DNA from: Kangiella aquimarina DSM 16071
Lineage (GTDB): Bacteria; Pseudomonadota; Gammaproteobacteria; Enterobacterales; Kangiellaceae
Length of the DNA: 64,000 nucleotides
Direction: 5' to 3'
NCBI RefSeq assembly: GCF_000374105.1
Contig: NZ_KB893650.1
Coordinates: forward strand, 1 to 64,000
Part shown: in pieces, positions 1 through 64,000 of the stretch
Numbering within the stretch: position 1 is the first letter of the stretch
Layout: every line of letters starts with the position of its first letter
Notes under the pieces: model-generated
Databases searched by the model: none
Told to the model about the DNA's origin: nothing
The model's input: the letters and a program-made list of their open reading frames with translations, nothing else
Translations under genes and position numbers: made by a program

Positions 1-20
1 ACAAATTGTCTTATCTTCTC

Positions 21-32
21 TGTTAAAGAACG
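21..32 (-). promoter_or_regulatory. boxA-like rRNA leader antitermination element
   Basis: Read on the minus strand this is CGTTCTTTAACA, which matches the boxA core (TGCTCTTTAACA) of gammaproteobacterial rRNA leaders. It is followed by an AGACAATTTGT stretch like the one after boxA in E. coli rrn leaders. It lies about 40-50 nt downstream of the nearest minus-strand promoter. An rrn operon should therefore begin beyond the left edge of the window. The rRNA itself is not seen here. Confidence 0.7.
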
Positions 33-69
33 TCTTGGCGAAGAACCTGCTCCGCTCAAGTGGGCGCAC

Positions 70-97
70 ATTATATATCGCCCCAACCTCCTGTCAA
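70..97 (-). promoter_or_regulatory. strong sigma-70 promoter, rrn-proximal copy
   Basis: On the minus strand: TTGACA (97-92), a 16-bp spacer, TATAAT (75-70), then a G/C-rich GTGCGCCC discriminator. Both hexamers are perfect consensus. The GC-rich discriminator is typical of stringently controlled rRNA promoters. It is the copy nearest to the boxA element and the last of three similar units. Confidence 0.8.
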
Positions 98-195
98 CAT
101 CTTTTGATAATCTTTTTTAACTTTCTGTTAAACAAACAATTATCAACCATTTCGCTCCTTCGAAATGCCCCCGAGTTTCCTCAGAGCCGGCGCGC

Positions 196-223
196 ATTAT
201 AGAGCGCCATAACTTCCTGTCAA
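196..223 (-). promoter_or_regulatory. strong sigma-70 promoter, middle rrn copy
   Basis: On the minus strand: TTGACA (223-218), a 16-bp spacer, TATAAT (201-196), then GCGC. The unit shares the GACAGGA(A/G)GTT start of the spacer and the GCGC discriminator with its neighbours, so the three promoters look like tandem duplicates. Confidence 0.8.
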
Positions 224-309
224 CACCTTTTCAAAAACTTTTTTCTACGCTTCTGAAACCTTCCTTCCTGGACTTCCCTTCCGCGACTTCTGCCTCGAAA
301 GTGGTGCGC

Positions 310-337
310 ATTATAAGCACCATTTCCCACTTCGCAA
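310..337 (-). promoter_or_regulatory. sigma-70 promoter, distal rrn copy
   Basis: On the minus strand: TTGCGA (337-332), a 16-bp spacer, TATAAT (315-310), then GCGC. The -35 is weaker than in the other two copies, while the -10 and discriminator are intact. It is the most upstream of the three leftward promoters. The rest of 1-486 holds AT-rich spacer and, at 438-462, a terminator. Confidence 0.65.
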
Positions 338-437
338 GCTCTTTTTGAATGTTTTTTTAAATTTATTTTTAAACGCCTGTTTTATGTTCAATATGTCTAT
401 AAATCAGACTGTTATCGTTTATTTTTAATACAATCAT

Positions 438-462
438 TAAAAAAGGCCACCGAAGTGGCCTC
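438..462 (-). terminator. rho-independent terminator of the subtilase gene
   Basis: The minus strand forms a hairpin, AGGCCAC-TTCG-GTGGCCT, followed by a run of T. It lies about 25 nt after the stop of the S8 peptidase gene and separates it from the rrn promoters, which run in the same direction. Confidence 0.85.
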
Positions 463-486
463 TATCATTAATTACTGACAACTATT

Positions 487-1860
487 TTAATAACCTGATG
501 ACGCTCTTCCGTGACCTGATTCATCGTCCTTACCTGGTTGATTGATGTCATCCGCTCGTTTCATAAGCTCACGCTCAACTTCCACAGGCGACATTTCACC
601 GCCATTTTCACTGATGATTAACGCAGCAACTCCTGCAACGTGTGGCGATGCCATACTCGTTCCAGCATTCCACCCCCAGCCTGTTGGCGTTGTGCTCAGT
701 ACCATATCGTATACATAACATGGGAAGCCTGGTATTACTGGCCCATTACAAGGAGCCGTTCCGTATGTGAAGGCTAAATCATAGTTCCCACCAGGGCCTG
801 CGATATCTATACCACTTTTACCATAGTTAGAGTAGCTAGCCATCACATCCAGGTTTGTAGAATTATCCAGGCCCCAACCAACCGGACCGAGAGATGAAAC
901 CGAGATTACATGATTACCTTCCGCTGGGAACGCCTTCAATGAAGCATCATGATTCAGATCGCGGGCGTCGTTACCTGCTGAGGAGATAATGACACTCCCT
1001 TTCTTATTCACATACTGAGTAACGCGATTTAAAGCGGTAAACAATTCAGCGCAATCTTTAGCAGGGAAATGGTCTTCACCAAAAGTACAGTTTCGTGGAA
1101 TATCTGCACCCAGACTCATATTGATCACATCTGCATCAATGTCAGCGGCATAAACCATTCCTTGGAAGATAGAAGAGAATGGCCCGCTACCTGAAATACC
1201 TGATAAGACCTTCACCGTAACAATTTCCGCTTCAGGTGCAACTCCAATGGTACCAAATGCGTTATCGGCAGCAGCAATTGTCCCTGCTACATGGGTTCCG
1301 TGCGAACCGGCCGGACTGTTATAAGCTTCGCCATTAATAAACGAGGCGCTTAAAGCTGTATTCAGATTAGGGGCAAGATCAGGGTGCGTTGACATAATCC
1401 CACTATCTAATACCGCCACTCTTACGCCTTGGCCTTTAACACCCGCTTGCCATGCTTCTGGAGCATTTACAGCGTCGTGCCCCCATTGCAAATCAAAATA
1501 AAAGTCATCATCGCCAGACGTAGGTGGATTGATTGACTGATCTTCAAAACTAATTTCTGGCATACCTTGCTCATTTGGACTTACATATTGAAGCTCAATA
1601 TCAGCGAAGGTACTTTGAATTTTTGCGTTACTACTAAGTCGCTCGCGTATATCTGTATTGTCACTTTCGATCATCAGCATGCCGACTTGAGGAAGCTGTC
1701 CGGTAACAGTCGCGCCCTGCGCTTCGATTTCCTGAATCAATACAGAATCCAGCTTATTTCCTTTGGTCATTACAATGTAGGACTGAGCTAATAGAGTCGA
1801 GGGTAAAGCAAGAGAGGCGCCCAACAGTGCCAGGCCAGAGAGTTTAAATTTATTTTTCAT
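487..1860 (-). CDS. secreted S8 subtilisin-like serine protease
   Basis: An exported serine endopeptidase of the subtilase family. The ATG at 1860 is chosen over an upstream in-frame start at 1911 because it has a GGAGA ribosome site and begins directly with a signal peptide (about residues 1-26, ending LLAQ). An inhibitor-I9-like propeptide follows (about 27-92), then the catalytic domain with Asp152 (VLDSGI), His187 (HGTHVAG), oxyanion Asn296 (SSAGND) and Ser401 (GTSMASPH). The protein is 457 aa and stops soon after the catalytic domain, so there is no P-domain or PPC sorting extension. It is a single-gene unit with its own terminator, and probably has a nutritional role, in keeping with the other secreted peptidases in this window. 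The family is certain; substrate and physiology are not visible. Confidence 0.93.
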   Translation of the reverse strand: MKNKFKLSGLALLGASLALPSTLLAQSYIVMTKGNKLDSVLIQEIEAQGATVTGQLPQVGMLMIESDNTDIRERLSSNAKIQSTFADIELQYVSPNEQGMPEISFEDQSINPPTSGDDDFYFDLQWGHDAVNAPEAWQAGVKGQGVRVAVLDSGIMSTHPDLAPNLNTALSASFINGEAYNSPAGSHGTHVAGTIAAADNAFGTIGVAPEAEIVTVKVLSGISGSGPFSSIFQGMVYAADIDADVINMSLGADIPRNCTFGEDHFPAKDCAELFTALNRVTQYVNKKGSVIISSAGNDARDLNHDASLKAFPAEGNHVISVSSLGPVGWGLDNSTNLDVMASYSNYGKSGIDIAGPGGNYDLAFTYGTAPCNGPVIPGFPCYVYDMVLSTTPTGWGWNAGTSMASPHVAGVAALIISENGGEMSPVEVERELMKRADDINQPGKDDESGHGRASSGY

Positions 1861-1980
1861 TGAATGTTCTCCAACATTATTATTTCCTTTAATCCGTGTT
1901 GCCCCATGCAACTCAGCTAGCCTATAAAATACTCATGTCTTATTGAATACTTGCTGTACCATTTTTGGGACACTAAATAC

Positions 1981-2005
1981 AAAAAAGCCCGCTATTTGCG
2001 AGCTT
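1981..2005 (-). terminator. rho-independent terminator of tyrS
   Basis: The minus strand gives AAGCTCGC-loop-GCGGGCTT (8 bp with one G-U pair) followed by six T. It lies 40 nt after the tyrS stop. Confidence 0.8.
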
Positions 2006-2044
2006 CTTGTAAAAGTCTTTGACGGAAAACGATATAAATGTGAA

Positions 2045-3241
2045 CTAGATCAAGGTTACATAGGCAATCTTTTTCTTGCCTGCCTGAATTAAGTATTTAC
2101 CCGCCTTTAACATTAATGATGGTTCAACAACTTCCCAGTCCACTTTAACACGGCCATTCTTTAACATATCTTTGGCCTGCGCTGAATTTGCCGCCAGACC
2201 AGCTCGATTGATAATGGCACCAATAGGGAATTGTTCTGCACCATCCATATCAACCTCAACCTCAGGCGTTCCTTCCGGAACTTCGCCTTCCTTAATAATG
2301 TTACCAGCTGCATTATGTGCATTATCAGCGGCCTCTTTATCATGGAAGCGCTCGATAATTTCTTTTGCCAGCTCTATCTTAATATCTCGAGGATTAGCAC
2401 CCTGCTCTACCTGCATCTTAAGTTCTTCTATTTCTGCCAGCGGACGGAATGACAATAATTCAAAGTAGCGCCACATCATGCTATCTGGAATGGACAGCAG
2501 TTTCTGATACATAACACCAGGCGCTTCAGTGATACCAACATAATTGCCCAGTGATTTGGACATCTTCTGCACACCATCAAGCCCTTCTAATAATGGCATC
2601 ATCAGAACCGTTTGCGGGCGTTGTCCATAATGCTTCTGTAATTCACGCCCCATTAATAAATTGAAGCGCTGGTCTGTACCACCTAATTCAACATCTGACT
2701 CCAGGGCAACAGAGTCATATCCCTGAACTAATGGGTATAGGAATTCATGAATGGCGATAGGCTGCTCATTGCCATAGCGCTTTTTAAAATCATCACGCTC
2801 TAGCATTCTGGCAACAGTGGTATGAGAAGCCAGTTTAATCATGCCGGCAGCACCCAGCTTTTCACACCATTCAGAATTAAATGCAATGGTAGTTTTGTCT
2901 GGGTCAAGAATCTTAAAAACCTGCTCTTTGTACGTCTCAGCGTTAGCAAGTACTTCTTCACGGGTAAGAGGTTTACGAGTGGCATTTTTACCGGTTGGGT
3001 CACCGATCATGCCAGTGAAGTCTCCAATCAGAAAAATGATCTCATGGCCTAATTGCTGAAATTGACGCAACTTGTTAATTAAGACGGTATGCCCCAAATG
3101 CAGATCAGGTGCCGTCGGGTCAAATCCAGCCTTAATTTTCAATGGCTTGCCAGTTTTCAGCTTTTCAAGCAACTCGTCTTCTAACAGAATTTCTTCGGCG
3201 CCTCGCTTAATTTCAGCGAAAGCCGCTTGAACATCAGTCAT
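2045..3241 (-). CDS. tyrS: tyrosyl-tRNA synthetase
   Basis: Cytoplasmic class I aminoacyl-tRNA synthetase that charges tRNA(Tyr). The HIGH-type motif is HLGH at residues 48-51 and KMSKS is intact at 226-230. An S4-like RNA-binding domain fills roughly the last 70 residues. At 398 aa with this KMSKS context it resembles the TyrRZ (TyrRS2) type common in gammaproteobacteria more than E. coli TyrS. It is divergent from the M23 peptidase gene; this tyrS / M23 / anmK order is widespread in gammaproteobacteria. Start and stop are unambiguous (ATG at 3241). Confidence 0.97.
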
Positions 3242-3476
3242 TGTCTCGTATTTCCTCTATTTGCAATGGGCTCAAAGATACACGAAAACCTCAAGGATGC
3301 AACGAATTTGCGCTTTCAAGAACACGCGACCTGGTTCACAAAATATCGTCTTTTTCACAATTTTCGATCTTGGATCAAAAAAACAGGCCGTTTTTATCAT
3401 TTTACATTGACCAAAACACCCATTATGGTTAAGGTTATTGCGCAAAATCTGTTCAACCAACTTCTTAACTAATGCG

Positions 3477-4988
3477 ATGATTAACCGAGATTACAAAGGC
3501 TTTCAGAAAAGCAAACCACTCTTTTCCCGCAAAAAAACGCGTCGAAAGGGCATTTTGCTATTTTCTGCCACTTTTATCGCTCTTTTAGCAGTGACCAGCT
3601 ATATTAAAATGACTCCAGGAGAAGAGTCAGAGCAACAAACCACTTCACAAGATACTGAAATCCTTCAATTAAACCTTTCATCGGATGAAACAGAAATTAA
3701 CCAACCAGTAGAACTGGCTTCTGCTGGCGAACAGTCAGTGGGCGAGCTTTCACTGACCGAAGTGGCTTTAAAGGCCAGCCGTGAGAATCCGGCTTTAGCA
3801 AATCAAACGCAAGAAGAAGTTGTTGCACCTGAGCCACAGGAACCACAAATTAAGTGGGAATCTTTGACCGTAGAAAGCGGTGATAGTCTTGCCAAAATCT
3901 TTAAGCGCAAAGGCTATAGCCCCTCTGATTTGCACTATATGATGCAAAGTGACGAGCAAATCGAAATTCTTAAAAAGATACGTCCGGGCCATACCTTAGA
4001 GTTCGCCAGTAATGATGACAGCAGTTTCCTTGGACTTCGCTATCCTTATAGTGTTAGTGAAACCCTCCAGGTTACTAAACTAGCTGATAAAGAGTTTGAT
4101 GTTGCCATCGACGAAAAAGAGATTGAATTCAAAACCCGTTTCGCCACAGCTACAATTACGAGTAGTTTTTATATGGCTGGTAAAGACGCAGGATTGCCTG
4201 ATGGCGTGATTATGGAGCTGGCGGGCGTATTCGAATACGACATCGATTTTGCACTAGAAATACGTAAAGACGACAGCTTCTCAGTTCTTTACGAAGAAAA
4301 GTACGTAGATGGTGAGAAGGTTGGCTATGGCAATATTCTTTCAGCAGAGTTTACCAACCAGGGTGACAACTTTGCAGCTGTTCGCTATACCGACCTGAAT
4401 GATCGTACTGCTTATTATACGCCGGAAGGTAAAGCACTGCGTAAGTCATTCTTGCGTGCTCCATTACAGTTCAATTATGTCAGCTCGAACTTCAACCCAA
4501 ATCGTTTCCATCCAATTCAAAAGCGTGTAAAACCACACCGTGGTGTTGATTACCGCGCGCCTATTGGAACTCCTGTTCGAGCCTCTGGCGATGGCCGTGT
4601 TACCCATTCGGCTTATAATAAATACAATGGAAACTATGTGTTCATTAAGCACGGCAACAATATTACAACTAAATACTTACACTTCTCCAAACGTGCTGTT
4701 AAGCCCGGCGAGAGGGTAAAACAAGGCCAAATTATTGGCTACGTTGGTTCAACCGGTATGTCACAGGCACCACACTTGCATTATGAATTTGTGGTGAATG
4801 GTGTTCATCGTAATCCTCGAACCGTAAAGCTTCCGCATGCGGCTCCTGTACCTAGGGAAGAAATGGAACGCTTCAGAGAACAAAGCAAACCATTATTGGC
4901 GCAACTTGAAACCGAGCGTACAACCTATTTCGCACGCTTGAATGACGAGCCAGGCGCGAGCAACAACAACGGAAAACTTCAAAAGTAA
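3477..4988 (+). CDS. OapA/LysM and M23 murein DD-endopeptidase
   Basis: Membrane-anchored peptidoglycan endopeptidase of the MepM/YebA type, expected to cut cross-links to let new murein in. From the ATG at 3477 there is a basic N-terminus, one membrane segment (about residues 25-41), a low-complexity acidic linker, a LysM/OapA-like domain (about 125-180), a second peptidase-associated domain and the LytM/M23 domain. The zinc ligands and catalytic residues appear as H354xxxD358 and H433-L-H435. A TTG at 3438 is in frame and could extend the protein by 13 residues; neither start has a convincing ribosome site. anmK follows after 6 nt, so murein cutting and anhydro-sugar recycling are probably co-transcribed. 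Confidence 0.9.
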   Translation: MINRDYKGFQKSKPLFSRKKTRRKGILLFSATFIALLAVTSYIKMTPGEESEQQTTSQDTEILQLNLSSDETEINQPVELASAGEQSVGELSLTEVALKASRENPALANQTQEEVVAPEPQEPQIKWESLTVESGDSLAKIFKRKGYSPSDLHYMMQSDEQIEILKKIRPGHTLEFASNDDSSFLGLRYPYSVSETLQVTKLADKEFDVAIDEKEIEFKTRFATATITSSFYMAGKDAGLPDGVIMELAGVFEYDIDFALEIRKDDSFSVLYEEKYVDGEKVGYGNILSAEFTNQGDNFAAVRYTDLNDRTAYYTPEGKALRKSFLRAPLQFNYVSSNFNPNRFHPIQKRVKPHRGVDYRAPIGTPVRASGDGRVTHSAYNKYNGNYVFIKHGNNITTKYLHFSKRAVKPGERVKQGQIIGYVGSTGMSQAPHLHYEFVVNGVHRNPRTVKLPHAAPVPREEMERFREQSKPLLAQLETERTTYFARLNDEPGASNNNGKLQK

Positions 4989-4994
4989 TTATTA

Positions 4995-6101
4995 ATGGCC
5001 TTATATATTGGCTTGATGTCGGGCACCAGTGTCGACGCGATAGATGCGGTGCTCTGCGACATTGATAACTCCTCCGCAAATCCGATCCAGCTTCTTCATA
5101 CTAAAAGCGTCCCTTTTCCTAAGGTTATTCAGCAGCAGATACATTCTTTAAGTAATGCAGAATACGCTCATGACCCGATTGAAGAAATGGCCTTGCTTGA
5201 TCGAGAGCTGGGTGAGCTATTCGCTGAGTCTGTCGATGACCTGCTTAAAGATAGCGGTCATATAAAGAATGACATCCTAGCAATAGGCAGTCATGGACAA
5301 ACCATTCGCCATCGTCCTGATGCCTATCACCCTTTTTCCATCCAGATCGGCAATCCTCATACCATTGCCGCTCGAACCGGCATAACGACAGTAGCTGATT
5401 TTCGCACTCGGGATATGGTGTATGGTGGTCAAGGTGCTCCCTTAGTCCCCGCTTTCCACCAGGCAATTTTTCATGAACCAGAGCAAGATAGAGTAATTGT
5501 TAATTTAGGCGGTATTGCTAATATCACTTATTTACCCGCTCAAGGAGAAGTTCTTGGTTATGATACAGGGCCTGCCAATACTGTAATGGATCAGTGGATT
5601 GGACTTCATCAGCATAAAAGCTTTGATGAAAATGGTCAGTGGGCTTCACAGGGAAAAGTTATACCGGAACTTTTGCAGGAATTACTAAGTGACGATTACT
5701 TTGCTCAGTCCTACCCAAAAAGTACCGGGCGAGAACACTTTAATTTAACTTGGCTTAAGCAGTTTGACGTAGATTCTTACGCGCCCGAGGATGTTCAGGC
5801 AACTTTACTGGAACTCACAGCAAAAACAGTTAGCCAGGCAATTCAGCAGCACACAACAGATGCCACTGTCATACTGTGTGGCGGCGGCGCTTATAACTCT
5901 GCTTTAGTAGACAATCTGCAACAGAATCTGAAAGGTTTTACTATCCAAACGTCTCAGGAATTTGGGATAGCTCCAGACTGGATTGAAGCCATGGCTTTTG
6001 CCTGGCTGGCGCACCGCTGCCTTAACCGGCTATCCGGCAATTTGCCTGCAGTCACCGGTGCAAAAAGGCCTACTATCCTTGGCGCGATATTCTCGCCTTA
6101 A
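4995..6101 (+). CDS. anmK: anhydro-N-acetylmuramic acid kinase
   Basis: Cytoplasmic kinase that opens and phosphorylates 1,6-anhydroMurNAc to MurNAc-6-P during cell wall recycling. The N-terminal GLMSGTSVDAIDAV phosphate-binding motif (from about residue 6), the SHGQTIRH segment near residue 98 and the DTGPANTVMD motif are all typical. The length of 368 aa is normal. The gene starts 6 nt after the M23 endopeptidase stop, and the two make a functional pair: one releases muropeptides, the other recovers the sugar. Confidence 0.96.
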   Translation: MALYIGLMSGTSVDAIDAVLCDIDNSSANPIQLLHTKSVPFPKVIQQQIHSLSNAEYAHDPIEEMALLDRELGELFAESVDDLLKDSGHIKNDILAIGSHGQTIRHRPDAYHPFSIQIGNPHTIAARTGITTVADFRTRDMVYGGQGAPLVPAFHQAIFHEPEQDRVIVNLGGIANITYLPAQGEVLGYDTGPANTVMDQWIGLHQHKSFDENGQWASQGKVIPELLQELLSDDYFAQSYPKSTGREHFNLTWLKQFDVDSYAPEDVQATLLELTAKTVSQAIQQHTTDATVILCGGGAYNSALVDNLQQNLKGFTIQTSQEFGIAPDWIEAMAFAWLAHRCLNRLSGNLPAVTGAKRPTILGAIFSP

Positions 6102-6181
6102 ACTATTCCCATAAAGTTTTATTTGCCTATTTATTAGTATTATTGCATATTGGTAATGCAAATTTGCATTAAGTGGCCAAT

Positions 6182-7309
6182 ATGTCAGACAAAAGCCTTT
6201 CTCCTATCGCCATCAAGTGGCAACTGATACTCGATCAATCCATGGATCGTCTGATCATTCTTTTGGCTTTATGCACAGTTCCCGCAGTTATCAGCTCCTT
6301 AGCTCGAATTCCTGAAATGGGCTTCCAACCCTCTATGCTGTTTCATATTGTCGTTGGACTACTGATGATAATCATCGCAGTGTTCCGCAATATCCTGTCA
6401 TTTCATGTTAAAACCAACGTCGTTTTGACATTAAGCGTCACCATCAGTGTTGTAGGCTTATGGGACTGGGGGTTAGTGGGTAATGGATTCGTCTGGATGT
6501 TATTAAGTGCCAGCTTATTTGCATTAATTTATGGGAGTCGCGCAGTATTTATCTTTAATGCCTTGTTCATTGCTTACTCAGCAGTTGTAGCCTATCTGTA
6601 TATCAATGGTAACTTGTCAGTACCAGTATCGCAGAGCCAGTATTCTCAATCTTTAAGCGCATGGAGTACCGCTATCATTGGCGCTGCAATGCCACTTATC
6701 ATTGTAAGCTACGCAATTATCGCTCTTGTCAAAAAAGCAGGATTACTCATTATTGCACTTGAGGATCAAAAGCAGCAGGCCACTCATCTGGCGGAACGGG
6801 ACCCATTGACAGGGCTGTATAATTTACGTGTTCTGAATAACCGCCTGGAGCACGCCATCAATCTGGCTCAAAGACAGCCCATGCAAATATATTTATTAAA
6901 TATCGATTTGGATGACTTTAAACGGATAAATGATCAATATGGCCATGCCGCTGGCGATGTTGCTCTGGAGTATGTTGCGAAAACTCTGGTTAAAGTCACC
7001 AGAGAATCAGATACCGTTTGTCGAGTTGGCGGTGACGAGTTTTTGATACTGATTGATACAGCTCTAGAAGTCCCAGTCAAACAGATTGTATACCGAATTC
7101 GCCATGAACTATCGACACAGATTACTTTTGAGGGTCATACCTTTCCAATCGAGGCCAGTATCGGAGTTGCTGAGTATAACCATAACAGTCATGAGGAAAT
7201 CAGTAGCGACCGCATGATACGTCTGGCAGATCAGGCTATGTATAAAGAAAAAGCTTCTCGAAAACTAAAAAAGCTGAGCCAGGGGAAACCTGATCCAGCT
7301 TTACAATAA
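6182..7309 (+). CDS. membrane diguanylate cyclase (GGDEF)
   Basis: Makes cyclic di-GMP at the inner membrane. About six hydrophobic segments (residues 25-195) form a sensor-like N-terminal domain, followed by a short helix and a full GGDEF domain. The active-site motif is intact (VGGDEFL), and the DPLTGLYNLR entry and the FKRIND substrate motif are present. No EAL domain and no clear RxxD inhibitory site are seen. The ATG at 6182 is preferred; a GTG at 6173 would add three residues. It follows anmK with about 80 nt between. The signal sensed is unknown. Confidence 0.9.
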   Translation: MSDKSLSPIAIKWQLILDQSMDRLIILLALCTVPAVISSLARIPEMGFQPSMLFHIVVGLLMIIIAVFRNILSFHVKTNVVLTLSVTISVVGLWDWGLVGNGFVWMLLSASLFALIYGSRAVFIFNALFIAYSAVVAYLYINGNLSVPVSQSQYSQSLSAWSTAIIGAAMPLIIVSYAIIALVKKAGLLIIALEDQKQQATHLAERDPLTGLYNLRVLNNRLEHAINLAQRQPMQIYLLNIDLDDFKRINDQYGHAAGDVALEYVAKTLVKVTRESDTVCRVGGDEFLILIDTALEVPVKQIVYRIRHELSTQITFEGHTFPIEASIGVAEYNHNSHEEISSDRMIRLADQAMYKEKASRKLKKLSQGKPDPALQ

Positions 7310-7344
7310 TCTAACTTTGATTATGAAATGATGTAGCTTATGAG

Positions 7345-7671
7345 CTACACGGAGAAAGAAGACCCGCAGCCGCAGGTTGTTTTTGCCTGAGGGTTGCTGA
7401 TAATAAAACGAGAGCCCTGCAAACCTTCTGTATAGTCTACCTCTGAGCCCATTAAGTACTGAAAGCTCAACGCATCAATCAGAATTTTAACGCCATCCTG
7501 CTCGATCGCCATGTCGTTATCATTCTGCTTCTCGTCAAAAGTAAAGCCATATTGGAAGCCTGAACAGCCACCACCGGTGACAAACACTCGCAGTTTTAAC
7601 TGATCGTTCTGCTCTTCCTCAATCAACTGCTTCACTTTACGACTTGCAGCTTCTGTAACTGTAATTGACAT
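7345..7671 (-). CDS. erpA: A-type iron-sulfur carrier / insertion protein
   Basis: Carries Fe-S clusters from the Isc machinery to apo-targets, including enzymes of isoprenoid synthesis. The 108-aa sequence has the three cluster-ligand cysteines of the family: Cys36 in [11 protein letters not shown], and Cys100 and Cys102 in [10 protein letters not shown]. The [15 protein letters not shown] segment is nearly that of E. coli ErpA, which favours ErpA over IscA or SufA. It lies downstream of the bactofilin pair on the same strand, but a good terminator between them suggests its own promoter. Confidence 0.95.
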
Positions 7672-7770
7672 TCAAATTTACCTAAACACATTGATGTATC
7701 CATTATACCCGAATATGGGGGCCTTACTTCAAGATCTCAATAGAATAGCTGTTATGTAAAAATCAGACAT

Positions 7771-7800
7771 AAAAAAACGCTCGCCATGGGCAAGCGTTTT
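7771..7800 (-). terminator. rho-independent terminator after the bactofilin gene
   Basis: The two arms, AAAACGCTTGCC and GGCGAGCGTTTT on the minus strand, form a 12-bp stem (one G-U pair) with a three-base loop, and more T residues follow. It lies 14 nt after the bactofilin stop. Confidence 0.85.
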
Positions 7801-7813
7801 ATCGCTAACGAAA

Positions 7814-8299
7814 TCAGGCTCTTACAGCTTCATTATCGTCAGAATGCATGGAATTTTCAGATTTTTCTTCATCTGAAGACTCTTTGCTGACCTTCGGTTT
7901 TGAAACTACTTCGCTATGATCAGGCTTGTGTTCCAATGCATGCGGTTCACCAAGATTGACCATCTTGCCATTCACGGTTGCACCCGCATTCATTTCCATA
8001 ACCTTGTAGTACAGGTCACCATTCACTTTTGCGCCAGGTTTTAGCTCTACTTTCTGTGATACGCGAACATCACCGTCAACCTGCCCAAAAATAATCACAT
8101 AAGGTGACTCAATATTACCCTCAATTCTGCCATGAACCCCTACCGACAAAACTGACTTCTCGTGATTTGTGCCGTGAATATCACCTTCAATCACTCCATC
8201 GACAAACAAAGCGCCCTCAAAAGTCAGGTCGCCCTTGATGCTGGTTCCTTCCGCGATCAGTGTATCCACATTGTGTGATTTACTTTTATTACCCCACAT
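7814..8299 (-). CDS. bactofilin (polymer-forming cytoskeletal protein)
   Basis: A cytoskeletal beta-helix protein that self-assembles on the inner face of the membrane and often places cell-wall enzymes. Residues about 13-110 contain the glycine/valine repeats of the bactofilin fold (LIAEGTSIKGDLTFEG, FVDGVIEGDI, GVHGRIEGNI, FGQVDGDVRV). An acidic, low-complexity C-terminal tail of about 45 residues follows. The length of 161 aa is normal. Its start overlaps the end of the membrane coiled-coil gene upstream by 11 nt, so the two are translationally coupled and probably act together. Confidence 0.93.
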   Translation of the reverse strand: MWGNKSKSHNVDTLIAEGTSIKGDLTFEGALFVDGVIEGDIHGTNHEKSVLSVGVHGRIEGNIESPYVIIFGQVDGDVRVSQKVELKPGAKVNGDLYYKVMEMNAGATVNGKMVNLGEPHALEHKPDHSEVVSKPKVSKESSDEEKSENSMHSDDNEAVRA

Positions 8300-9041
8300 T
8301 ATTGTCTTCTACCTCATTTGGAGATTGCTGTTGAGAATCGATTTGCCATGGATAATCCTGCAATACCGTTTCACCACCTCGTCCAGAAGACGTTACCTGC
8401 ACCCGAACCAGCTCAGGTACAAAACCTTCCGGAATGTTAAAGGTTCCTCTGTGGCTGCCCACATAACGGAACTTAAATTCAGTATCTTGCTGAGACAGGG
8501 CTTCTAACTCCTTTAAACTGTAGCTCTTCTGCTCACCATTTTCTTTACCTACTAAGGTAATAGAGAAAGAACCAGATACGTCACGTTGCTGCTGTCCTGC
8601 CTGTATCAGCATCAATCGAAAGTTAAATTGATTAACGTTTCCTGCTACAGACTCCCACACAAAGCTGGCTATTTGCAAGCCACTTTCTACAGCATTGGGA
8701 TCGAATATACGTAAAAAAGCCTGCTTCTCTTTTTCCAGGTTGTGGATCTGAGTATTCAGCTTCTGAATTTCTTTTTTCAGTTCTGCAGTAACCTGATGCT
8801 CAACCTGATACTGCTGTTGCCAATGTATCAGGCTGTTGTTGGATTCTTCGAGCTGAGCACGCATATTTCCAAGACGCTCATTAGCAGAACCGAAGCCTCT
8901 GTACTGGCGCTCGCTGAGCCAGTAACCGAGACCAATTGCACCTAATAAAATGATCAGCATAAAAGCCGACCAACTCCAGTACCAGCTGGCTTTGCGGCGT
9001 TTACGAATAATGTAGTCTGGCTGATGGGAATCTTTAGTCAT
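8289..9041 (-). CDS. inner-membrane coiled-coil protein (DUF6776-like)
   Basis: Function unknown. The 250-aa protein has a basic N-terminus (RKRRK near residue 13), one membrane segment (about 23-45), a coiled coil rich in Q, E, L and K (about 50-110) and a C-terminal periplasmic beta-rich domain ending in an acidic stretch. The architecture matches a gammaproteobacterial family commonly encoded next to bactofilins, listed as DUF6776 as far as I recall. The 11-nt overlap with the bactofilin gene suggests a membrane anchor or periplasmic partner for the filament. The family label is less sure than the architecture. Confidence 0.7.
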   Translation of the reverse strand: MTKDSHQPDYIIRKRRKASWYWSWSAFMLIILLGAIGLGYWLSERQYRGFGSANERLGNMRAQLEESNNSLIHWQQQYQVEHQVTAELKKEIQKLNTQIHNLEKEKQAFLRIFDPNAVESGLQIASFVWESVAGNVNQFNFRLMLIQAGQQQRDVSGSFSITLVGKENGEQKSYSLKELEALSQQDTEFKFRYVGSHRGTFNIPEGFVPELVRVQVTSSGRGGETVLQDYPWQIDSQQQSPNEVEDNNVG

Positions 9042-9204
9042 AAATCGTTGAAATCATTTGTTCTTGCGGCTGCATTTTCTTATTATGTAACTAATTGAAT
9101 ACAATGGCTAATTTTTTTAGCCGAAGCCGAAGCGACGATAGTTTGCGATTAAAGCAAATTTATTCATCGCAGGAAACAAAACTTATCACAAACTCACAAC
9201 GCCA

Positions 9205-10980
9205 ATGACACTGATCGACCGCTTACGATTACGACTTGGGGGCTTTGACGCATTAGCCCTTATGGCGGTTATTGGTTTGATCTGCGGTCTTCTGGCTGGT
9301 GGTTCTAATATCCTGTTCCGTCTCTTCACAGAGAGTTCTTTAGTTCTTTGGGCAACCGACCCGGACACTAAAACTGATTACGAAACCATGGATTGGCTGT
9401 ATCGACTGTTGCTACCAACTATTGGTGGCCTCATCGTGGGTATACTCCTTCAACAATTGAAACCTGAAAACCGTCAGGTTGGTGTTTCGCACGTTCTCGA
9501 ACGCATGGCTTACCACCAGGGACACCTGCCACCGAAAAATGCCTTTGTACAATTCGCCCTGGGTGGATTGACTATTGCTTCAGGCCAGTCTGTAGGTCGT
9601 GAAGGCCCGGGGATTCACTTAGGTTCCGCCTCGGCCAGCTGGGTTGGACAAAAACTCAAGCTACCAAATAACAGCACCCGCATTCTGGTTGGCTGTGGTT
9701 GTGCCGCCGCCATCTCTGCAAACTTTAACACGCCACTTGCCGGGGTGATTTTCGCCATGGAAATCATCATCATGGAATACGCGGTGGCCAGCTTTATTCC
9801 TATTATTCTGGCTTCAGTTGCCGGCGCGATCTTAACCCGCCTGGTATTTGGTGATGGTGCTTCGTTTGACGTTCCTTCGAAACTTGATATCCAGTCGCTG
9901 TGGGAAATGCCCTACTTTCTGTTAGTAGGTTTTGCCGGTGGCGTATTAGCCAGTATTTTCATTATTGCGACCCGTAAAGTCAGGCAAGTGTCGCGCGAGT
10001 GGCCTGTATGGCTCAAAACAACCGTTGCGGGGACCAGTGTCGGCATCATCGCAATCGGCATACCGCAAGTCATGGGTATTGGCTATGACTCGGTTAACAG
10101 CGCCTTGCAAGGTGAGCTAGCGCTGACCATTCTCGTATTAGCTTTGGTTGGAAAACTTATTGCTACCATTATCTGTTCCGGTTTATCGCTACCGGGCGGT
10201 GTTATCGGCCCAGCTTTGTTTTTAGGCGCCATGCTCGGTGGCGTCATGGGTAACGTTGGTGGCGAGTTATTCCCAGACCACGCCAGTTATACCGGTTTCT
10301 ACGCCATGATAGGTATGGCAACGGTTATGGGCGCAGTTCTACAGGCACCGCTAGCTGCCCTGATGGCATTATTGGAGTTGACCAATAACCCCAACATTAT
10401 TTTCCCCGGCATGTTCTCAATCGTAATCGGCAACCTGGTCGTAACCCAGCTGTTCAAGCAGCAGTCATTCTGGGAAACCCAGATGACCGACCGAGGTCTC
10501 GACTTGCGCGTCAGCCCTATCAAGCAGGTATTACGCAGTATTGGTGTTGCCGGCGTGATGTCACGCAGTATGGCAACCCTTAACTTCCGCTCCACACCTG
10601 ATGAAATTCAGGTAGCGCTCAAAGACAAGCCGCGCTGGGTTCTGGTTATGGAAGATGAGCATGTGACTTCGTTGATGGTAGCCAGTGATCTGGTTCGCTA
10701 TATGATGGAGCGGGAAGAAAAACAGCGGGAAGAAACTCCAAAACCTGACTCAGAACAAAAACGTAAGGTGATTAATCTGTTAAAAATACCAGCCAATCGT
10801 CAGGATTTGGTTTCGGTAAACCTTCAGGCAACATTGGAAGAAGCTTTCGATAAGATGGAACAGGCAAAAATGTCAGCCGCTTATGTATACCGGATCACAC
10901 ACGACGGGCAAGAGCGTATTTATGGTGTTATTACTCGCGATATGATTACCGACCAATACGTTTATACACATAAACCTTAA
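9205..10980 (+). CDS. ClC-family chloride channel/antiporter with CBS domains
   Basis: Polytopic inner-membrane chloride transporter. About ten to twelve hydrophobic helices span residues 15-425. The GREGP signature carries the gating glutamate at Glu133, and the selectivity-filter region LPGGVIGPALFLG is present. A cytoplasmic tail (about 440-591) contains a CBS pair with an insertion of charged residues near 505-530. The first motif, normally GSGIP, reads VGVSHVLE, as in the ClcB-like branch. hemJ starts 10 nt downstream, which suggests co-transcription. Confidence 0.92.
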   Translation: MTLIDRLRLRLGGFDALALMAVIGLICGLLAGGSNILFRLFTESSLVLWATDPDTKTDYETMDWLYRLLLPTIGGLIVGILLQQLKPENRQVGVSHVLERMAYHQGHLPPKNAFVQFALGGLTIASGQSVGREGPGIHLGSASASWVGQKLKLPNNSTRILVGCGCAAAISANFNTPLAGVIFAMEIIIMEYAVASFIPIILASVAGAILTRLVFGDGASFDVPSKLDIQSLWEMPYFLLVGFAGGVLASIFIIATRKVRQVSREWPVWLKTTVAGTSVGIIAIGIPQVMGIGYDSVNSALQGELALTILVLALVGKLIATIICSGLSLPGGVIGPALFLGAMLGGVMGNVGGELFPDHASYTGFYAMIGMATVMGAVLQAPLAALMALLELTNNPNIIFPGMFSIVIGNLVVTQLFKQQSFWETQMTDRGLDLRVSPIKQVLRSIGVAGVMSRSMATLNFRSTPDEIQVALKDKPRWVLVMEDEHVTSLMVASDLVRYMMEREEKQREETPKPDSEQKRKVINLLKIPANRQDLVSVNLQATLEEAFDKMEQAKMSAAYVYRITHDGQERIYGVITRDMITDQYVYTHKP

Positions 10981-10990
10981 GGCTTAACGC

Positions 10991-11410
10991 ATGCTGTGGA
11001 TTAAAACATTTCATATCTTTTTTATGGTCGCCTGGTTTGCAGGAATATTTTATCTTCCTAGAATTTTCGTTAATCTGGCTATGACAGAAAACGATGGCGC
11101 CTTCAATCAGCTCAATATCATGGCACGCAAGCTGTATCGGTTTATTACTCCCTTCATGGTATTAACAGTTATCTTCGGACTTTGGCTCGCTTCTTATAAC
11201 TGGAGTTACTACATGAGTTCAGGCTGGTTCCACGCCAAGATGACTTTAATTGTCCTGCTGATTATCTATCATTTCATTTGCGGCATGTATCAAAAGCAAT
11301 TTGCCGACGGCACCTGCAACAAAAGTCACACCTATTTTCGCGTCTTTAACGAGTTGCCGGTTCTGATTCTGCTAGGGGCTCTAATTCTGGCGATTGTAAA
11401 ACCGTTTTAG
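10991..11410 (+). CDS. hemJ: protoporphyrinogen IX oxidase, HemJ type
   Basis: Inner-membrane enzyme that oxidises protoporphyrinogen IX to protoporphyrin IX in haem synthesis. The 139-aa protein has four membrane helices. The N-terminal KTFHIFFMVAWFAGIFYLPR motif carries the family's conserved histidine and arginine, and the conserved lysine in WFHAKM is also present. It follows the ClC gene by 10 nt. Its last 65 nt overlap the convergent DUF817 gene. Confusion with CopD-domain proteins is possible in automatic annotation, but the N-terminal motif is HemJ. Confidence 0.9.
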   Translation: MLWIKTFHIFFMVAWFAGIFYLPRIFVNLAMTENDGAFNQLNIMARKLYRFITPFMVLTVIFGLWLASYNWSYYMSSGWFHAKMTLIVLLIIYHFICGMYQKQFADGTCNKSHTYFRVFNELPVLILLGALILAIVKPF

Positions 11411-12191
11411 CTAACGGTTGTTTTATACGATTCACCAAAGTTACCAAAACAAAACTCAATAACATCAATAAATACCATGAAGACAGCTTGGCAAGTGGCA
11501 CCATTTGCCAAGCTTCTTTTTGATTTGGATAAAGCCAGATATTGGCATAAGTCGCGATATTTTCAGCAAACCAGATGAACAGTGCTACCAGAAACCAGCC
11601 AAATAGCAGCGGCATTTTGCGATGGGTTTTGATCACCTTGAAATGAATCTGAGTGGTTAAGAAAAGATAGAAAGTTATAGCGAGTATTAACCAACGTAAG
11701 TCATACCAATAGTGATGAGTAAAGAAGTTGATATAGACTGCCATGACCAAAATGACCGTTGTCCATTTTGGTGGATAATTACTGTATCGGAAATCAAAGA
11801 TTCGCCATACGCGAGCCAAATAACTGCCCACCGCACTGTACATAAAGCCGGTAAATAGCGGCACATTGGCAATACCGAATATGAATTCTTCAGGATAGTG
11901 CCAGGACTGTATGGCATCGGAAGTTTTAAAAAGCTCCATCACCGTTGCTACCAGGTGAAAAACGATGATGACCAGGGCTTCTTTCCAGGTTTCGAGCTTA
12001 AATGCCAGCATAAACACTTGAAAAGCGATGGCAGCCAGAAATATAAAGTCGTAGCGATGCAGACCTTCGATGGGATACCAGTATTTGGTCACCAGCATCA
12101 CCGCCAGCAGGAAACCACCGAACATACAGGCGTAGGCCTGCTTCAAGCCAAATACAAAGAACTCGTGTATAAATTGTTTAAACTTATTCAT
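11346..12191 (-). CDS. DUF817 integral membrane protein
   Basis: A polytopic membrane protein of unknown function with eight or so helices. The FGLKQAYACMFGG start, the FKLETWKEALVI segment and the HHYWYDLRW motif are typical of DUF817. The ATG at 12191 fits the family N-terminus; an in-frame ATG at 12203 and a GTG at 12209 are alternatives. The 3' end overlaps hemJ on the opposite strand by 65 nt, so the proline/glutamate-rich tail is encoded antisense to the hemJ C-terminus. Confidence 0.82.
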   Translation of the reverse strand: MNKFKQFIHEFFVFGLKQAYACMFGGFLLAVMLVTKYWYPIEGLHRYDFIFLAAIAFQVFMLAFKLETWKEALVIIVFHLVATVMELFKTSDAIQSWHYPEEFIFGIANVPLFTGFMYSAVGSYLARVWRIFDFRYSNYPPKWTTVILVMAVYINFFTHHYWYDLRWLILAITFYLFLTTQIHFKVIKTHRKMPLLFGWFLVALFIWFAENIATYANIWLYPNQKEAWQMVPLAKLSSWYLLMLLSFVLVTLVNRIKQPLAKTVLQSPELEPLAESEPATR

Positions 12192-12281
12192 TCGATAGCT
12201 CATCCCCACGCTAATGGAATGATACTACCGAATTAAGACGACAAAATCCTGCGTAATTATGGCCAAATCTGTTAATAGCTG

Positions 12282-13613
12282 TTACAGCTCGGATCTTGGC
12301 ACAAACTCCAGGACTGCGGCATTGATGCAGTATCGCTTCTTACCATTCGGGCCATCATCGAAGACATGCCCCAGGTGGATACCAGTTGAAGCAGAGCGTA
12401 GCTCTGTGCGTTGCATGCCAAAACTATTATCTTCATGGTAGGTCACCGAGCCATCAACCGGCTTGGTAAAGGATAACCAGCCGGTACCTGAATTAAATCG
12501 ATCACGGGTATCGAATAATGGCTGCCCACTGAGCTTGTCGACAAAAACTCCATCCGGTGTATCTTTGAAAATCTCATATTGCTTACAGAAACGTCCATCA
12601 GTTCCTTTCTGGAAAGCCACATTAAAGGCTTCCGAATCACCTAGCTTGAAATAGCCAAGGGCCTTGTAGAACTCTTTAGCGGATAAATAGCCTTGGTAAC
12701 CCAGCGCTTCTTTACCGTTTTCCAAAAACAGAATCGTCGGTGTTGCCCAGGTTGGCGTTTTGATCTCAAGTCCATCCAATTGCGAGGCATAACGAAACGT
12801 CATTGGAATGGTTCCCTGATAATCATTTGCCACGTCTTTTTTGAATTTCTCGCAATAAGGACAATAATCTTGCGAATCTACAATCACAATCTGTTTGCCT
12901 GTAAGCAATGAAGAATTATCCACTTTTTCAGATTCAGGCTTGCTATCGAATGTCACACCAGTAGAAAAATCCGGGCAATAACCATTGGGGTTTTTTCGTA
13001 AATAATCCTGATGATAGTCTTCAGCAGGATGGAACTGATCAAGTGGCTTAATCACCGTCACAATTTTTCCATAACCCGCTTTGCTCATCAGCACCTGAAA
13101 TTCGTCTTTTAAGCGATTGGCAATTTTTGCCTGTTCAGGACTATTTGTCAGAATGGTTGAGCGGTACTGAGTGCCAACATCATTGCCTTGACGGTTTAAC
13201 TGAGTCGGATCATGCGATTCAAAATAATCCTTAATAATGGTCTCTAGGCTAATTTGCTGCGGGTTAAAGGTCACTTTGACCACTTCGGCATAATTGTCGG
13301 GGTTAAATTTATGTTTTGCTTTGGTGATTTCTGCGTAGGTAGGCTCATGACCACGGCCATCGGCGTAACCAACTTCTGCATCGATAACACCCGGTAATGC
13401 TTCAAGACGCTTTTCCGCACCCCAGAAGCACCCTTCACCCAGCACAATGGTATCCACCTGCTTGGTAGCAGGCATATCTTGCTCAAGATTTGCAGGTTTT
13501 TCTTTATCAATGAAAGGTTGCTTGGATAAGCTTGCTGATTGAGCTCGCATCATCACAAAAGCCAGGCCAGCTACGACCAGCACCGTGATAATAAAAATTA
13601 CAATATTTTTCAT
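12282..13613 (-). CDS. msrAB: MsrA-thioredoxin-MsrB fusion, methionine sulfoxide reductase
   Basis: Exported or membrane-anchored protein that repairs both epimers of methionine sulfoxide in envelope proteins. An N-terminal signal-anchor (about residues 4-22) is followed by MsrA (about 52-220, catalytic Cys62 in GCFWGAEK), a thioredoxin-like domain (about 238-320, Cys251-Pro-Tyr-Cys254) and MsrB (about 345-440, catalytic Cys429 in RYCINAA). The MsrB zinc CxxC pairs are absent, as in many fused forms. The order A-Trx-B differs from Neisseria PilB (Trx-A-B); the internal thioredoxin would shuttle electrons to both reductases. It is a single-gene unit. Confidence 0.93.
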   Translation of the reverse strand: MKNIVIFIITVLVVAGLAFVMMRAQSASLSKQPFIDKEKPANLEQDMPATKQVDTIVLGEGCFWGAEKRLEALPGVIDAEVGYADGRGHEPTYAEITKAKHKFNPDNYAEVVKVTFNPQQISLETIIKDYFESHDPTQLNRQGNDVGTQYRSTILTNSPEQAKIANRLKDEFQVLMSKAGYGKIVTVIKPLDQFHPAEDYHQDYLRKNPNGYCPDFSTGVTFDSKPESEKVDNSSLLTGKQIVIVDSQDYCPYCEKFKKDVANDYQGTIPMTFRYASQLDGLEIKTPTWATPTILFLENGKEALGYQGYLSAKEFYKALGYFKLGDSEAFNVAFQKGTDGRFCKQYEIFKDTPDGVFVDKLSGQPLFDTRDRFNSGTGWLSFTKPVDGSVTYHEDNSFGMQRTELRSASTGIHLGHVFDDGPNGKKRYCINAAVLEFVPRSEL

Positions 13614-13774
13614 CTAACTCACACCATTATTCGGGGATGGATTTAGTATGCACAACAACTAATGAAAATTTAGTCAAAATTCTCAGCAGCCATCAGTACA
13701 CAGTGAGTTAGATGAACTTAACGCGGAAATGTTACATAGAGTTTAGTTATGAATTCATGCCTATGCTCTATAGG

Positions 13775-14104
13775 CTACTCTTTCTCCATCACCACCGCGG
13801 TACCAAAAGCCAACAACTCTGCGGCCATGCTGGCGATCATTGAGGTTTCAAAGCGCACGCCGATCACTGCATTGGCACCCAACATTCTGGCTTCATCGCA
13901 CATACGGTCGATGGCCTGTTCGCGGCTCTCTGCCATTAGCTTGGTATACTCCTGCACTTCACCACCAACCAGGTTACGCAGTCCTGCCATAATGTCTTTG
14001 CCGACATGTCTTGTACGTACTGAGTTTCCACGCGCTAAACCAATCACTTTAGTCACTTTATAGCCAGGAACCTGCTCTAATGTATAAACGTCGATATTAC
14101 TCAT
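13775..14104 (-). CDS. YbjQ/UPF0145 family protein
   Basis: A small cytoplasmic protein (109 aa) of the YbjQ family, sometimes called heavy-metal-binding, which assembles into pentamers in known structures. The GLARGNSVRTRHVGKDIMAG and LGANAVIGVRFET segments are typical. The biochemical role is not established. It lies 15 nt after the anti-sigma gene on the same strand, so it may belong to the ECF sigma operon. Confidence 0.9.
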   Translation of the reverse strand: MSNIDVYTLEQVPGYKVTKVIGLARGNSVRTRHVGKDIMAGLRNLVGGEVQEYTKLMAESREQAIDRMCDEARMLGANAVIGVRFETSMIASMAAELLAFGTAVVMEKE

Positions 14105-14119
14105 AGTCTTGTCCTTCTT

Positions 14120-14557
14120 TTAAAATTTTACGTTTTTGTATTTGTCTGTTTTTAATGCAATCAATCGCTGGCGCAGAACACTGCCTAACAACAGCAATAC
14201 TCCCGCCTCGATCAAAAAGACGCCTGCTTTAACCCAAAATGGCACTGACGGTTCAGTGTAAAAAGTAAATAACTGCCACACCATAAAACCGGCAAAGCCT
14301 AAAATTAAAATAAACCAGCCAATGATCGCCATGCCTTTTGCTACTGGCTCTTTCATAATCTTATCCAATTGTGCCTCCTCGCATTCAGGGTACTGCAAGT
14401 TACCCATCTCCTGCTTAATCGCCAATAAATCGTCATAGACAGCTCGGCATTGGTCGCATGACTCAAGATGCACGCGCACTCGTTGTCGATCCTGCTGGTT
14501 CAGTTCATGATCGATATAACCGCTGATAAGTTCCTGGGTTTTATCACACAGATTCAT
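14120..14557 (-). CDS. membrane anti-sigma factor with zinc-finger domain
   Basis: Inner-membrane regulator expected to hold the upstream ECF sigma factor inactive. The N-terminal zf-HC2/ZAS domain (about residues 3-45) has Cys4 and the HLESCDQC motif, i.e. the His-x3-Cys-x2-Cys zinc site. A linker and two membrane helices (about 76-96 and 108-127) follow. Its start overlaps the sigma factor gene by 14 nt, the usual coupling for sigma/anti-sigma pairs. The inducing signal cannot be read from the sequence. Confidence 0.88.
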   Translation of the reverse strand: MNLCDKTQELISGYIDHELNQQDRQRVRVHLESCDQCRAVYDDLLAIKQEMGNLQYPECEEAQLDKIMKEPVAKGMAIIGWFILILGFAGFMVWQLFTFYTEPSVPFWVKAGVFLIEAGVLLLLGSVLRQRLIALKTDKYKNVKF

Positions 14558-15044
14558 GATTCACCTCGTTTAATTCGTGTTTCAAAAGTTCGCGTAATGC
14601 CATTCGTGCCCGATGCAATCTCGACATCACAGTACCCGTTGGAATCGCCAGAATTTCTGCAATGTCTTCATAGCTATTACCGTGATAATCGCGCAAGACA
14701 ATCAGTTCACGTTGCATGACCGGAAGTGCACTGAGCGCCTGCATCAATCGCGTTTTGATTTGCAACTGCTCAAGCTGCATTTCGGGTGATTGACTCGAGG
14801 TACTTTGCTGTTCAGTATCCAGCTCATCTTCTCGCGACAGCTGTCGAATGCGATCAATCGCAGCATTACGCACGACCCGGTAAAGCCATTTCTGCAAGTC
14901 GATACCGCCTTTAGGCGCCTTTGGATGAGCCAACGCCTTTTCAACACTGGCCTGCACCACATCTTCAGCATCACTCTGGTTACCCAAAAGCTGCACTGCA
15001 AAAATTAGGGCTTTGCGACTGTAATCAATCAATTCCTGCGACAA
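14544..15044 (-). CDS. ECF sigma factor, RpoE-like family
   Basis: Extracytoplasmic-function sigma-70 factor of 166 aa. Region 2 (about residues 10-75) includes the DAEDVVQ and WLYRVVRNAAIDRIR segments, and region 4 (about 105-155) contains the YEDIAEILAIPTGTVMSRLHRAR helix-turn-helix. It heads a cluster with its anti-sigma factor and a YbjQ gene. Autoregulation is common in this family, but I do not see a decisive promoter. Confidence 0.92.
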   Translation of the reverse strand: MSQELIDYSRKALIFAVQLLGNQSDAEDVVQASVEKALAHPKAPKGGIDLQKWLYRVVRNAAIDRIRQLSREDELDTEQQSTSSQSPEMQLEQLQIKTRLMQALSALPVMQRELIVLRDYHGNSYEDIAEILAIPTGTVMSRLHRARMALRELLKHELNEVNHESV

Positions 15045-15178
15045 TGACTTTACCCTCTTGTTGTCGTTCTCAGTGGTTTAACGAGGAACTATCTTTTTTA
15101 TTCCATGATTTTTTCTCTTTTATACCATGACTGGCACGCATATCCATTATTTCAGGGACTTGTTTGGTATTAATGATA

Positions 15179-15207
15179 TTGCAATGGCATTATGCTAGCT
15201 TTATACC
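15179..15207 (+). promoter_or_regulatory. putative sigma-70 promoter of yghU
   Basis: TTGCAA (15179-15184), a 17-bp spacer, then TATACC (15202-15207), about 31 nt before the yghU start. Spacing is ideal and both hexamers are near consensus. Confidence 0.4.
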
Positions 15208-15237
15208 AATACTGATAAATATTGTCTGGAGCATACT

Positions 15238-16107
15238 ATGAGCAATACTTCCGACTATACCCCACCCAAAGTCTGGCAATGGGAAAAAGAAAGCGGCGGC
15301 AAATTTGCCAAGATCAATCGTCCAGTATCCGGGCCAACTCATGCTAAAGATTTACCGGTAGGCAAACATCCACTTCAGCTGTATTCATTGGCGACGCCCA
15401 ACGGCGTTAAAATTACCATTATGCTGGAAGAGCTTCTCACCAAAGGCATCACAGAAGCAGAATACGATGCCCATTTGATTGATATCAGCGAAGGCGATCA
15501 GTTCAGCAGTGGTTTTGTGCAGGTTAATCCCAACTCGAAAATACCGGCGATGGTTGATCACAGTACAAACCCATCCACTCGAATTTTTGAATCAGGTGCG
15601 ATTCTTTTATATCTGGCTGAAAAATTCGATGCCTTCCTACCGAGCAAACCCGAGCAACGAGCAGAACTACTCTCTTGGTTGTTCTGGCAAGTGGGAAGCG
15701 CGCCCTATCTCGGTGGCGGCTTTGGCCATTTCTACAAATACGCGCCAATAAAGATCGAATACTGTATCGATCGATTCACCATGGAGGTGAAACGCCAGTT
15801 AGATGTGCTGGATAAACGCCTGGCCAATAACGCCTATATTTGCGGTGATGAATACACGATTGCTGATATGGCGATCTGGCCCTGGTACGGCAGTCTGGTA
15901 TTAAATGAAGTGTATGAAGCTGCCGAGTTTTTGCAGGCGGACACTTACAAACATGTCATGCGCTGGGCCAAAGAAATCGCCAAGCGCGATGCGGTTAAAC
16001 GTGGTCGCATGGTCAATCGCACCTGGGGCGAACCGCACGAGCAGCTGCACGAGCGCCATGATGCTAAAGACTTTGATACCAATACCGAAGACAAGAAAAG
16101 CGATTAA
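15238..16107 (+). CDS. yghU: glutathione S-transferase-like disulfide reductase YghU
   Basis: A Nu-class GST relative that binds two glutathiones and reduces disulfides and organic hydroperoxides. The 289-aa protein begins with the YghU-specific extension (YTPPKVWQWEKESGGKFAKINRPVSG in outline, about residues 7-35), then a thioredoxin-like domain with the LATPNGVKITIMLEE start and an all-helical C-terminal domain (from about 150). The yjdF gene follows after 14 nt. Confidence 0.94.
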   Translation: MSNTSDYTPPKVWQWEKESGGKFAKINRPVSGPTHAKDLPVGKHPLQLYSLATPNGVKITIMLEELLTKGITEAEYDAHLIDISEGDQFSSGFVQVNPNSKIPAMVDHSTNPSTRIFESGAILLYLAEKFDAFLPSKPEQRAELLSWLFWQVGSAPYLGGGFGHFYKYAPIKIEYCIDRFTMEVKRQLDVLDKRLANNAYICGDEYTIADMAIWPWYGSLVLNEVYEAAEFLQADTYKHVMRWAKEIAKRDAVKRGRMVNRTWGEPHEQLHERHDAKDFDTNTEDKKSD

Positions 16108-16121
16108 GGAAGGAACCGGCC

Positions 16122-16745
16122 ATGCAGAATAATAAATTAGCGATCAGCATCTGGATTAGTATCTTCATGGCCGTTCTCATTTGGTCAGGGATAGGCCCCA
16201 AGGATCGAGTGACCTGGATGATGGAAGTCGCGCCAGCAGTTATTGGTTTTATCGCATTGGCCATCACTTACAAACGATTTCCACTGACGCCTTTGCTGTA
16301 TGTTTTAATTTTAATTCACAGCATCATACTTATTGTCGGTGGTCACTATACTTATGCGGAAGTGCCTTTGTTTGATGATATGAAGCAATGGTTCGGCTGG
16401 GAGCGCAACAACTACGACAAGCTCGGGCATTTTGTGCAAGGGTTTGTACCAGCCATCATTGCGCGCGAACTGATGATACGGCTTAATGTCTTTAATAGCG
16501 CCAAATGGCGAACCTTTTTTATCATCAGTTTCTGTCTCGGATTCAGCGCCTTTTACGAACTGATTGAATGGTGGGTCGCCCTGCTTTCCGATCAGGCCGC
16601 TGAAGCCTTCCTCGGCACTCAGGGCTACGTCTGGGATACCCAGTCTGATATGTGGTGGTGTTTACTCGGTGCCGTTGTGGCATTGGTCAGTTTAAGCAAG
16701 TGGCATGATAAACAGTTGGGAAGATTACTATCTTGTAAGGTTTAA
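16122..16745 (+). CDS. yjdF: DUF2238 inner-membrane protein YjdF
   Basis: A polytopic membrane protein of unknown function (207 aa, about six helices). The NNYDKLGHFVQGF, FYELIEWW and QGYVWDTQSDMWW motifs are the DUF2238 hallmarks; the conserved Asp, His and Glu residues sit near the membrane and could bind a metal. An AAGGA ribosome site precedes the ATG. It is likely co-transcribed with yghU. Confidence 0.88.
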   Translation: MQNNKLAISIWISIFMAVLIWSGIGPKDRVTWMMEVAPAVIGFIALAITYKRFPLTPLLYVLILIHSIILIVGGHYTYAEVPLFDDMKQWFGWERNNYDKLGHFVQGFVPAIIARELMIRLNVFNSAKWRTFFIISFCLGFSAFYELIEWWVALLSDQAAEAFLGTQGYVWDTQSDMWWCLLGAVVALVSLSKWHDKQLGRLLSCKV

Positions 16746-16796
16746 CTATAAGTGATAGCTTTATTTACAGTTTAACCTTTATATTAAGGATGCCCG

Positions 16797-17519
16797 TTGT
16801 TAGAAGTTGTTGAAATAATAAAACAAATGGAGCAGGGTTATACAAAACCTTATCTTTGCCAAGCTGACAACCAAGAAGAATATGTCGTTAAGGGAGCAAG
16901 TGCCAATGGGAAAGGTAGGATATGCGAATGGATTGCTGGTCACTTAGGAAAGAAGCTAGACCTTCCAATACCCGAATTTGAAATCATTGATGTTCCAGAG
17001 TATCTCATTAGTGGTGATACTGACTTAATTATTGAAATGGGCGTTGGACCGGCGTTTGCCTCAAAATACATCCCTTTTACCCAAGAAATAAACCATACGC
17101 TTTTGGCATCAATGCGCGCTGATCAGCTTAGAGATATATTTATATTTGATTATTGGATTAAAAATGAAGACCGTAAGTTTACTAGGCACGGAGGCAACCC
17201 CAATCTTCTGGTCGACCTTTCCAATCAAAGCCTAATAGTTTTTGACCATAATCATGCCTTTGACCCAGAATTCAACCTTGAGGACTTCAAATCCGAACAC
17301 ATTGGTCGAAATCACTGGTTTCAAGAGCAGATGGATTTACTTGTAATTGAAGAGTTAAAAGCTAAAATGCGTAGCGCTTTGACGCATTTAGATGATATTT
17401 TAGATAATATACCTCGGGAGTGGTTTAGTTGTAGTACTGTAACCTCCTCTTTACTTGACACGATTAGAGCAAACTTAGAATACTTTGAAGACAATCAATT
17501 TTGGGAGGCATTACAATGA
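16797..17519 (+). CDS. HipA-like kinase domain protein
   Basis: A 240-aa protein resembling the stand-alone HipA-like kinase family (HipA_2), not a full HipA toxin. A possible ATP-lysine lies in EEYVVKGAS (about residue 32). The catalytic-loop-like FDYWIKNEDRKFTRHGGNPNLL segment and the VFDHNHAF metal-binding-like segment (about 120-155) are present. The TTG start at 16797 has an AAGGA ribosome site 6 nt upstream. The stop overlaps the ATG of the DUF3037 gene (ATGA), so the two are coupled. Base composition is clearly more AT-rich than the flanking yjdF and pyrB. It may be a toxin-antitoxin-like or defence-associated pair; the function is unproven. Confidence 0.75.
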   Translation: MLEVVEIIKQMEQGYTKPYLCQADNQEEYVVKGASANGKGRICEWIAGHLGKKLDLPIPEFEIIDVPEYLISGDTDLIIEMGVGPAFASKYIPFTQEINHTLLASMRADQLRDIFIFDYWIKNEDRKFTRHGGNPNLLVDLSNQSLIVFDHNHAFDPEFNLEDFKSEHIGRNHWFQEQMDLLVIEELKAKMRSALTHLDDILDNIPREWFSCSTVTSSLLDTIRANLEYFEDNQFWEALQ

Positions 17520-18355
17520 GATACGCTTGCAAGTATGCCGTAATTAAATTCCAACCCTATGCAGAAACTGAAGAGTTTGCCAACGTGGGGATAGTGGTAT
17601 TTTGTCCAAAAAACAACTACTTCGACTTCAAAATAGCGCCAAAGAAATTTTCTAGGGTTACAAATTTCTTTGAAGACTTAGAAGGTAAAGTCTTCAAGTA
17701 CACATTAGACATGCTTAAAACTGAATTAGAGCATATTCAGAATTTCTTCTATTCTCTAGGTCAAAAGCGTAACGAGCAATTCTTTGATGAAGTTACTCGC
17801 TTAAGAGAATCTGTTGTTAGGTATAGCAACATAAAGGTTGTTGGGACAGATAACCCAGAGCTATTACTTAATAAGTTATATGATAGATATGTAGGTCGAA
17901 ACTTCCTCACTAAAGAGTACCGAGAACAAATTATGGTAAAAACCATAAAGCAAGAGTTCAAATCTAAAAATATTGGTATTAATTACACTGAGAAGCTATT
18001 AACAACACAGCTACGTAATGTAAGACTGCCTTTAGTTGCAGAGTTAGAAGAAAAGCACTTTAAGGCCATTAAGCCTCTTGCATTTACAGAGAAAAAAACC
18101 ACTCAAATAATTGAGCATGGTGAATTATGGTTCAACAAAATCAAGTGGCTTTTGAAAGAAGATGTTTTGAATCCAGATGATATACTTTTGCCTATTGAAG
18201 GCCCTCAAGAAAAAGGCCTTACCAAGAAAGCTTTCAATGAAATAGTCCAGGAATTGAAACAGTTAGATATTAATATTGTTAATTACTCAGATACAAAAGC
18301 TATTATTAACTTCGCGACCAGTCAGAAAAAACCCGCTCCCTATATCGTTCACTAG
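17516..18355 (+). CDS. DUF3037 family protein, partner of the HipA-like gene
   Basis: Unknown function. The N-terminal third (ACKYAVIKFQPYAETEEFANVGIVVFCP in outline, residues 4-32) is the DUF3037 signature; the rest is charged and helical. The ATG at 17516 has a GGGAGG ribosome site and overlaps the upstream stop, so an earlier in-frame start at 17501 is not needed. DUF3037 genes are frequently paired with HipA-like genes, which supports a joint function. AT-rich like its partner, the pair was probably acquired together. Confidence 0.75.
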   Translation: MRYACKYAVIKFQPYAETEEFANVGIVVFCPKNNYFDFKIAPKKFSRVTNFFEDLEGKVFKYTLDMLKTELEHIQNFFYSLGQKRNEQFFDEVTRLRESVVRYSNIKVVGTDNPELLLNKLYDRYVGRNFLTKEYREQIMVKTIKQEFKSKNIGINYTEKLLTTQLRNVRLPLVAELEEKHFKAIKPLAFTEKKTTQIIEHGELWFNKIKWLLKEDVLNPDDILLPIEGPQEKGLTKKAFNEIVQELKQLDINIVNYSDTKAIINFATSQKKPAPYIVH

Positions 18356-18371
18356 AATCTTCCACCATAAA

Positions 18372-18395
18372 AAAAGCCTCCGATTGGAGGCTTTT
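18372..18395. terminator. bidirectional rho-independent terminator
   Basis: AAAAGCCTCC-GATT-GGAGGCTTTT: a perfect 10-bp stem with a T run on both strands, between the convergent DUF3037 and rubredoxin genes. Confidence 0.88.
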
Positions 18396-18421
18396 AAATT
18401 CATATTTGTCTAAAGGATCGC

Positions 18422-18610
18422 TTATAGACTTTTCTTGAACTCGTCGGTCATCAACTCAAAATCTTCTTTACCAACACCGCAATCCGGGCAGTACCAGTCC
18501 TCTGGCACATCTTCCCAACGGGTTCCAGGCGCAATGCCGTCTTCTTCCCAGCCAAGCTCTTCGTCATAAATAAAGTCACACACCAGGCAACGGTATTTTC
18601 TATATTCCAC
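18422..18610 (-). CDS. rubredoxin
   Basis: A small cytoplasmic electron carrier with one iron bound by four cysteines: CLVC near residues 8-11 and CPDC near 41-44. The [20 protein letters not shown] segment is standard. At 62 aa it is slightly longer than the usual 54. No ATG is available, so the GTG at 18610 is the start, with a GAGG site upstream. Its electron acceptor is not encoded nearby. Confidence 0.93.
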
Positions 18611-18784
18611 CAGCTAAACCTCTCGAATCTCTATCTGTATGGGGTTTTCAGGCCCACATTGTAAGCATTTTGCGCTGAATTGCTAGCAACTGAGGGGACA
18701 AATAGGCCAAAGATACACCAATTGGGTAACTTCATGTTAGAATTGCGCCAACTTAAAAGTCATAACAAACATTTGGGTGCACGC

Positions 18785-19795
18785 ATGGTTTTTCAAGGCC
18801 AACATATTCTCTCCATTGACCAACTAGACCGCGAGGCGGTTGAGCGAATCCTTCAAGTTGCTGATTTAATGCACCCATACGTGGCTCGCGAAAAAAGCTG
18901 TCGTATTCTGGATGGTGCGGTTCTGGCCAACATGTTCTTCGAGCCAAGCACGCGCACCCGCATCAGCTTCGGTACAGCCTTTAATCTGCTGGGCGGCCAT
19001 GTCCGCGAGACCGTGGGGATGTCGACTTCTTCACTGGCCAAAGGCGAATCGCTATATGACACAGCGCAAGTACTATCAACTTACGCCGACGTAGTTGCCA
19101 TGCGCCACCCACAAGCTGGGTCAGTGTCAGAATTTGCCGCTGGCAGTAAAATCCCGGTGATTAATGGCGGTGACGGGCCGAATGAACATCCGACTCAGGC
19201 TCTACTTGATATTTACACCATTTTTAACGAGCTGAACCGCATTCAAAAAGGCACTGAAAATTTGCGCATCGCCATGATGGGCGACTTGAAAAACGGCCGC
19301 ACGGTCCACTCACTGACCCAATTATTGTGCGTCTTCCCGAATGTCGATTTTACCTTCGTCGCACCTAATGCTTTAGCCATGCCAGAAAAAGTGTTGGCGG
19401 TTTGCGATAAGCATAATCATCGCGTCACCATCACTGAAAGCCTCGAAGACGGCCTGCAAGGTCAGGATGTGATTTATCAGACCCGCATTCAGGAAGAGCG
19501 CTTTGAAACGCAACGCGAAGCGGATTTGTATCGCGGCAAGTACCGCCTCAATCAATCTGCATACGAGCAGTTCTGCGATCCGAACACCATCATCATGCAT
19601 CCTCTACCGCGCGACTCACGTCCGGAAGCCAATGAACTGAGCGATGACATGAATGATAATCCTAACCTGGCCATCTTCCGCCAGGCTTATTTTGGCGTCA
19701 AAGTGCGCATGGCTTTATTTGCCCTGGTACTGGGCGTCGAAGACAAGCTCAGCCAATTTGAAGCGCCAGTCACCTGGCACTCAAACAAGCTTTAG
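18785..19795 (+). CDS. pyrB: aspartate carbamoyltransferase catalytic subunit
   Basis: Joins carbamoyl phosphate and aspartate in pyrimidine synthesis. The carbamoyl-phosphate motif FFEPSTRTR, the [12 protein letters not shown] loop, [16 protein letters not shown] and HPLPR are all intact. The ATG at 18785 is preferred because relatives begin at the equivalent of [11 protein letters not shown], giving 336 aa; in-frame starts at 18734 (ATG) and 18680 (TTG) are possible and none has a strong ribosome site. No pyrI regulatory subunit follows; hemL does. The 174-nt upstream stretch shows no obvious attenuator. Confidence 0.93.
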
Positions 19796-19830
19796 TCTTT
19801 TGTTTTTCATTTCTTATTATCGGAACGACT

Positions 19831-21105
19831 ATGACCACATCAGATCAATTATTTAATCGCGCCAAGCAACACATTCCTGGCGGCGTCAACTCTCCTGTTC
19901 GTGCCTTCAACGGCGTTGGTGGCACTCCGATTTTCTTCAAGTCTGCGAACGGTGCTTACTTCACCTCTGCCGACAATAAACATTACGTTGATTACGTCGG
20001 CTCATGGGGGCCAATGATTCTAGGCCACAATCATCCAGCAATTTTAGAGGCGGTGATTAAAGCTGCCGAACGCGGCCTGAGCTATGGTGCGCCGACCGAA
20101 GTCGAAGCTGAAATGGCGGAAAAGATCTGCGAATTGATCCCATCGATTGAAATGGTACGCATGGTGAACTCTGGTACCGAAGCGACCATGAGTGCGATTC
20201 GTTTGGCGCGTGGTTATACCCGTCGCGACAAGATCATCAAATTTGAAGGCTGTTACCATGGCCATGCCGACTGTTTGCTGGTTAAAGCTGGTTCTGGCGC
20301 ATTAACTCTTGGCGAACCAACCTCACCGGGTGTACCTGCTGATTTTGCCAAACACACGCTAACTGCTGAGTTCAATAATCTCGACAGCGTGAAAGCTCTA
20401 TTGTCAGAGTTTGGCGACGACGTGGCCTGTATTATCGTTGAGCCAATCGCCGGTAACATGAACTGTATTCCGCCAGTACCCGGTTTCCTCGAAGGCCTAC
20501 GCGAACTGTGTGACCAACACGGCGCCGTGCTGATTTTCGATGAAGTGATGACTGGATTCAGAATGGGCGTGGACGGCGCACAAGGTTATTACAACATCAA
20601 ACCAGACATGACCTGCTTAGGCAAAGTCATAGGTGGCGGTATGCCCGTCGGCGCATTCGGCGGTAAACGCGAAATCTTTGAACAACTGGCACCACTCGGC
20701 CCTGTCTATCAGGCCGGTACCCTTTCCGGTAACCCAGTGGCCATGGCCGCAGGTCTTGCAGCCTTAAACGAATTATCAAAGCCAGACTTCTACCAGCCTC
20801 TGTTCAACTACACCGAACAACTGGTCGACGGCATGCGTTCAATCGCTCACGAAGCCAGCATCCCATTCACCACCAATCATGTTGGCTCCATGTTCGGCTT
20901 CTTCTTCAACGACGCAGAAACCGTCACCAGCTATCAACAAGTGGCCAACGGTGATCTGGAACGCTTCAAACAGTTCTACCACGCCATGCTAGACCAACAC
21001 ATCTACCTGGCTCCCTCCGCCTTCGAAGCCGGTTTCGTCTCCGCCGCACACGGCGAAAAAGAGCTCGACCTGACCTTGAGTGCCATGCGAAAAGCATTAG
21101 CTTAA
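19831..21105 (+). CDS. hemL: glutamate-1-semialdehyde 2,1-aminomutase
   Basis: A PLP enzyme making 5-aminolevulinate, the last step of the C5 route into haem. The PLP lysine lies in [17 protein letters not shown] (about residue 265); the [18 protein letters not shown] start, [11 protein letters not shown] and [10 protein letters not shown] motifs are present. The length of 424 aa is normal. It follows pyrB by 35 nt and ends at a strong terminator. Together with hemJ at 11 kb it shows the C5/HemJ form of haem synthesis. Confidence 0.97.
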
Positions 21106-21111
21106 GCCCAT

Positions 21112-21143
21112 AAAAAATCCCGCAGCAATGCGGGATTTTTTTT
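21112..21143 (+). terminator. rho-independent terminator after hemL
   Basis: A 13-bp stem, AAAAAATCCCGCA with TGCGGGATTTTTT, and a GCAA tetraloop, 6 nt after the hemL stop. The T run makes it work in both directions. Confidence 0.9.
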
Positions 21144-21216
21144 ACTCAATAATTTCCAATAAATGATTAACTGTAGAGTGCGTCGCGAAACAGCCTAAGT
21201 TAATTAACTTCACTAA

Positions 21217-22176
21217 TCATAAGAGCATAAAAATTGCTATGAATAGAATTATTGTAAAAGCGATACTCCCATAAAGATCACTTCTATTTTTTTTCCCGTC
21301 TCCCTCTTTATTATCTTTTGAATTCAAATCTACACTTATTCTTCCAACACTCTGTACACCATCATCCTGAAAACTTTCGACCCAGTTTGGTTCGTAATCC
21401 CCAATGACGAATCTATTTATATTTTTTATATTTGGTTTTATGCCTATGGCTACTTCTTTAAATGTCCCATTTATTTCTTCATAATTAGTCCTATACTCCC
21501 AGTTATTATCTTCCCTTGGATCAATTGTTCTTGGCAACTTCTCCAAAGTTTCAAGAACTCTTTTCCGACTAAGGATTGGGCAAAGTTCATTTTCCTTTAT
21601 CGCAGACTCTAGTTCATCTTTGATTCGATCTTTATCAATATGCCAAACACCTGATTTATCAAATTCACCATAATCAAGCCAGCCTCCTCCCCATTCATAG
21701 ATTGGCATGTTTAATCTTTTACAGCCCCAAATATTAACCTCATAGTCCCTCTCTCCAAAACAATACTGTTGGGGGTTGTAGGCTTTCTGCCTGCTTCTAA
21801 AGCATCCAACGCCATAATATGTAAGTTCCTTCTTAGTTGCTGTGTGTCCATTGATCAACATCTTTGATGATTTCCATCCACCAACTAAGTCATATAAATT
21901 AATAATTAGGTCCACTTCAGTTATTGGTAATACGACACTGTGCATTGCAGACTTTCCATCTCCTTTTACAGAGTAAGATGGAATATTTTTACTAATACTA
22001 ACTGCCTTGCTGAAATTCTGGGAAGAACTATATGCGAAAGAAATTTCAACATTTGCGATATTATTGTCTGTAACGGGTATATTAACTCTGTCAGCATCAG
22101 TCACAGGGTCTCCGCACTGAGGGCAGAACTTTGAACCTTCAGTTATTCCCGCACTACACTTATCACACACCAACAT
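21217..22176 (-). CDS. zinc-ribbon protein with C-terminal membrane anchor, unknown function
   Basis: No family recognised beyond the ends. An N-terminal zinc ribbon (CDKC near residue 4 and CPQC near 19) is followed by about 265 residues of mixed structure with an aromatic, glycine-rich middle (YEWGGGWLDYGEF), and a single C-terminal hydrophobic helix (last 18 or so residues), so it would be tail-anchored facing the cytoplasm. The ATG at 22176 is chosen because AAGGGG lies just upstream; a GTG at 22182 would sit on that site. The gene is noticeably AT-rich relative to hemL and the SDR gene on either side and stands alone on its strand, which suggests recent arrival. Confidence 0.65.
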   Translation of the reverse strand: MLVCDKCSAGITEGSKFCPQCGDPVTDADRVNIPVTDNNIANVEISFAYSSSQNFSKAVSISKNIPSYSVKGDGKSAMHSVVLPITEVDLIINLYDLVGGWKSSKMLINGHTATKKELTYYGVGCFRSRQKAYNPQQYCFGERDYEVNIWGCKRLNMPIYEWGGGWLDYGEFDKSGVWHIDKDRIKDELESAIKENELCPILSRKRVLETLEKLPRTIDPREDNNWEYRTNYEEINGTFKEVAIGIKPNIKNINRFVIGDYEPNWVESFQDDGVQSVGRISVDLNSKDNKEGDGKKNRSDLYGSIAFTIILFIAIFMLL

Positions 22177-22352
22177 AAACACCCCTTAAGACATTAAGTA
22201 CCTGTTCCTAATATTTCATAATAATTAGCTTATTATTAATTGCAATCACCAATACTTGCCATTATTGAAGGTCACTTGAGCCCACCAAACCGATTAAAAT
22301 CCCCGGCGAAATATGCTTAAATGCTTCTTTTTACAGAATTCGATGATTTCCT

Positions 22353-23144
22353 ATGATGAATTTAGATTTAACGGGTAAGAATGCTTTGGTCTGTGGCTCA
22401 AGTCAGGGCATGGGTAAGGCGATTGCGGAGCAGTTGGCATCGCAAGGTGCGTCGGTGATTCTTCTGGCACGCAATAAGGCGAAGCTTGAGGCGGTTCTTG
22501 AGGGATTGGATAAGTCCAAAGGTCAGAAGCACGTGGTGCTGGTGGCGGATTTTGCCTACCCTGAACAGGTTAAGGCGACGGTTTTTGAGTTTTTGAAGAG
22601 TGGGCGTCTGGTTGAGATTCTGGTCAACAATACTGGCGGACCGGCACCGGGTCCGGCTAACTCGGCGGAAACGGAAGATTTCCTGGCGGCGTTTAATCAG
22701 CACCTGATCTGTAATCATGAGTTGATGAAGCTACTAACGCCGGGCATGAAGGAAGCGCAATACGGTCGTATTATTAATGTGATTTCAACGTCGGTTAAGC
22801 AGCCTTTGCATGGTCTCGGCGTGTCGAACACGGTACGCGGTGCAGTGGCTAACTGGGCGAAGACGCTAGCCAACGAGCTGGGCCAATTCAATATCACGGT
22901 CAATAATGTATTGCCCGGCGCGACCAATACGGTTCGCCTGGAAGCGATAATCCAGAACAAGGCGAAGAAGCAAGGCGTTTCCATCGAAGAGATGGAAGAA
23001 GAAGAAAAGTCGATTATTCCGATGCGTCGTTTCGGCGAACCAGAAGAATTCGCCAATGCGGTTGCCTTTTTAGCGTCACCAGCTGCGGCTTATATCACGG
23101 GTATCAATTTGCCAGTTGATGGCGGACGCACCAGCTGTCTGTAA
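22353..23144 (+). CDS. short-chain dehydrogenase/reductase family protein, atypical active site
   Basis: A Rossmann-fold SDR of 263 aa. The cofactor loop CGSSQGMG (about residues 14-21), NNTGGP (92-97) and the active-site serine region NVISTS (142-147) are present, as is the C-terminal PVDGGR. The normal Tyr-x3-Lys is replaced: the aligned positions are Ser158 and Arg162 (SNTVR), so standard SDR catalysis is doubtful. Ancestor proteins of this subgroup carry the same change. The aldehyde dehydrogenase gene starts 20 nt downstream, so a step in aminomuconate metabolism is possible; this is inference from position. Confidence 0.85.
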   Translation: MMNLDLTGKNALVCGSSQGMGKAIAEQLASQGASVILLARNKAKLEAVLEGLDKSKGQKHVVLVADFAYPEQVKATVFEFLKSGRLVEILVNNTGGPAPGPANSAETEDFLAAFNQHLICNHELMKLLTPGMKEAQYGRIINVISTSVKQPLHGLGVSNTVRGAVANWAKTLANELGQFNITVNNVLPGATNTVRLEAIIQNKAKKQGVSIEEMEEEEKSIIPMRRFGEPEEFANAVAFLASPAAAYITGINLPVDGGRTSCL

Positions 23145-23163
23145 TCAGCTCTAGAGAACCACT

Positions 23164-24606
23164 ATGCAAATCATCAAGAACTACGTTAATGGCCAATTGC
23201 TCGATCCGTTTGCCGGTCAGTACATTGATAATGTTGAGCCGGCCACCGGGCAGGTTTATAGCAAAATCCCAAACTCGGATGAGCACGATTTAGAGCAGGC
23301 GGTTGTTGCCGCCGAACATGCTCAAAAAGACTGGGCCAATACCTCAGTTGAAAAGCGTGCAGCTATTTTGTGTCGCCTGGCGGATATCATCGACGCCAAT
23401 GCTGATATGCTGGCGGAAGCTGAAGCAATCGATAACGGTAAGCCGATAACGCTGGCCAAAAATGTCGATATTTATCGTGCCTCGGCCAACATCCGTTTTT
23501 TTGCCCAGGCCATTACTCAGTTCTCCAGTGAAAGTCATGCCATGGAAGATGTTGCGATCAACTACACGCTGCGTGATCCGATTGGTGTGGTTGGTTGTAT
23601 TTCTCCATGGAACTTACCACTGTATCTTTTCACCTGGAAAATCGCGCCAGCATTGGCCAGCGGCAATGCCGTGATTGCCAAGCCATCGGAAATCACACCG
23701 ATGACGGCGTTCCTGTTTTCCAAGCTGTGCATCGAAGCAGGTTTGCCTGATGGAGTGTTAAATATTCTGCATGGCACTGGCCCTAGCATTGGCGGCCCGT
23801 TGACCACTCACCCGAAAATCAAGGCGCTCAGCTTTACTGGTGGTACAGCAACCGGTGCTCAGATTACCAAAGTGACGGCAGGTATGTTCAAGAAACTGTC
23901 TCTCGAACTGGGTGGCAAAAACCCAACCTTGGTGTTTGCCGACTGTGACTTTGAAGACACCGTAAATAATGTGGTCCGCGCGGCCTTTTCGAATCAAGGG
24001 CAGATTTGTTTGTGTGGTTCTCGAATTTATATTGAGCGCCCTATTTATGAAAAGTTTAAGCTGGCTTTCGTAGAGAAAGTCCAACAAATCAAAATTGGCG
24101 ATCCGCTCCAAACTGATACTCAACACGGCGCTTTGGTTTCTAAAGCACACATGGAAAAAGTACTGTCTTATATTGAACTGGCGCAGGAAGAAGGCGGTAC
24201 TATTTTGACGGGTGGCAACCAGGTGACATTAGAAGGTCGTTGCGAAAATGGTTTCTTTGTCGAGCCTACCGTCATTGAAGGCCTAACCAATCACTGTCGT
24301 ACCAATCAAGAAGAAATCTTTGGTCCGGTATGCACCATCATGCCGTTTGATACTGACGACGAAGCGATCATACTCGCAAATGGTACAGAATATGGTTTGG
24401 CTTCGAGTGTCTGGACCAATGATTTAAAACGTGCCCATCGAGTGGCCAAGGAAATCGAAGCGGGCATTGTCTGGATCAACTGCTGGTTGCTACGCGATTT
24501 GCGCACTCCTTTTGGCGGCGTTAAAAGTTCAGGAGTCGGACGCGAGGGTGGATTAGAAGCCTTACGCTTTTTCACCGAAGCCAAGAATGTGTGCGTAAAG
24601 TATTAA
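23164..24606 (+). CDS. aldehyde dehydrogenase, 2-aminomuconate 6-semialdehyde type
   Basis: NAD-dependent dehydrogenase of 480 aa. The SPWNLPLYLFTWKIAPALASGN segment (in outline about 147-168), the glutamate in LELGGKNP and the catalytic cysteine in NQGQICLCGSRIY place it in the ALDH8A1/AmnC/NbaE branch, as does NCWLLRDLRTPFGGVK near the C-terminus. The expected reaction is 2-aminomuconate semialdehyde to 2-aminomuconate, right after the ACMS decarboxylase step encoded at 30.8 kb. It shares an operon with the SDR gene. A 2-hydroxymuconic semialdehyde activity is an alternative. Confidence 0.9.
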   Translation: MQIIKNYVNGQLLDPFAGQYIDNVEPATGQVYSKIPNSDEHDLEQAVVAAEHAQKDWANTSVEKRAAILCRLADIIDANADMLAEAEAIDNGKPITLAKNVDIYRASANIRFFAQAITQFSSESHAMEDVAINYTLRDPIGVVGCISPWNLPLYLFTWKIAPALASGNAVIAKPSEITPMTAFLFSKLCIEAGLPDGVLNILHGTGPSIGGPLTTHPKIKALSFTGGTATGAQITKVTAGMFKKLSLELGGKNPTLVFADCDFEDTVNNVVRAAFSNQGQICLCGSRIYIERPIYEKFKLAFVEKVQQIKIGDPLQTDTQHGALVSKAHMEKVLSYIELAQEEGGTILTGGNQVTLEGRCENGFFVEPTVIEGLTNHCRTNQEEIFGPVCTIMPFDTDDEAIILANGTEYGLASSVWTNDLKRAHRVAKEIEAGIVWINCWLLRDLRTPFGGVKSSGVGREGGLEALRFFTEAKNVCVKY

Positions 24607-24641
24607 CTCTTTCAAGCCTCGTATAAAAACTTTGTTCCACA

Positions 24642-24668
24642 AAAAAGCCCCATTAATTGGGGCTTTTT
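24642..24668. terminator. bidirectional rho-independent terminator
   Basis: AAAAAGCCCC and GGGGCTTTTT arms enclose a short AT loop, between the convergent aldehyde dehydrogenase and metalloprotease genes. T runs are present on both strands. Confidence 0.85.
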
Positions 24669-24686
24669 CTTACCTGCAATAAACGA

Positions 24687-25796
24687 TTAATTTACACGAA
24701 TCGGAATGTAAGTTGCGTTATTGCTTTCTTCTACTTCCGCGATGGTGTTGTTCGGATCTAACAAACCACCTAAGAAGTAGTTTTGACCAGAATTCAACGT
24801 TGATGGGATGGTTACCGTTCTAGTTGAAGTATAAACACTACCTTCTGGTTGTAGTGCAAATGAGGTGCTTGCAATTAGCGTATCTGCAGTACTGATGAAA
24901 TTATTGGTTGAAACATAATAGTAAATCGTTGGTGCCTGACCTGATTCTCCATTATTTTCATAGGTTAATTCCATACGAACCTGCTGGCCTTTGCTGACGT
25001 TGTAGCGACGTTCGCCATTTACGGTTGTGTAAGGCAGTTCAACACCCGAAGTGTTATACAACTTAGTACGAATGTGTGAGCTATAGGCACCGCTCGCACC
25101 ACTGTATTTCCAATGGACTAAACCGACGTCCTGCACGTTACCTGCGTTATTACCATACAACTGACGTAGACCATAGTTAGCATCTTCGCCCATATAGGCT
25201 AACGCATACACATAGTTACGATGGATATGATCCCAGTCCTGACCCATGATGCTGTAGCGACCATTTTCATGGCCTAAGCCAGCGCCATGACCAAACTCAT
25301 GCAACGCAGTGGTTTTGAATGGGCGTTCTGCACCACCATATGGAATCATATCTTCAGCACGACCACGAATACCGTATTCAACACCAGGAGTATAGTTCAC
25401 GGTGTTTTTGAACACGATGTCAGCTTCGGTAATTTTATTGGTCCAGCCAAAGAACCAGCTGCATGAACTCCAGGTATAAGCTACTGCTGGCGCACTGATG
25501 CTGCTTGACCACCAGACTTCATTCTGGCCGTTATTCATGCCTACTGATGTATCATCATATTGCATTGAAAAACGGATTTTACTCGGGTTCTTGTTGAACT
25601 GAGTTATCACATGACCCAGCGCTGTGCGGTAGTCATTTCCTGATGGGAAACCTACTGAGCTGGCTCGGAAAGTAACACTGTTGGTGTTCCATTTTTTGTA
25701 TACACCATTACATGAGGTGTCTAAAGTTGCTGCTTCAGTTTTCATACCAAGAAATGATGCAGCGATTACGCTAGAGATTAAAATTAATTTCTTCAT
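24687..25796 (-). CDS. secreted matrixin-like zinc metalloprotease with C-terminal CARDB-like domain
   Basis: An exported protease of 369 aa. A signal peptide (about residues 1-22) is followed by a metzincin domain with the zinc site HEFGHGAGLGHE (His166, Glu167, His170, His176) and the Met-turn SIMGQD (Met184). The C-terminal 150 residues look like a CARDB/immunoglobulin-type module (LDPNNTIAEVEESNN). No classical cysteine-switch propeptide is seen. A strong CTC/GGAG-type ribosome site and a 24-nt gap tie it to the upstream secreted protein gene, and the two are probably made together. Confidence 0.88.
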   Translation of the reverse strand: MKKLILISSVIAASFLGMKTEAATLDTSCNGVYKKWNTNSVTFRASSVGFPSGNDYRTALGHVITQFNKNPSKIRFSMQYDDTSVGMNNGQNEVWWSSSISAPAVAYTWSSCSWFFGWTNKITEADIVFKNTVNYTPGVEYGIRGRAEDMIPYGGAERPFKTTALHEFGHGAGLGHENGRYSIMGQDWDHIHRNYVYALAYMGEDANYGLRQLYGNNAGNVQDVGLVHWKYSGASGAYSSHIRTKLYNTSGVELPYTTVNGERRYNVSKGQQVRMELTYENNGESGQAPTIYYYVSTNNFISTADTLIASTSFALQPEGSVYTSTRTVTIPSTLNSGQNYFLGGLLDPNNTIAEVEESNNATYIPIRVN

Positions 25797-25820
25797 TGTA
25801 CTTCCTCCGTGAAGTCAAAA

Positions 25821-26585
25821 TTATTGATGGTCAACATCGTCAATGATGTCTTGAGCTGACTGCTTTGCTCGAGCAGGGACCGCTGGCGCTGGCATTGCAA
25901 CTGGCACCGCCGCTGAGAATCGCTGAGCAATACTTGCGCTCTTGATTTCTTTGGCTGGCTTGCCTTTCATCGCAGACTGAACGGCTTTCTTAAACTGCTG
26001 AACCGATGCACCTTTTGCCTGAGCTTGTGCAGGCAATGTCTTGCCGGCAATTTCGCCCTGCTGATCATCCATCGCTACTGGGCGCTGCGCCTTTTCAGCT
26101 GACTTTCCGATTTGCACAGGTTTGCCGCTTTCAGTAAAGACTTCACCACTTTTTACTTTGAAGAAACCTTCTGAACAGCGAACCAATGGACATTGGCCAT
26201 CATCTTTCTCGGCTAGCATGAGAATGTTCTCTTCACCAAGATTGAACTCAGGAACATTGGATACTTCAAGCACATCATACTGAGTGTCACTGATTTTTTT
26301 GATGCCGCCAATAAAGCGTAGTGTTACCTGGCGACCATTTTGGCGACCTTGAAAATCATCTTCGATTTGATAGGTCACGAAGGTATGAGGAATGCCTTCC
26401 ACAGAGTCCTTGTAGTCAATATTAACAACTTTTCCCTGAACAATGTGTTGAGCTTCTTTTGCGAGTGATTCAATTCCTTTCGAATCATTCATTGATGCCA
26501 TGGTGGGTAGTGATGCCAATGTTAGAGCAGAAAAAACTGCACCTAGCACTGCACTTTTTTTTGTCATTAAGTGGTTTTGTTTCAT
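25821..26585 (-). CDS. secreted protein of unknown function upstream of the metalloprotease
   Basis: Not recognised as a named family. An N-terminal signal peptide (about residues 1-31, ending TMASM) precedes a beta-rich domain (about 40-165; ...VVNIDYKDSVEG..., LRFIGG, a CPLVRC cysteine pair). A lysine/alanine/proline-rich low-complexity tail (about 175-254) ends in DDVDH. An AAGGAG ribosome site precedes the ATG. It lies first in a two-gene unit with the matrixin-like protease, so an escort, inhibitor or substrate role is plausible but unproven. Confidence 0.7.
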   Translation of the reverse strand: MKQNHLMTKKSAVLGAVFSALTLASLPTMASMNDSKGIESLAKEAQHIVQGKVVNIDYKDSVEGIPHTFVTYQIEDDFQGRQNGRQVTLRFIGGIKKISDTQYDVLEVSNVPEFNLGEENILMLAEKDDGQCPLVRCSEGFFKVKSGEVFTESGKPVQIGKSAEKAQRPVAMDDQQGEIAGKTLPAQAQAKGASVQQFKKAVQSAMKGKPAKEIKSASIAQRFSAAVPVAMPAPAVPARAKQSAQDIIDDVDHQ

Positions 26586-26819
26586 AAAACATACTCCTTG
26601 TTGATTAATCGCTTATTCCATATAAGCAGGAGTTATATTATGAATTTTGCTGGCCTTGACAATATGCCAAAACCTGTAACTTATTGATTTTCATATTTGC
26701 ATTGGATTTTTGATGGGTTTTCAGCGATTGCGGGTTCAATTGTGAGAAATCGCTTACACCAGAACGGCGGATTTGCTATGGGTTTATACTGACGGGTTAT
26801 CCGTAAATATATTTATAGT

Positions 26820-26847
26820 AAAAAAAGGCGGCCACTTTGGGCCGCCC
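26820..26847 (-). terminator. rho-independent terminator of the DUF885 gene
   Basis: On the minus strand GGCGGCC and GGCCGCC arms flank a short loop, followed by eight T. It lies about 20 nt after the DUF885 stop. Confidence 0.85.
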
Positions 26848-26867
26848 TTCCATCTGCTTAATACCGC

Positions 26868-28781
26868 TTAATACTTTGGCTTGTTGCTTTCAATCCAGGC
26901 ATCTATTTTATCATTAAGTACCGACATCGGAACGGCACCACCGAGTAATACCAGATCATGGAACTCCTTGATGTCGAATGCTTCGCCAAGTTCTTCCTTA
27001 GCTCTTTCGCGTTGTTCAACGATATTCAACATCCCGAGTTTGTATCCTAAAGCCTGTCCGGGCCAAACCATATAGCGTTCAATTTCTGAGACAACACTCG
27101 ATTGAGCGGTACCGGTTTTTTCAGCCATATACTGTATCGCTTGTTCACGAGTCCACTTCTTGTGGTGCAAACCAGTATCAACAACCAATCTTACGGCACG
27201 GAATAGTTCTGCCTTTAAACGCCCCAGATCGCCATAAGGGTCATCTTTATACATGCCCATTTCCCAGGCCACTAACTCAGAATACAAAGCCCAGCCTTCA
27301 ACATAGGCATTATAAGGAGCAATGCGTCTAATCAGCGGTAGGCTTTCTTGCGCCATGTTCAATGCAATCTGCCAGTGATGTCCTGGGTTCGCTTCATGGT
27401 AGGTCAAGGTCTTAAGATCAAACTTAGGATTAGCTTTCATGTCCTTCAGGTTGATCCAGTAAATGCCAGGTTCGGAGCCATCTAATGGCGGCGGTGTATA
27501 TTGGCCACCTGGCGCACCGTCCTGTCTTTCAACCGGTATACGGCGAATTTCAACGTCGTATGGAGGGATGGTCGCGAAACGTGTTGGCATCAGCTCGTTA
27601 ATATCTGCCAACATACCGTTGAGGTCATCCAATAATTTCTGGCGGCCTTCATCCGAGTCTTCATAAATAAATCGATCTTCGTCATTGAGCGCCGCCATAC
27701 GCTCGCCGACAGTACCCTGGTCATAGCCTTCTGATATTAGGATCGCATCCATTTCTGCACTGATGCGTTCGACTTCATCCAGACCAATTTGATGAACCTC
27801 CTCAGGTGTCAGCTCGGTATCGCCCAGCTCACTAACGGCATAACGATAAAACTCGGATCCATTCGGTTGAGCCCAGATGCCAGATTCTTCCGACGCCTTT
27901 TCCAGCAAACCTTCCATCACCATTGCTAGATTTTTGTAAGCTGGATAAATGGTCGTTTTAGTGATGCTGACCGCATCAAACATCATCTTTTCTTTTTGCT
28001 CAGCGGGGATATCCAGTTTGTCCAGCTTGTTCTGCAAATTGGTCACCAGGGCATGCTTTTCTGGTTCTGCGGCAACAAAGCCATTGAGGAAGTTTAGCGC
28101 ACCATTGATGATGACTTTCGGCGGGATCCAGCCTTTCTCTGCATCGGCCAGTACTTTAGATTTGACACTTTCAATCATATCGCCGAACTGCTCCATTCTG
28201 GCGATATAGTCTTTGGCGTTTTGCTCATTCTTAATCGGATGATTGTTTTGCAGCAGATTCGGGACATCAATGGCTGGACCATTAATCTGGCTGACGATAA
28301 AGGGAGAGTGGCCCATCCAGCCATCAATAAAGCCAATATCAAATTGTTTTTCGCCTGAGTAATAATGCGCCAAATCGATAACGACCTTCCGGTTCTCTTC
28401 GCCCTGAATGGTGTCTGACTTAAGGTCGGCTAACTGATCGGCGTAATGGCGTAAGCTCTGGCGTAATGCCTTTTCGGCAGCAGGCGAGTAATCTGGTAAC
28501 TTATCCTGATAGTAGCCACCAGCAACCTCCTGACTAACACCATACATGGTTGCATCCATGGGGCGAGCAGCAAATAGAGTAGTTGTAATTTTATCAAACA
28601 GCATCTCTGGCGAAGCTTCTGATTGCTTATGCGCCTGCTCCTTGGAAACGGCTGTATTGACCTGTTGTTGGTTCGCCTGTTCCTGTTGCTCTTCTTCCTG
28701 CTGGCATCCGACACTAAGCAAAGCGGCGCTGACCAACAGACTGGCCATAGTTTTACGATTGACTCGTTTCGTGAAAGACAT
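26868..28781 (-). CDS. DUF885 lipoprotein, putative zinc peptidase
   Basis: A 637-aa envelope lipoprotein. The signal sequence ends in a lipobox (LLSVGC, Cys26), followed by a Q/E-rich linker. The body is the DUF885 fold: the YHEANPGHHWQ motif (about residue 465) is the zinc-binding helix, and the PYNAYVEGWALYSE and TGLHHKKWTREQA motifs are also present. Family members are thought to be carboxypeptidase- or dipeptidase-like, but the substrate is not known. It is a single-gene unit with its own terminator. It adds to the unusually large set of exported peptidases in this window. Confidence 0.9.
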   Translation of the reverse strand: MSFTKRVNRKTMASLLVSAALLSVGCQQEEEQQEQANQQQVNTAVSKEQAHKQSEASPEMLFDKITTTLFAARPMDATMYGVSQEVAGGYYQDKLPDYSPAAEKALRQSLRHYADQLADLKSDTIQGEENRKVVIDLAHYYSGEKQFDIGFIDGWMGHSPFIVSQINGPAIDVPNLLQNNHPIKNEQNAKDYIARMEQFGDMIESVKSKVLADAEKGWIPPKVIINGALNFLNGFVAAEPEKHALVTNLQNKLDKLDIPAEQKEKMMFDAVSITKTTIYPAYKNLAMVMEGLLEKASEESGIWAQPNGSEFYRYAVSELGDTELTPEEVHQIGLDEVERISAEMDAILISEGYDQGTVGERMAALNDEDRFIYEDSDEGRQKLLDDLNGMLADINELMPTRFATIPPYDVEIRRIPVERQDGAPGGQYTPPPLDGSEPGIYWINLKDMKANPKFDLKTLTYHEANPGHHWQIALNMAQESLPLIRRIAPYNAYVEGWALYSELVAWEMGMYKDDPYGDLGRLKAELFRAVRLVVDTGLHHKKWTREQAIQYMAEKTGTAQSSVVSEIERYMVWPGQALGYKLGMLNIVEQRERAKEELGEAFDIKEFHDLVLLGGAVPMSVLNDKIDAWIESNKPKY

Positions 28782-29018
28782 AACCTACACCCTTTATATT
28801 GTTTGTGTGAGACGATTATTAACAATAATCCGACAAAAGTCACATCGAGCAGTTCAGGGTTTGAGCTTATCTTTTCTACATCCTGTAAAGCAGGTCACAG
28901 TTGACTGCCTATCTGTCCAAAAAGCATTTTGCACAGACTGGTCTGTTACAACCTCTGGCCTGCTACTGTTTTTGGCTTATAATAGCGGCTATTCTTTATT
29001 TGATAGACAGGATTAACC

Positions 29019-29504
29019 ATGCCTTCCTTTGATATTGTTTCTGAAGTGGATAAACACGAAATTACCAATACCGTCGACAATGCAAACCGTGAGCTTTCAA
29101 CCCGTTTTGATTTTCGTGGTGTTGATGCCAGCTTTGAGCAGACCGGTGATAGCATCAAAATCACTGCAGAAGCTGAATTTCAGGTCGAACAGATGATCGA
29201 CATCTTATATAAGGCTTGTGTTAAGCGTGATATCGATACCAATGCGCTTGATATCAGTGAAGACGCCACTCACTCCGGTAAAACCTTCTATAAAACGGCC
29301 AGCTTTAAGCAGGGAATTGAGAAAGATGTGGCTAAGAAGATTGTTAAGCTGATTAAAGATTCTAAATTAAAGGTTCAGGCAGCGATTCAGGGTGAAGAGC
29401 TACGGGTTACCGGGAAAAAACGTGATGACCTGCAACAGGTTATGGCTCTGGTCAGACAGGCTGAGCTTGGCCAGCCGTTCCAGTTTAAGAATTTCAGAGA
29501 TTAA
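29019..29504 (+). CDS. yajQ: YajQ family nucleotide-binding protein
   Basis: A small cytoplasmic protein (161 aa) of UPF0234. Relatives bind nucleotides and tRNA, and Xanthomonas and Pseudomonas members bind c-di-GMP. The [17 protein letters not shown] start, TRFDFRG and [14 protein letters not shown] segments are typical. A single gene, with a strong ribosome site (ACAGGA). With three c-di-GMP enzymes in the window, a signalling role is possible. Confidence 0.95.
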
Positions 29505-29561
29505 AAGGCCTATAGGGCAGGTACAATCACCTGTCCAATGCCTTGCCTATTATGGCCTTTT
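29503..29561 (+). terminator. nested hairpin after yajQ, possible terminator
   Basis: AAAAGGCC (29503-29510) can pair with GGCCTTTT (29554-29561), enclosing an inner stem of GCAGGT with ACCTGT. The final TTTT gives it terminator character. The long loop makes it less certain than the other terminators. The rest of the 29505-29813 gap holds only AT-rich sequence and the possible promoter at 29754-29783. Confidence 0.45.
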
Positions 29562-29753
29562 CGGCTATAAAAGAGCCCATGCATTACTTCCCACATCAAA
29601 AAACATCAGGATTTATCTTTGCCCACCAGGGTGGTTGCAAATGGATCCTCGATTGAATACGCATTCCTTTCTTGCGCGGATTGCGCGCACCCGTATTTCC
29701 TAGTATTTTCGTTTAACTACATCACTATTATTTCTAGCTTTACTGTTACCAAC

Positions 29754-29783
29754 TTGGTGTAACCTATTGAAAGTTTGTATAAG
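29754..29783 (+). promoter_or_regulatory. possible sigma-70 promoter of the kynurenine operon
   Basis: TTGGTG (29754-29759), an 18-bp spacer and TATAAG (29778-29783), 31 nt before the ATG of the first operon gene. No regulator gene for the pathway is seen next to it. Confidence 0.35.
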
Positions 29784-29813
29784 TCTAGCTAGCTATTGTC
29801 AGTTGAGGTTTTT

Positions 29814-30236
29814 ATGAGTGAGAAATTTGTTTCTTCAACAGCCCCTGAACCTGTTGGTCTCTATCCCCATGCACGTCGCGTTGGGCATCTACTATTTTTG
29901 TCAGGCGTTGGACCGCGAAAAAAAGGCAGCAAAGATATACCCGGCGTCACCCTTGATGATGAAGGTAATATTGTTGACTACTGTATCGAAACTCAGTGTC
30001 GTAGCGTGTTTGAAAATGTTCGTGCTATTTTGCAGGACTCGGGCTCAAGCTGGGATCAGCTAGTAGATGTTCAGGTCTTTCTGACCAACATGAAAGACGA
30101 CTTTAAAACCTACAATAAAGTCTACGCTGAATATTTTGCGGACAATCAACCTTGCCGTACGACTATTGAAATCAGTTCACTACCCACTCCGATTGCGATT
30201 GAGTTGAAATGCATCGCGACTATTTACGATGATTAA
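29814..30236 (+). CDS. RidA-family deaminase, probable 2-aminomuconate deaminase
   Basis: A 140-aa RidA/YjgF-fold protein. The ATG at 29814 has a TTGAGG site 4 nt upstream and is preferred to a TTG at 29796. The [14 protein letters not shown] segment and the [20 protein letters not shown] end carry the family's substrate-binding arginine region and glutamate. As first gene of the 3-hydroxyanthranilate operon it is most likely the AmnD/NbaF-type deaminase that turns 2-aminomuconate into 4-oxalocrotonate, rather than the general RidA. The dioxygenase gene follows after 11 nt. Confidence 0.87.
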
Positions 30237-30247
30237 GGGGAATCGCT

Positions 30248-30790
30248 ATGAGTGATAAAACTTTAACTCCGGTTCCGCCATTTAATTTTCAGAAATGGAT
30301 TGATGAGAACCGCCATTTATTGCAGCCACCTGTTTGTAACAAGCAGGTTTTTGAGCAGGATGATTTTATTGTCATGGTCGTGGGCGGTCCTAATGGTCGT
30401 CGTGATTATCATTATGATGAGGGGCCAGAGTTTTTCTATCAGTTAGAGGGTGAGATGGAGTTGCGCACCATTCAAAATGGTGAGCGTGTCAATTATCCGA
30501 TCAAGGCCGGTGAAATCTTTTTGTTACCACCGAAAGTACCACATTCTCCGGTTCGTTTTGAAAACTCAATTGGGCTGGTAGTAGAACGTAAAAGATTAGG
30601 CCATGAGAAAGATGGCTTGATGTGGTTCTGCGAAAACTGCGATACAAAATTGTATGAAGAGTATTTTCACCTAACCAATGTGGAAAAAGATTTTCTACCA
30701 GTCTTTGAGCGCTTCCTGGAAAGCGAAGAGCATCGTACCTGCAGCAACTGCGGTACGGTCATGCCAAAACAAAACAAACTGGATCTTTAA
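30248..30790 (+). CDS. nbaC: 3-hydroxyanthranilate 3,4-dioxygenase
   Basis: Opens the ring of 3-hydroxyanthranilate to 2-amino-3-carboxymuconate semialdehyde (ACMS). A cupin protein of 180 aa: iron ligands His55, Glu61 and His99 are in [11 protein letters not shown] and PPKVPHSP, and Arg residues for the carboxylate are in the same region. A C-terminal rubredoxin-like iron site with Cys128/Cys131 and Cys165/Cys168 is present, as in the bacterial dimeric form. It lies 3 nt before the decarboxylase gene, the next enzyme in the path. Confidence 0.96.
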
Positions 30791-30793
30791 TTT

Positions 30794-31810
30794 ATGTCTG
30801 ATTTGAAGATTGATATCCATACCCACATTCTTCCGAAAAATTGGCCGGACTTAAAAGAAAGATACGGCTATGGCGGCTTTGTGCAACTGGAACATCATAA
30901 GTGCGACTGTGCGCGGATGATGGTGGATGGAAAGTTCTTCCGTGAAGTTCAGGAAAACTGCTGGTCACCCGAAGTTCGTATGAAAGATTGTGATCATCAT
31001 GGCGTGCATGTGCAGGTTCTTTCTACTGTGCCGATTATGTTTAACTACTGGGCCAAGCCAGAAGACACGCTCGACTTATCACGTTTTCTCAATGACCATA
31101 TTGCAGAAGTCGTCGAGCGCTACCCTACCCGATTTGTCGGACTCGGCACACTGCCCATGCAGTCACCCAAGCTTGCAATTCAGGAGTTAGAACGTTGCGT
31201 TAAGGAACTTGGTTTAGCTGGTGTCCAGATTGGCTCACATATCAATGACTGGAACCTGAGCGACGAGAATCTGTTTGATGTTTTCGCTGCCGCGGAAGAA
31301 TTAGGTGCTGCGGTATTCGTTCACCCATGGGATATGGTCGGCAAAGAGAAGATGCAGAAATATTGGATGCCCTGGTTAGTAGGCATGCCTGCAGAAAGTT
31401 CTCTGGCGATTTGCTCGATGATTTTTGGCGGTGTGTTAGAGCGCCTGCCAAACTTACGCATCGCTTTTGCACATGGCGGTGGCAGTTTCCCTGCAACTCT
31501 GGGTCGTATTGAACACGCCTACGATGTTCGCCCTGATCTGATGCGAGTTGATAACCCGCATCATCCACGGAAATACCTGGAACAAATTTATCTCGATACT
31601 TTAGTGCATGATCCAAAAATGCTGGAGTATCTGGTGGATTTAATGGGACCTCATAAACTCGCTTTGGGCACTGACTACCCATTCCCATTAGGTGAATTAG
31701 AACCTGGCAAACTGATCGAGTCCATGGAGTACGATAAAGCGATTTCTGATCGATTGCTTCATGGAACAGCGCTTGAGTGGCTCAACCTTGAGAAGGGGCG
31801 CTTCGTTTAA
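30794..31810 (+). CDS. nbaD: 2-amino-3-carboxymuconate-6-semialdehyde decarboxylase
   Basis: ACMSD, an amidohydrolase-fold zinc decarboxylase, 338 aa. The IDIHTHILPKNWPDL start holds the HxH zinc pair, and FVHPWDM, AFAHGGGSFPATLGR and LGTDYPFPLGE complete the metal site. It takes the unstable ACMS away from spontaneous cyclisation to quinolinate and hands 2-aminomuconate semialdehyde to the dehydrogenase. The TAA stop shares one base with the next ATG, so translation is coupled. Confidence 0.96.
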   Translation: MSDLKIDIHTHILPKNWPDLKERYGYGGFVQLEHHKCDCARMMVDGKFFREVQENCWSPEVRMKDCDHHGVHVQVLSTVPIMFNYWAKPEDTLDLSRFLNDHIAEVVERYPTRFVGLGTLPMQSPKLAIQELERCVKELGLAGVQIGSHINDWNLSDENLFDVFAAAEELGAAVFVHPWDMVGKEKMQKYWMPWLVGMPAESSLAICSMIFGGVLERLPNLRIAFAHGGGSFPATLGRIEHAYDVRPDLMRVDNPHHPRKYLEQIYLDTLVHDPKMLEYLVDLMGPHKLALGTDYPFPLGELEPGKLIESMEYDKAISDRLLHGTALEWLNLEKGRFV

Positions 31811-32649
31811 TGAGCAAGTTTAATTTAACTACTGAGTTTCTTGGCAACCGCTATCGGGTGGACACTGAACATCCGCACTCGATTGCAATTGCCCTGAACT
31901 TTGATGGAAAGCAGCCCAATCACTTTGGTGCAGAATTAGCAAAGAGACAACCGCTTAAGGCGGGTAGTTTCATTGGTGACACCACCAAGGGTGGAAGTTG
32001 TAATGTTGACTCGATTCAATTGGTTCCGCATTGTAACGGTACCCATACAGAATCGGTTCACCATATCTGTGACCAGAAGGTTTCTGTGGGCACTATTTTC
32101 AACAATAGTTTAAGCATTGCCTGTTTGATCAGTATTGAACCCAAACTGGCAAAGGAAACAAACGATAGTTACCGACCGGCACTTGACGACACCGATAAAG
32201 TTATCGACAAATCATTGCTTCAATCAGCTTTAAGTAACGAGATGCTAAGCAATATTGAAAGCCTCGTTGTACGCTGCATGCCGAATCATGAAGTGAAAAA
32301 ATCATGCCGTTACGACGAAACAAACCAGCCTCCTTTCTTTACACAGGAAGCGATGCAGTTATTAGCATCAAGTAACATTAAACACTTATTAGTTGATTTT
32401 CCTTCAGTGGATAAAATGTATGATGATGGGCATTTAACCAATCATCACATCTACTGGAATCTAGAAGCCGACAGCCATCAACTGACCGACCAAGCTCGTT
32501 GCGATAGAACGATTACCGAAATGGTCTTTGTACCTGATGAGGTTAACGATGGTATTTACTGTCTGAATTTGCAAATACCTGCATTTGAGTTGGATGCTGC
32601 ACCAAGCCGTCCTATTCTTTACCCCTTGATTGATTGCTCGAACAATTAA
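31810..32649 (+). CDS. cyclase-family protein, probable kynurenine formamidase
   Basis: A metal-dependent hydrolase of the KynB/cyclase fold. The metal-binding stretch reads HCNGTHTESVHH (about residues 77-88), the family's HxGTHxD with Glu in place of Asp. The LLVDFPSVDKMYDDGHLTNHHIYW segment (outline, about 197-220) provides the distal ligands. At 279 aa it is longer than typical KynB (about 210). Its place between ACMSD and kynureninase argues for N-formylkynurenine hydrolysis. Another cyclic-amide hydrolase activity remains possible. Confidence 0.8.
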   Translation: MSKFNLTTEFLGNRYRVDTEHPHSIAIALNFDGKQPNHFGAELAKRQPLKAGSFIGDTTKGGSCNVDSIQLVPHCNGTHTESVHHICDQKVSVGTIFNNSLSIACLISIEPKLAKETNDSYRPALDDTDKVIDKSLLQSALSNEMLSNIESLVVRCMPNHEVKKSCRYDETNQPPFFTQEAMQLLASSNIKHLLVDFPSVDKMYDDGHLTNHHIYWNLEADSHQLTDQARCDRTITEMVFVPDEVNDGIYCLNLQIPAFELDAAPSRPILYPLIDCSNN

Positions 32650-32684
32650 ATTTTGAGTAATAAAAGTATTAAGAAGAAAATATT

Positions 32685-33962
32685 ATGACTGACATTTTTT
32701 CAATCGATTACGCGCGTCAACTGGATCAGCAAGATCCTATTAGTAGAATGCGCGAGCAGTTTCACATCCCAAAACAAGACAATGGTGATGATGAGATATA
32801 TTTGTGTGGTAATTCTCTTGGCTTACAACCCAAGCGAACCCAGGAATACCTCAACTATGAATTAAGCCAGTGGCAAAAGCTTGGCGTTAAAGGGCACTTT
32901 TCCGGTGATTTTCCCTGGATGCCTTACCATGAATTTTTAACCGAAGAATCTGCGAAGTTGGTTGGTGCAAAAAACTCTGAAGTGGTTTGCATGAACTCAT
33001 TAACTGCAAACCTGCATTTCATGATGGTTAGCTTTTATCGACCAACAGCCACTCGAAATAAGATTCTCATCGAGGACCATGCCTTTCCTTCTGATCATTA
33101 TGCGGTTGAATCACAGGTTCGCTATCATGGCTTTGATCCAGACCAGGCGATGCTGTTAGCAAAACCACGCGAAGGTGAAGAGACATTACGCACTGAAGAC
33201 CTACTAAACCTGATTGAACTGCATGGTGAAGAAATTGCTCTTATCATGCTGCCCGGAGTCCAGTATTACACCGGTCAGGTTCTGGATATGAAAGCCATTA
33301 CTCAAGCTGGTCATGCTAAAGGCTGTAAAGTCGGTTTCGATTTAGCCCACGCTACCGGCAACATCCCAATGCACCTGCATGACTGGGATGTAGACTTCGC
33401 TGCCTGGTGTTCATATAAATACTTAAATTCAGGACCAGGCTCAGTCGCAGGCTGCTTTGTTCATGAAAAGCATCATACCAATATGGAACTGCCACGTTTT
33501 GCGGGCTGGTGGGGACATGACAAAGACTCACGCTTTAAAATGGAGAACCATTTTATTCCGATGAAAAGTGCCGAAGCCTGGCAACTTTCGAATCCTCCGA
33601 TTCTGTCGTTAGCAGCCATTCGCGCCTCGTTAGATACGATTAAAGACGCAGGCGGCATTCAGGCATTGCGCGACAAGTCATTAAAGCTGTCTCGTTATTT
33701 GCGCGATCTTCTGGAGCAGGAATTGGCAGATGAAATTAATATTCTTACGCCAGCTGATGAGAAGGCTTCAGGATGCCAATTATCCTTAACAGTTAACCTT
33801 CACGGCTTAGATGGTAAAACCGTATTTGATCGTATCGAAGCGGCTGGCGTAACCTGTGACTTCAGACACCCCAATGTTATTCGTGTAGCGCCGGTACCAT
33901 TGTACAATTCTTTTGAAGATGCTTACCGTTTTGTCACCATTTTAAAAGACAGTCTGAAGTGA
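32685..33962 (+). CDS. kynU: kynureninase
   Basis: A PLP enzyme that splits kynurenine or 3-hydroxykynurenine into (3-hydroxy)anthranilate and alanine. The PLP lysine is Lys245 in CSYKYLNSGPGS, and Asp219 in GFDLAHATGN holds the ring nitrogen. The LCGNSLGLQP start, AFPSDHYA and FAGWWGHD motifs are typical. The length of 425 aa is normal. The next gene (kmo) starts 8 nt downstream. Confidence 0.97.
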   Translation: MTDIFSIDYARQLDQQDPISRMREQFHIPKQDNGDDEIYLCGNSLGLQPKRTQEYLNYELSQWQKLGVKGHFSGDFPWMPYHEFLTEESAKLVGAKNSEVVCMNSLTANLHFMMVSFYRPTATRNKILIEDHAFPSDHYAVESQVRYHGFDPDQAMLLAKPREGEETLRTEDLLNLIELHGEEIALIMLPGVQYYTGQVLDMKAITQAGHAKGCKVGFDLAHATGNIPMHLHDWDVDFAAWCSYKYLNSGPGSVAGCFVHEKHHTNMELPRFAGWWGHDKDSRFKMENHFIPMKSAEAWQLSNPPILSLAAIRASLDTIKDAGGIQALRDKSLKLSRYLRDLLEQELADEINILTPADEKASGCQLSLTVNLHGLDGKTVFDRIEAAGVTCDFRHPNVIRVAPVPLYNSFEDAYRFVTILKDSLK

Positions 33963-33970
33963 GGCCTGCC

Positions 33971-35350
33971 ATGAGTGCTAAACAAGATAAACATATTACA
34001 TTAATTGGTGCGGGACTGGTTGGCTCATTGGCCAGTATTTATCTCGGACTGCGCGGCTATAAAGTCGATGTTTATGAGAAGTTGCCCGATATCCGCCTTG
34101 AAGATATTCCTGCCGGTCGCTCGATTAACCTGGCATTAGCCAATCGTGGCATTCGCCCTTTGCAGCAGGTTGGTATCATGGATAAGGTTGAAAAGTTACT
34201 TATCCCCATGAAAGGCCGTATGCTGCATGATGAGCAAGGTGAACTGCAATTTCAGTCCTATGGTCAGCGACCTGAAGAAGTCATCTATTCAGTTTCACGA
34301 GCCGGCCTGGTCAGTCTATTACGAGACGAGGCTGAAGCTACCGGCAATGTCACATTCCACTTTAAACATCCGCTGGTTGATATCGATTTCGACAAGCAGA
34401 GCTTTACTGTTGAAGATGCCATGACTGGCGAACAACAATCGTTAAATTATGATGTTCTGTTAGCCACCGATGGCGCGGGCTCCCCTGTTCGTCAGTTTAT
34501 GGAAGCAGAGAAAGTCGGTCATTTCAGTTCAAAGTTGCTCGAGCATAACTACAAAGAGTTAACCATCCCCGCCGACCAGGCTGGTAACTTTCAAATTGAA
34601 AAAGAAGCACTGCACATCTGGCCGCGCGGCGGCTACATGGTTATTGCGCTGCCGAATCTTGATGGTTCATTTACGGTTACTCTGTTTATGCCAACCAACA
34701 ATGGTGAAGCTAGCTTTGCTAACTTAAATACTCCTGAAAAGGTCGATAACTTCTTCAAACAGTACTTCAAAGATGCTTATGACCTCATTCCGAATTTAAC
34801 CGAGCTGTTTTTTGAAAACCCAACAGGTGTGTTGGGTACGGTACGCAGCGATAAGTGGTTCCATGGTAATGCGCTAATTTTTGGTGATGCAGCCCATGCA
34901 ATTGTGCCTTTCCATGGTCAGGGCATGAACTGTGGCTTCGAAGATTGCGCTGAGCTTAACTCATTACTAAATCAGTTTGATGATGATTGGCACAAAGTCT
35001 TCCCGGCATTTAATGAAGCACGTCGTGATAATGCCAATGCCATTGCGGATATGGCGCTCGATAATTACATCGAAATGCGTGATTCGGTACGTGACCCCAA
35101 GTTCCATCTCAAAAAGTCTATTGCCTTTGAATTAGAGAATCGCTTCCCTGAACAGTTTATTCCACGCTATTCAATGGTCATGTTCCACCATATCCCTTAT
35201 GCTCAGGCGCAAAGCCGCGGAGTGATTCAGGCAAACATTTTGCAACAACTTGCTAAAGATACTGAAACCCTGGATAAGGTAGACTGGCAACTTGCAACTC
35301 AGCTGGTTGAAGACCAGTTAACCGTATTACCGAAGGATTATTTACAATGA
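33971..35350 (+). CDS. kmo: kynurenine 3-monooxygenase
   Basis: A flavoprotein that hydroxylates kynurenine to 3-hydroxykynurenine with NADPH and oxygen. The FAD motif GAGLVGSLASIYLGLRG lies near residues 13-29, and GRSINLALANRG, ATDGAGSPVR and the second FAD motif FGDAAHAIVPFHGQGMNCG are clear. A hydrophobic C-terminal region may touch the membrane, as in other KMOs. The ATG at 33971, with GAGG upstream, is preferred to a GTG that overlaps the kynU stop. The stop overlaps the M28 peptidase start (ATGA). Confidence 0.97.
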   Translation: MSAKQDKHITLIGAGLVGSLASIYLGLRGYKVDVYEKLPDIRLEDIPAGRSINLALANRGIRPLQQVGIMDKVEKLLIPMKGRMLHDEQGELQFQSYGQRPEEVIYSVSRAGLVSLLRDEAEATGNVTFHFKHPLVDIDFDKQSFTVEDAMTGEQQSLNYDVLLATDGAGSPVRQFMEAEKVGHFSSKLLEHNYKELTIPADQAGNFQIEKEALHIWPRGGYMVIALPNLDGSFTVTLFMPTNNGEASFANLNTPEKVDNFFKQYFKDAYDLIPNLTELFFENPTGVLGTVRSDKWFHGNALIFGDAAHAIVPFHGQGMNCGFEDCAELNSLLNQFDDDWHKVFPAFNEARRDNANAIADMALDNYIEMRDSVRDPKFHLKKSIAFELENRFPEQFIPRYSMVMFHHIPYAQAQSRGVIQANILQQLAKDTETLDKVDWQLATQLVEDQLTVLPKDYLQ

Positions 35351-36393
35351 AATCATTTCTAATACCCGGTCTGCTGGTGCTATCCGGCTTATCACTTTCT
35401 ACCCATGTCGCTGCCAATAATGTCCCTCAGTCCGCTCAAGAGGCGCGCGTTGAGCATGCTCAGGAATGGATAAACTTTCTTGCCAGCGACGAGCTAAAGG
35501 GCCGAAAAACGGGTACCCCAGAAATGAAAAAGGTTCACGCTTGGCTTGAACAGCGTTTCACAGCGATTGGCCTGAAAACTCTACCTGATACTGATTCTTA
35601 TCGTCAGGAGTTTTCCTTTGAGGTTAAAGGCGAGTCGATTGATGGTGTCAATTACATCGGTTACCTGGATTGCCAATGCGATAACGATAAATACATCATG
35701 ATTGGTGCTCATTATGATCACGTCGGTCAGAACCCTGCTCTGGAAGGTGATATTACCTTTAATGGTGCGGATGACGATGCCAGTGGTGTCGTTGCCAGTT
35801 TGGTGATCGCCGAACTTCTTTCACAAAAAGAATCCCTGCCTTTTCATATTATTATCGCAGCATGGGATGCCGAAGAAATGGGACTCTTGGGATCAAAGCA
35901 TTTTGCTGAAAATCCAATGGTTCCGTTGGATCAAATCGAAACAGGCATCATGTTTGAGTTGGTGGGCACCCCAGTTGAAGAGCACCCCAAAAGTGCTTGG
36001 ATGACCGGTAATCAATATTCCAATCTACTGGAATTATTGCAGGATGAGTTCGCAAAGGCAGGCTGGTCGCTGGATGCCGATCCATTCGCTCAGATGGGCT
36101 TATTCATGCGCTCGGACAATGCTCCTTTTGCTCTGATGGACATGACTAGAGAAAAAGCAGAGCAGGTATTTAAGCACGGTCAGCAGGCTGATATTACCGG
36201 CATTCCTATGCATGCCATTTCGGTATGGAGAGGTCAGGATCATTATCATCAGGTGCATGACGAAGCTGAAATTATTGATGTGCCAAACCTGGTTGCTCTA
36301 TCGGAAGTCATTGCTAAAGCAATTGCCAATCTACCATCGGACACCAAGGTCGTCTGGAAGGAGAATCCGCACTTTAAGTTTTCGAGACCTTAA
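35347..36393 (+). CDS. exported M28-family zinc aminopeptidase
   Basis: A secreted aminopeptidase of 348 aa. A signal peptide (about residues 1-23, ending HVAA) is followed by the M28 domain: GAHYDHVG, NGADDDASGV, AWDAEEMGLLGS and a late HYHQVHDE, which supply the two-zinc site and the catalytic Glu. It starts within the kmo stop (ATGA), so it is part of the kynurenine operon. A link to releasing tryptophan-containing peptides outside the cytoplasm would make sense, but this is inference. Confidence 0.9.
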   Translation: MKSFLIPGLLVLSGLSLSTHVAANNVPQSAQEARVEHAQEWINFLASDELKGRKTGTPEMKKVHAWLEQRFTAIGLKTLPDTDSYRQEFSFEVKGESIDGVNYIGYLDCQCDNDKYIMIGAHYDHVGQNPALEGDITFNGADDDASGVVASLVIAELLSQKESLPFHIIIAAWDAEEMGLLGSKHFAENPMVPLDQIETGIMFELVGTPVEEHPKSAWMTGNQYSNLLELLQDEFAKAGWSLDADPFAQMGLFMRSDNAPFALMDMTREKAEQVFKHGQQADITGIPMHAISVWRGQDHYHQVHDEAEIIDVPNLVALSEVIAKAIANLPSDTKVVWKENPHFKFSRP

Positions 36394-36410
36394 TTTCTTT
36401 CACTCAAATA

Positions 36411-36444
36411 GGTTGGGTTAGAGATTCCACATCGTAACCCAACC
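36411..36444 (+). repeat. inverted repeat after the kynurenine operon
   Basis: A perfect 10-bp inverted repeat, GGTTGGGTTA and TAACCCAACC, with a 14-nt loop, between the convergent M28 peptidase and HIT genes. The arms could form a transcript-end hairpin for either gene, but neither strand has a T run next to it, so it is listed as a repeat. Confidence 0.7.
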
Positions 36445-36460
36445 TCTATCTTTACTCGTT

Positions 36461-36889
36461 CTATACTTCCTTAAAACCAAAGTTTCCTTTCAATTCCGCC
36501 AATAGCGGACTGACTTCTTTTATCAATTCATTTTCACCATAATGAATGGGCTTTTTTACCCCCCAAATCGGTCCTGGCCAGGCAGGATCGTCCTTATAAC
36601 GTGCAATGTGATGTATGTGCAATTGAGGAACCATGTTTCCCAGAGCTGCCACATTCATCTTGTCCGCTTTAAACATTTTTGTCATTGCTTCTGCCAAAAA
36701 GTTCGACTCTTCCATGGCATTGATTTGCTGCGCCACGGTCAATTGGTATAGCTCCCGAATATCATTAACACGGGGCACCAGTATTGCCCATGGGTACTGC
36801 TTGTCATTCATCCATAATAATTTACATAAATTGAAATTGCCCAGTTCAACTGTGTCCTGGGCTAATGTGTCATGCAAAATAAAGCTCAT
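36461..36889 (-). CDS. HIT-superfamily protein
   Basis: A small nucleotide-binding hydrolase-like protein (142 aa). The motif region reads PQLHIHHIARYKDDPAWPGPIWG in outline (residues about 96-118), the variant HIT subgroup where the usual third histidine is not in place. The PWAILVPR segment is typical of the nucleotide-binding strand. It lies 23 nt downstream of the PBP1b gene and is probably co-transcribed. Substrate unknown. Confidence 0.85.
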   Translation of the reverse strand: MSFILHDTLAQDTVELGNFNLCKLLWMNDKQYPWAILVPRVNDIRELYQLTVAQQINAMEESNFLAEAMTKMFKADKMNVAALGNMVPQLHIHHIARYKDDPAWPGPIWGVKKPIHYGENELIKEVSPLLAELKGNFGFKEV

Positions 36890-36912
36890 TAAAATTCCTT
36901 ACTGTTGCGACC

Positions 36913-39234
36913 TTATTGTTGAGACAAAGTGGGCTGGCAGTCAGCAGTTGCTTTCGGGGCAGTACCTCGCAGATAAGGTACACTGACTGCATTTTGACAG
37001 TCATCCGTTGCTAACAAGCCGCTGCGATAATCCACCAGCTTCCACTCAATATTGTCGTGATAGCCTATATCAATTGGCGCTGTGTTAATGCCAGCAAACA
37101 GGTCTGTGAAAACCGGTAGAGCTGCTGTTGAACCAGTTATATTCGCATCCTTGTTATCATCTCGCCCTACCCAGACAACCGCCAGATGTTCGCCAGACAG
37201 GCCAACAAACCACGAGTCTTTCAAATCATTAGTGGTGCCGGTTTTTCCTGCAAACGAGGTGAATGGATTAGAACGACGAAGGTACTTAGCGGTACCCTCC
37301 TCTACAGCAAGTTGCATGGCTGCCTTGACCAGATAAACATTTAATTCGCTGGCAACTCTTTCAGCGGTAACCGGGTAACGCTCCAGCAATTGTCCACTAT
37401 TATCGGTAACGGCAATGATTGATGATGGTTTAATACGCATCCCATTGCTGGCTATCGATTGGTAAAGCTGTAATAGCTCAAGAGGTGTTAGTTCAAGGAC
37501 GCCAAGTGGTAAAGCATCCAATGGACGTACTTCTTTTTCAACACCGGACTTTTCCACAAAGTCAGCCAGTCTTTGAATCCCAACTTCCTGACCTAAGCGT
37601 GCCATCGCTACGTTATAGGATTCGCTCAGTGCACGATAAAGTGGCACCATGCCATGGAAATTACGATCAAAGTTTTGCGGCTCCCACATAGTCCCATCTC
37701 TTTGTTCCAAAGATAATGGGAAGTCACTGATATTCGATGAAAGATTGTAATCTGGATTCTGTTCCAGAGCCGCCAACATGACAAAGGGTTTAATCACCGA
37801 ACCAATTTGGCGTCTGGCATCTATTGCTCGGTTATAACCGGCAAACCCTGCCTTGCGATCACCAATTACCGCCAGAATATGTCCGCTCTGACTGTCACTT
37901 ATGATGGCTGCCGCCTGCAGAGTTCCTTCTTCCTGCTGTCTTTGTTTTTCAACTTGGTTAACGGACTCTTCAACCGTTTTCTCGCTGTACATCTGAATCA
38001 CAGGGTCAAGTGTGGTAAAAACATTCAGCCCTTCTGAATTTAGCTCATCATCCGAGTAAGAGTCCTGCAATTGACGACGAACCAGGTCCATAAAGGCAGG
38101 CACGTTGGACAAATGAATACTCGGTTTTCTAACCAGTGAGAGAGTCGTCTGCTTTTCCTGCTTGAGTTCGCGCTCAGTTAAAGTACCGGACTGATGCATC
38201 AGTTCCAGCACCAGGTTGCGTCGTTTCATGGCATTTTCAGGATGGCGTCTTGGGTCATATACCGAAGGGCCTTTTAGGATTGCCACCAGTAGAGCCGATT
38301 GGGCAGGCGTTAAGTTCTCAACGTCTTTATCGAAAAAGAAACGACTGGCAAGACCAACCCCATGAATGGCTCGTGGGCCATCTTGACCGAAATACACCTC
38401 GTTGAAGTACGCTTCCAGAATTTCATCTTTCTCATAATGAACTTCCAGCAATACCGACATTACCGCTTCTCTGAACTTGCGCCACAAACTGCGCTCGTTA
38501 GTCAGGAAGTAATTTTTCACCAGCTGCTGAGTCAAGGTGCTGCCGCCCTGAGTCCCGCCATCTGAAGTGATGTTGTGCCATAACGCTCGAGCAATTGCTT
38601 TCGGCGATACACCACTGTGCTCATAGAAATCCCGATCTTCTGTAATGATCAGTGCCTTAATCAGATGTTCTGGGATTTGCTCCAACTTAACGAGGATACG
38701 ATCCTCCAGTCGGTTAGGGTAAATCTGCCCTATCAATAAAGGATCAAGCCTTGCCATCTGTAATGGCTCACCCAATACGTGATCTTTCAGCTGGTTGACA
38801 CGACCATTGCGCAGGCTAAAGGCAATCTGCCGAGCAGGTTGCGTCTCATCCCAAAAGACGAATGGACGAACATGAATATAGTAATAATCACCGTATTGCT
38901 CGTAATCCCCAGCGCGGGTTGCTTTAACTGCCTTACGATAGCCTAGAAGCTCCAATTCCTGTTCAAGGCGAGTTGGTGTCAATGACTTGCCATTCATCAA
39001 TTCCAGTGGCTGAGCATAAACTTTAGCCGGTAATTGCCAGCGGTTGTCTTTAAATTGGCGCTGGATCACCATGTCGCAGTAAATCACAAAGGCAATAAAC
39101 AGCGCCGTGAAGATCAGGCTTCCACGCCAAAACACCTTTTTCCAAGGTATTTTGCGCCAGAAACTTTGCTTTACTTGCTTTGACTGCTTCTTCTTAGAGG
39201 TTTTTGCGCTTTTCTTTACAGGTTTTTTAGCCAT
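36913..39234 (-). CDS. mrcB: penicillin-binding protein 1B
   Basis: A bifunctional class A PBP that polymerises and cross-links peptidoglycan. The 773-aa protein has a Lys-rich cytoplasmic N-terminus, one membrane helix (about residues 35-55), a UB2H-like domain (about 60-150), the glycosyltransferase domain (EDRDFYEHSG, GGSTLTQQLVKN, around 195-245) and the transpeptidase domain with GSVIKPF (the acyl serine), SYN and KTGT. The UB2H region and the length point to PBP1b rather than PBP1a. The outer-membrane activator LpoB is not in the window. Confidence 0.96.
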   Translation of the reverse strand: MAKKPVKKSAKTSKKKQSKQVKQSFWRKIPWKKVFWRGSLIFTALFIAFVIYCDMVIQRQFKDNRWQLPAKVYAQPLELMNGKSLTPTRLEQELELLGYRKAVKATRAGDYEQYGDYYYIHVRPFVFWDETQPARQIAFSLRNGRVNQLKDHVLGEPLQMARLDPLLIGQIYPNRLEDRILVKLEQIPEHLIKALIITEDRDFYEHSGVSPKAIARALWHNITSDGGTQGGSTLTQQLVKNYFLTNERSLWRKFREAVMSVLLEVHYEKDEILEAYFNEVYFGQDGPRAIHGVGLASRFFFDKDVENLTPAQSALLVAILKGPSVYDPRRHPENAMKRRNLVLELMHQSGTLTERELKQEKQTTLSLVRKPSIHLSNVPAFMDLVRRQLQDSYSDDELNSEGLNVFTTLDPVIQMYSEKTVEESVNQVEKQRQQEEGTLQAAAIISDSQSGHILAVIGDRKAGFAGYNRAIDARRQIGSVIKPFVMLAALEQNPDYNLSSNISDFPLSLEQRDGTMWEPQNFDRNFHGMVPLYRALSESYNVAMARLGQEVGIQRLADFVEKSGVEKEVRPLDALPLGVLELTPLELLQLYQSIASNGMRIKPSSIIAVTDNSGQLLERYPVTAERVASELNVYLVKAAMQLAVEEGTAKYLRRSNPFTSFAGKTGTTNDLKDSWFVGLSGEHLAVVWVGRDDNKDANITGSTAALPVFTDLFAGINTAPIDIGYHDNIEWKLVDYRSGLLATDDCQNAVSVPYLRGTAPKATADCQPTLSQQ

Positions 39235-39325
39235 TTTACTTTATCGGTATTAATCTCGTGACTATGATAGTAACAAATTCAAGCCAACTAATGTTATGCC
39301 ATCTATAGCAAAATCTGACAAAAAT

Positions 39326-39877
39326 ATGGCTCGTCTATTCTTTGCCATAGACCTACCCCAGGAACTGAAAAACCAGCTTGAGCTGCTACAGAAGATGTGT
39401 CCTTTTTCCGGACGCCCCGTCAGCCCTCATAATTTTCATATAACGCTACTGTTCTTAGGAGAGGTTTCTCGACACCAACTGGAGGATATTCTGGAGGCTA
39501 TTGAAATCCCTGCCATTAAACCGTTCCAGATTGAATTAAACCAATTTGCCTACTTTCCAAAAGCCGAAGTAGGTTGCCTTGAAGTCGCTCCCAGCAAACA
39601 GCTAATAGAGTTGCATCAGCATATTAATCGCAACCTGAAACAGGCTGGTATTCATATTAAACAATCGAGCAAGCCTTTCAGGCCTCATATCACACTGTTC
39701 CGAGATGCTACAGTTCAGTCAGAAATTACGCAGACTGTAGATTTTGAGCTTGGAGTGGATCACTTCTGTCTAATGGAATCGCAATTTAATCAGAAAGGTG
39801 TTTATTACGAGGTTATTGAAGAGTGGCCGACTTATGAGCCGACCATCAAAGAGCAGTTTTTTGGTATTAAAGATTAA
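39326..39877 (+). CDS. thpR: RNA 2',3'-cyclic phosphodiesterase (LigT/ThpR family)
   Basis: A cytoplasmic 2H phosphoesterase acting on 2',3'-cyclic phosphate RNA ends. The two HxTx motifs, HITL (in NFHITLLFLGE) and HITL (in RPHITLFRD), are intact. The ATG at 39326 matches the usual MxRLFFAID start and gives 183 aa; an ATG at 39296 would add ten residues. It stands between two minus-strand genes with no partner. Confidence 0.9.
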   Translation: MARLFFAIDLPQELKNQLELLQKMCPFSGRPVSPHNFHITLLFLGEVSRHQLEDILEAIEIPAIKPFQIELNQFAYFPKAEVGCLEVAPSKQLIELHQHINRNLKQAGIHIKQSSKPFRPHITLFRDATVQSEITQTVDFELGVDHFCLMESQFNQKGVYYEVIEEWPTYEPTIKEQFFGIKD

Positions 39878-39906
39878 TCAGTTTCACTCAGGACAAAATT
39901 GACACA

Positions 39907-41736
39907 TCAAGATATCAACTGCTCAAACTCTTTAACAAAGCTATCCACCACCACAATTTGGTTACGACCTTTGCTTTTAGCGCTGTACATAGCCTTGTCG
40001 GCATCGGCAATTAATTCCATCAAATCATAACCGGATAATTGCGTGCTGGTGACCCCAAAGCTGGCTGAAATATCAAACCGATAACCGGTTTCTGTTGTAT
40101 CTACCTGCGAGATTGCTTTACGGCAAATTTCTGCCAGTTGCTGAGCTTTTTTCAGATTACAGGCCGGCAGGAAAATCGCAAACTCTTCACCACCCAAACG
40201 ACCCGCAAGATCATTCTGCCGACAACTGGTTTTGACCACTTCAGCGGTTTTCTGTAATACCCAATCGCCCACCAGGTGACCATACTTATCATTAATGGAT
40301 TTAAAATAGTCCATGTCGAATAGTATAAAACCAACATCCTGCTTTTCCTGCTCACTTCTCTGCAGGATCGCTTTTGCCGTTTCATAAAAGTGGTGACGCG
40401 AACTGAGACCGGTTAATTGATCAGTTTGCGATTGTTTGCGTAAACGAATTTGATTTCTCTTTATGCGATAAGTCCAGAAAGCAAGCGTTCCAAGTAAAAC
40501 CAGAGCCAAAGCCAGAACCAGACGATTATTAACCGCTTCTTTCTTAGCCAAGTCCTGTTCTAATTTAAGTAAAAGGTTTTGTTGATTTAATTGCTCAATT
40601 TTTTGCTGCTTGCTTTCTGTCTCATGCTCGACTAACTGGTATGCCAACTGTTTCGATGATTGATCATTCTTATATCGGTTAATTTTCACCAAATACTCTT
40701 CCAGAAACTCTAAGGCCTGATCCAGCTGACCTCTTTCTTTTAGCAACTGAGAGTTTAGATAATATGCTTCTAATAGCCAGGTTGTTACCGTATCTCTGTT
40801 ATTTTTTTCAGCGGTTTCAATTGCCTTGTTAGCATAAAGTTGAGCTGCTGAGCGGTCCCCAAGGGCACTCAAACTTAAAGCATTTAAAGTGTAGTACCCT
40901 GTTGTTAGATAACTGTATCCCAATTCCTCAACAACTTTTAGCTGACTATTTATTTCTTCACTAGCCTCTTTATATTCCCCACTTCTGATCATGTCTGCTA
41001 ACCAGTAAAACTTTGCAGAGAGGGCGTAGACCGGTTCCTTTTCAGAACAGTTTTGATACGAATACTCGAGAAAGTCAGCTTCTTGCGCATCTATTTTAGA
41101 TAGTTCATACCAGGTTTGAGCCTTTACAGCAGCAAGCAAGCATTTGTCTTTTAAGCCCGCAACAGTATCATCAATCTGAGTTAAATGACTTAAAGTCTGC
41201 TCTGCCAGCTCGTACTGACCTACTTCATTATAAACAATAGCTGCCACCTGATAGATATGATTACGTAGTGAGTCTTCTTGATCATTAGCGCTAGCCAGCA
41301 CATTTTTTATCAGCTCAAGCGCCGCAGCATAGTCCTTATTTAGCACTTGCAAGTTGGCCAAGGCTAACTTGGTTCTAATGACTAATGGGTTATGGGCTCT
41401 ACTGGCAATGACCTTATGATAATATCCAATTGCCTGTTCTGAGTTCCCTTTTAATGCTGCTGCATATCCTAATAAATAATTTCTTAGTGCTTCATTTTCT
41501 TCATCGGGCAACTGAAGCCCTGCGACATAATCTATCTGCTCGAGGAACTGCTGAGGATTTGTAGTTCGTAAGTGGTTAGCAATTTTCAGTTCTTCAATAT
41601 AAGTAATCTCAGTGGCCTTTAATAAACCACCGAGAATACCGACAAGAATTATGGAAAATTTTGAAATCGAACGTGTGATGCTACGCGATTTTAATTTCTT
41701 CTTCCCTGGAGTCATCCTCTGAAGTGTCCTCATCAT
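39907..41736 (-). CDS. TPR-repeat membrane diguanylate cyclase
   Basis: A 609-aa protein: basic N-terminus, signal-anchor (about residues 27-45), a periplasmic TPR array (about 50-370), a Q/K/L coiled coil, a second membrane helix (about 400-420) and a GGDEF domain with intact LGGEEFAIF. The architecture is the envelope-sensing DGC type. Possible starts at 41736, 41733 or 41715 all overlap the 3' end of the borosin precursor gene (stop at 41681) by at least 35 nt, so it is translationally coupled to the precursor. No downstream in-frame start would preserve the signal-anchor. Confidence 0.9.
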   Translation of the reverse strand: MMRTLQRMTPGKKKLKSRSITRSISKFSIILVGILGGLLKATEITYIEELKIANHLRTTNPQQFLEQIDYVAGLQLPDEENEALRNYLLGYAAALKGNSEQAIGYYHKVIASRAHNPLVIRTKLALANLQVLNKDYAAALELIKNVLASANDQEDSLRNHIYQVAAIVYNEVGQYELAEQTLSHLTQIDDTVAGLKDKCLLAAVKAQTWYELSKIDAQEADFLEYSYQNCSEKEPVYALSAKFYWLADMIRSGEYKEASEEINSQLKVVEELGYSYLTTGYYTLNALSLSALGDRSAAQLYANKAIETAEKNNRDTVTTWLLEAYYLNSQLLKERGQLDQALEFLEEYLVKINRYKNDQSSKQLAYQLVEHETESKQQKIEQLNQQNLLLKLEQDLAKKEAVNNRLVLALALVLLGTLAFWTYRIKRNQIRLRKQSQTDQLTGLSSRHHFYETAKAILQRSEQEKQDVGFILFDMDYFKSINDKYGHLVGDWVLQKTAEVVKTSCRQNDLAGRLGGEEFAIFLPACNLKKAQQLAEICRKAISQVDTTETGYRFDISASFGVTSTQLSGYDLMELIADADKAMYSAKSKGRNQIVVVDSFVKEFEQLIS

Positions 41737-41929
41737 CTTCTGCAGGTGCTAAAATCACTGCAACATTGGTATTAGCCCCTAATAAACTTTCCAGTTTAGT
41801 AATATCTCTTTGTGCAATTGCTTCTGCTAGTTCTTGCTCAAAGCCCAAAGCCGTTAATTCAGAAACTGATTGTGACTGTTCTGAAGTAAGGTTAGCAATA
41901 GTTTCGATAAGTTGTAAATTGTGGCTCAT
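41681..41929 (-). CDS. split-borosin precursor peptide 1, VAVILAP core
   Basis: An 82-aa peptide with an AGGAG ribosome site. Residues about 1-52 are helical and end in GFEQELAEAIAQRDITKLESLLG, a form of the borosin-binding domain seen in SonA-like precursors. The hydrophobic strand NVAVILAP (55-62) is the likely site of backbone N-methylation. An unusually acidic tail (64-79, EDDEDTSEDDSREEE) and EIKIA close the protein. It lies 40 nt downstream of a SonM-like methyltransferase in the order GNAT, methyltransferase, precursor. The family call rests on the neighbour and on the layout; the exact methylated residues and any cleavage site are inference. Confidence 0.72.
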   Translation of the reverse strand: MSHNLQLIETIANLTSEQSQSVSELTALGFEQELAEAIAQRDITKLESLLGANTNVAVILAPAEDDEDTSEDDSREEEIKIA

Positions 41930-41969
41930 TTTAATCTCCTTTAAGTGTTGATAAGACCATTAGTTACAA

Positions 41970-42707
41970 TCATTTATTCCTTACTGGTGGTATGACAAGC
42001 GTTGTTTCCAGGCTGGTCTCAACATTTGCTAATTGTTGTAATTGTAATTTTTCTATTCTTGATTCTTTAAATAATACTGCTGCTGATTCATAAAGAATAA
42101 CTTCATGGCTTTCAGGGTAAATTGCAGTCAGTTTCTTTTTAAGTGCTTCTAGCTTTTCTTTTGTTGTCTCAAATTGAGTGAGTTCCTGATCCCCTGCAAT
42201 CCCTATCTGCCAAAGTATTAAATACGCACTTGGCTCAATATTCTTATTATGAATCATATACTGCGTTGTTTCATAATGCTGACAGCCGAACTTGCCGGGG
42301 TCAATAGCTAAATCAGCATATAGGCAGTCTTCTGCCGATATTCCCGGCTCCATATGAGCTTCAAAGCCTTCTTTTCTAGCTGTTTCAATAACTCGATGGG
42401 GAGCAAGTGCAAATACCCCTGGATGTCCGTAAAAAGCCGCACAGACATTTTTGCCGGCTCTAACTTCCTGCATAATTGCAGCAATCATTTGTTTATAGGT
42501 TTCGAGACGTGACTTGCCCTGCTCATAATATTGCCCTAAGTCATGAATATTGGGGTTAAGCTCCTTTATCCAGCTTCCCATCAAGCTACTTGCAACGGCC
42601 ATGAATACAATATCTGCCTGCTCAATTTGCTGTTTTGAAATGGGTGTCATGTGCACCATGAGCTTTATTCCCGTTCCCACACAAACCAGCCTACCTTTCT
42701 TATTCAA
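41970..42707 (-). CDS. SonM-like peptide-backbone alpha-N-methyltransferase 1
   Basis: A 245-aa tetrapyrrole-methylase-fold SAM enzyme of the split-borosin type. The SAM-binding loop is LVCVGTGIKL near residue 7, YGHPGVFA lies near 93-100 and MEPGISAEDCLYADLAIDPG is in the middle. Tyr61, Arg67 and Tyr71 keep the Y-x5-R-x3-Y spacing of the catalytic residues described for OphMA (Tyr66, Arg72, Tyr76). The start is a TTG at 42707 with GGGGATGAG upstream; GNAT 1 ends 3 nt before it. Its precursor follows after 40 nt. It lacks a C-terminal precursor fusion, so methylation would be in trans. Confidence 0.87.
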   Translation of the reverse strand: MNKKGRLVCVGTGIKLMVHMTPISKQQIEQADIVFMAVASSLMGSWIKELNPNIHDLGQYYEQGKSRLETYKQMIAAIMQEVRAGKNVCAAFYGHPGVFALAPHRVIETARKEGFEAHMEPGISAEDCLYADLAIDPGKFGCQHYETTQYMIHNKNIEPSAYLILWQIGIAGDQELTQFETTKEKLEALKKKLTAIYPESHEVILYESAAVLFKESRIEKLQLQQLANVETSLETTLVIPPVRNK

Positions 42708-42710
42708 AAC

Positions 42711-43235
42711 TCATCCCCAATTCTTATTCTCAAACACCCAGTAGCCATAGTCATCATCATTCTTATAATTCTCGAATCCCATACTTTTGACCATGTTGAT
42801 ACTGATATCGTTTTTATGTTTTATACGGCCATATAACTCATCGATTTGCAGCTGGTTTAAAATATCTTTCGTTAAACCCCTAATAGCTTCTTTTGCAATT
42901 CCCCGGGCGACAGCCTGTTTTGCTAAAATAACCCCCAGCTCCCAGTTACCATTAAAAATACTTCTTTGGCTAATTCCTATTAAACCCAGCTTTATATTCT
43001 GTGTTTTGTTTATGATAACCCACAACATGCTGTTTGATGGATTCTGACCTGAAGCAGCTATGTCCTTTTTGAATCTTTCCATAGCCTGGTTATCACTCAA
43101 AGCATCACCAATATGTTGCATCGTCTCCGAGTCTGTAAACAGTGAAACATAAAACTGCTGATCGGACTCGGTGACTAACCTCATACGTAACTGGGTGCTT
43201 TCAAATGATGCAATGCTACTTTCGCTACTAACCAT
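42711..43235 (-). CDS. GNAT-family N-acetyltransferase, borosin cassette 1
   Basis: A RimJ/RimL-type acetyltransferase of 174 aa (LRMRLVTESDQQFYVSLFTD start, WELGVILAKQAVARGIAKEA cofactor-loop region). The sequence resembles the GNAT of cassette 2. It is followed by the methyltransferase with 3 nt between, so the two are translated from one message. Acetylation of the precursor N-terminus, a lysine side chain or an unrelated detoxification target are all possible; the repeated GNAT-methyltransferase order favours a role in the pathway. Confidence 0.82.
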   Translation of the reverse strand: MVSSESSIASFESTQLRMRLVTESDQQFYVSLFTDSETMQHIGDALSDNQAMERFKKDIAASGQNPSNSMLWVIINKTQNIKLGLIGISQRSIFNGNWELGVILAKQAVARGIAKEAIRGLTKDILNQLQIDELYGRIKHKNDISINMVKSMGFENYKNDDDYGYWVFENKNWG

Positions 43236-43451
43236 TGGCTACGTGTATAGTTCTTATTTCCCCAAACACTCCTGATAATACCCATCAACTGTTTGAATAA
43301 CCACCACTTTATTATGTTTAATTCGGTCACTATCTGAACATAAACAAACTTTTACATAAACAATGCTTGCTTCAGAAAAACTATTTACATTTTTACGGCT
43401 GTACCATAAAGTTTGCAGCCTATCCTATAGACCAGATTAGACACCCTCTTG

Positions 43452-44015
43452 ATGGCGTTACAATTTGAAAGTAAGCATTTCGACTATAAACCAACATCTA
43501 CTGATGATGGAGATTTATTTACGAAAATATACACTAACGCAGAACTTATGAAGTATGTTGCACCACCTCTTTCATATGAAGAGGTCACAAAACTTTATCA
43601 GGCAAGCCTTGTATAATGGTCCTTTCAATCAGGTAAATTACTTAATTTTGTTATCCATTGTAAGAAAACTGGCCATAAAATCGGTCTTTGCGGTGTAAAA
43701 ACTTCGGATAGTTATACTAAGCAAGGACATATAGGAGTAATGTTACTTACACAGTACCAGTCTAAGGGCTTCGGAACAGAAATACTTATTGCTTTAAGTG
43801 CTTTTTGTTTTAACTCACTGGGCTATCATAAACTTCTAGGCCCACCAGTCCCCGGAAATACTAAGTCAATAAATATGCTGTTAAATGCAGGTTATCAGAA
43901 GGAAGCAGTTTTAAGAGATAATTGGTTCATAGATGGACAGTATATAGATACACCTCTATATACATTAATTGAAACAGATTTCAGGAAACAGTTTACCTCT
44001 GAGCTATTTAAATAA
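43452..44015 (+). pseudogene. broken GNAT acetyltransferase between the borosin cassettes
   Basis: Reading from the ATG at 43452, a GNAT sequence of about 187 codons continues in frame to 44013, but codon 55 is TAA (43614-43616). The N-terminal part (MALQFESKHFDYKPTS...) matches the start of this family and the rest includes the GVMLLTQYQSKGFGTEIL acetyl-CoA region and a GNTKSINMLLNAGYQKEAV segment. It is convergent with precursor 2 and divergent from GNAT 1. A sequencing error, stop-codon readthrough or a restart at the ATG of 43740 could rescue it, so pseudogene is the likely but not proven state. Confidence 0.78.
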
Positions 44016-44032
44016 CTCAGAGGTAAATATTA

Positions 44033-44236
44033 TTAGGCTTCAGGTGTAAGCAGTAAAAGCTTATGATCTTGGCCATTTGTTGGCTCTAGCAGTAATAGCT
44101 TAGAGCAACTTTGCATTTCTTGTTCTTCAGTAACACCATATAGCTCAAGTACTGCTTCTGGGTTATTTTTATAAACTCTTTTTAGCTCAGAGTTAGTCGC
44201 TAAATCAGTTAACATCTTTACAATTTTAGTATCCAT
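44033..44236 (-). CDS. split-borosin precursor peptide 2, duplicated KLLLLxP core
   Basis: A 67-aa peptide with a GAGAGGA ribosome site. The N-terminal LigA-like helical domain (about residues 1-44; SELKRVYKNNPEAVLELYGVTEEQ in outline) matches the binding domain of Shewanella SonA. The C-terminal core is duplicated: KLLLLEP (46-52) and KLLLLTP (59-65), exactly 13 residues apart, encoded by near-identical DNA 39 nt apart. It lies 59 nt downstream of the second methyltransferase. Iterative methylation of two LLLL tracts is the obvious prediction. Confidence 0.85.
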   Translation of the reverse strand: MDTKIVKMLTDLATNSELKRVYKNNPEAVLELYGVTEEQEMQSCSKLLLLEPTNGQDHKLLLLTPEA

Positions 44237-44295
44237 TTTATCCTCTCTTTTTTATAACCAGTCATTAATACTATATGTAAGTGACAGGTTGTCAA

Positions 44296-45111
44296 TTAAC
44301 ACTCTGTAGTATTTTTGTAGCTCTCTACGGTCAATCCGAAGTGTTTTAAGCCCTCTTCATCCAACTCTAATTTATGCAAGGGAGGTATAACCATTGTGCT
44401 ACTCATACTTAATTCTTTATCTGGTAAGCTACTTAGCGGGAATCGTTCAATTCTTGCTTCTTGGGTAGGTAAAAACGGAGCCTCATATATAATCACTTCG
44501 TGAGATAATGGATACCAGCGGTTCAAATAGGACACAGTTTTTTCAAGGTTGCTTCTTGAGGTACTAAAAGATTGTAGTGTCCACTCTCCTGCAAGACCAA
44601 TTTGCCACAAAATCACATATGAATATAAGTCTAAGTCATGCTTATAAAATAGGAATTGAGTGGTCTCGTAACCCTGACAACCGCTCGCCCCTGGATCTAT
44701 CCCTAAATCAGCAAATAAACAGTCTTCTGCTGATATACCAGGCTCCATAAAAGCATCATAACCTAGTGCTTGTAATTGCCTGATAGCTTCATGAGGTGCC
44801 CATGCAAATACTCCTGGATGTCCATAAAAAGCACCAACTACTTTTTTCCCCGACTTTACTTCATTGACGATAGCCGAGACCATATCTTTATATGTTTCTT
44901 TTCTCGACCTATCCTCTGAATATAAGTTTTGCAAACTTACAAAGTTAGAATTCAGCTCACTAATCCAGCTCTCTGCAATTGGATCTGGCAAAACACCGAA
45001 TACAATATCAGCCTCTTCAATGTAGCTTTTTGCTATAAGCGTAATTTGCCCCGCCAATTGGATACCTGTTCCCACGCAAACTAAAGAGCCTCTGCTAGTT
45101 TCCTCTCTCAT
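44296..45111 (-). CDS. SonM-like peptide-backbone alpha-N-methyltransferase 2
   Basis: A 271-aa SAM enzyme very like SonM of Shewanella oneidensis: GSLVCVGTGIQLAGQI (from residue 8), FYGHPGVFAWAPH (about 95-107), MEPGISAEDCLFADLGIDPG (122-141), LLWQI-like ILWQIGLAGE and a DHEV/SHEVIIYEAP motif. Tyr64, Arg70 and Tyr74 keep the catalytic spacing reported for OphMA. A GGAGA site precedes the ATG. It lacks a fused precursor; precursor 2 lies 59 nt downstream and GNAT 3 44 nt upstream. It is clearly homologous to methyltransferase 1 but not near-identical, so the duplication is not recent. Confidence 0.92.
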   Translation of the reverse strand: MREETSRGSLVCVGTGIQLAGQITLIAKSYIEEADIVFGVLPDPIAESWISELNSNFVSLQNLYSEDRSRKETYKDMVSAIVNEVKSGKKVVGAFYGHPGVFAWAPHEAIRQLQALGYDAFMEPGISAEDCLFADLGIDPGASGCQGYETTQFLFYKHDLDLYSYVILWQIGLAGEWTLQSFSTSRSNLEKTVSYLNRWYPLSHEVIIYEAPFLPTQEARIERFPLSSLPDKELSMSSTMVIPPLHKLELDEEGLKHFGLTVESYKNTTEC

Positions 45112-45155
45112 TATCTCCTACCCCCTTTATAAAAACACACTGTAAACAGCGAGCG

Positions 45156-45695
45156 TTAAAGCTTTATTGCATTATTTACAGATATCATTTTTTTGAATTT
45201 CGCTCTTTCTAAATACCAAATTTGATTATGCTGGTCTTTAGTGTTGCCAGCATACTCAAACCCTAATTTTAGAACAGATTTTTGACAAGGGATATTTCTT
45301 GCTGGAATTGTTCCTAATACTTTTTGGAGGGGGTAATGGTCAAAAACATTTGTTAACAAGTCCGACATAATTTTGGTTCCATAACCTTTTCCTATGCTAG
45401 GTAAAGATAAAACTGCTCCTATTTCCCATAAGCTATCTACCTTTGTCAAACCTACAAACCCAAGAGGCTCAATTGCATTCTCTACAAACCAAATATATCT
45501 CTTTTTTTCATCTTTAGCTCGCTCACTAATTTTATCTTCAAATAGCTCCTCCGCCTCTTCTTGTGAAAAAGGACGGCATATGTATCTCATAACTTCAGGG
45601 TTTGAATAGAGACTTACAAAAAATGATTTATCTACATCTTCAAGAAATCGGTACTTTAAATCTCTGCTCTCGAACTTTTCTAATGACTCGAACAT
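45156..45695 (-). CDS. GNAT-family N-acetyltransferase, borosin cassette 2
   Basis: A 179-aa RimJ/RimL-type acetyltransferase (KFESRDLKYRFLEDVDKSFFVSLYSNPEVMRYI start, GAVLSLPSIGKGYGTKIMSDLL acetyl-CoA region, RNIPCQKSVLKLGFEY end, in outline). It heads the second cassette, 44 nt before the methyltransferase, mirroring GNAT 1. No typical ribosome site is seen before the ATG. Its substrate is not known; see the two-cassette finding. Confidence 0.8.
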   Translation of the reverse strand: MFESLEKFESRDLKYRFLEDVDKSFFVSLYSNPEVMRYICRPFSQEEAEELFEDKISERAKDEKKRYIWFVENAIEPLGFVGLTKVDSLWEIGAVLSLPSIGKGYGTKIMSDLLTNVFDHYPLQKVLGTIPARNIPCQKSVLKLGFEYAGNTKDQHNQIWYLERAKFKKMISVNNAIKL

Positions 45696-45733
45696 TCGGA
45701 TGGTTAATTTATTGTTTGATATAGCCTAGCACA

Positions 45734-45760
45734 AAAAAGGGAGCCAATGGCTCCCTTTTT
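45734..45760 (-). terminator. rho-independent terminator after pepB
   Basis: AAAAAGGGAGCC and GGCTCCCTTTTT form a 12-bp stem with an AAT loop, 18 nt after the pepB stop. It also insulates the borosin cassette from read-through. Confidence 0.9.
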
Positions 45761-45777
45761 CCCAAACACAATTTAGT

Positions 45778-47046
45778 TTATTTCAACAATTTGGCGGCGA
45801 TGGTTCTAAAACCATGACCGGTTCCGCCTGCTGAGAAATAGGCGGTTGGATTGTCGTTATAGGCTCCAGCAAGATCAACATGAATCCAGCCTTTGCCATC
45901 ATTCGGCACAAAGCGTGACAGGAAGCCAGCGGCATTGCTGGCACCACCCGGGCCACCACCTTTGACAGCGCGGCTGTTAGCTGTGTCAGCAAAATTGGAT
46001 GGGCATTTAGCTGCATGGAACGGCTCCAAAGGTAATGGCCAGTGACGCTCATTTTCACTTTTTGCGACATTTAGATAGTCATTGCGCTCTTCATCGTCAA
46101 GAGCGAACACGGCATTATAGTCTTCGCCGACGGCGGTAACGGCTGCACCAGTAAGCGTTGCTGCATCAATAATCAGAGGCGCGCCAGTTTGACCGGCTAG
46201 CAATAAGCCATCCGCCAGAACCAATCGACCTTCCGCATCGGTGTTATGAATCTCAACCGAAATACCGTTAGGGTATGTAATGATGTCACCCAGCTTGTAA
46301 GCATGACCACTGATCAAGTTTTCCGCACAGCAAAGATACAGATGAACCGGCTTATCAAGACCACGCAAAATAGCTAACGCCAAACCAGCGGTGACCGTCG
46401 CTGCACCACCCATATCTGCTTTCATGTGCAGCATGCCGGCACTTTGCTTAATACTGTAACCGCCGCTGTCAAAAGTAATGCCTTTACCGACTAATGCCGC
46501 CACAGGAGCCGAACTGTCGTTCTTAGGATCAAACTCAAGCTTAAGGATTGCTGGTGGTCGGGTGCTGCCACGTCCTACTTCCCAGGTTCCTACATGACCT
46601 TGCTTTTCAAGATCCTGACCGGAGACAATTTGATAGCGCACATTGTCAGGTGCCAGACTTTGAATAAAGTCGGCAGCTTCCTGTGCCAGAACCTGTGGAG
46701 CTAGCACTTCTGGGGTCTCATTAACCATGGAGCGCATCCAGCGGCTGACCTGCATACGTGCTTCAAGTTCTTTATTGTCATCATCAGACAGCTCAGCAAA
46801 ATCGATCTGGACATCAATTTTTGGATCATAAGCACCCTGGAAAAAAGCCCATTGCTGCTCAAGCTCCCACTCGCCTTCAAGAGTGAAGAAAGAAAGTCCC
46901 TGACTGACCAGTTTACGGGCTGCCATTTGTACCAGGTCAGAACCTTCCGCGTGAATGGTTACTGCATCTTCTTTGTAGCTTAATAATGCACCTTCGCCCC
47001 ATTGCGCCGGCGCGCTATCTGTTGATAACAAAACTTTTAAAGTCAT
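45778..47046 (-). CDS. pepB: aminopeptidase B (M17 family)
   Basis: A cytoplasmic two-metal leucyl-aminopeptidase-family enzyme, 422 aa. VGKGITFDSGGYSIK, MKADMGGAATV and the signature NTDAEGRLVLADGL supply the metal and catalytic residues. Sequence and length match E. coli PepB better than PepA. ribA lies 64 nt upstream on the same strand, so the two may be co-transcribed. Confidence 0.93.
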   Translation of the reverse strand: MTLKVLLSTDSAPAQWGEGALLSYKEDAVTIHAEGSDLVQMAARKLVSQGLSFFTLEGEWELEQQWAFFQGAYDPKIDVQIDFAELSDDDNKELEARMQVSRWMRSMVNETPEVLAPQVLAQEAADFIQSLAPDNVRYQIVSGQDLEKQGHVGTWEVGRGSTRPPAILKLEFDPKNDSSAPVAALVGKGITFDSGGYSIKQSAGMLHMKADMGGAATVTAGLALAILRGLDKPVHLYLCCAENLISGHAYKLGDIITYPNGISVEIHNTDAEGRLVLADGLLLAGQTGAPLIIDAATLTGAAVTAVGEDYNAVFALDDEERNDYLNVAKSENERHWPLPLEPFHAAKCPSNFADTANSRAVKGGGPGGASNAAGFLSRFVPNDGKGWIHVDLAGAYNDNPTAYFSAGGTGHGFRTIAAKLLK

Positions 47047-47110
47047 ACCAATCCTTAATTAAGTTGTTTGTCTAGTGACACTGGCTGTTAGCAGTAGCTA
47101 AAGGAAGCGT

Positions 47111-47692
47111 CTAGAACAAATGCCCCAGTTTCGATTGCTTAGTTGAAAGGTAATCTTCGTTATGAGGGTTATGACCATATTTGAGTGGAACCCGCTCTAC
47201 CACATCAATGCCAGCATCTATCATCGAGCTGACCTTACGCGGGTTATTGGTCATCAAACGAATTTTCTGTATACCCAACTTATCCAGCGCATCTGAAGCA
47301 ACCTTAAAGTCGCGTTCATCAGCACCAAAGCCTAAATGCTCATTAGCCTGTACTGTGTCCATACCCTGATCTTGCAGAGAATAGGCACGAATCTTATTGG
47401 TCAAACCAATACCACGACCTTCCTGACGCAAATATAACAAGACACCTGCGCCCTCTTCCGCGATTTTCTGCAACGCCGCTTTTAACTGAAAACCACAGTC
47501 ACAGCGCAGGCTGAATAGAGCGTCACCGGTTAAACACTCAGAGTGAATACGCGCTAACACTGGCTGCTTGGTTTCCCATTCGCCAAATGTCAGTGCAACA
47601 TGCTCTTTACCATCTTCAGCCTCAAGCGCATGGATCGTGAAATCGCCCCAAGGGGTGGGTAAGCGTGCGCTCAGGCTATCTTTATGCGTCAT
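47111..47692 (-). CDS. ribA: GTP cyclohydrolase II
   Basis: Zinc enzyme that starts riboflavin synthesis from GTP. The zinc cysteines are in [17 protein letters not shown] (about residues 54-70), the catalytic loop [16 protein letters not shown] follows, and NNPRKV lies near the C-terminus. It is 193 aa with no RibB domain fused, so it is the monofunctional form. Confidence 0.96.
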
Positions 47693-47801
47693 TAAACCGT
47701 CTTCCGGGGTATTTAATTGAATGAAACCGCCATTTTACACCATGTTCAAAGCAGAAACAGCATGATAATATGTTATGTCGACTATAAAGGATGAAAATAC
47801 A

Positions 47802-48371
47802 GTGAAATTAAAATATTTATTTTTGGTCAGCTTTTTTCTGACTGCTTGCGCTACCACTCAAAACCAGAGCGATACCAATTTTTCAAACTCATATAACGAT
47901 TCTATTGAATTACCTCAGGACCCTCACTCTCAGGCCATTATTGATATCCTTAGAGTAATGAGTATTCCACAGATTGCCCGCGTTGCCATGAACAAAAAAC
48001 TGGCTGAAGATGAAACTCAAAACCTATCTCCAGAATACATTCAATGCATTAATGAGCAACTGACTGACAATCAAGTATACGCTCTAATGCTCCCCGTTTA
48101 TAAAAATAACATTGACCAGGAAAGCGCTATTAAATTAGCCGAGTTTTATACCGGAACCACTGGTCAGAAAATATCGACCATTCTCAAGATTAAGCTCGGA
48201 GAGTCCTTACCTCAGCCCAGCATCACGCAAGATGATGTCCTTGCCATGGCAAAGTATCGCCCTCTTCTTGAAGAGCTGAAAAAGCCCGAGCTGCAAGAGC
48301 AGGCAAGGGTTGCAGGCTATAACCTTGGAATACAAATGGGGCTGCAGTGTGCTGCCACAGGATCAATTTAG
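47802..48371 (+). CDS. DUF2059 lipoprotein
   Basis: An envelope protein of unknown function. The GTG at 47802 gives a classical lipoprotein signal (KLKYLFLVSFFLTAC, Cys16) and is preferred to the ATG at 47775, which would put nine charged residues in front. The mature part (about 40-189) has the DUF2059 pattern: VYALMLPVYKNN, AIKLAEFYTGTTGQK and MGLQC. It is paired with a second DUF2059 gene 47 nt downstream. Confidence 0.82.
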   Translation: MKLKYLFLVSFFLTACATTQNQSDTNFSNSYNDSIELPQDPHSQAIIDILRVMSIPQIARVAMNKKLAEDETQNLSPEYIQCINEQLTDNQVYALMLPVYKNNIDQESAIKLAEFYTGTTGQKISTILKIKLGESLPQPSITQDDVLAMAKYRPLLEELKKPELQEQARVAGYNLGIQMGLQCAATGSI

Positions 48372-48418
48372 TTTTCTGCTCTAATATTAAATATTAATAC
48401 CTTTACAGGGGACACTTT

Positions 48419-48952
48419 ATGAAACTTACTCAAACTCTGGCTTTGCTTCTATTTTCTATTGTAACTTCGACGGCATCATTTGCTAATGACCGAGGTCAAT
48501 CTGATGATGCTCATACTCAGGCCGTTATCGATATATTGGATGCTATAGATACTCCCAATATTACTCGCCGAGCCATGATGAGCTCATTCGCGCAGGATAC
48601 ATCAGGCGATATCACCGACGAGTTTGCTAATTGCGTTAATGATAATCTGACTGATGAAATGTTGTATGACATGTTTATTCCTGTCTATACATCAAATCTC
48701 GATCATAATACGGCGGTCAGACTGAGTGAATTTTTCAAAACTGAAACCGGCAAAAAATTCGGTATCATTGTTCGCATTCAGACAGGTGAAGACCTTCCAA
48801 TGCCAAACATGACTGCTGAAGACATGAACGTTTACTCACAGTATGAAAACGATATTCTAAGCCTTGGCAACGAACAACTGGTCGCAGATGCGGAAGCAGC
48901 CGGTATGGAAATGGGTATGCAGCTTGGTCTGGATTGCGCTATGGGACAGTAG
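48419..48952 (+). CDS. DUF2059 periplasmic protein
   Basis: A 177-aa exported protein with a cleavable signal peptide (about residues 1-21, ending SFA) and no lipobox. It is a paralog of the upstream gene: HTQAVIDILDAIDTPNITRRAMM and MLYDMFIPVYTSNLDHNTAVRLSEFFKTETGKKF (in outline) align with HSQAIIDILRVM... and VYALMLPVYKNN... there. One is lipid-anchored and the other soluble, so they may differ in location. Function unknown. Confidence 0.85.
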   Translation: MKLTQTLALLLFSIVTSTASFANDRGQSDDAHTQAVIDILDAIDTPNITRRAMMSSFAQDTSGDITDEFANCVNDNLTDEMLYDMFIPVYTSNLDHNTAVRLSEFFKTETGKKFGIIVRIQTGEDLPMPNMTAEDMNVYSQYENDILSLGNEQLVADAEAAGMEMGMQLGLDCAMGQ

Positions 48953-48969
48953 TCATCATCGCAACTTTT

Positions 48970-48997
48970 AAAAGCCGGGGTTACCCGGCTTTTTTTA
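48970..48997. terminator. rho-independent terminator after the DUF2059 pair
   Basis: AAAGCCGGG-GTTA-CCCGGCTTT with seven T on the plus strand. It touches the stop of the convergent hydrolase gene and could serve both. Confidence 0.85.
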
Positions 48998-49813
48998 TTC
49001 TTTAAAAACTACTGATTTTAAGAACTGCTCCAACTCCTTCCAGAACTCGTCCCAATCCCCAGGTGTATCCGCATGTGCAGTCTCATACACTTTATGCGTG
49101 GCATCTTCCCTAACTGTCAGCAACTTATTTAAAGCATCAATTGGCACAGTTTTATCTGCCTTTCCGTGAATCAGATAGACCATCCCCTTGTATTCCGATA
49201 GCGCCTTCACGTTGTCAAACGGATGCTGAACCAGAAAAGCGGGTAGCAGGCGTTTGTAGGCAAGATCCACAATACTTGAGTATGTGGACATCAGGACAAT
49301 GGCAATCGGGTTATGCTTTGGTACCAGGGTCAGCACCGCTCCCCCGCCCATCGAACGCCCCAACAGAACAATCCGATTTTTATCAAGCTGTTCCTGCTTT
49401 TCTACCCACTCATAGGCCAGATTCATGGTTTCTGAAATACTGTCAAAGCTGGGGCTTCCATCACAGCGCCCATAACCCGGATACTCCACCAGCACCACGG
49501 CATAACCATGCTCTCGCATGTAATCAACACGCGGCGCCCAGTCGTCGATGATATTACCATTGCCATGCGCCACCATTAGTACCGGAAAAGGCTGCTTAAA
49601 ATTTTGTAGTGGTGGCAAATAAGCAACCTCAAATTCTCCCTGGGAAAATTCAAGACGATGAATCTCACCACCGGCATCTTCTATCAAAGCAGGATCAGAA
49701 GGTGGTAGTTCATGTACTGGGAATAACATTCTGTGCTGAATAAAGTAGAAAGCAAGCAGATACAGAAGGTAGGTAACAAGAGGGATTGTAATGAACCAGA
49801 GTAAGGTTGTCAT
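48995..49813 (-). CDS. membrane-anchored alpha/beta hydrolase
   Basis: A serine hydrolase of 272 aa. One N-terminal membrane segment (about residues 3-20) precedes the hydrolase fold: VAHGNGN oxyanion segment, VEYPGYGRCDGSPS, the nucleophile elbow LLGRSMGGG (Ser in GRSMG) and a late HGKADKTVP/AHADTPG pair carrying Asp and His. It resembles the BEM46/YtxM-like group. Substrate unknown. Confidence 0.86.
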   Translation of the reverse strand: MTTLLWFITIPLVTYLLYLLAFYFIQHRMLFPVHELPPSDPALIEDAGGEIHRLEFSQGEFEVAYLPPLQNFKQPFPVLMVAHGNGNIIDDWAPRVDYMREHGYAVVLVEYPGYGRCDGSPSFDSISETMNLAYEWVEKQEQLDKNRIVLLGRSMGGGAVLTLVPKHNPIAIVLMSTYSSIVDLAYKRLLPAFLVQHPFDNVKALSEYKGMVYLIHGKADKTVPIDALNKLLTVREDATHKVYETAHADTPGDWDEFWKELEQFLKSVVFKE

Positions 49814-49915
49814 AGAGCTCCAATAAGCTTTTTATTGCGTCTGTTTTTTATACTGTTAGAATCAAATCATTCTAACAGAGCCCAATCATTTTTTAACGCT
49901 TAGAGTAATACTAGT

Positions 49916-50233
49916 ATGTCACACATTTGCTTAGTTACCGACATTAAAGACGGCCAGGCCAAAGCCTTTCCCTACAAAGATCGCGATTTGATCGTGGTGC
50001 GTCGAGGGCTCAATGTTTATGGTTACGTCAATCGCTGCCCACATGCCGGTACTGATTTGAATTGGCAGGATGACCAGTTTATGACAGACGACGAGCAATA
50101 TCTGATGTGCTTTACTCATGGCGCTTTATTTGAGCCGGAAACTGGCAAGTGTGTTGCAGGCCCATGTGCCGGAGCCCATCTCGGAGAAGTTCCACTGGAA
50201 GTGGAAAACGGAAAAGTCTATCTGGCAGAATAG
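49916..50233 (+). CDS. Rieske [2Fe-2S] ferredoxin-like protein
   Basis: A 105-aa soluble Rieske protein. The cluster ligands are CPH (residues about 42-44) and CFTH (about 65-68). Such small proteins act as electron carriers to oxygenases or as NirD-like subunits; no oxygenase is encoded next to it. A single gene. Confidence 0.88.
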   Translation: MSHICLVTDIKDGQAKAFPYKDRDLIVVRRGLNVYGYVNRCPHAGTDLNWQDDQFMTDDEQYLMCFTHGALFEPETGKCVAGPCAGAHLGEVPLEVENGKVYLAE

Positions 50234-50393
50234 TCTCGGTACCTCACCCCAATCAATGAAGTGACTATCTCCACAACCTCTAATATGGGGCGGTTTCGTT
50301 GCAAAATGTAACAGCCCTATTGCAATCTTAATCAATATTTTTAATACTACTTTTTGTGAAACAATTCACAAAAGTTAATGGTAGGGGAATATA

Positions 50394-53075
50394 TTGAGCA
50401 TACACGCACTCATAGCGTTTACATCTAGCTTCTCTTCATCATGGCTACCACTCATATTAATCATGATGCTAGCAGCAGGTCTTGTTATATCCATTTTCTT
50501 ATGGCGCAAGGCAAGTGACGAATCCATAGCGACAAAAAATCTACTTAATGCCCAATATCGAACCCTAAACTCAGTCGTAAAGTTTAAATCTCTTGAAGAC
50601 AAGCTTGACGACATCTGCTCCCTCATAGAAAGTCAGATAGACGATGCACTCAGCTCTGTAATGCTTGCTGATGATGCTGGAGAAACTCTCAAACCTATTG
50701 CCTCGCCACAGCTTCCACAGAGCTTCTTGCAGGCACTGGACGGCTTGCCCATTTCTGAAAATATAGGAGCTTGTGGCTCGGCCGCGGCTACGGGCAAAGC
50801 AGTAATAGTAGATGACATGCTTAAAGATAGTCGCTTTGATGAGTTTCATGATCTTATTCATGGCTACGATTTAAGAGCCTGCTGGTCACATCCTATTTTT
50901 TCCAGTGAAAGTAAAAAACCAGTAGGCACTTTCGCTCTTTATTTCAGAAAGCCCCGCTCACCTAAAGAAGGTGAGCTTGACCTCATTCTTCGAAGTCGTG
51001 ATCTTGCCGCATTGATCATTGAGCAGCATCAACAAAGATTAAAGCGCGAAAGATTTGAGCAACACAATCGCTCCCTTTTTACTCACAACCCTGAAGCAGT
51101 ATTCACCTTCGACCTGGAAGGTCGCTTTACCAGTGTCAATAAAGCTGCTTGTGAATTAATGAAATGTAGCCAGGATGATTTACTTGGTCAGCATTATAGC
51201 GTGGCCGTGATTGAGCAAGATCTGGCTAGAACCAATGAGCATTTTTATGCCGCTAGACGCGGAATACCTCAGCGATACGAAATTTGCACCCCTGATATGC
51301 AGGGAAATATTCATTATCTTCACATTACCAATATGCCTATTATTATTGATGGTGAAGTGACCGGTGTTCACGGCATTGCTCTTGACATGACCCGAGAAAA
51401 GCAACATGAAGAACGAGCGAAAATACTTGAGCGCAGCGTTGAATCAAGTACCCATGGCCTCCTGATCAGTGACGCTCGAGCTGATGATTATCCCACGATA
51501 TATGCCAATCAGGCATTTGAAGAAATCACAGGTTATAGTCAAGAAGATATACTGGGTAAAAACTGTCGAATGTTACAAGGTCCAGATACCGACCAAAAAA
51601 CACGAAAAGCTATTAAAAAGGCATTGCAGAACAATGAGGAAATCTCCACTGTAATAAAGAACTATAAAAAAGATGGTACTCCTTTCTGGAACGAGCTGCT
51701 GATTTCCCCAGTTAAAGATGCTCACGGAAAAGTAACCCACTTTATTGGTCTGCAGAATGATATTACCGAGCGAATTCAGCGCCAGGAAGCATTAGAATTC
51801 AATGCTTCACACGATCCATTAACCCACCTTAAGAATCGTTCCGCTTTGGAACGATATTTGATGGAGTGGGTAAAGAGCAACGATAACTCCCACAATATCT
51901 ATATTCTCTTTATTGACCTCGATGGTTTTAAGCCAATCAATGATAGCTTAGGACATGAGTTCGGAGATCAGGTGCTGGTTGAAACAGCTCAACGCCTCAA
52001 TAACGAAATTGTTGAGCCAAACATGTTGGCCAGGTTTGGTGGTGATGAATTTGTTGCCGTGATTCAGGATCTAACTGACCACGAGCAAGTCGAAGTGTTA
52101 GCACGCAAACTATTAACGATAGTCGGTGAGTCCTACAAAGTTGATGATATTGAGGTTTCGCTATCAGCAGCAATTGGTATTGCCTCCAGTGAAGAAAGCT
52201 TCAAGCACCCTATGGAACTGATTCAGCGTGCTGACATTGCGATGTACGAAGCCAAGAAGCGTGGTGGCAGCTATATCTATTGGCACAGCGCTGAACTGAA
52301 TACCAATATTGATCAGCAGGTTGCTATTCGAGCACAACTGCAGGACGCCATCCAAAACAATCAGTTTGAATTATTCTATCAACCGATCATGAGTCATGAT
52401 AATAAAATAGGTGGCGTTGAGGCTCTAATTCGTTGGAAGCACCCGATTAAAGGCTATATTTCTCCAGCAGAGTTTATCCCCGTTGCAGAAAGAACAGGAC
52501 AAATTATCCCTATCAGCGAATGGGTACTTAACCAGGCTTGCAAAGACGTTAAGGACTTGAAAACTCTCGGTGTGAACTCAGTCTCTGTAAACTTCTCACC
52601 GATCCAATTCTATCGTGAAGACTTCATCGAAAAGATTGCCGAGACCCTAAAAACACACTCCATACAGCCTGGTGACATCACTGTGGAAATCACCGAAAAC
52701 GTCTTAGTCCACGATACGGCTCACATTACAGTTCTGCTCCAGGAATTACGCCATCTTGGGTTGGATGTGGCGATTGATGACTTTGGCAGCGGCTTTGCCA
52801 GTTTGCGTTATCTCAATATGCTGCCTGTCAATAAACTCAAGATTGATCGCTCCTTTACCGGCAACATTCATCAGAATGCTCATAACGCTGCAATTACTCG
52901 AGGCATCTTAGGCATGACCACTGAAATGAAGATCGAAGTGGTCGCTGAAGGCGTTGAAACTGACGAAGAGTATCAATACCTTCGCGAGCATAAATGTGAC
53001 TTTATGCAGGGCTATTTATTCTGCCGCCCCATACCAATAAAAGAACTGATAGAATGGGTGCAAAATCGTCACTAA
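50394..53075 (+). CDS. GAF-PAS-LOV-GGDEF-EAL blue-light c-di-GMP enzyme
   Basis: An inner-membrane signalling protein of 893 aa. Order: one membrane helix (about residues 18-38), GAF (about 60-210), PAS (about 222-335), a second PAS that is a LOV domain (about 345-462), GGDEF (about 470-630) and EAL (about 645-885). The LOV domain has the photoactive Cys391 in GKNCRMLQG, and flavin-contact residues Asn423, Asn433 and Gln454. GGDEF is intact (549-553) and EAL is intact (676-678, with ITEN, DDFGSG and KIDRSF). The TTG at 50394 is the start, with AGGGG upstream. Both synthesis and breakdown of c-di-GMP are possible. Confidence 0.9.
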   Translation: MSIHALIAFTSSFSSSWLPLILIMMLAAGLVISIFLWRKASDESIATKNLLNAQYRTLNSVVKFKSLEDKLDDICSLIESQIDDALSSVMLADDAGETLKPIASPQLPQSFLQALDGLPISENIGACGSAAATGKAVIVDDMLKDSRFDEFHDLIHGYDLRACWSHPIFSSESKKPVGTFALYFRKPRSPKEGELDLILRSRDLAALIIEQHQQRLKRERFEQHNRSLFTHNPEAVFTFDLEGRFTSVNKAACELMKCSQDDLLGQHYSVAVIEQDLARTNEHFYAARRGIPQRYEICTPDMQGNIHYLHITNMPIIIDGEVTGVHGIALDMTREKQHEERAKILERSVESSTHGLLISDARADDYPTIYANQAFEEITGYSQEDILGKNCRMLQGPDTDQKTRKAIKKALQNNEEISTVIKNYKKDGTPFWNELLISPVKDAHGKVTHFIGLQNDITERIQRQEALEFNASHDPLTHLKNRSALERYLMEWVKSNDNSHNIYILFIDLDGFKPINDSLGHEFGDQVLVETAQRLNNEIVEPNMLARFGGDEFVAVIQDLTDHEQVEVLARKLLTIVGESYKVDDIEVSLSAAIGIASSEESFKHPMELIQRADIAMYEAKKRGGSYIYWHSAELNTNIDQQVAIRAQLQDAIQNNQFELFYQPIMSHDNKIGGVEALIRWKHPIKGYISPAEFIPVAERTGQIIPISEWVLNQACKDVKDLKTLGVNSVSVNFSPIQFYREDFIEKIAETLKTHSIQPGDITVEITENVLVHDTAHITVLLQELRHLGLDVAIDDFGSGFASLRYLNMLPVNKLKIDRSFTGNIHQNAHNAAITRGILGMTTEMKIEVVAEGVETDEEYQYLREHKCDFMQGYLFCRPIPIKELIEWVQNRH

Positions 53076-53085
53076 TACTCTTGTA

Positions 53086-53811
53086 ATGAAATTCTCTCCA
53101 CCGCTTGAAAAAGCAACGCTAAAAAAACGCTACAAACGATTCCTGGCTGATGTTCACAATAAAGAACATGGTGACTTTACGGCTCATTGCCCCAATACTG
53201 GCTCGATGAAAAACTGCTGGCATGAAGGCGATACCGTCTGGTTGCTGGACTCAGAAAATCCCAAACGTAAATATCGTTACACCTGGGTTATTGATGAAAC
53301 TGCTGATGGTGATTTGATTTGTATTAACACTCATCTGGCCAATCAAATTGTGATGGAGGGGATTGCTGAAAACACAATCAAGCAACTTAAGGGTTATGAT
53401 TCTGTCAGACAAGAAGTTAAGTATGGCGATGAGAAAAGTCGTATTGACCTGTTACTCGAAGACAACAAGAAGCCTGACTGTTATGTAGAAATCAAAACGG
53501 TCACTCTTCTGGAGCAGGGAAAACAGTTTAATTCAGGCGCTGGTTTCTTTCCTGATGCAGTCAGCACCCGCGGGCAAAAGCACCTGCGTGAACTGATGGT
53601 AATGGTTGAACAGGGTTATCGTGCAGTGCTGTTCTTTCTTGTTCAACATACAGGGATCAAGACAGTCAGCCCAGCAGCGCATATTGACCCGCAATATGCT
53701 AAGTTATTAGATCAAGCTGCTACTGCAGGGGTTGAAATTATTGCCTATAACACCCATATCAGCTCCGCTGAAATATATTTAGGTAACGAACTACCCGTTA
53801 TTATTCCCTGA
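53086..53811 (+). CDS. sfsA: sugar fermentation stimulation protein homolog
   Basis: A 241-aa protein of the SfsA family. The FTAHCPNTGSM motif, DLLLEDN and CYVEIKTVTL (a PD-(D/E)xK-like core) are conserved; relatives bind nucleic acid but the role is unsettled. It sits 10 nt after the LOV-GGDEF-EAL gene and before dksA, the usual sfsA-dksA neighbourhood. Confidence 0.94.
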   Translation: MKFSPPLEKATLKKRYKRFLADVHNKEHGDFTAHCPNTGSMKNCWHEGDTVWLLDSENPKRKYRYTWVIDETADGDLICINTHLANQIVMEGIAENTIKQLKGYDSVRQEVKYGDEKSRIDLLLEDNKKPDCYVEIKTVTLLEQGKQFNSGAGFFPDAVSTRGQKHLRELMVMVEQGYRAVLFFLVQHTGIKTVSPAAHIDPQYAKLLDQAATAGVEIIAYNTHISSAEIYLGNELPVIIP

Positions 53812-53910
53812 ATTTTCAGTCGGTTAAGTAACAAGTTAGGTTATAAAAGCTTATTTTTTGCACTTTTTTAACGTAATTTGTACAGATTAGGCTTTTCAAT
53901 TGCCAATCAT

Positions 53911-53945
53911 AGGGATAATATCCCTGTTTCACTTTTTCAAAGTGA
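53911..53945 (+). promoter_or_regulatory. structured dksA leader with small inverted repeats
   Basis: Two small inverted repeats lie 80-115 nt before dksA: AGGGAT-AAT-ATCCCT (53911-53925) and TCACTTT-TTC-AAAGTGA (53929-53945). The first also contains GATAAT (53914-53919), which with TTTTCA at 53893-53898 makes a possible promoter with a 15-bp spacer. It is a leader structure or a transcript end; the evidence does not separate them. Confidence 0.35.
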
Positions 53946-54024
53946 GCCCTTAAGAAGCTTGCTTTTTTTGCCAAGTGCGCGCCGTGAGGCGCCTGGTTTT
54001 AATACGAAATGGAGCGTTGCTTAG

Positions 54025-54471
54025 ATGCCACGTAAACAATCAGCTACAAATAGCACCCTCGAGAAATTAGGCCTGAAGCCTTATAAAGAGAAAAAAGGCG
54101 AAGAGTATATGAATGATGCTCAGTATGAGCATTTTCGTAACATTCTGACGGCATGGAAAAAACAATTGATGGAAGAAGTTGATCGTACTGTGCACCATAT
54201 GCAAGACGAAGCAGCAAACTTCCCGGATCCGGTTGACCGCGCAGCTCAGGAAGAAGAATTTTCTCTTGAATTGCGAACTCGTGATCGTGAGCGCAAGTTG
54301 TTGAAGAAAATTATTCAATCACTAAACAAGATCGATGACGAAGAGTACGGTTACTGCGAATCTTGCGGCATCGAAATTGGTATTCGTCGTCTTGAGGCTC
54401 GCCCTACCGCAGAACTTTGCATTGACTGCAAAACTCTCGCAGAAATCAAAGAAAAACAATACGGTAGTTAA
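54025..54471 (+). CDS. dksA: RNA polymerase-binding transcription factor DksA
   Basis: Binds the RNA polymerase secondary channel and, with ppGpp, controls rRNA promoters like those at the left edge of this window. The 148-aa protein has the coiled-coil with DPVDRA and the zinc finger [17 protein letters not shown]...CIDC. The acidic tip residues (DPxDRAxxEE) are present. Followed by gluQ. Confidence 0.96.
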
Positions 54472-54530
54472 TTGGTCGGGGCAGACATTTGGTCTGCCCT
54501 TTTCATATCTATCTATCCCTTGTCTCATTT

Positions 54531-55406
54531 ATGGCAGGACGTTTTGCTCCCTCACCTTCAGGCCCACTTCATTTCGGCTCGCTGATAGCAGCTGTCGGCA
54601 GCTATCTGATTGCAAAGTCACGTTCCAGCAAATGGCTGGTTCGAATCGAAGATATTGATCCGCCGCGTGAAGTTCCTGGTGCCAGCGATTTGATTTTGCG
54701 CCAACTCGAGGCGTTTGGTTTACACTGGGACGATACAGTTTTGTATCAAAGTCAACGTCTCGAACGCTACTCTGAAATCATTGAGCAATTAAAGTCACAA
54801 GATTTGGTCTACGCCTGTAACTGTACCCGCAAAAAAATTAAATCTATCAGCCATAATGGGCTCTATCCCAATATTTGCGCCAACAAAAACCTCAGTTTTA
54901 CTGGTGAGGTCGCGATTAAATTACGTCATGGCCATGGGGACTACAGTTTTATCGATAAAATTCAGGGGCCGTGTCGCTTCTCGCCAGAAATTGATCATGA
55001 AGACTTCACTATCCGGCGTAAAGATGGTCTTATTGCCTATCAATTAGCGGTTGTGGTGGATGATATTGAGCAGGGTATTGATCATGTAGTGCGCGGTTGC
55101 GATTTGCTGGACTCAACACCTCGTCAGTTAAGACTATATGAAGTATTGAGCAGCTCACCCCCTGACTGGTATCACCTGCCACTGGCCATTAATTCCGATG
55201 GCAATAAATTATCCAAACAAAACCATGCCCCAGCCATTGATGGCCAGCAAGCTTCGCACCTACTTTGCCTGGCATTGGAGTTTCTCGGGCATCCGATTGC
55301 GAGAGAACTGCAAGGCGACTCCCCCGAAAACATTCTCAAGCTTGCCGTTAATCACTTCCGTCTTGAGCAAATCCCCGCAGAACAACAAATCCTTTATTTA
55401 GATTAA
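54531..55406 (+). CDS. gluQ: glutamyl-Q tRNA(Asp) synthetase
   Basis: A GluRS paralog without the anticodon domain that attaches glutamate to queuosine in tRNA(Asp). The HIGH-type motif sits in FAPSPSGPLHFGSL, the zinc site is partly kept as ACNCTRKKI with a later Cys, and the KMSKS-like KLSKQN is present. The ATG at 54531 is preferred over a TTG at 54489. It follows dksA by 60 nt, the conserved dksA-gluQ unit. Confidence 0.94.
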   Translation: MAGRFAPSPSGPLHFGSLIAAVGSYLIAKSRSSKWLVRIEDIDPPREVPGASDLILRQLEAFGLHWDDTVLYQSQRLERYSEIIEQLKSQDLVYACNCTRKKIKSISHNGLYPNICANKNLSFTGEVAIKLRHGHGDYSFIDKIQGPCRFSPEIDHEDFTIRRKDGLIAYQLAVVVDDIEQGIDHVVRGCDLLDSTPRQLRLYEVLSSSPPDWYHLPLAINSDGNKLSKQNHAPAIDGQQASHLLCLALEFLGHPIARELQGDSPENILKLAVNHFRLEQIPAEQQILYLD

Positions 55407-55457
55407 TTAGCTAGGCGCTTGTGCTATGATCGCCCCATACTGTCAAATTCACACTTT

Positions 55458-56828
55458 ATGAGTTCAATAATTAAGTCCGTCAAACGTTGGTTTGCCAGCC
55501 CGGCCGTTGAATCGTCCGGCTCGAGTAACCGCACACAAATCATCTCACGTGATCAACATTCGATCTCGCGTAAAGATATCAGCGAGAATGCCCTCAAGGT
55601 TCTTTATCGGTTAAGCAATGCTGGTTATGAGTCCTTTCTGGTAGGCGGTGGCGTGCGCGACTTATTGCTTGGGCTTCACCCCAAAGACTTCGATATCGCG
55701 ACCAATGCAACGCCTGAGCAAGTTAAGGAACTCTTCCGCAACTGCCGTATTGTTGGTCGCCGTTTTCGATTAGCCCATATTTTATTTGGCCGTGATGTAA
55801 TCGAAGTGGCCACCTTCCGGGCACACTGTGATGACAACATCCAGCAGGCCAAAGAAGGCATGATTCTGCGCGATAATGTTTATGGCGATATTGAAGAAGA
55901 CGCCATCCGTCGTGACTTCACCATCAATGCGCTTTACTACAATATCAAAGATTTCTCGGTATACGACTACTGCGATGGCCTGTCGGATTTAAGGAAACGT
56001 CAATTACGCATGATTGGCGACCCCGAAACCCGCTACCGCGAAGACCCGGTTCGCATGTTGCGCGTGGTTCGACTGGCCTGCAAACTGGATTTATCGATTG
56101 AACCCAAAACACTTAAACCGGTTTCGGAACTGTCTTATCTGCTTGAGCAGGTACCAGCAGCCCGGCTATGGGAAGAATACCGCAAACTGTTTTTGGCTGG
56201 TGCTGGCAAACTGACGTTCGAGAAACTACGCGAATACGGCCTGTTCCATGCCCTTTTTCCTGCAACTGATCGTTCGCTCAAGCATGACGATACAGCTCAG
56301 GCGCAACAAACAGAGCAATTGATCCTTGATGCATTGGAAAATACTGATACCCGTATTGCTACCGAACAAACGGTCAATCCAGCCTTCCTGATGGCGGTAA
56401 TGCTGTGGCAGCCTTTGCTTGAGAGCACCGAAGCTCTGCAACAGAAAGGCAATAACTTTAATGATGCTTTTTTCAAAAGCATGGCTCGCGTTCTCAACGC
56501 GCAAAGTCAACATATCTCTATCCCACGTCGTTACGCGCTGGTGATTCGTGATATCTGGAGTATGCAGCTACGCCTGCCAGCTCATCATGGCAAAAAGGCC
56601 TGGAGTATTTTCGAGCACCCGCGTTTCCGTGCCGCATACGATTTCCTGTTATTGCGTTCGCAGTCCGATCCGCGACAGCTGGAACTAGCCAATTGGTGGA
56701 CCAAATTTCAGGATGCTGACGCTAACGCCCGTCGCCAGATGCTGCAGCAGACAGGTGGTGGCAAGAAACGTAGACGTCGCAAACCGCGCAATCCTAAACG
56801 TCAACAAGCAAGCAAGAACCGTCATTAA
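55458..56828 (+). CDS. pcnB: poly(A) polymerase I
   Basis: Adds poly(A) tails to RNA 3' ends. The nucleotidyltransferase core reads FLVGGGVRDLLLG and HPKDFDIAT (residues about 53-75), followed by RRFRLAHI and the RRDFTINAL motif. The 456-aa protein ends in a very basic tail (GGGKKRRRRKPRNPKRQ). The ATG at 55458 is chosen over a TTG at 55419. folK starts 12 nt downstream. Confidence 0.95.
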   Translation: MSSIIKSVKRWFASPAVESSGSSNRTQIISRDQHSISRKDISENALKVLYRLSNAGYESFLVGGGVRDLLLGLHPKDFDIATNATPEQVKELFRNCRIVGRRFRLAHILFGRDVIEVATFRAHCDDNIQQAKEGMILRDNVYGDIEEDAIRRDFTINALYYNIKDFSVYDYCDGLSDLRKRQLRMIGDPETRYREDPVRMLRVVRLACKLDLSIEPKTLKPVSELSYLLEQVPAARLWEEYRKLFLAGAGKLTFEKLREYGLFHALFPATDRSLKHDDTAQAQQTEQLILDALENTDTRIATEQTVNPAFLMAVMLWQPLLESTEALQQKGNNFNDAFFKSMARVLNAQSQHISIPRRYALVIRDIWSMQLRLPAHHGKKAWSIFEHPRFRAAYDFLLLRSQSDPRQLELANWWTKFQDADANARRQMLQQTGGGKKRRRRKPRNPKRQQASKNRH

Positions 56829-56839
56829 TCAGGACTGTC

Positions 56840-57373
56840 ATGGAAAGTCACCCGATTACCAAGCGCTCCATCGCATATATTGGTCTTGGCAGCAATTTGC
56901 AGCAACCTATTGAGCAAATTGAACGAGCATTGTTGGCGCTCGATCAACTACCCGGTAGCTATCTTTTAAGTTACTCCAGCCTGTATCGAAGTGCTCCTAT
57001 GGGCCCACAGGATCAGCCACCCTTTATCAATGCAGTGGCCAAGCTGGCAACCCGCTTTGCTCCACTGGAATTGCTCGATCAACTGCAAGCGATTGAAAAT
57101 CAACAGGGAAGAATTCGAGAGCAACGTTGGGGGGCACGCACATTAGATTTGGATCTGTTGCTCTACGATCATACAATCATGCAAACGGATCGCTTAACCC
57201 TGCCTCATTACGGTATCAAGGACAGGGATTTTGTACTGAAGCCATTAATAGAACTAAGTCCTGAAATGTCGCTTCCCGATGGTAGCCTGGTTAAAGACTT
57301 ATTAGAAAACTGCCCGCAGTACGATCTAGTGGCCTTAAAATATGATAAGAACCATCATTGGCATTCTGAGTAA
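56840..57373 (+). CDS. folK: 6-hydroxymethyl-7,8-dihydropterin pyrophosphokinase
   Basis: HPPK, a folate enzyme (177 aa). The YIGLGSNL start, FINAVAKLATR and the RWGARTLDLDLLLYD signature are complete. It lies in the pcnB-folK pair common in gammaproteobacteria. Confidence 0.96.
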   Translation: MESHPITKRSIAYIGLGSNLQQPIEQIERALLALDQLPGSYLLSYSSLYRSAPMGPQDQPPFINAVAKLATRFAPLELLDQLQAIENQQGRIREQRWGARTLDLDLLLYDHTIMQTDRLTLPHYGIKDRDFVLKPLIELSPEMSLPDGSLVKDLLENCPQYDLVALKYDKNHHWHSE

Positions 57374-57412
57374 GCTTGGGCCAAACAATGCCTCTGAATT
57401 AGGAGTATTTGA

Positions 57413-58066
57413 GTGAGTGTAAACATATCCATTCCACATAATTTCATAGCGGTTGAAGGCCCAATTGGGGTGGGCAAAACCACGCTTGCTCGCAAACTGT
57501 CCGAAGTGTTGAGTAGTGATCTGATACTGGAGGAAGCGGAAGAGAATCCATTTCTTGAGCGGTTTTATCAGGACCCTAAATCGGGTGCCCTGCCAACTCA
57601 GCTTTACTTCTTATTCCAGCGCGTACGCCAGCTACAGGATGTCCGTCAATCCGATATGTTCAGCCCAGTTAGAGTAGCTGACTATTTAATGGAAAAAGAT
57701 CGACTGTTTGCTCGCTCGACACTCGATCAGGATGAATTGCGCCTGTACGAGCAGGTGTACCAGAATCTAACCATTGATGCGCCCAAACCAGACCTGGTAA
57801 TTTATCTGCAGGCTTCTGTTCCAGTGCTACTGGACCGTATCAAAAAGCGTGGCCGTGTTGCAGAAAATCCTGTGACTAAAGAATATCTGCAAACCATTTG
57901 TGATGCCTATACCGATTTCTTTTATTATTATGATGAGTCACCCTTATTGATTGTTAATGCTTCCGGAATTGACCTGGTTGAGAACGAAGCAGACTTTAAT
58001 ATGCTACTCGATCAGATTAAAAGCACTACCACTGGACGTAACTACTTTAATCCTCATCCAGCGTAA
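57413..58066 (+). CDS. deoxynucleoside kinase (dGK/dAK family)
   Basis: A salvage kinase for deoxynucleosides, 217 aa. Walker A EGPIGVGKTTLA (about residues 15-26), the DRS-like ADYLMEKDRLFA segment and the LID RIKKRGRVAE are present. GTG start at 57413, with AGGAG upstream. It stands between folK and panB, as in many relatives. Confidence 0.92.
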   Translation: MSVNISIPHNFIAVEGPIGVGKTTLARKLSEVLSSDLILEEAEENPFLERFYQDPKSGALPTQLYFLFQRVRQLQDVRQSDMFSPVRVADYLMEKDRLFARSTLDQDELRLYEQVYQNLTIDAPKPDLVIYLQASVPVLLDRIKKRGRVAENPVTKEYLQTICDAYTDFFYYYDESPLLIVNASGIDLVENEADFNMLLDQIKSTTTGRNYFNPHPA

Positions 58067-58080
58067 CCCGAGATTGAATC

Positions 58081-58875
58081 ATGAAAACTCTTACCATTAG
58101 CGATATTGAACAACTGAAGCAGCAAGGTGAAAAATTCAGCTGCATTACCGCCTATGATGCCACTTTTGCCAGTGTTATTTCAGATGCGGGTGTCGATATG
58201 ATTTTGGTTGGAGACTCACTGGGTAACGTCATTCAGGGGCAGAAGACCACTGTACCGGTGACCGTTGAGGACATGGAGTACCATATTGCCTGCGTCGCTC
58301 GTGGTAACAAGCGCTGCCTGATTGTGGGTGATATGCCCTACATGAGTTACGCCACACCAGAGCAGGCCTACCATACGGCAGCACTGATCATGCAGGCTGG
58401 TGCGCACATGGTTAAGCTGGAAGGTGGCGACTGGTTGCATGACACTATTGAGGGACTGACACAACGCGGCATCCCGGTCTGTGCTCACTTGGGGCTTACC
58501 CCTCAGTCAGTGGATGCGCTGGGTGGTTTTAAGGTGCAGGGGCGTGATTCGAAACAGGCTGAACAAATGCTGGCTGATGCCAAGGCTCTAGAGCAGGCCG
58601 GCGCTCGCATGCTTGTTCTGGAGTGTGTACCGCAGGGACTGGCCAAACAGATAGCAGAAAGTCTGACCATTCCAGTGATGGGTATTGGCGCTGGCGTCGA
58701 TGTTGATGGTCAGGTGTTGGTGCTTCATGACATGCTCGGAATTTCTCCTTTTCAGGCCAAATTTGTGCGCAACTTCATGGCTGACGCCAAAGGCGATATC
58801 AAGGCAGCCTTCGAGCTGTATCACAATGAAGTTCGTGCTAAAAACTTTCCTGCAGCTGAGCACTCTTTCGACTAA
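58081..58875 (+). CDS. panB: 3-methyl-2-oxobutanoate hydroxymethyltransferase
   Basis: First committed step of pantothenate synthesis (ketopantoate). Features: ITAYDATFA, LVGDSLGNVIQG (metal-binding Asp), KLEGGDW, HLGLTPQSV and IGAGVDVDGQVLVLHD. 264 aa, normal. panC follows by 15 nt. Confidence 0.97.
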   Translation: MKTLTISDIEQLKQQGEKFSCITAYDATFASVISDAGVDMILVGDSLGNVIQGQKTTVPVTVEDMEYHIACVARGNKRCLIVGDMPYMSYATPEQAYHTAALIMQAGAHMVKLEGGDWLHDTIEGLTQRGIPVCAHLGLTPQSVDALGGFKVQGRDSKQAEQMLADAKALEQAGARMLVLECVPQGLAKQIAESLTIPVMGIGAGVDVDGQVLVLHDMLGISPFQAKFVRNFMADAKGDIKAAFELYHNEVRAKNFPAAEHSFD

Positions 58876-58890
58876 GGACTGGCTTCAATA

Positions 58891-59736
58891 ATGATCGTTG
58901 TAAACTCTGTTCAAACCCTGCGTCGTCTTATTCAAACCCACCGTGATATGGGTCATCGGATTGGCTTTGTCCCAACCATGGGCAATTTGCATGCCGGACA
59001 TTTAAGTCTGGTTGAAACTGCCAAGAAGCATGCTGATATTGTTGTGGTCAGTATCTTTGTTAATCCCACTCAGTTTGGCCCGAATGAAGACTTCGACGCT
59101 TATCCGCGTACTTTTGAGCAGGATCAGGCTTTGCTGGAACAGGAAGGCGCCGATATTGTCTTTGCACCTGAGGTTGCAGAGGTCTATCCAAATTGGCCTA
59201 ACCTGACTAAAGTTCAGGTCGCCGAACTAGGCAATAACCATTGTGGCGCATCTCGCCCCGGTCACTTTGATGGTGTCACAACCGTTGTCAGCAAACTGTT
59301 TAATATGGTGCGGCCTGATTGCGCTGTTTTCGGTCAGAAAGACTTTCAGCAGCTGGCGATTATTAAACGTATGACCAGTGATCTGAACTTTGACATTGAG
59401 ATTATTGGCGCGCCGATAGTGCGCGAAGTCAATGGTCTTGCCATGAGTTCACGCAATGGCTACTTAAGTAACGAACAAAAAGAGCACGCCTCTTTTATCT
59501 ACCAGACCCTAAATTGGCTAAAGCAACAAATTGATAATGGCGAGCGCGACTATCGAGCACTGGAGAACGCCGCTGCACAACGATTAGCAGAGCAGGACTT
59601 CAAACCTGATTATGTCAATATAGCTCGCCAGGATAATCTTGAACTGGCTGAGAATGAAGATAGGGAGCTGGTCATATTGATTGCAGCATTTATGGGTAAG
59701 GTGAGATTGATTGATAACGTTACTTTATCGCTCTAA
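58891..59736 (+). CDS. panC: pantothenate synthetase
   Basis: Joins pantoate and beta-alanine. Features: FVPTMGNLHAGHLSL (HIGH-like), FVNPTQFGPNEDFDAYPR, FGQKDFQQL and MSSRNGYLS. 281 aa, normal. Last gene of the sfsA-panC run; no panD is seen downstream, where acs begins after 143 nt. Confidence 0.97.
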   Translation: MIVVNSVQTLRRLIQTHRDMGHRIGFVPTMGNLHAGHLSLVETAKKHADIVVVSIFVNPTQFGPNEDFDAYPRTFEQDQALLEQEGADIVFAPEVAEVYPNWPNLTKVQVAELGNNHCGASRPGHFDGVTTVVSKLFNMVRPDCAVFGQKDFQQLAIIKRMTSDLNFDIEIIGAPIVREVNGLAMSSRNGYLSNEQKEHASFIYQTLNWLKQQIDNGERDYRALENAAAQRLAEQDFKPDYVNIARQDNLELAENEDRELVILIAAFMGKVRLIDNVTLSL

Positions 59737-59879
59737 TGTTTTGAGTTTCATCTATAAAAGCTCATAGTTTCAAATAGTTAATTACAATTATTACAACTGA
59801 TAACCACTATTCCTGTCTAACTCTTTAACGCTTTTGATTTTTGTTTTATGCTGGTCTGATAAATGATTAGGAGCCAGTT

Positions 59880-61814
59880 ATGTCTGATTCAAAAACCTAT
59901 CCAATAAAACAATTCAGCACACATACCCCACACATTGATGAAGAAAAATATTTGCGCATGTACCAACAATCGGTACAGGAACCGGAGAAGTTCTGGTCGC
60001 GTATGGCGCACGAGTTTATTGACTGGTTTGAACCATGGAAAACGGTAAAAAACGTTGATTACAAAACTGCTTCGATTAAATGGTTTGAAGGCGGCAAATT
60101 AAACGTCAGTTATAACTGTATTGATCGCCACTTAAAAGACAAGGCCGATCATACCGCCATCATCTGGGAAGGCGATGAGCCGGATCAGCAGCGTTACATC
60201 AGTTATCAGGAGCTGCATGACGAAGTCTGTAAAATGGCTAATGCACTGAAAAGTCGCGGTGTTAAAAAAGGCGATCGTGTCTGCATCTATATGCCGATGA
60301 TTCCTGAAGTTGGCTTTGCCATGCTGGCTTGCGCCCGTATCGGTGCCATACACTCAGTAGTCTTTGGTGGTTTCTCACCTGAAGCCTTAAAAAGTCGTAT
60401 TCTTGACAGTGATTGCCGCGTAGTCATCACAGCTGATGCAGGTGTTCGTGGTGGCAAAACGGTTCCTCTTAAAGCCAATACCGATAAAGCACTTCAGCAC
60501 TGTCCTGACGTACACAGCGTTTTTGTGGTTAAGCATCGCCTGGCCGATATTGATTGGCATGCTGAGCGCGACATTGACTACAACGAACTCAAAAAAGAGA
60601 TGGAGTCAGAGTGTCCCGTGGAAACCATGGACGCAGAAGATCCGCTCTTTATTCTGTATACCTCCGGTTCGACCGGAAAACCGAAAGGAGTGTTGCACAC
60701 CAGCGGCGGCTACCTATTGCATGTAGCCATGACCCATAAGTATATCTTTGATTATCACGATGGCGATATCTACTGGTGCACTGCCGATGCCGGCTGGATT
60801 ACTGGTCACTCCTATATTTTTTATGGACCATTGGCCAACGGTGCAACCACCTTGGTATTCGAAGGAGTACCCAGTTACCCGACACCGTCTCGCTTCTGGC
60901 AAGTGGTCGACAAGCACAAGGTCAATATTTTCTACACCGCCCCAACTGCCATACGCGCCTTGATGGCCGTCGGTGATGATGCCGTTAAGTCCACATCACG
61001 CAAGTCACTGCGTCTGCTGGGTTCGGTTGGTGAGCCGATCAATGTCGAAGCTTGGGAATGGTATTACAAAGTTGTCGGTGACGAGCGCTGCCCTATCGTT
61101 GATACTTGGTGGCAAACAGAAACCGGAGGTATTCTGATTTCGCCATTGCCTGGAGCAACGCCTTTAAAGCCCGGCTCTGCCACTCGTCCTTTCTTTGGTG
61201 TTCAACCGGCGATTCTTGATCAGGATGGCAATGAACTTGACGGTAAAGCGAGCGGTTATCTGGTTATGAAAGATTCATGGCCAGGCCAGATGCGTTCAGT
61301 CTATGGTGATCATGATCGCTTCTTCCAGACCTATTTCTCGCAATATTCAGGCTATTACTTCACTGGCGATGGTGCCAATCGCGATGAAGATGGTTACTAC
61401 TGGATCACTGGTCGCGTTGACGATGTTTTAAATGTTTCAGGACACCGTATGGGAACTGCGGAAGTTGAGAATGCATTAGATCTGCACCCTCTAGTCGCAG
61501 AGTCAGCTGTCGTTGGCTATCCTCACGATATCAAAGGACAAGGAATTTATGCTTTTGTCATCTTCAAAAATGGTGTCGAGTTTAATGACGAAATCAAGCA
61601 GCAGCTGATTGATATCATAACTGAAGAGATAGGCCCGATTGCTAAGCCCGATAAGATTCAATGGGCTCCCGATCTACCCAAGACCCGCTCGGGAAAAATT
61701 ATGCGCCGCATCCTGCGAAAAATCGCCGAGAATCAGGTCGATAGTATTGGTGATACTTCTACTCTCGCTGATCCATCAGTGGTACAGCACCTGATTGATA
61801 ATCGACTGCACTAG
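59880..61814 (+). CDS. acs: acetyl-CoA synthetase
   Basis: Activates acetate through acetyl-AMP to acetyl-CoA. The AMP loop [26 protein letters not shown] and the [11 protein letters not shown] segment with the lysine that is acetylated in relatives are intact. 644 aa is normal. An AGGAG site precedes the ATG. It follows panC but has its own 143-nt leader; no clear CRP site was identified there. Confidence 0.97.
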
Positions 61815-61825
61815 AAAATCAATTC

Positions 61826-61853
61826 AAAAAAGCCCTGATGTTTCATCAGGGCT
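61826..61853. terminator. rho-independent terminator between acs and the DUF1853 gene
   Basis: AGCCCTGATG-TTT-CATCAGGGCT, a 10-bp stem. On the minus strand six T follow directly, so it mainly ends the DUF1853 transcript; the plus-strand side has only a weak T stretch. Confidence 0.85.
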
Positions 61854-61878
61854 CTTCTATATCCCGCTTATGCTAGGC

Positions 61879-62751
61879 CTAGTCCAGAGTTAATACTCTT
61901 TGTCTGGCTCTTTGTAACCACTCATCGGTAACAACGAAGCCTCGTACCACCTCTTTTCCATTTTGCATGCCCACAATGGTAGCCAATTGCTCCTGATTAA
62001 GTCGGCCCAACTTTTTTACCTCTGGATAATCATTTTCGGTCAACTCCGAGAGCCAGTACATGCGTGGCAACTGATACCATTCGAAATTATTCTGCTCTCG
62101 ATAACTGTTAAACTCCTCATGGGTTGCCCAGAATCCTTTCAAATGATCAGTCGCAACTTCTGCAGGATGGGTGTAGGTTTGATTCAAGAAATTTTGTATT
62201 GCATAGAATAAGCGTCCACGTGTCAGTAACGCTGACTGGTCTATAACCAGCTGCTGCTGTTCCAACCACGCTTTAACTTCTACTTTGCTAGAGAGAGCAA
62301 GCTGATGACTGAGCAAGCGTTTAAATTTTCGGTCAAAACGATCACGTAGGTTAGGCCCAACCCAGTTAGCCATCTCTTCACCGCTACCGATTTGCAGATA
62401 GAACTTTACTGCCAGTTCGCAATGCACAGTCTCTTTTGCATGGTGACTCTCTATAATTGAGTCGAATTCGCCGAGCGTTTGCTTATTGATGATGACCTGC
62501 TGGTTTGAACGTATCAGTTCATAAGATGGATTAGAACGAATCAGATGATGCCAAAGCTGTTCGAAATATACGCCTAGCCTGTGTGTGGGTTCAAATCTAA
62601 AAGAATCGCTCTCACCCACTACGTTAACTAGTAACTGATTAGCGTTAAGCAGGTTGCCACTATGTAATTCATTGACTGATGCAACTGATAAAAAGTCAGG
62701 GCTGTTAATCAGCCAATCTAAATCCGCTTGAATACGATGTTTATCCTGCAT
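61879..62751 (-). CDS. DUF1853 family protein
   Basis: Unknown function. The 290-aa protein has the DUF1853 segments RLGVYFEQLWHHLI (about residues 58-71) and WYQLPRMYWLSEL near the C-terminus. A GEFD-x14-ELAVKFYL pattern (about 94-120) looks like a PD-(D/E)xK nuclease core. Single gene. Whether it is an active nuclease is not known. Confidence 0.8.
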   Translation of the reverse strand: MQDKHRIQADLDWLINSPDFLSVASVNELHSGNLLNANQLLVNVVGESDSFRFEPTHRLGVYFEQLWHHLIRSNPSYELIRSNQQVIINKQTLGEFDSIIESHHAKETVHCELAVKFYLQIGSGEEMANWVGPNLRDRFDRKFKRLLSHQLALSSKVEVKAWLEQQQLVIDQSALLTRGRLFYAIQNFLNQTYTHPAEVATDHLKGFWATHEEFNSYREQNNFEWYQLPRMYWLSELTENDYPEVKKLGRLNQEQLATIVGMQNGKEVVRGFVVTDEWLQRARQRVLTLD

Positions 62752-62784
62752 TGGATGAGACCTTCACGAAGTAGCTTTTATGAT

Positions 62785-62811
62785 AACAAAAAAAAGCCAC
62801 CCGAAGGTGGC
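62785..62811 (-). terminator. rho-independent terminator of the Spy-like gene
   Basis: AGCCACC-TTCG-GGTGGCT on the minus strand followed by eight T. It lies about 105 nt after the Spy stop, leaving a long 3' UTR. Confidence 0.85.
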
Positions 62812-62840
62812 TAACATTTCAGAGAGGTTCTGAAATAACG

Positions 62841-62897
62841 TTAGTGTCGAAAAGCTGGTATTTTTTTGAGGGGCTAAATACCAGCCTGTAACACTAA
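62841..62897 (-). ncRNA. conserved-looking stem-loop in the Spy 3' UTR, possible sRNA
   Basis: Two nested stems: outer TTAGTGT (62841-62847) with ACACTAA (62891-62897), and inner GCTGGTATTT (62854-62863) with AAATACCAGC (62876-62885). The structure lies between the Spy/CpxP-like gene and its terminator. A terminator with a long U run downstream would suit Hfq binding. Compare CpxQ, which is cut from the cpxP 3' UTR in E. coli. Whether an RNA is released is inference. Confidence 0.4.
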
Positions 62898-62915
62898 GGG
62901 GGAGTCGTTTAGCGA

Positions 62916-63422
62916 TTACTTTTTATTGTCCTTTTTCCGCTCTTGAGCCTGTTCATGCATATCCTCGCGCATTTCTTTGCGCATCTCGTACATTTCCATA
63001 CGCAGTTCCTTCATTTTTGCACGCTGTTCTTCGTTAAGAAGTTTTTGTACTTCCATATAATGTTGATGCCTTCCTGCCATCATCTCTGCTCTGATATCGG
63101 CCTGCTTACGCAAATTGCTTTGTAACTTGCCTTTATCCAAAGTATCTTGCTGCATCATATGACGCTGTTGCTGCATTAATTCCATCATCTGTTCCTGATG
63201 AGCTTTGACGGCTTCCTTTCGCTGCTCGTACAGCTTGTCAATTTTCGCTCGTTGCTCATCATTAACACCTAACTTCTCCATCATCATCTGATGCTGTTGC
63301 ATGGAATGCTCTTTATGCATTCCACCATGGCTTCGCTCATGATTTCCTGCATCAGCACTGACACTCAGCATCAAGGCTGATGTTGCCAGTACTAATCCCA
63401 TTAATGATTTATTCAATAACAT
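62916..63422 (-). CDS. Spy/CpxP-family periplasmic chaperone
   Basis: An all-helical periplasmic protein (168 aa) of the LTxxQ family. A signal peptide (about residues 1-25, ending SADA) precedes a His/Met-rich region (HERSHGGMHKEHSMQQHQMMM, about 28-48 in outline), which could bind metal. The two repeat motifs read VNDEQRAKI and LNEEQRAKM (weak LTxxQ), with long Gln/Met/Lys helices and a basic tail. It is divergent from a CpxR-like regulator with GTAAA boxes between, so control by that regulator is likely. Confidence 0.88.
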   Translation of the reverse strand: MLLNKSLMGLVLATSALMLSVSADAGNHERSHGGMHKEHSMQQHQMMMEKLGVNDEQRAKIDKLYEQRKEAVKAHQEQMMELMQQQRHMMQQDTLDKGKLQSNLRKQADIRAEMMAGRHQHYMEVQKLLNEEQRAKMKELRMEMYEMRKEMREDMHEQAQERKKDNKK

Positions 63423-63462
63423 AGTCTACTCCTAACCCATTTCCTGATTTGCTGTTAACTTA

Positions 63463-63480
63463 ATTCTTCCGCGGAAGAAT
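63463..63480. promoter_or_regulatory. 18-bp perfect palindrome upstream of the Spy-like gene
   Basis: ATTCTTCC-GCGGAAGAAT is a perfect palindrome about 40 nt before the Spy start, downstream of a possible minus-strand -10 (TATAGT, 63509-63504). It may be an operator or a 5' UTR hairpin. Confidence 0.55.
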
Positions 63481-63553
63481 GCTTTTGCAAATTGATAGTA
63501 CTCACTATAGACTTCTTTTAACTCCAAAAGTTTGAATTAATAACGGTTTTTGC

Positions 63554-63569
63554 GTAAAGCTTCTGTAAA
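63554..63569 (+). promoter_or_regulatory. CpxR-box-like direct repeat, GTAAA-N6-GTAAA
   Basis: GTAAA (63554-63558) and GTAAA (63565-63569) with 6 nt between, plus an inverted copy TTTAC at 63585-63589. The E. coli CpxR box is GTAAA-N5-GTAAA. It lies in the divergent region between the chaperone and the regulator genes. Confidence 0.55.
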
Positions 63570-63645
63570 AGCCACTGACCAAACTTTACACTTTCACTTT
63601 CTAGCGCGTGCTAAAATCCTTACACGCCAATAGGTTAGGTTAGCT

Positions 63646-64000
63646 ATGCCAAAACTATTACTAGCAGATGATGACATTGAGCTGTGCCAACTCCTTCAGG
63701 AATACCTGACTCAGGAAGGCTTTGATATTGCTCTCGCGCATGATGGTGCAACCGCTGCCAAATTAATTCTTGATCACAGTTTTGATCTCATGGTGCTTGA
63801 TGTGATGCTGCCCAATATGAATGGGTTTGATGTTTTAAAAACAGTACGCAAAGAATCTCAGGTGCCCATTTTGATGTTAACGGCGCGAGGCGATGAAATT
63901 GACAGAATTGTTGGTTTGGAATTAGGTGCAGATGATTACATTGCTAAGCCTTGTAATCCACGCGAACTGACCGCGCGAATCCGCACAATCCTGAGACGCA
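63646..64000 (+). CDS. cpxR: OmpR-family response regulator, CpxR-like (partial)
   Basis: The N-terminal receiver domain of a two-component regulator, cut by the right edge after about 118 residues. The acidic pocket ADDD (residues 7-10), the phospho-acceptor Asp52 in LDVMLPN, a Thr at about residue 80 and Lys102 are intact. The sequence is close to CpxR (LLADDDIELCQLLQEYL, LTARGDEIDRIVGLELGADDYIAKPCNPREL, in outline). The winged helix and a CpxA-type kinase should follow outside the window. Confidence 0.85.
   Translation, partial: MPKLLLADDDIELCQLLQEYLTQEGFDIALAHDGATAAKLILDHSFDLMVLDVMLPNMNGFDVLKTVRKESQVPILMLTARGDEIDRIVGLELGADDYIAKPCNPRELTARIRTILRR

Follow-up and report, generated by a model that had tools for sequence, protein, structure and literature searches.

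Split borosins are found in many bacteria, and the available parts of the literature examined give no role for them in the bacterium that makes them. Two neighbouring sets of such genes in a single genome raise the question what they may do for the cell. The window analysed here, a stretch of 64,000 nucleotides from Kangiella aquimarina DSM 16071, had been described in the original prediction as carrying two minus-strand cassettes, each with the order GNAT acetyltransferase, backbone N-methyltransferase (MT) and short precursor, and open reading frames in this order were indeed found at 45695-44033 (cassette 2) and 43235-41681 (cassette 1), both on the minus strand. The account given below of enzyme family, leaders, cores, gene order, sensor architecture and conserved linkage is drawn from the sequence. 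Each gene set probably serves to methylate small peptides along their backbone, and a peptide of this kind may be a signal for a membrane sensor encoded in cassette 1. We slightly favor the reading that these are two different type IV split-borosin cassettes and that cassette 1 is a peptide-signalling operon ending in a sensor composed of a TPR part and a diguanylate cyclase (TPR-DGC).

Organization of the Two Cassettes

Cassette 2 is opened by GNAT2 (45156..45695, minus strand; Acetyltransf_3 E 4.1e-18, G-Y-G loop), followed by MT2 (44296..45111, minus strand) and by precursor 2 of 67 aa (44033..44236, minus strand). A terminator-like hairpin with a 16-pair stem lies 3' of precursor 2 (43992..44027, minus strand); this call is weak because the consensus scan returned 7 such sites vs 4.4 (sd 1.9) in shuffles. 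Cassette 1 is opened by GNAT1 (42711..43235, minus strand; Acetyltransf_3 E 2e-20, G-I-A loop) and continues with MT1 (41970..42707, minus strand), whose TTG start codon lies 3 nt past the end of GNAT1, with precursor 1 of 82 aa (41681..41929, minus strand) and with a TPR-GGDEF membrane protein of 609 aa (39907..41736, minus strand; Pfam GGDEF E 6.3e-46, TPR_12 E 3.4e-7), which overlaps precursor 1 by 56 nt, given its first ATG. Both precursors are separate genes, each adjoining its MT.

The repeated gene order does not imply that one cassette is a copy of the other: MT1 and MT2 are 50% identical and GNAT1 and GNAT2 only 25%. Tandem duplication as the source of the two cassettes is ruled out by the phylogenetic tree, in which MT1 falls into the type B clade and MT2 into the multi-core (C) clade.

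Methyltransferases and Precursors

In a search of solved structures, SonM was the best relative of both enzymes (MT1, E 1.6e-68; MT2, E 2.1e-87, entry 7ltc). The predicted Tyr-x5-Arg-x3-Tyr spacing is real, as Y64/R70/Y74 of MT2 are invariant across 13 aligned relatives, MT1 among them, and align with Y58/R67/Y71 of SonM, mutants of which are described as slow in the accessible part of the SonM account (PMC8429565). An occurrence of the MT above chance follows from the finding that 38/40 genomes of the family encode a SonM-type enzyme. The Pfam fold name of both proteins, TP_methylase (E 8.3e-19 and 2.5e-18), would fit tetrapyrrole or cobalamin methyltransferases standing next to unrelated small ORFs, but this explanation can be regarded as refuted. 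The only cobalamin enzyme among the matches listed to E 0.001 was 2e0k, for MT1 (E 1.5e-4), more than 60 orders of magnitude behind SonM; no NCBIfam cobalamin model scored at or above its cut-off with either MT; and the precursor families recur alongside the MT across loci and match SonA. Searches of this kind, proposed earlier as part of a check, sort both MTs with SonM and not with the cobalamin methylases, and by these relationships both are borosin enzymes of the SonM type.

The loci collected for comparison include type A with SonA-like precursors (63 loci) and type B with PAEDD-type precursors (72 loci), assigned by best score, as the type B profile at low threshold also picks up type A leaders. 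Precursor 1 consists of a leader, a single core NVAVILA-PAEDDED (codons ~41767-41732) and an acidic tail. Precursor 2, a member of a rare multi-core kind, combines a SonA-like leader with two cores read from the translation, SKLLLLEP and HKLLLLTP (Lys-Leu4-x-Pro), so that the expectation of two differing cores was borne out. A SonA-related leader is present in both, in precursor 1 recognizable through the family profile only: the leader of precursor 2 matches SonA directly (E 0.001, residues 8-40), whereas a single-sequence search with precursor 1 gave no SonA match, its family profile found SonA at E 0.011 and hhalign aligned the type B profile with the SonA family at probability 97.

Linked Acetyltransferases

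A GNAT lies beside the MT at 46/72 type B loci, other genera included, and at 4/6 multi-core loci, counting that of Colwellia (L100), whose cassette was assigned by eye; at SonA-type loci the count was 0/63. The GNAT is therefore a real but optional component: its earlier description as a true third component survives in its recurrence beside the MT in other genera and fails as a general rule. Even cassette 2 can occur without it, as in G019 (L035), where no GNAT2 was found upstream. The G-x-G/A acetyl-CoA loop is present in 38/50 linked GNATs, including GNAT1 and GNAT2, and since the GNAT is optional and 12/50 lack this loop, a mass shift of +42 Da should not be presumed. Acetylation of a core lysine as the general function was rejected: in multi-core precursors a Lys stands ahead of the cores, but type B cores mostly lack one at that place (8/61 have one at position -7).

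The TPR Partner

The most constant extra component is the TPR-GGDEF membrane protein and not the GNAT. A TPR protein adjoins the MT in 138/154 distinct loci. A prediction written beforehand, that a TPR protein would lie beside the MT, held for 38/42 MTs in 40 test loci and for 34/38 once four repeats of earlier loci (L208, L210, L216, and L245) had been removed, all 38 new MTs being less than 80% identical to earlier ones. At 130 loci with long flanks, TPR ORFs occur at 0.19 per kb beside the MT vs 0.03 per kb further out, and shared synteny does not explain the linkage because the flanking housekeeping genes vary by lineage. In Shewanella and Parashewanella, all 21 of the 21 loci not cut by a contig end carry TPR-GGDEF, in a sample outside which S. 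oneidensis MR-1 lies. The partner is missing from 6/9 MTs of the class sample, and the multi-core cassettes do not come with a TPR protein themselves. The output domain attached to the same TPR part varies between GGDEF, histidine kinase or none; catalytic output is retained in at least 102/138 loci with a TPR partner, and TPR-only proteins stand in for the sensor at 21 type A loci.

By hydropathy, the Kangiella protein has a hydrophobic N-terminus, the TPR part, a single membrane segment near residue 407 and the diguanylate cyclase, whose GGEEF motif (G515, G516, E517, E518, F519) and RxxD residues R506 and D509 are invariant in 23 sequences. A membrane segment ahead of GGDEF was found in 123/123 TPR-GGDEF proteins of at least 540 aa, 114 of which also have the N-terminal hydrophobic segment, as do 37/41 TPR-only proteins; the TPR part is predicted to be periplasmic. 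The predicted structure reached a pLDDT of 87.4. The TPR part was modelled alone because all 50 Foldseek matches listed for the full model were GGDEF-domain entries. It resembles LGN, which scores above the peptide receptors, and Rap, NprR, and RapI make up 14 of the top 50 matches (TM up to 0.64). TPR superhelices are all somewhat similar to one another. No coevolution of ligand and receptor was seen within Kangiella, since the TPR part is 67-91% identical there and the precursor 1 core is nearly invariable.

Comparison With Known Systems

The cassettes share with the type IV split borosin SonM/SonA of Shewanella a discrete MT and precursor, the SonA-related leader and the catalytic residues. 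SonM/SonA as published comprises MT and precursor, while in Kangiella the cores differ, a GNAT is added and a further cassette of the multi-core kind is present; neither TPR nor GGDEF is named in the accessible part of the SonM/SonA account (PMC8429565). An architecture with a GGDEF domain, which is likewise associated with a borosin in cassette 1, is already named in the literature among the borosin types 0-XI (PMC11395268, Figure 1 legend); a mention of TPR was not found in the available parts of the borosin literature examined. RcbA/RcbB of Vibrio vulnificus, as far as the available text describes them (PMC12282931), include a TPR-GGDEF protein whose TPR part represses the cyclase until a partner relieves it, but they differ from the Kangiella protein in being predicted cytoplasmic and in that the partner is a TPR protein and not a peptide.

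The RRNPP receptors Rap and NprR have a similar TPR superhelix fold and an adjoining small peptide gene. They are soluble cytoplasmic receptors with DNA-binding or phosphatase output, whereas the Kangiella protein is predicted to be periplasmic in its TPR part and membrane-bound, the outputs are GGDEF or kinase and the peptide is predicted to be N-methylated. Because of its hydrophobic N-terminus, membrane segment and output, the TPR-GGDEF protein would work like an RRNPP receptor without being a member of this family.

A Possible Role in Peptide Signalling

Methylation, acetylation, cleavage, export and ligand binding are activities that we infer. In each cassette, the SonM-type enzyme would hold the helical leader of the separate precursor and methylate backbone nitrogens of the hydrophobic core. 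In cassette 1, GNAT1, MT1, precursor 1 and the TPR-DGC would form one signalling operon. Its methylated peptide would then be excised, probably by a pepsin-like protease encoded elsewhere in the genome, and the GNAT perhaps caps its new N-terminus. The cassettes contain no transporter gene; the peptide would cross the inner membrane and bind, in the periplasm, the TPR superhelix of the diguanylate cyclase, and binding would alter c-di-GMP synthesis. The multi-core precursor of cassette 2 would give rise to two short peptides of the Lys-Leu4-x-Pro type; this cassette has no sensor of its own and may work via the neighbouring TPR-DGC.

A pepsin homologue (Pfam Asp) occurs in 23/24 genomes with type B cassettes vs 1/16 without, and adjoins type B cassettes in 12 loci. 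Shewasin, likewise a pepsin-like aspartyl protease, is of a kind that co-occurs with these cassettes; the Kangiella homologue differs in being unlinked to them (C1:492173-493405). Shewasin A is said to cleave a borosin precursor, a finding attributed to Lee et al. in 2024. For shewasin D, the accessible text reports an optimum at pH 3.5-4.0, yet a cytoplasmic location (PMC4814920).

The same gene order could belong to ordinary borosin natural-product clusters, in which the peptide acts outward as an antagonist, metal binder or similar and the TPR-DGC or TPR-kinase, being co-transcribed, has only a regulatory role or senses something else. Gene clusters commonly carry their own regulators, TPR-GGDEF proteins without nearby borosin genes exist (two of them in the Kangiella genome studied), and the multi-core cassettes lack the sensor. 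We nevertheless consider this explanation unlikely, because the sensor is near-constant across type A (63 loci) and type B (72 loci), the TPR part stays while the output domain changes, and the neighbours in different lineages share no recurring family of transporter or resistance genes. Less probable still is a handling role of the TPR part in place of a receptor role: it would attach to the modified precursor and assist its folding, cleavage or export, and the output domain would report this traffic. Such a role would suit the many type A loci at which the sensor is replaced by a TPR-only protein whose N-terminus has a hydrophobic segment, but a periplasmic location is predicted for the TPR part, whereas the MT and the pepsin homologue studied are cytoplasmic or carry no export signals, and a catalytic output is kept at most loci with a TPR partner.

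The peptide-signalling reading can be extended, more tentatively and at somewhat below even chances, to SonM-clade borosins in general as a widespread form of Gram-negative peptide signalling. A TPR receptor in the membrane, its output exchangeable between diguanylate cyclase, histidine kinase and soluble TPR, would have the backbone-N-methylated ribosomal peptide as its ligand. Methylation would confer protease resistance and a passive membrane passage that replaces a transporter; the window would hold a two-channel version, in which a single receptor stands next to one single-core peptide and one multi-core peptide. A near-constant TPR sensor beside a SonM-type enzyme leads to a testable claim, namely control of c-di-GMP or of a kinase by the peptide. 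If true, Gram-negative biology would gain a modified-peptide signal, and jobs for bacterial pepsins and linked GNATs would be suggested.

Other Genes of the Locus

The range covered by the original prediction also contains two genes that it did not mention, namely the TPR-GGDEF gene, overlooked although its start falls within precursor 1, and, between the cassettes, a third GNAT that is broken into two ORFs, 43449-43616 and 43740-44015 (43449..44015, plus strand), with tblastn as further evidence. Its first piece matches no Pfam family and its second matches Acetyltransf_3 (E 2.7e-6). Upstream of cassette 2 lies an M17 aminopeptidase (45778..47046, minus strand; Peptidase_M17 E 9.4e-95), which was rejected as a cassette component, as it is common to 13 loci and other lineages have different neighbours. 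The counterpart of the third GNAT in G019 (L035) is unbroken and encodes 187 aa.

Gene Organization of the Twin Cassettes

On the minus strand, the genes follow each other in the order M17 aminopeptidase, GNAT2, MT2 and precursor 2 (cassette 2), and GNAT1, MT1, precursor 1 and TPR-GGDEF (cassette 1), with a broken GNAT encoded on the plus strand between precursor 2 and GNAT1; the genome comprises 2.68 Mb in 3 contigs. GNAT1 and MT1 are separated by 3 nt, MT1 and precursor 1 by 40 nt, and precursor 1 overlaps the TPR-GGDEF gene (39907-41736) by 56 nt if the latter starts at its first ATG, a spacing which, judged from the sequence, resembles that of a coupled operon. A terminator-like hairpin, identified by consensus match only, is present 3' of precursor 2. 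The consensus scan also placed one at 41635-41607 (-), directly past precursor 1 and early in the TPR-GGDEF gene, which could set the ratio of precursor 1 to TPR-GGDEF or could be a chance match.

Searches with MT1 and MT2 returned SonM, the split-borosin methyltransferase of Shewanella, as top match, followed by OphMA-type fungal enzymes, and both retain in the alignment the catalytic residues whose mutation slows SonM (PMC8429565). The original prediction correctly identified the cassettes as real split borosins but overlooked the most telling component, TPR-GGDEF.

Precursor Types and Methyltransferase Phylogeny

Three kinds of precursors were separated by profile score: the SonA-like type A, type B, whose leader is related to SonA (hhalign probability 97; profile versus SonA E 0.011), and the multi-core type C, in which a Lys is found ahead of each hydrophobic core. 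The type B core follows the pattern [IVL]-[VC]-C-x-[LIV]-x-P-A-[EDK]-[DE] and is succeeded by an acidic tail. A P-[AG]-acidic motif occurs in 61 of the 114 ORFs caught by a loose type B profile. Of these 61, 47 contain a Cys within ten residues ahead of the motif, and a few seem to be accidental or out-of-frame hits; the remaining 53 ORFs include many of type A. The double locus indeed holds two different cores, as proposed: precursor 1 is of type B with a core without Cys, and precursor 2 is multi-core with two copies. Other type C precursors carry a 39-bp unit 5.5 times (locus L039) or a 66-bp unit 4.6 times (L100, Colwellia). All six C cassettes of the set (window, L034, L035, L036, L039, L100), four of which come from one genus, adjoin a type B MT, which in L036 is a fragment at the contig end. 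Next to a SonM-like MT, locus L232 encodes another multi-core precursor (4862-6444, -), in which DAAIIKGYA is repeated more than ten times, and neither a B cassette nor a TPR protein was found nearby.

Subtracting 8 rows with an identical MT from 162 left 154 distinct loci. The tree of these 154 MTs was built by a quick method with SH-aLRT support only. It places MT1 among the type B enzymes and MT2 among those of the multi-core cassettes, in the half that also contains the enzymes from Shewanella. The C group is weakly supported as a single branch (52), and several branches are long.

Linkage of Methyltransferases to TPR Proteins

A TPR protein was counted as a partner if encoded on the strand of the MT and between -2.3 and +3.3 kb from it; such a partner was present at 62/63 type A, 71/72 type B, 0/5 type C and 5/14 unassigned loci of the 154, which are not independent, as L004 and L034-L098 were chosen for holding an MT within one family and L099-L178 are the best 80 of 570 relatives of the query. 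Besides all C loci, the typed loci without partner are L195 (A, very distant MT) and L151 (B; TPR-GGDEF at +3.5 kb); the unassigned ones are five distant MTs, three loci at contig edges and the C cassette of L100. Among 130 loci flanked on both sides by 5.5 kb or more, the density of TPR ORFs was 0.19 per kb inside the span of -2.3 to +3.3 kb versus 0.03 outside, and that of GNATs 0.13 per kb near the MT versus 0.009 elsewhere. Further neighbors beyond precursor, TPR and GNAT are lineage-specific.

The TPR linkage was predicted in advance and then checked in 40 of 46 further places, where 38/42 MTs had a TPR partner (34/38 without L208, L210, L216 and L245, which repeat earlier loci; 33/35 within the stated range of E up to 1e-90, repeats excluded). 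The misses are L218, with TPR-GGDEF on the opposite strand, the multi-core L232, an additional hit of the MT profile at the end of L237 that resembles no earlier MT, and L247 from outside the class, with a borosin-like MT within a 1174-aa ORF (2940-6464, -). In a less selected sample of the class, nine further MT-bearing genomes among 369, only three had a partner (L191, L197, L199), and the link therefore belongs to the SonM clade and its near kin rather than to all related MTs. The distant borosin-like MTs of L194 and L198, which have no TPR partner, adjoin a membrane protein that is transporter-like by eye.

The GNAT as a Candidate Third Component

The acetyltransferase had been proposed as a true third component, which holds for part of the loci only. 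With both strands counted and positions between -1.7 and +0.9 kb from the MT, a GNAT is found at 46/72 type B loci (22 without, 4 at edges) and 3/5 type C loci, as well as at the C cassette of L100, but at 0/63 type A loci (one at an edge). The prediction set, repeats excluded, gave 6/10 for B, 0/23 for A and 1/5 for unassigned loci. As the clade of MT2 belongs to the opposite half of the tree, the GNAT was either recruited repeatedly or transferred from one cassette to another. GNATs evolve fast: GNAT1 shares 83, 70 and 50% identity with its counterparts in the family genomes G019, G017 and G025, where MT1 shares 93, 86 and 90%. This fast change, together with the finding that 12/50 GNATs have lost the G-x-G/A loop, speaks against one strictly kept acetylation step.

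Anatomy of the TPR Proteins and a Putative Signalling Role

Using our own hydropathy thresholds, with repeats kept, seven short proteins set aside and unlinked TPR genes of the loci counted as well, TPR-GGDEF proteins with a length of 540 aa or more showed a membrane segment ahead of GGDEF in 123/123 and an N-terminal hydrophobic segment in 114/123 cases; both segments occur in 12/12 TPR-kinases, and TPR-only proteins have the N-terminal segment in 37/41 and the membrane segment in 4/41 cases. The model of TPR-GGDEF (pLDDT 87.4) consists of the TPR part, a single long helix and GGDEF. Modelled alone (pLDDT 91.6), the TPR part matched LGN best, followed by Rap, NprR and RapI, which account for 14 of the 50 best hits, and two of its cysteines are invariant in 23 sequences. 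From the gene and protein comparisons, signalling is the best account of the MT-TPR linkage, with putative chemistry and ligand steps. Identity to the window protein is 67% (G017) and 76% (G025) in the TPR part and 89 and 93% in GGDEF. For two further TPR-GGDEF genes in the genome of the window, no MT was found in the surrounding stretches examined.

No paper treating borosins together with tetratricopeptide proteins was found in the literature searched, nor was one on SO1480, which we take to be the gene after sonA. One paper combining borosins with GGDEF was found there: the Figure 1 legend of PMC11395268 names a GGDEF domain, so that a borosin GGDEF architecture has been drawn before. Among the matches listed, two papers mention both borosins and GNATs: PMC9505594, in which the GNAT passages concern selidamides, and PMC12048977.

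Pepsin-Like Protease and a Third Cassette

A pepsin-like protease matching Pfam Asp (E 8.5e-17) is encoded in 24/40 family genomes, namely in 23/24 genomes with a type B cassette versus 1/16 without, and within the genus in 12/12 versus 0/8, as raw genome counts uncorrected for relatedness. It lies near the cassette in 12 loci, mostly directly upstream. In the genome of the window, it is encoded at L206 17162-19764 near an ORF that by eye resembles a piece of a TonB-dependent receptor. The same genome contains a third borosin cassette past gcvP (L004 8597-11980; C1 about 553600-557000), consisting of an MT, a 73-aa precursor of the SonA-like kind and two TPR genes without GGDEF, and having no GNAT.
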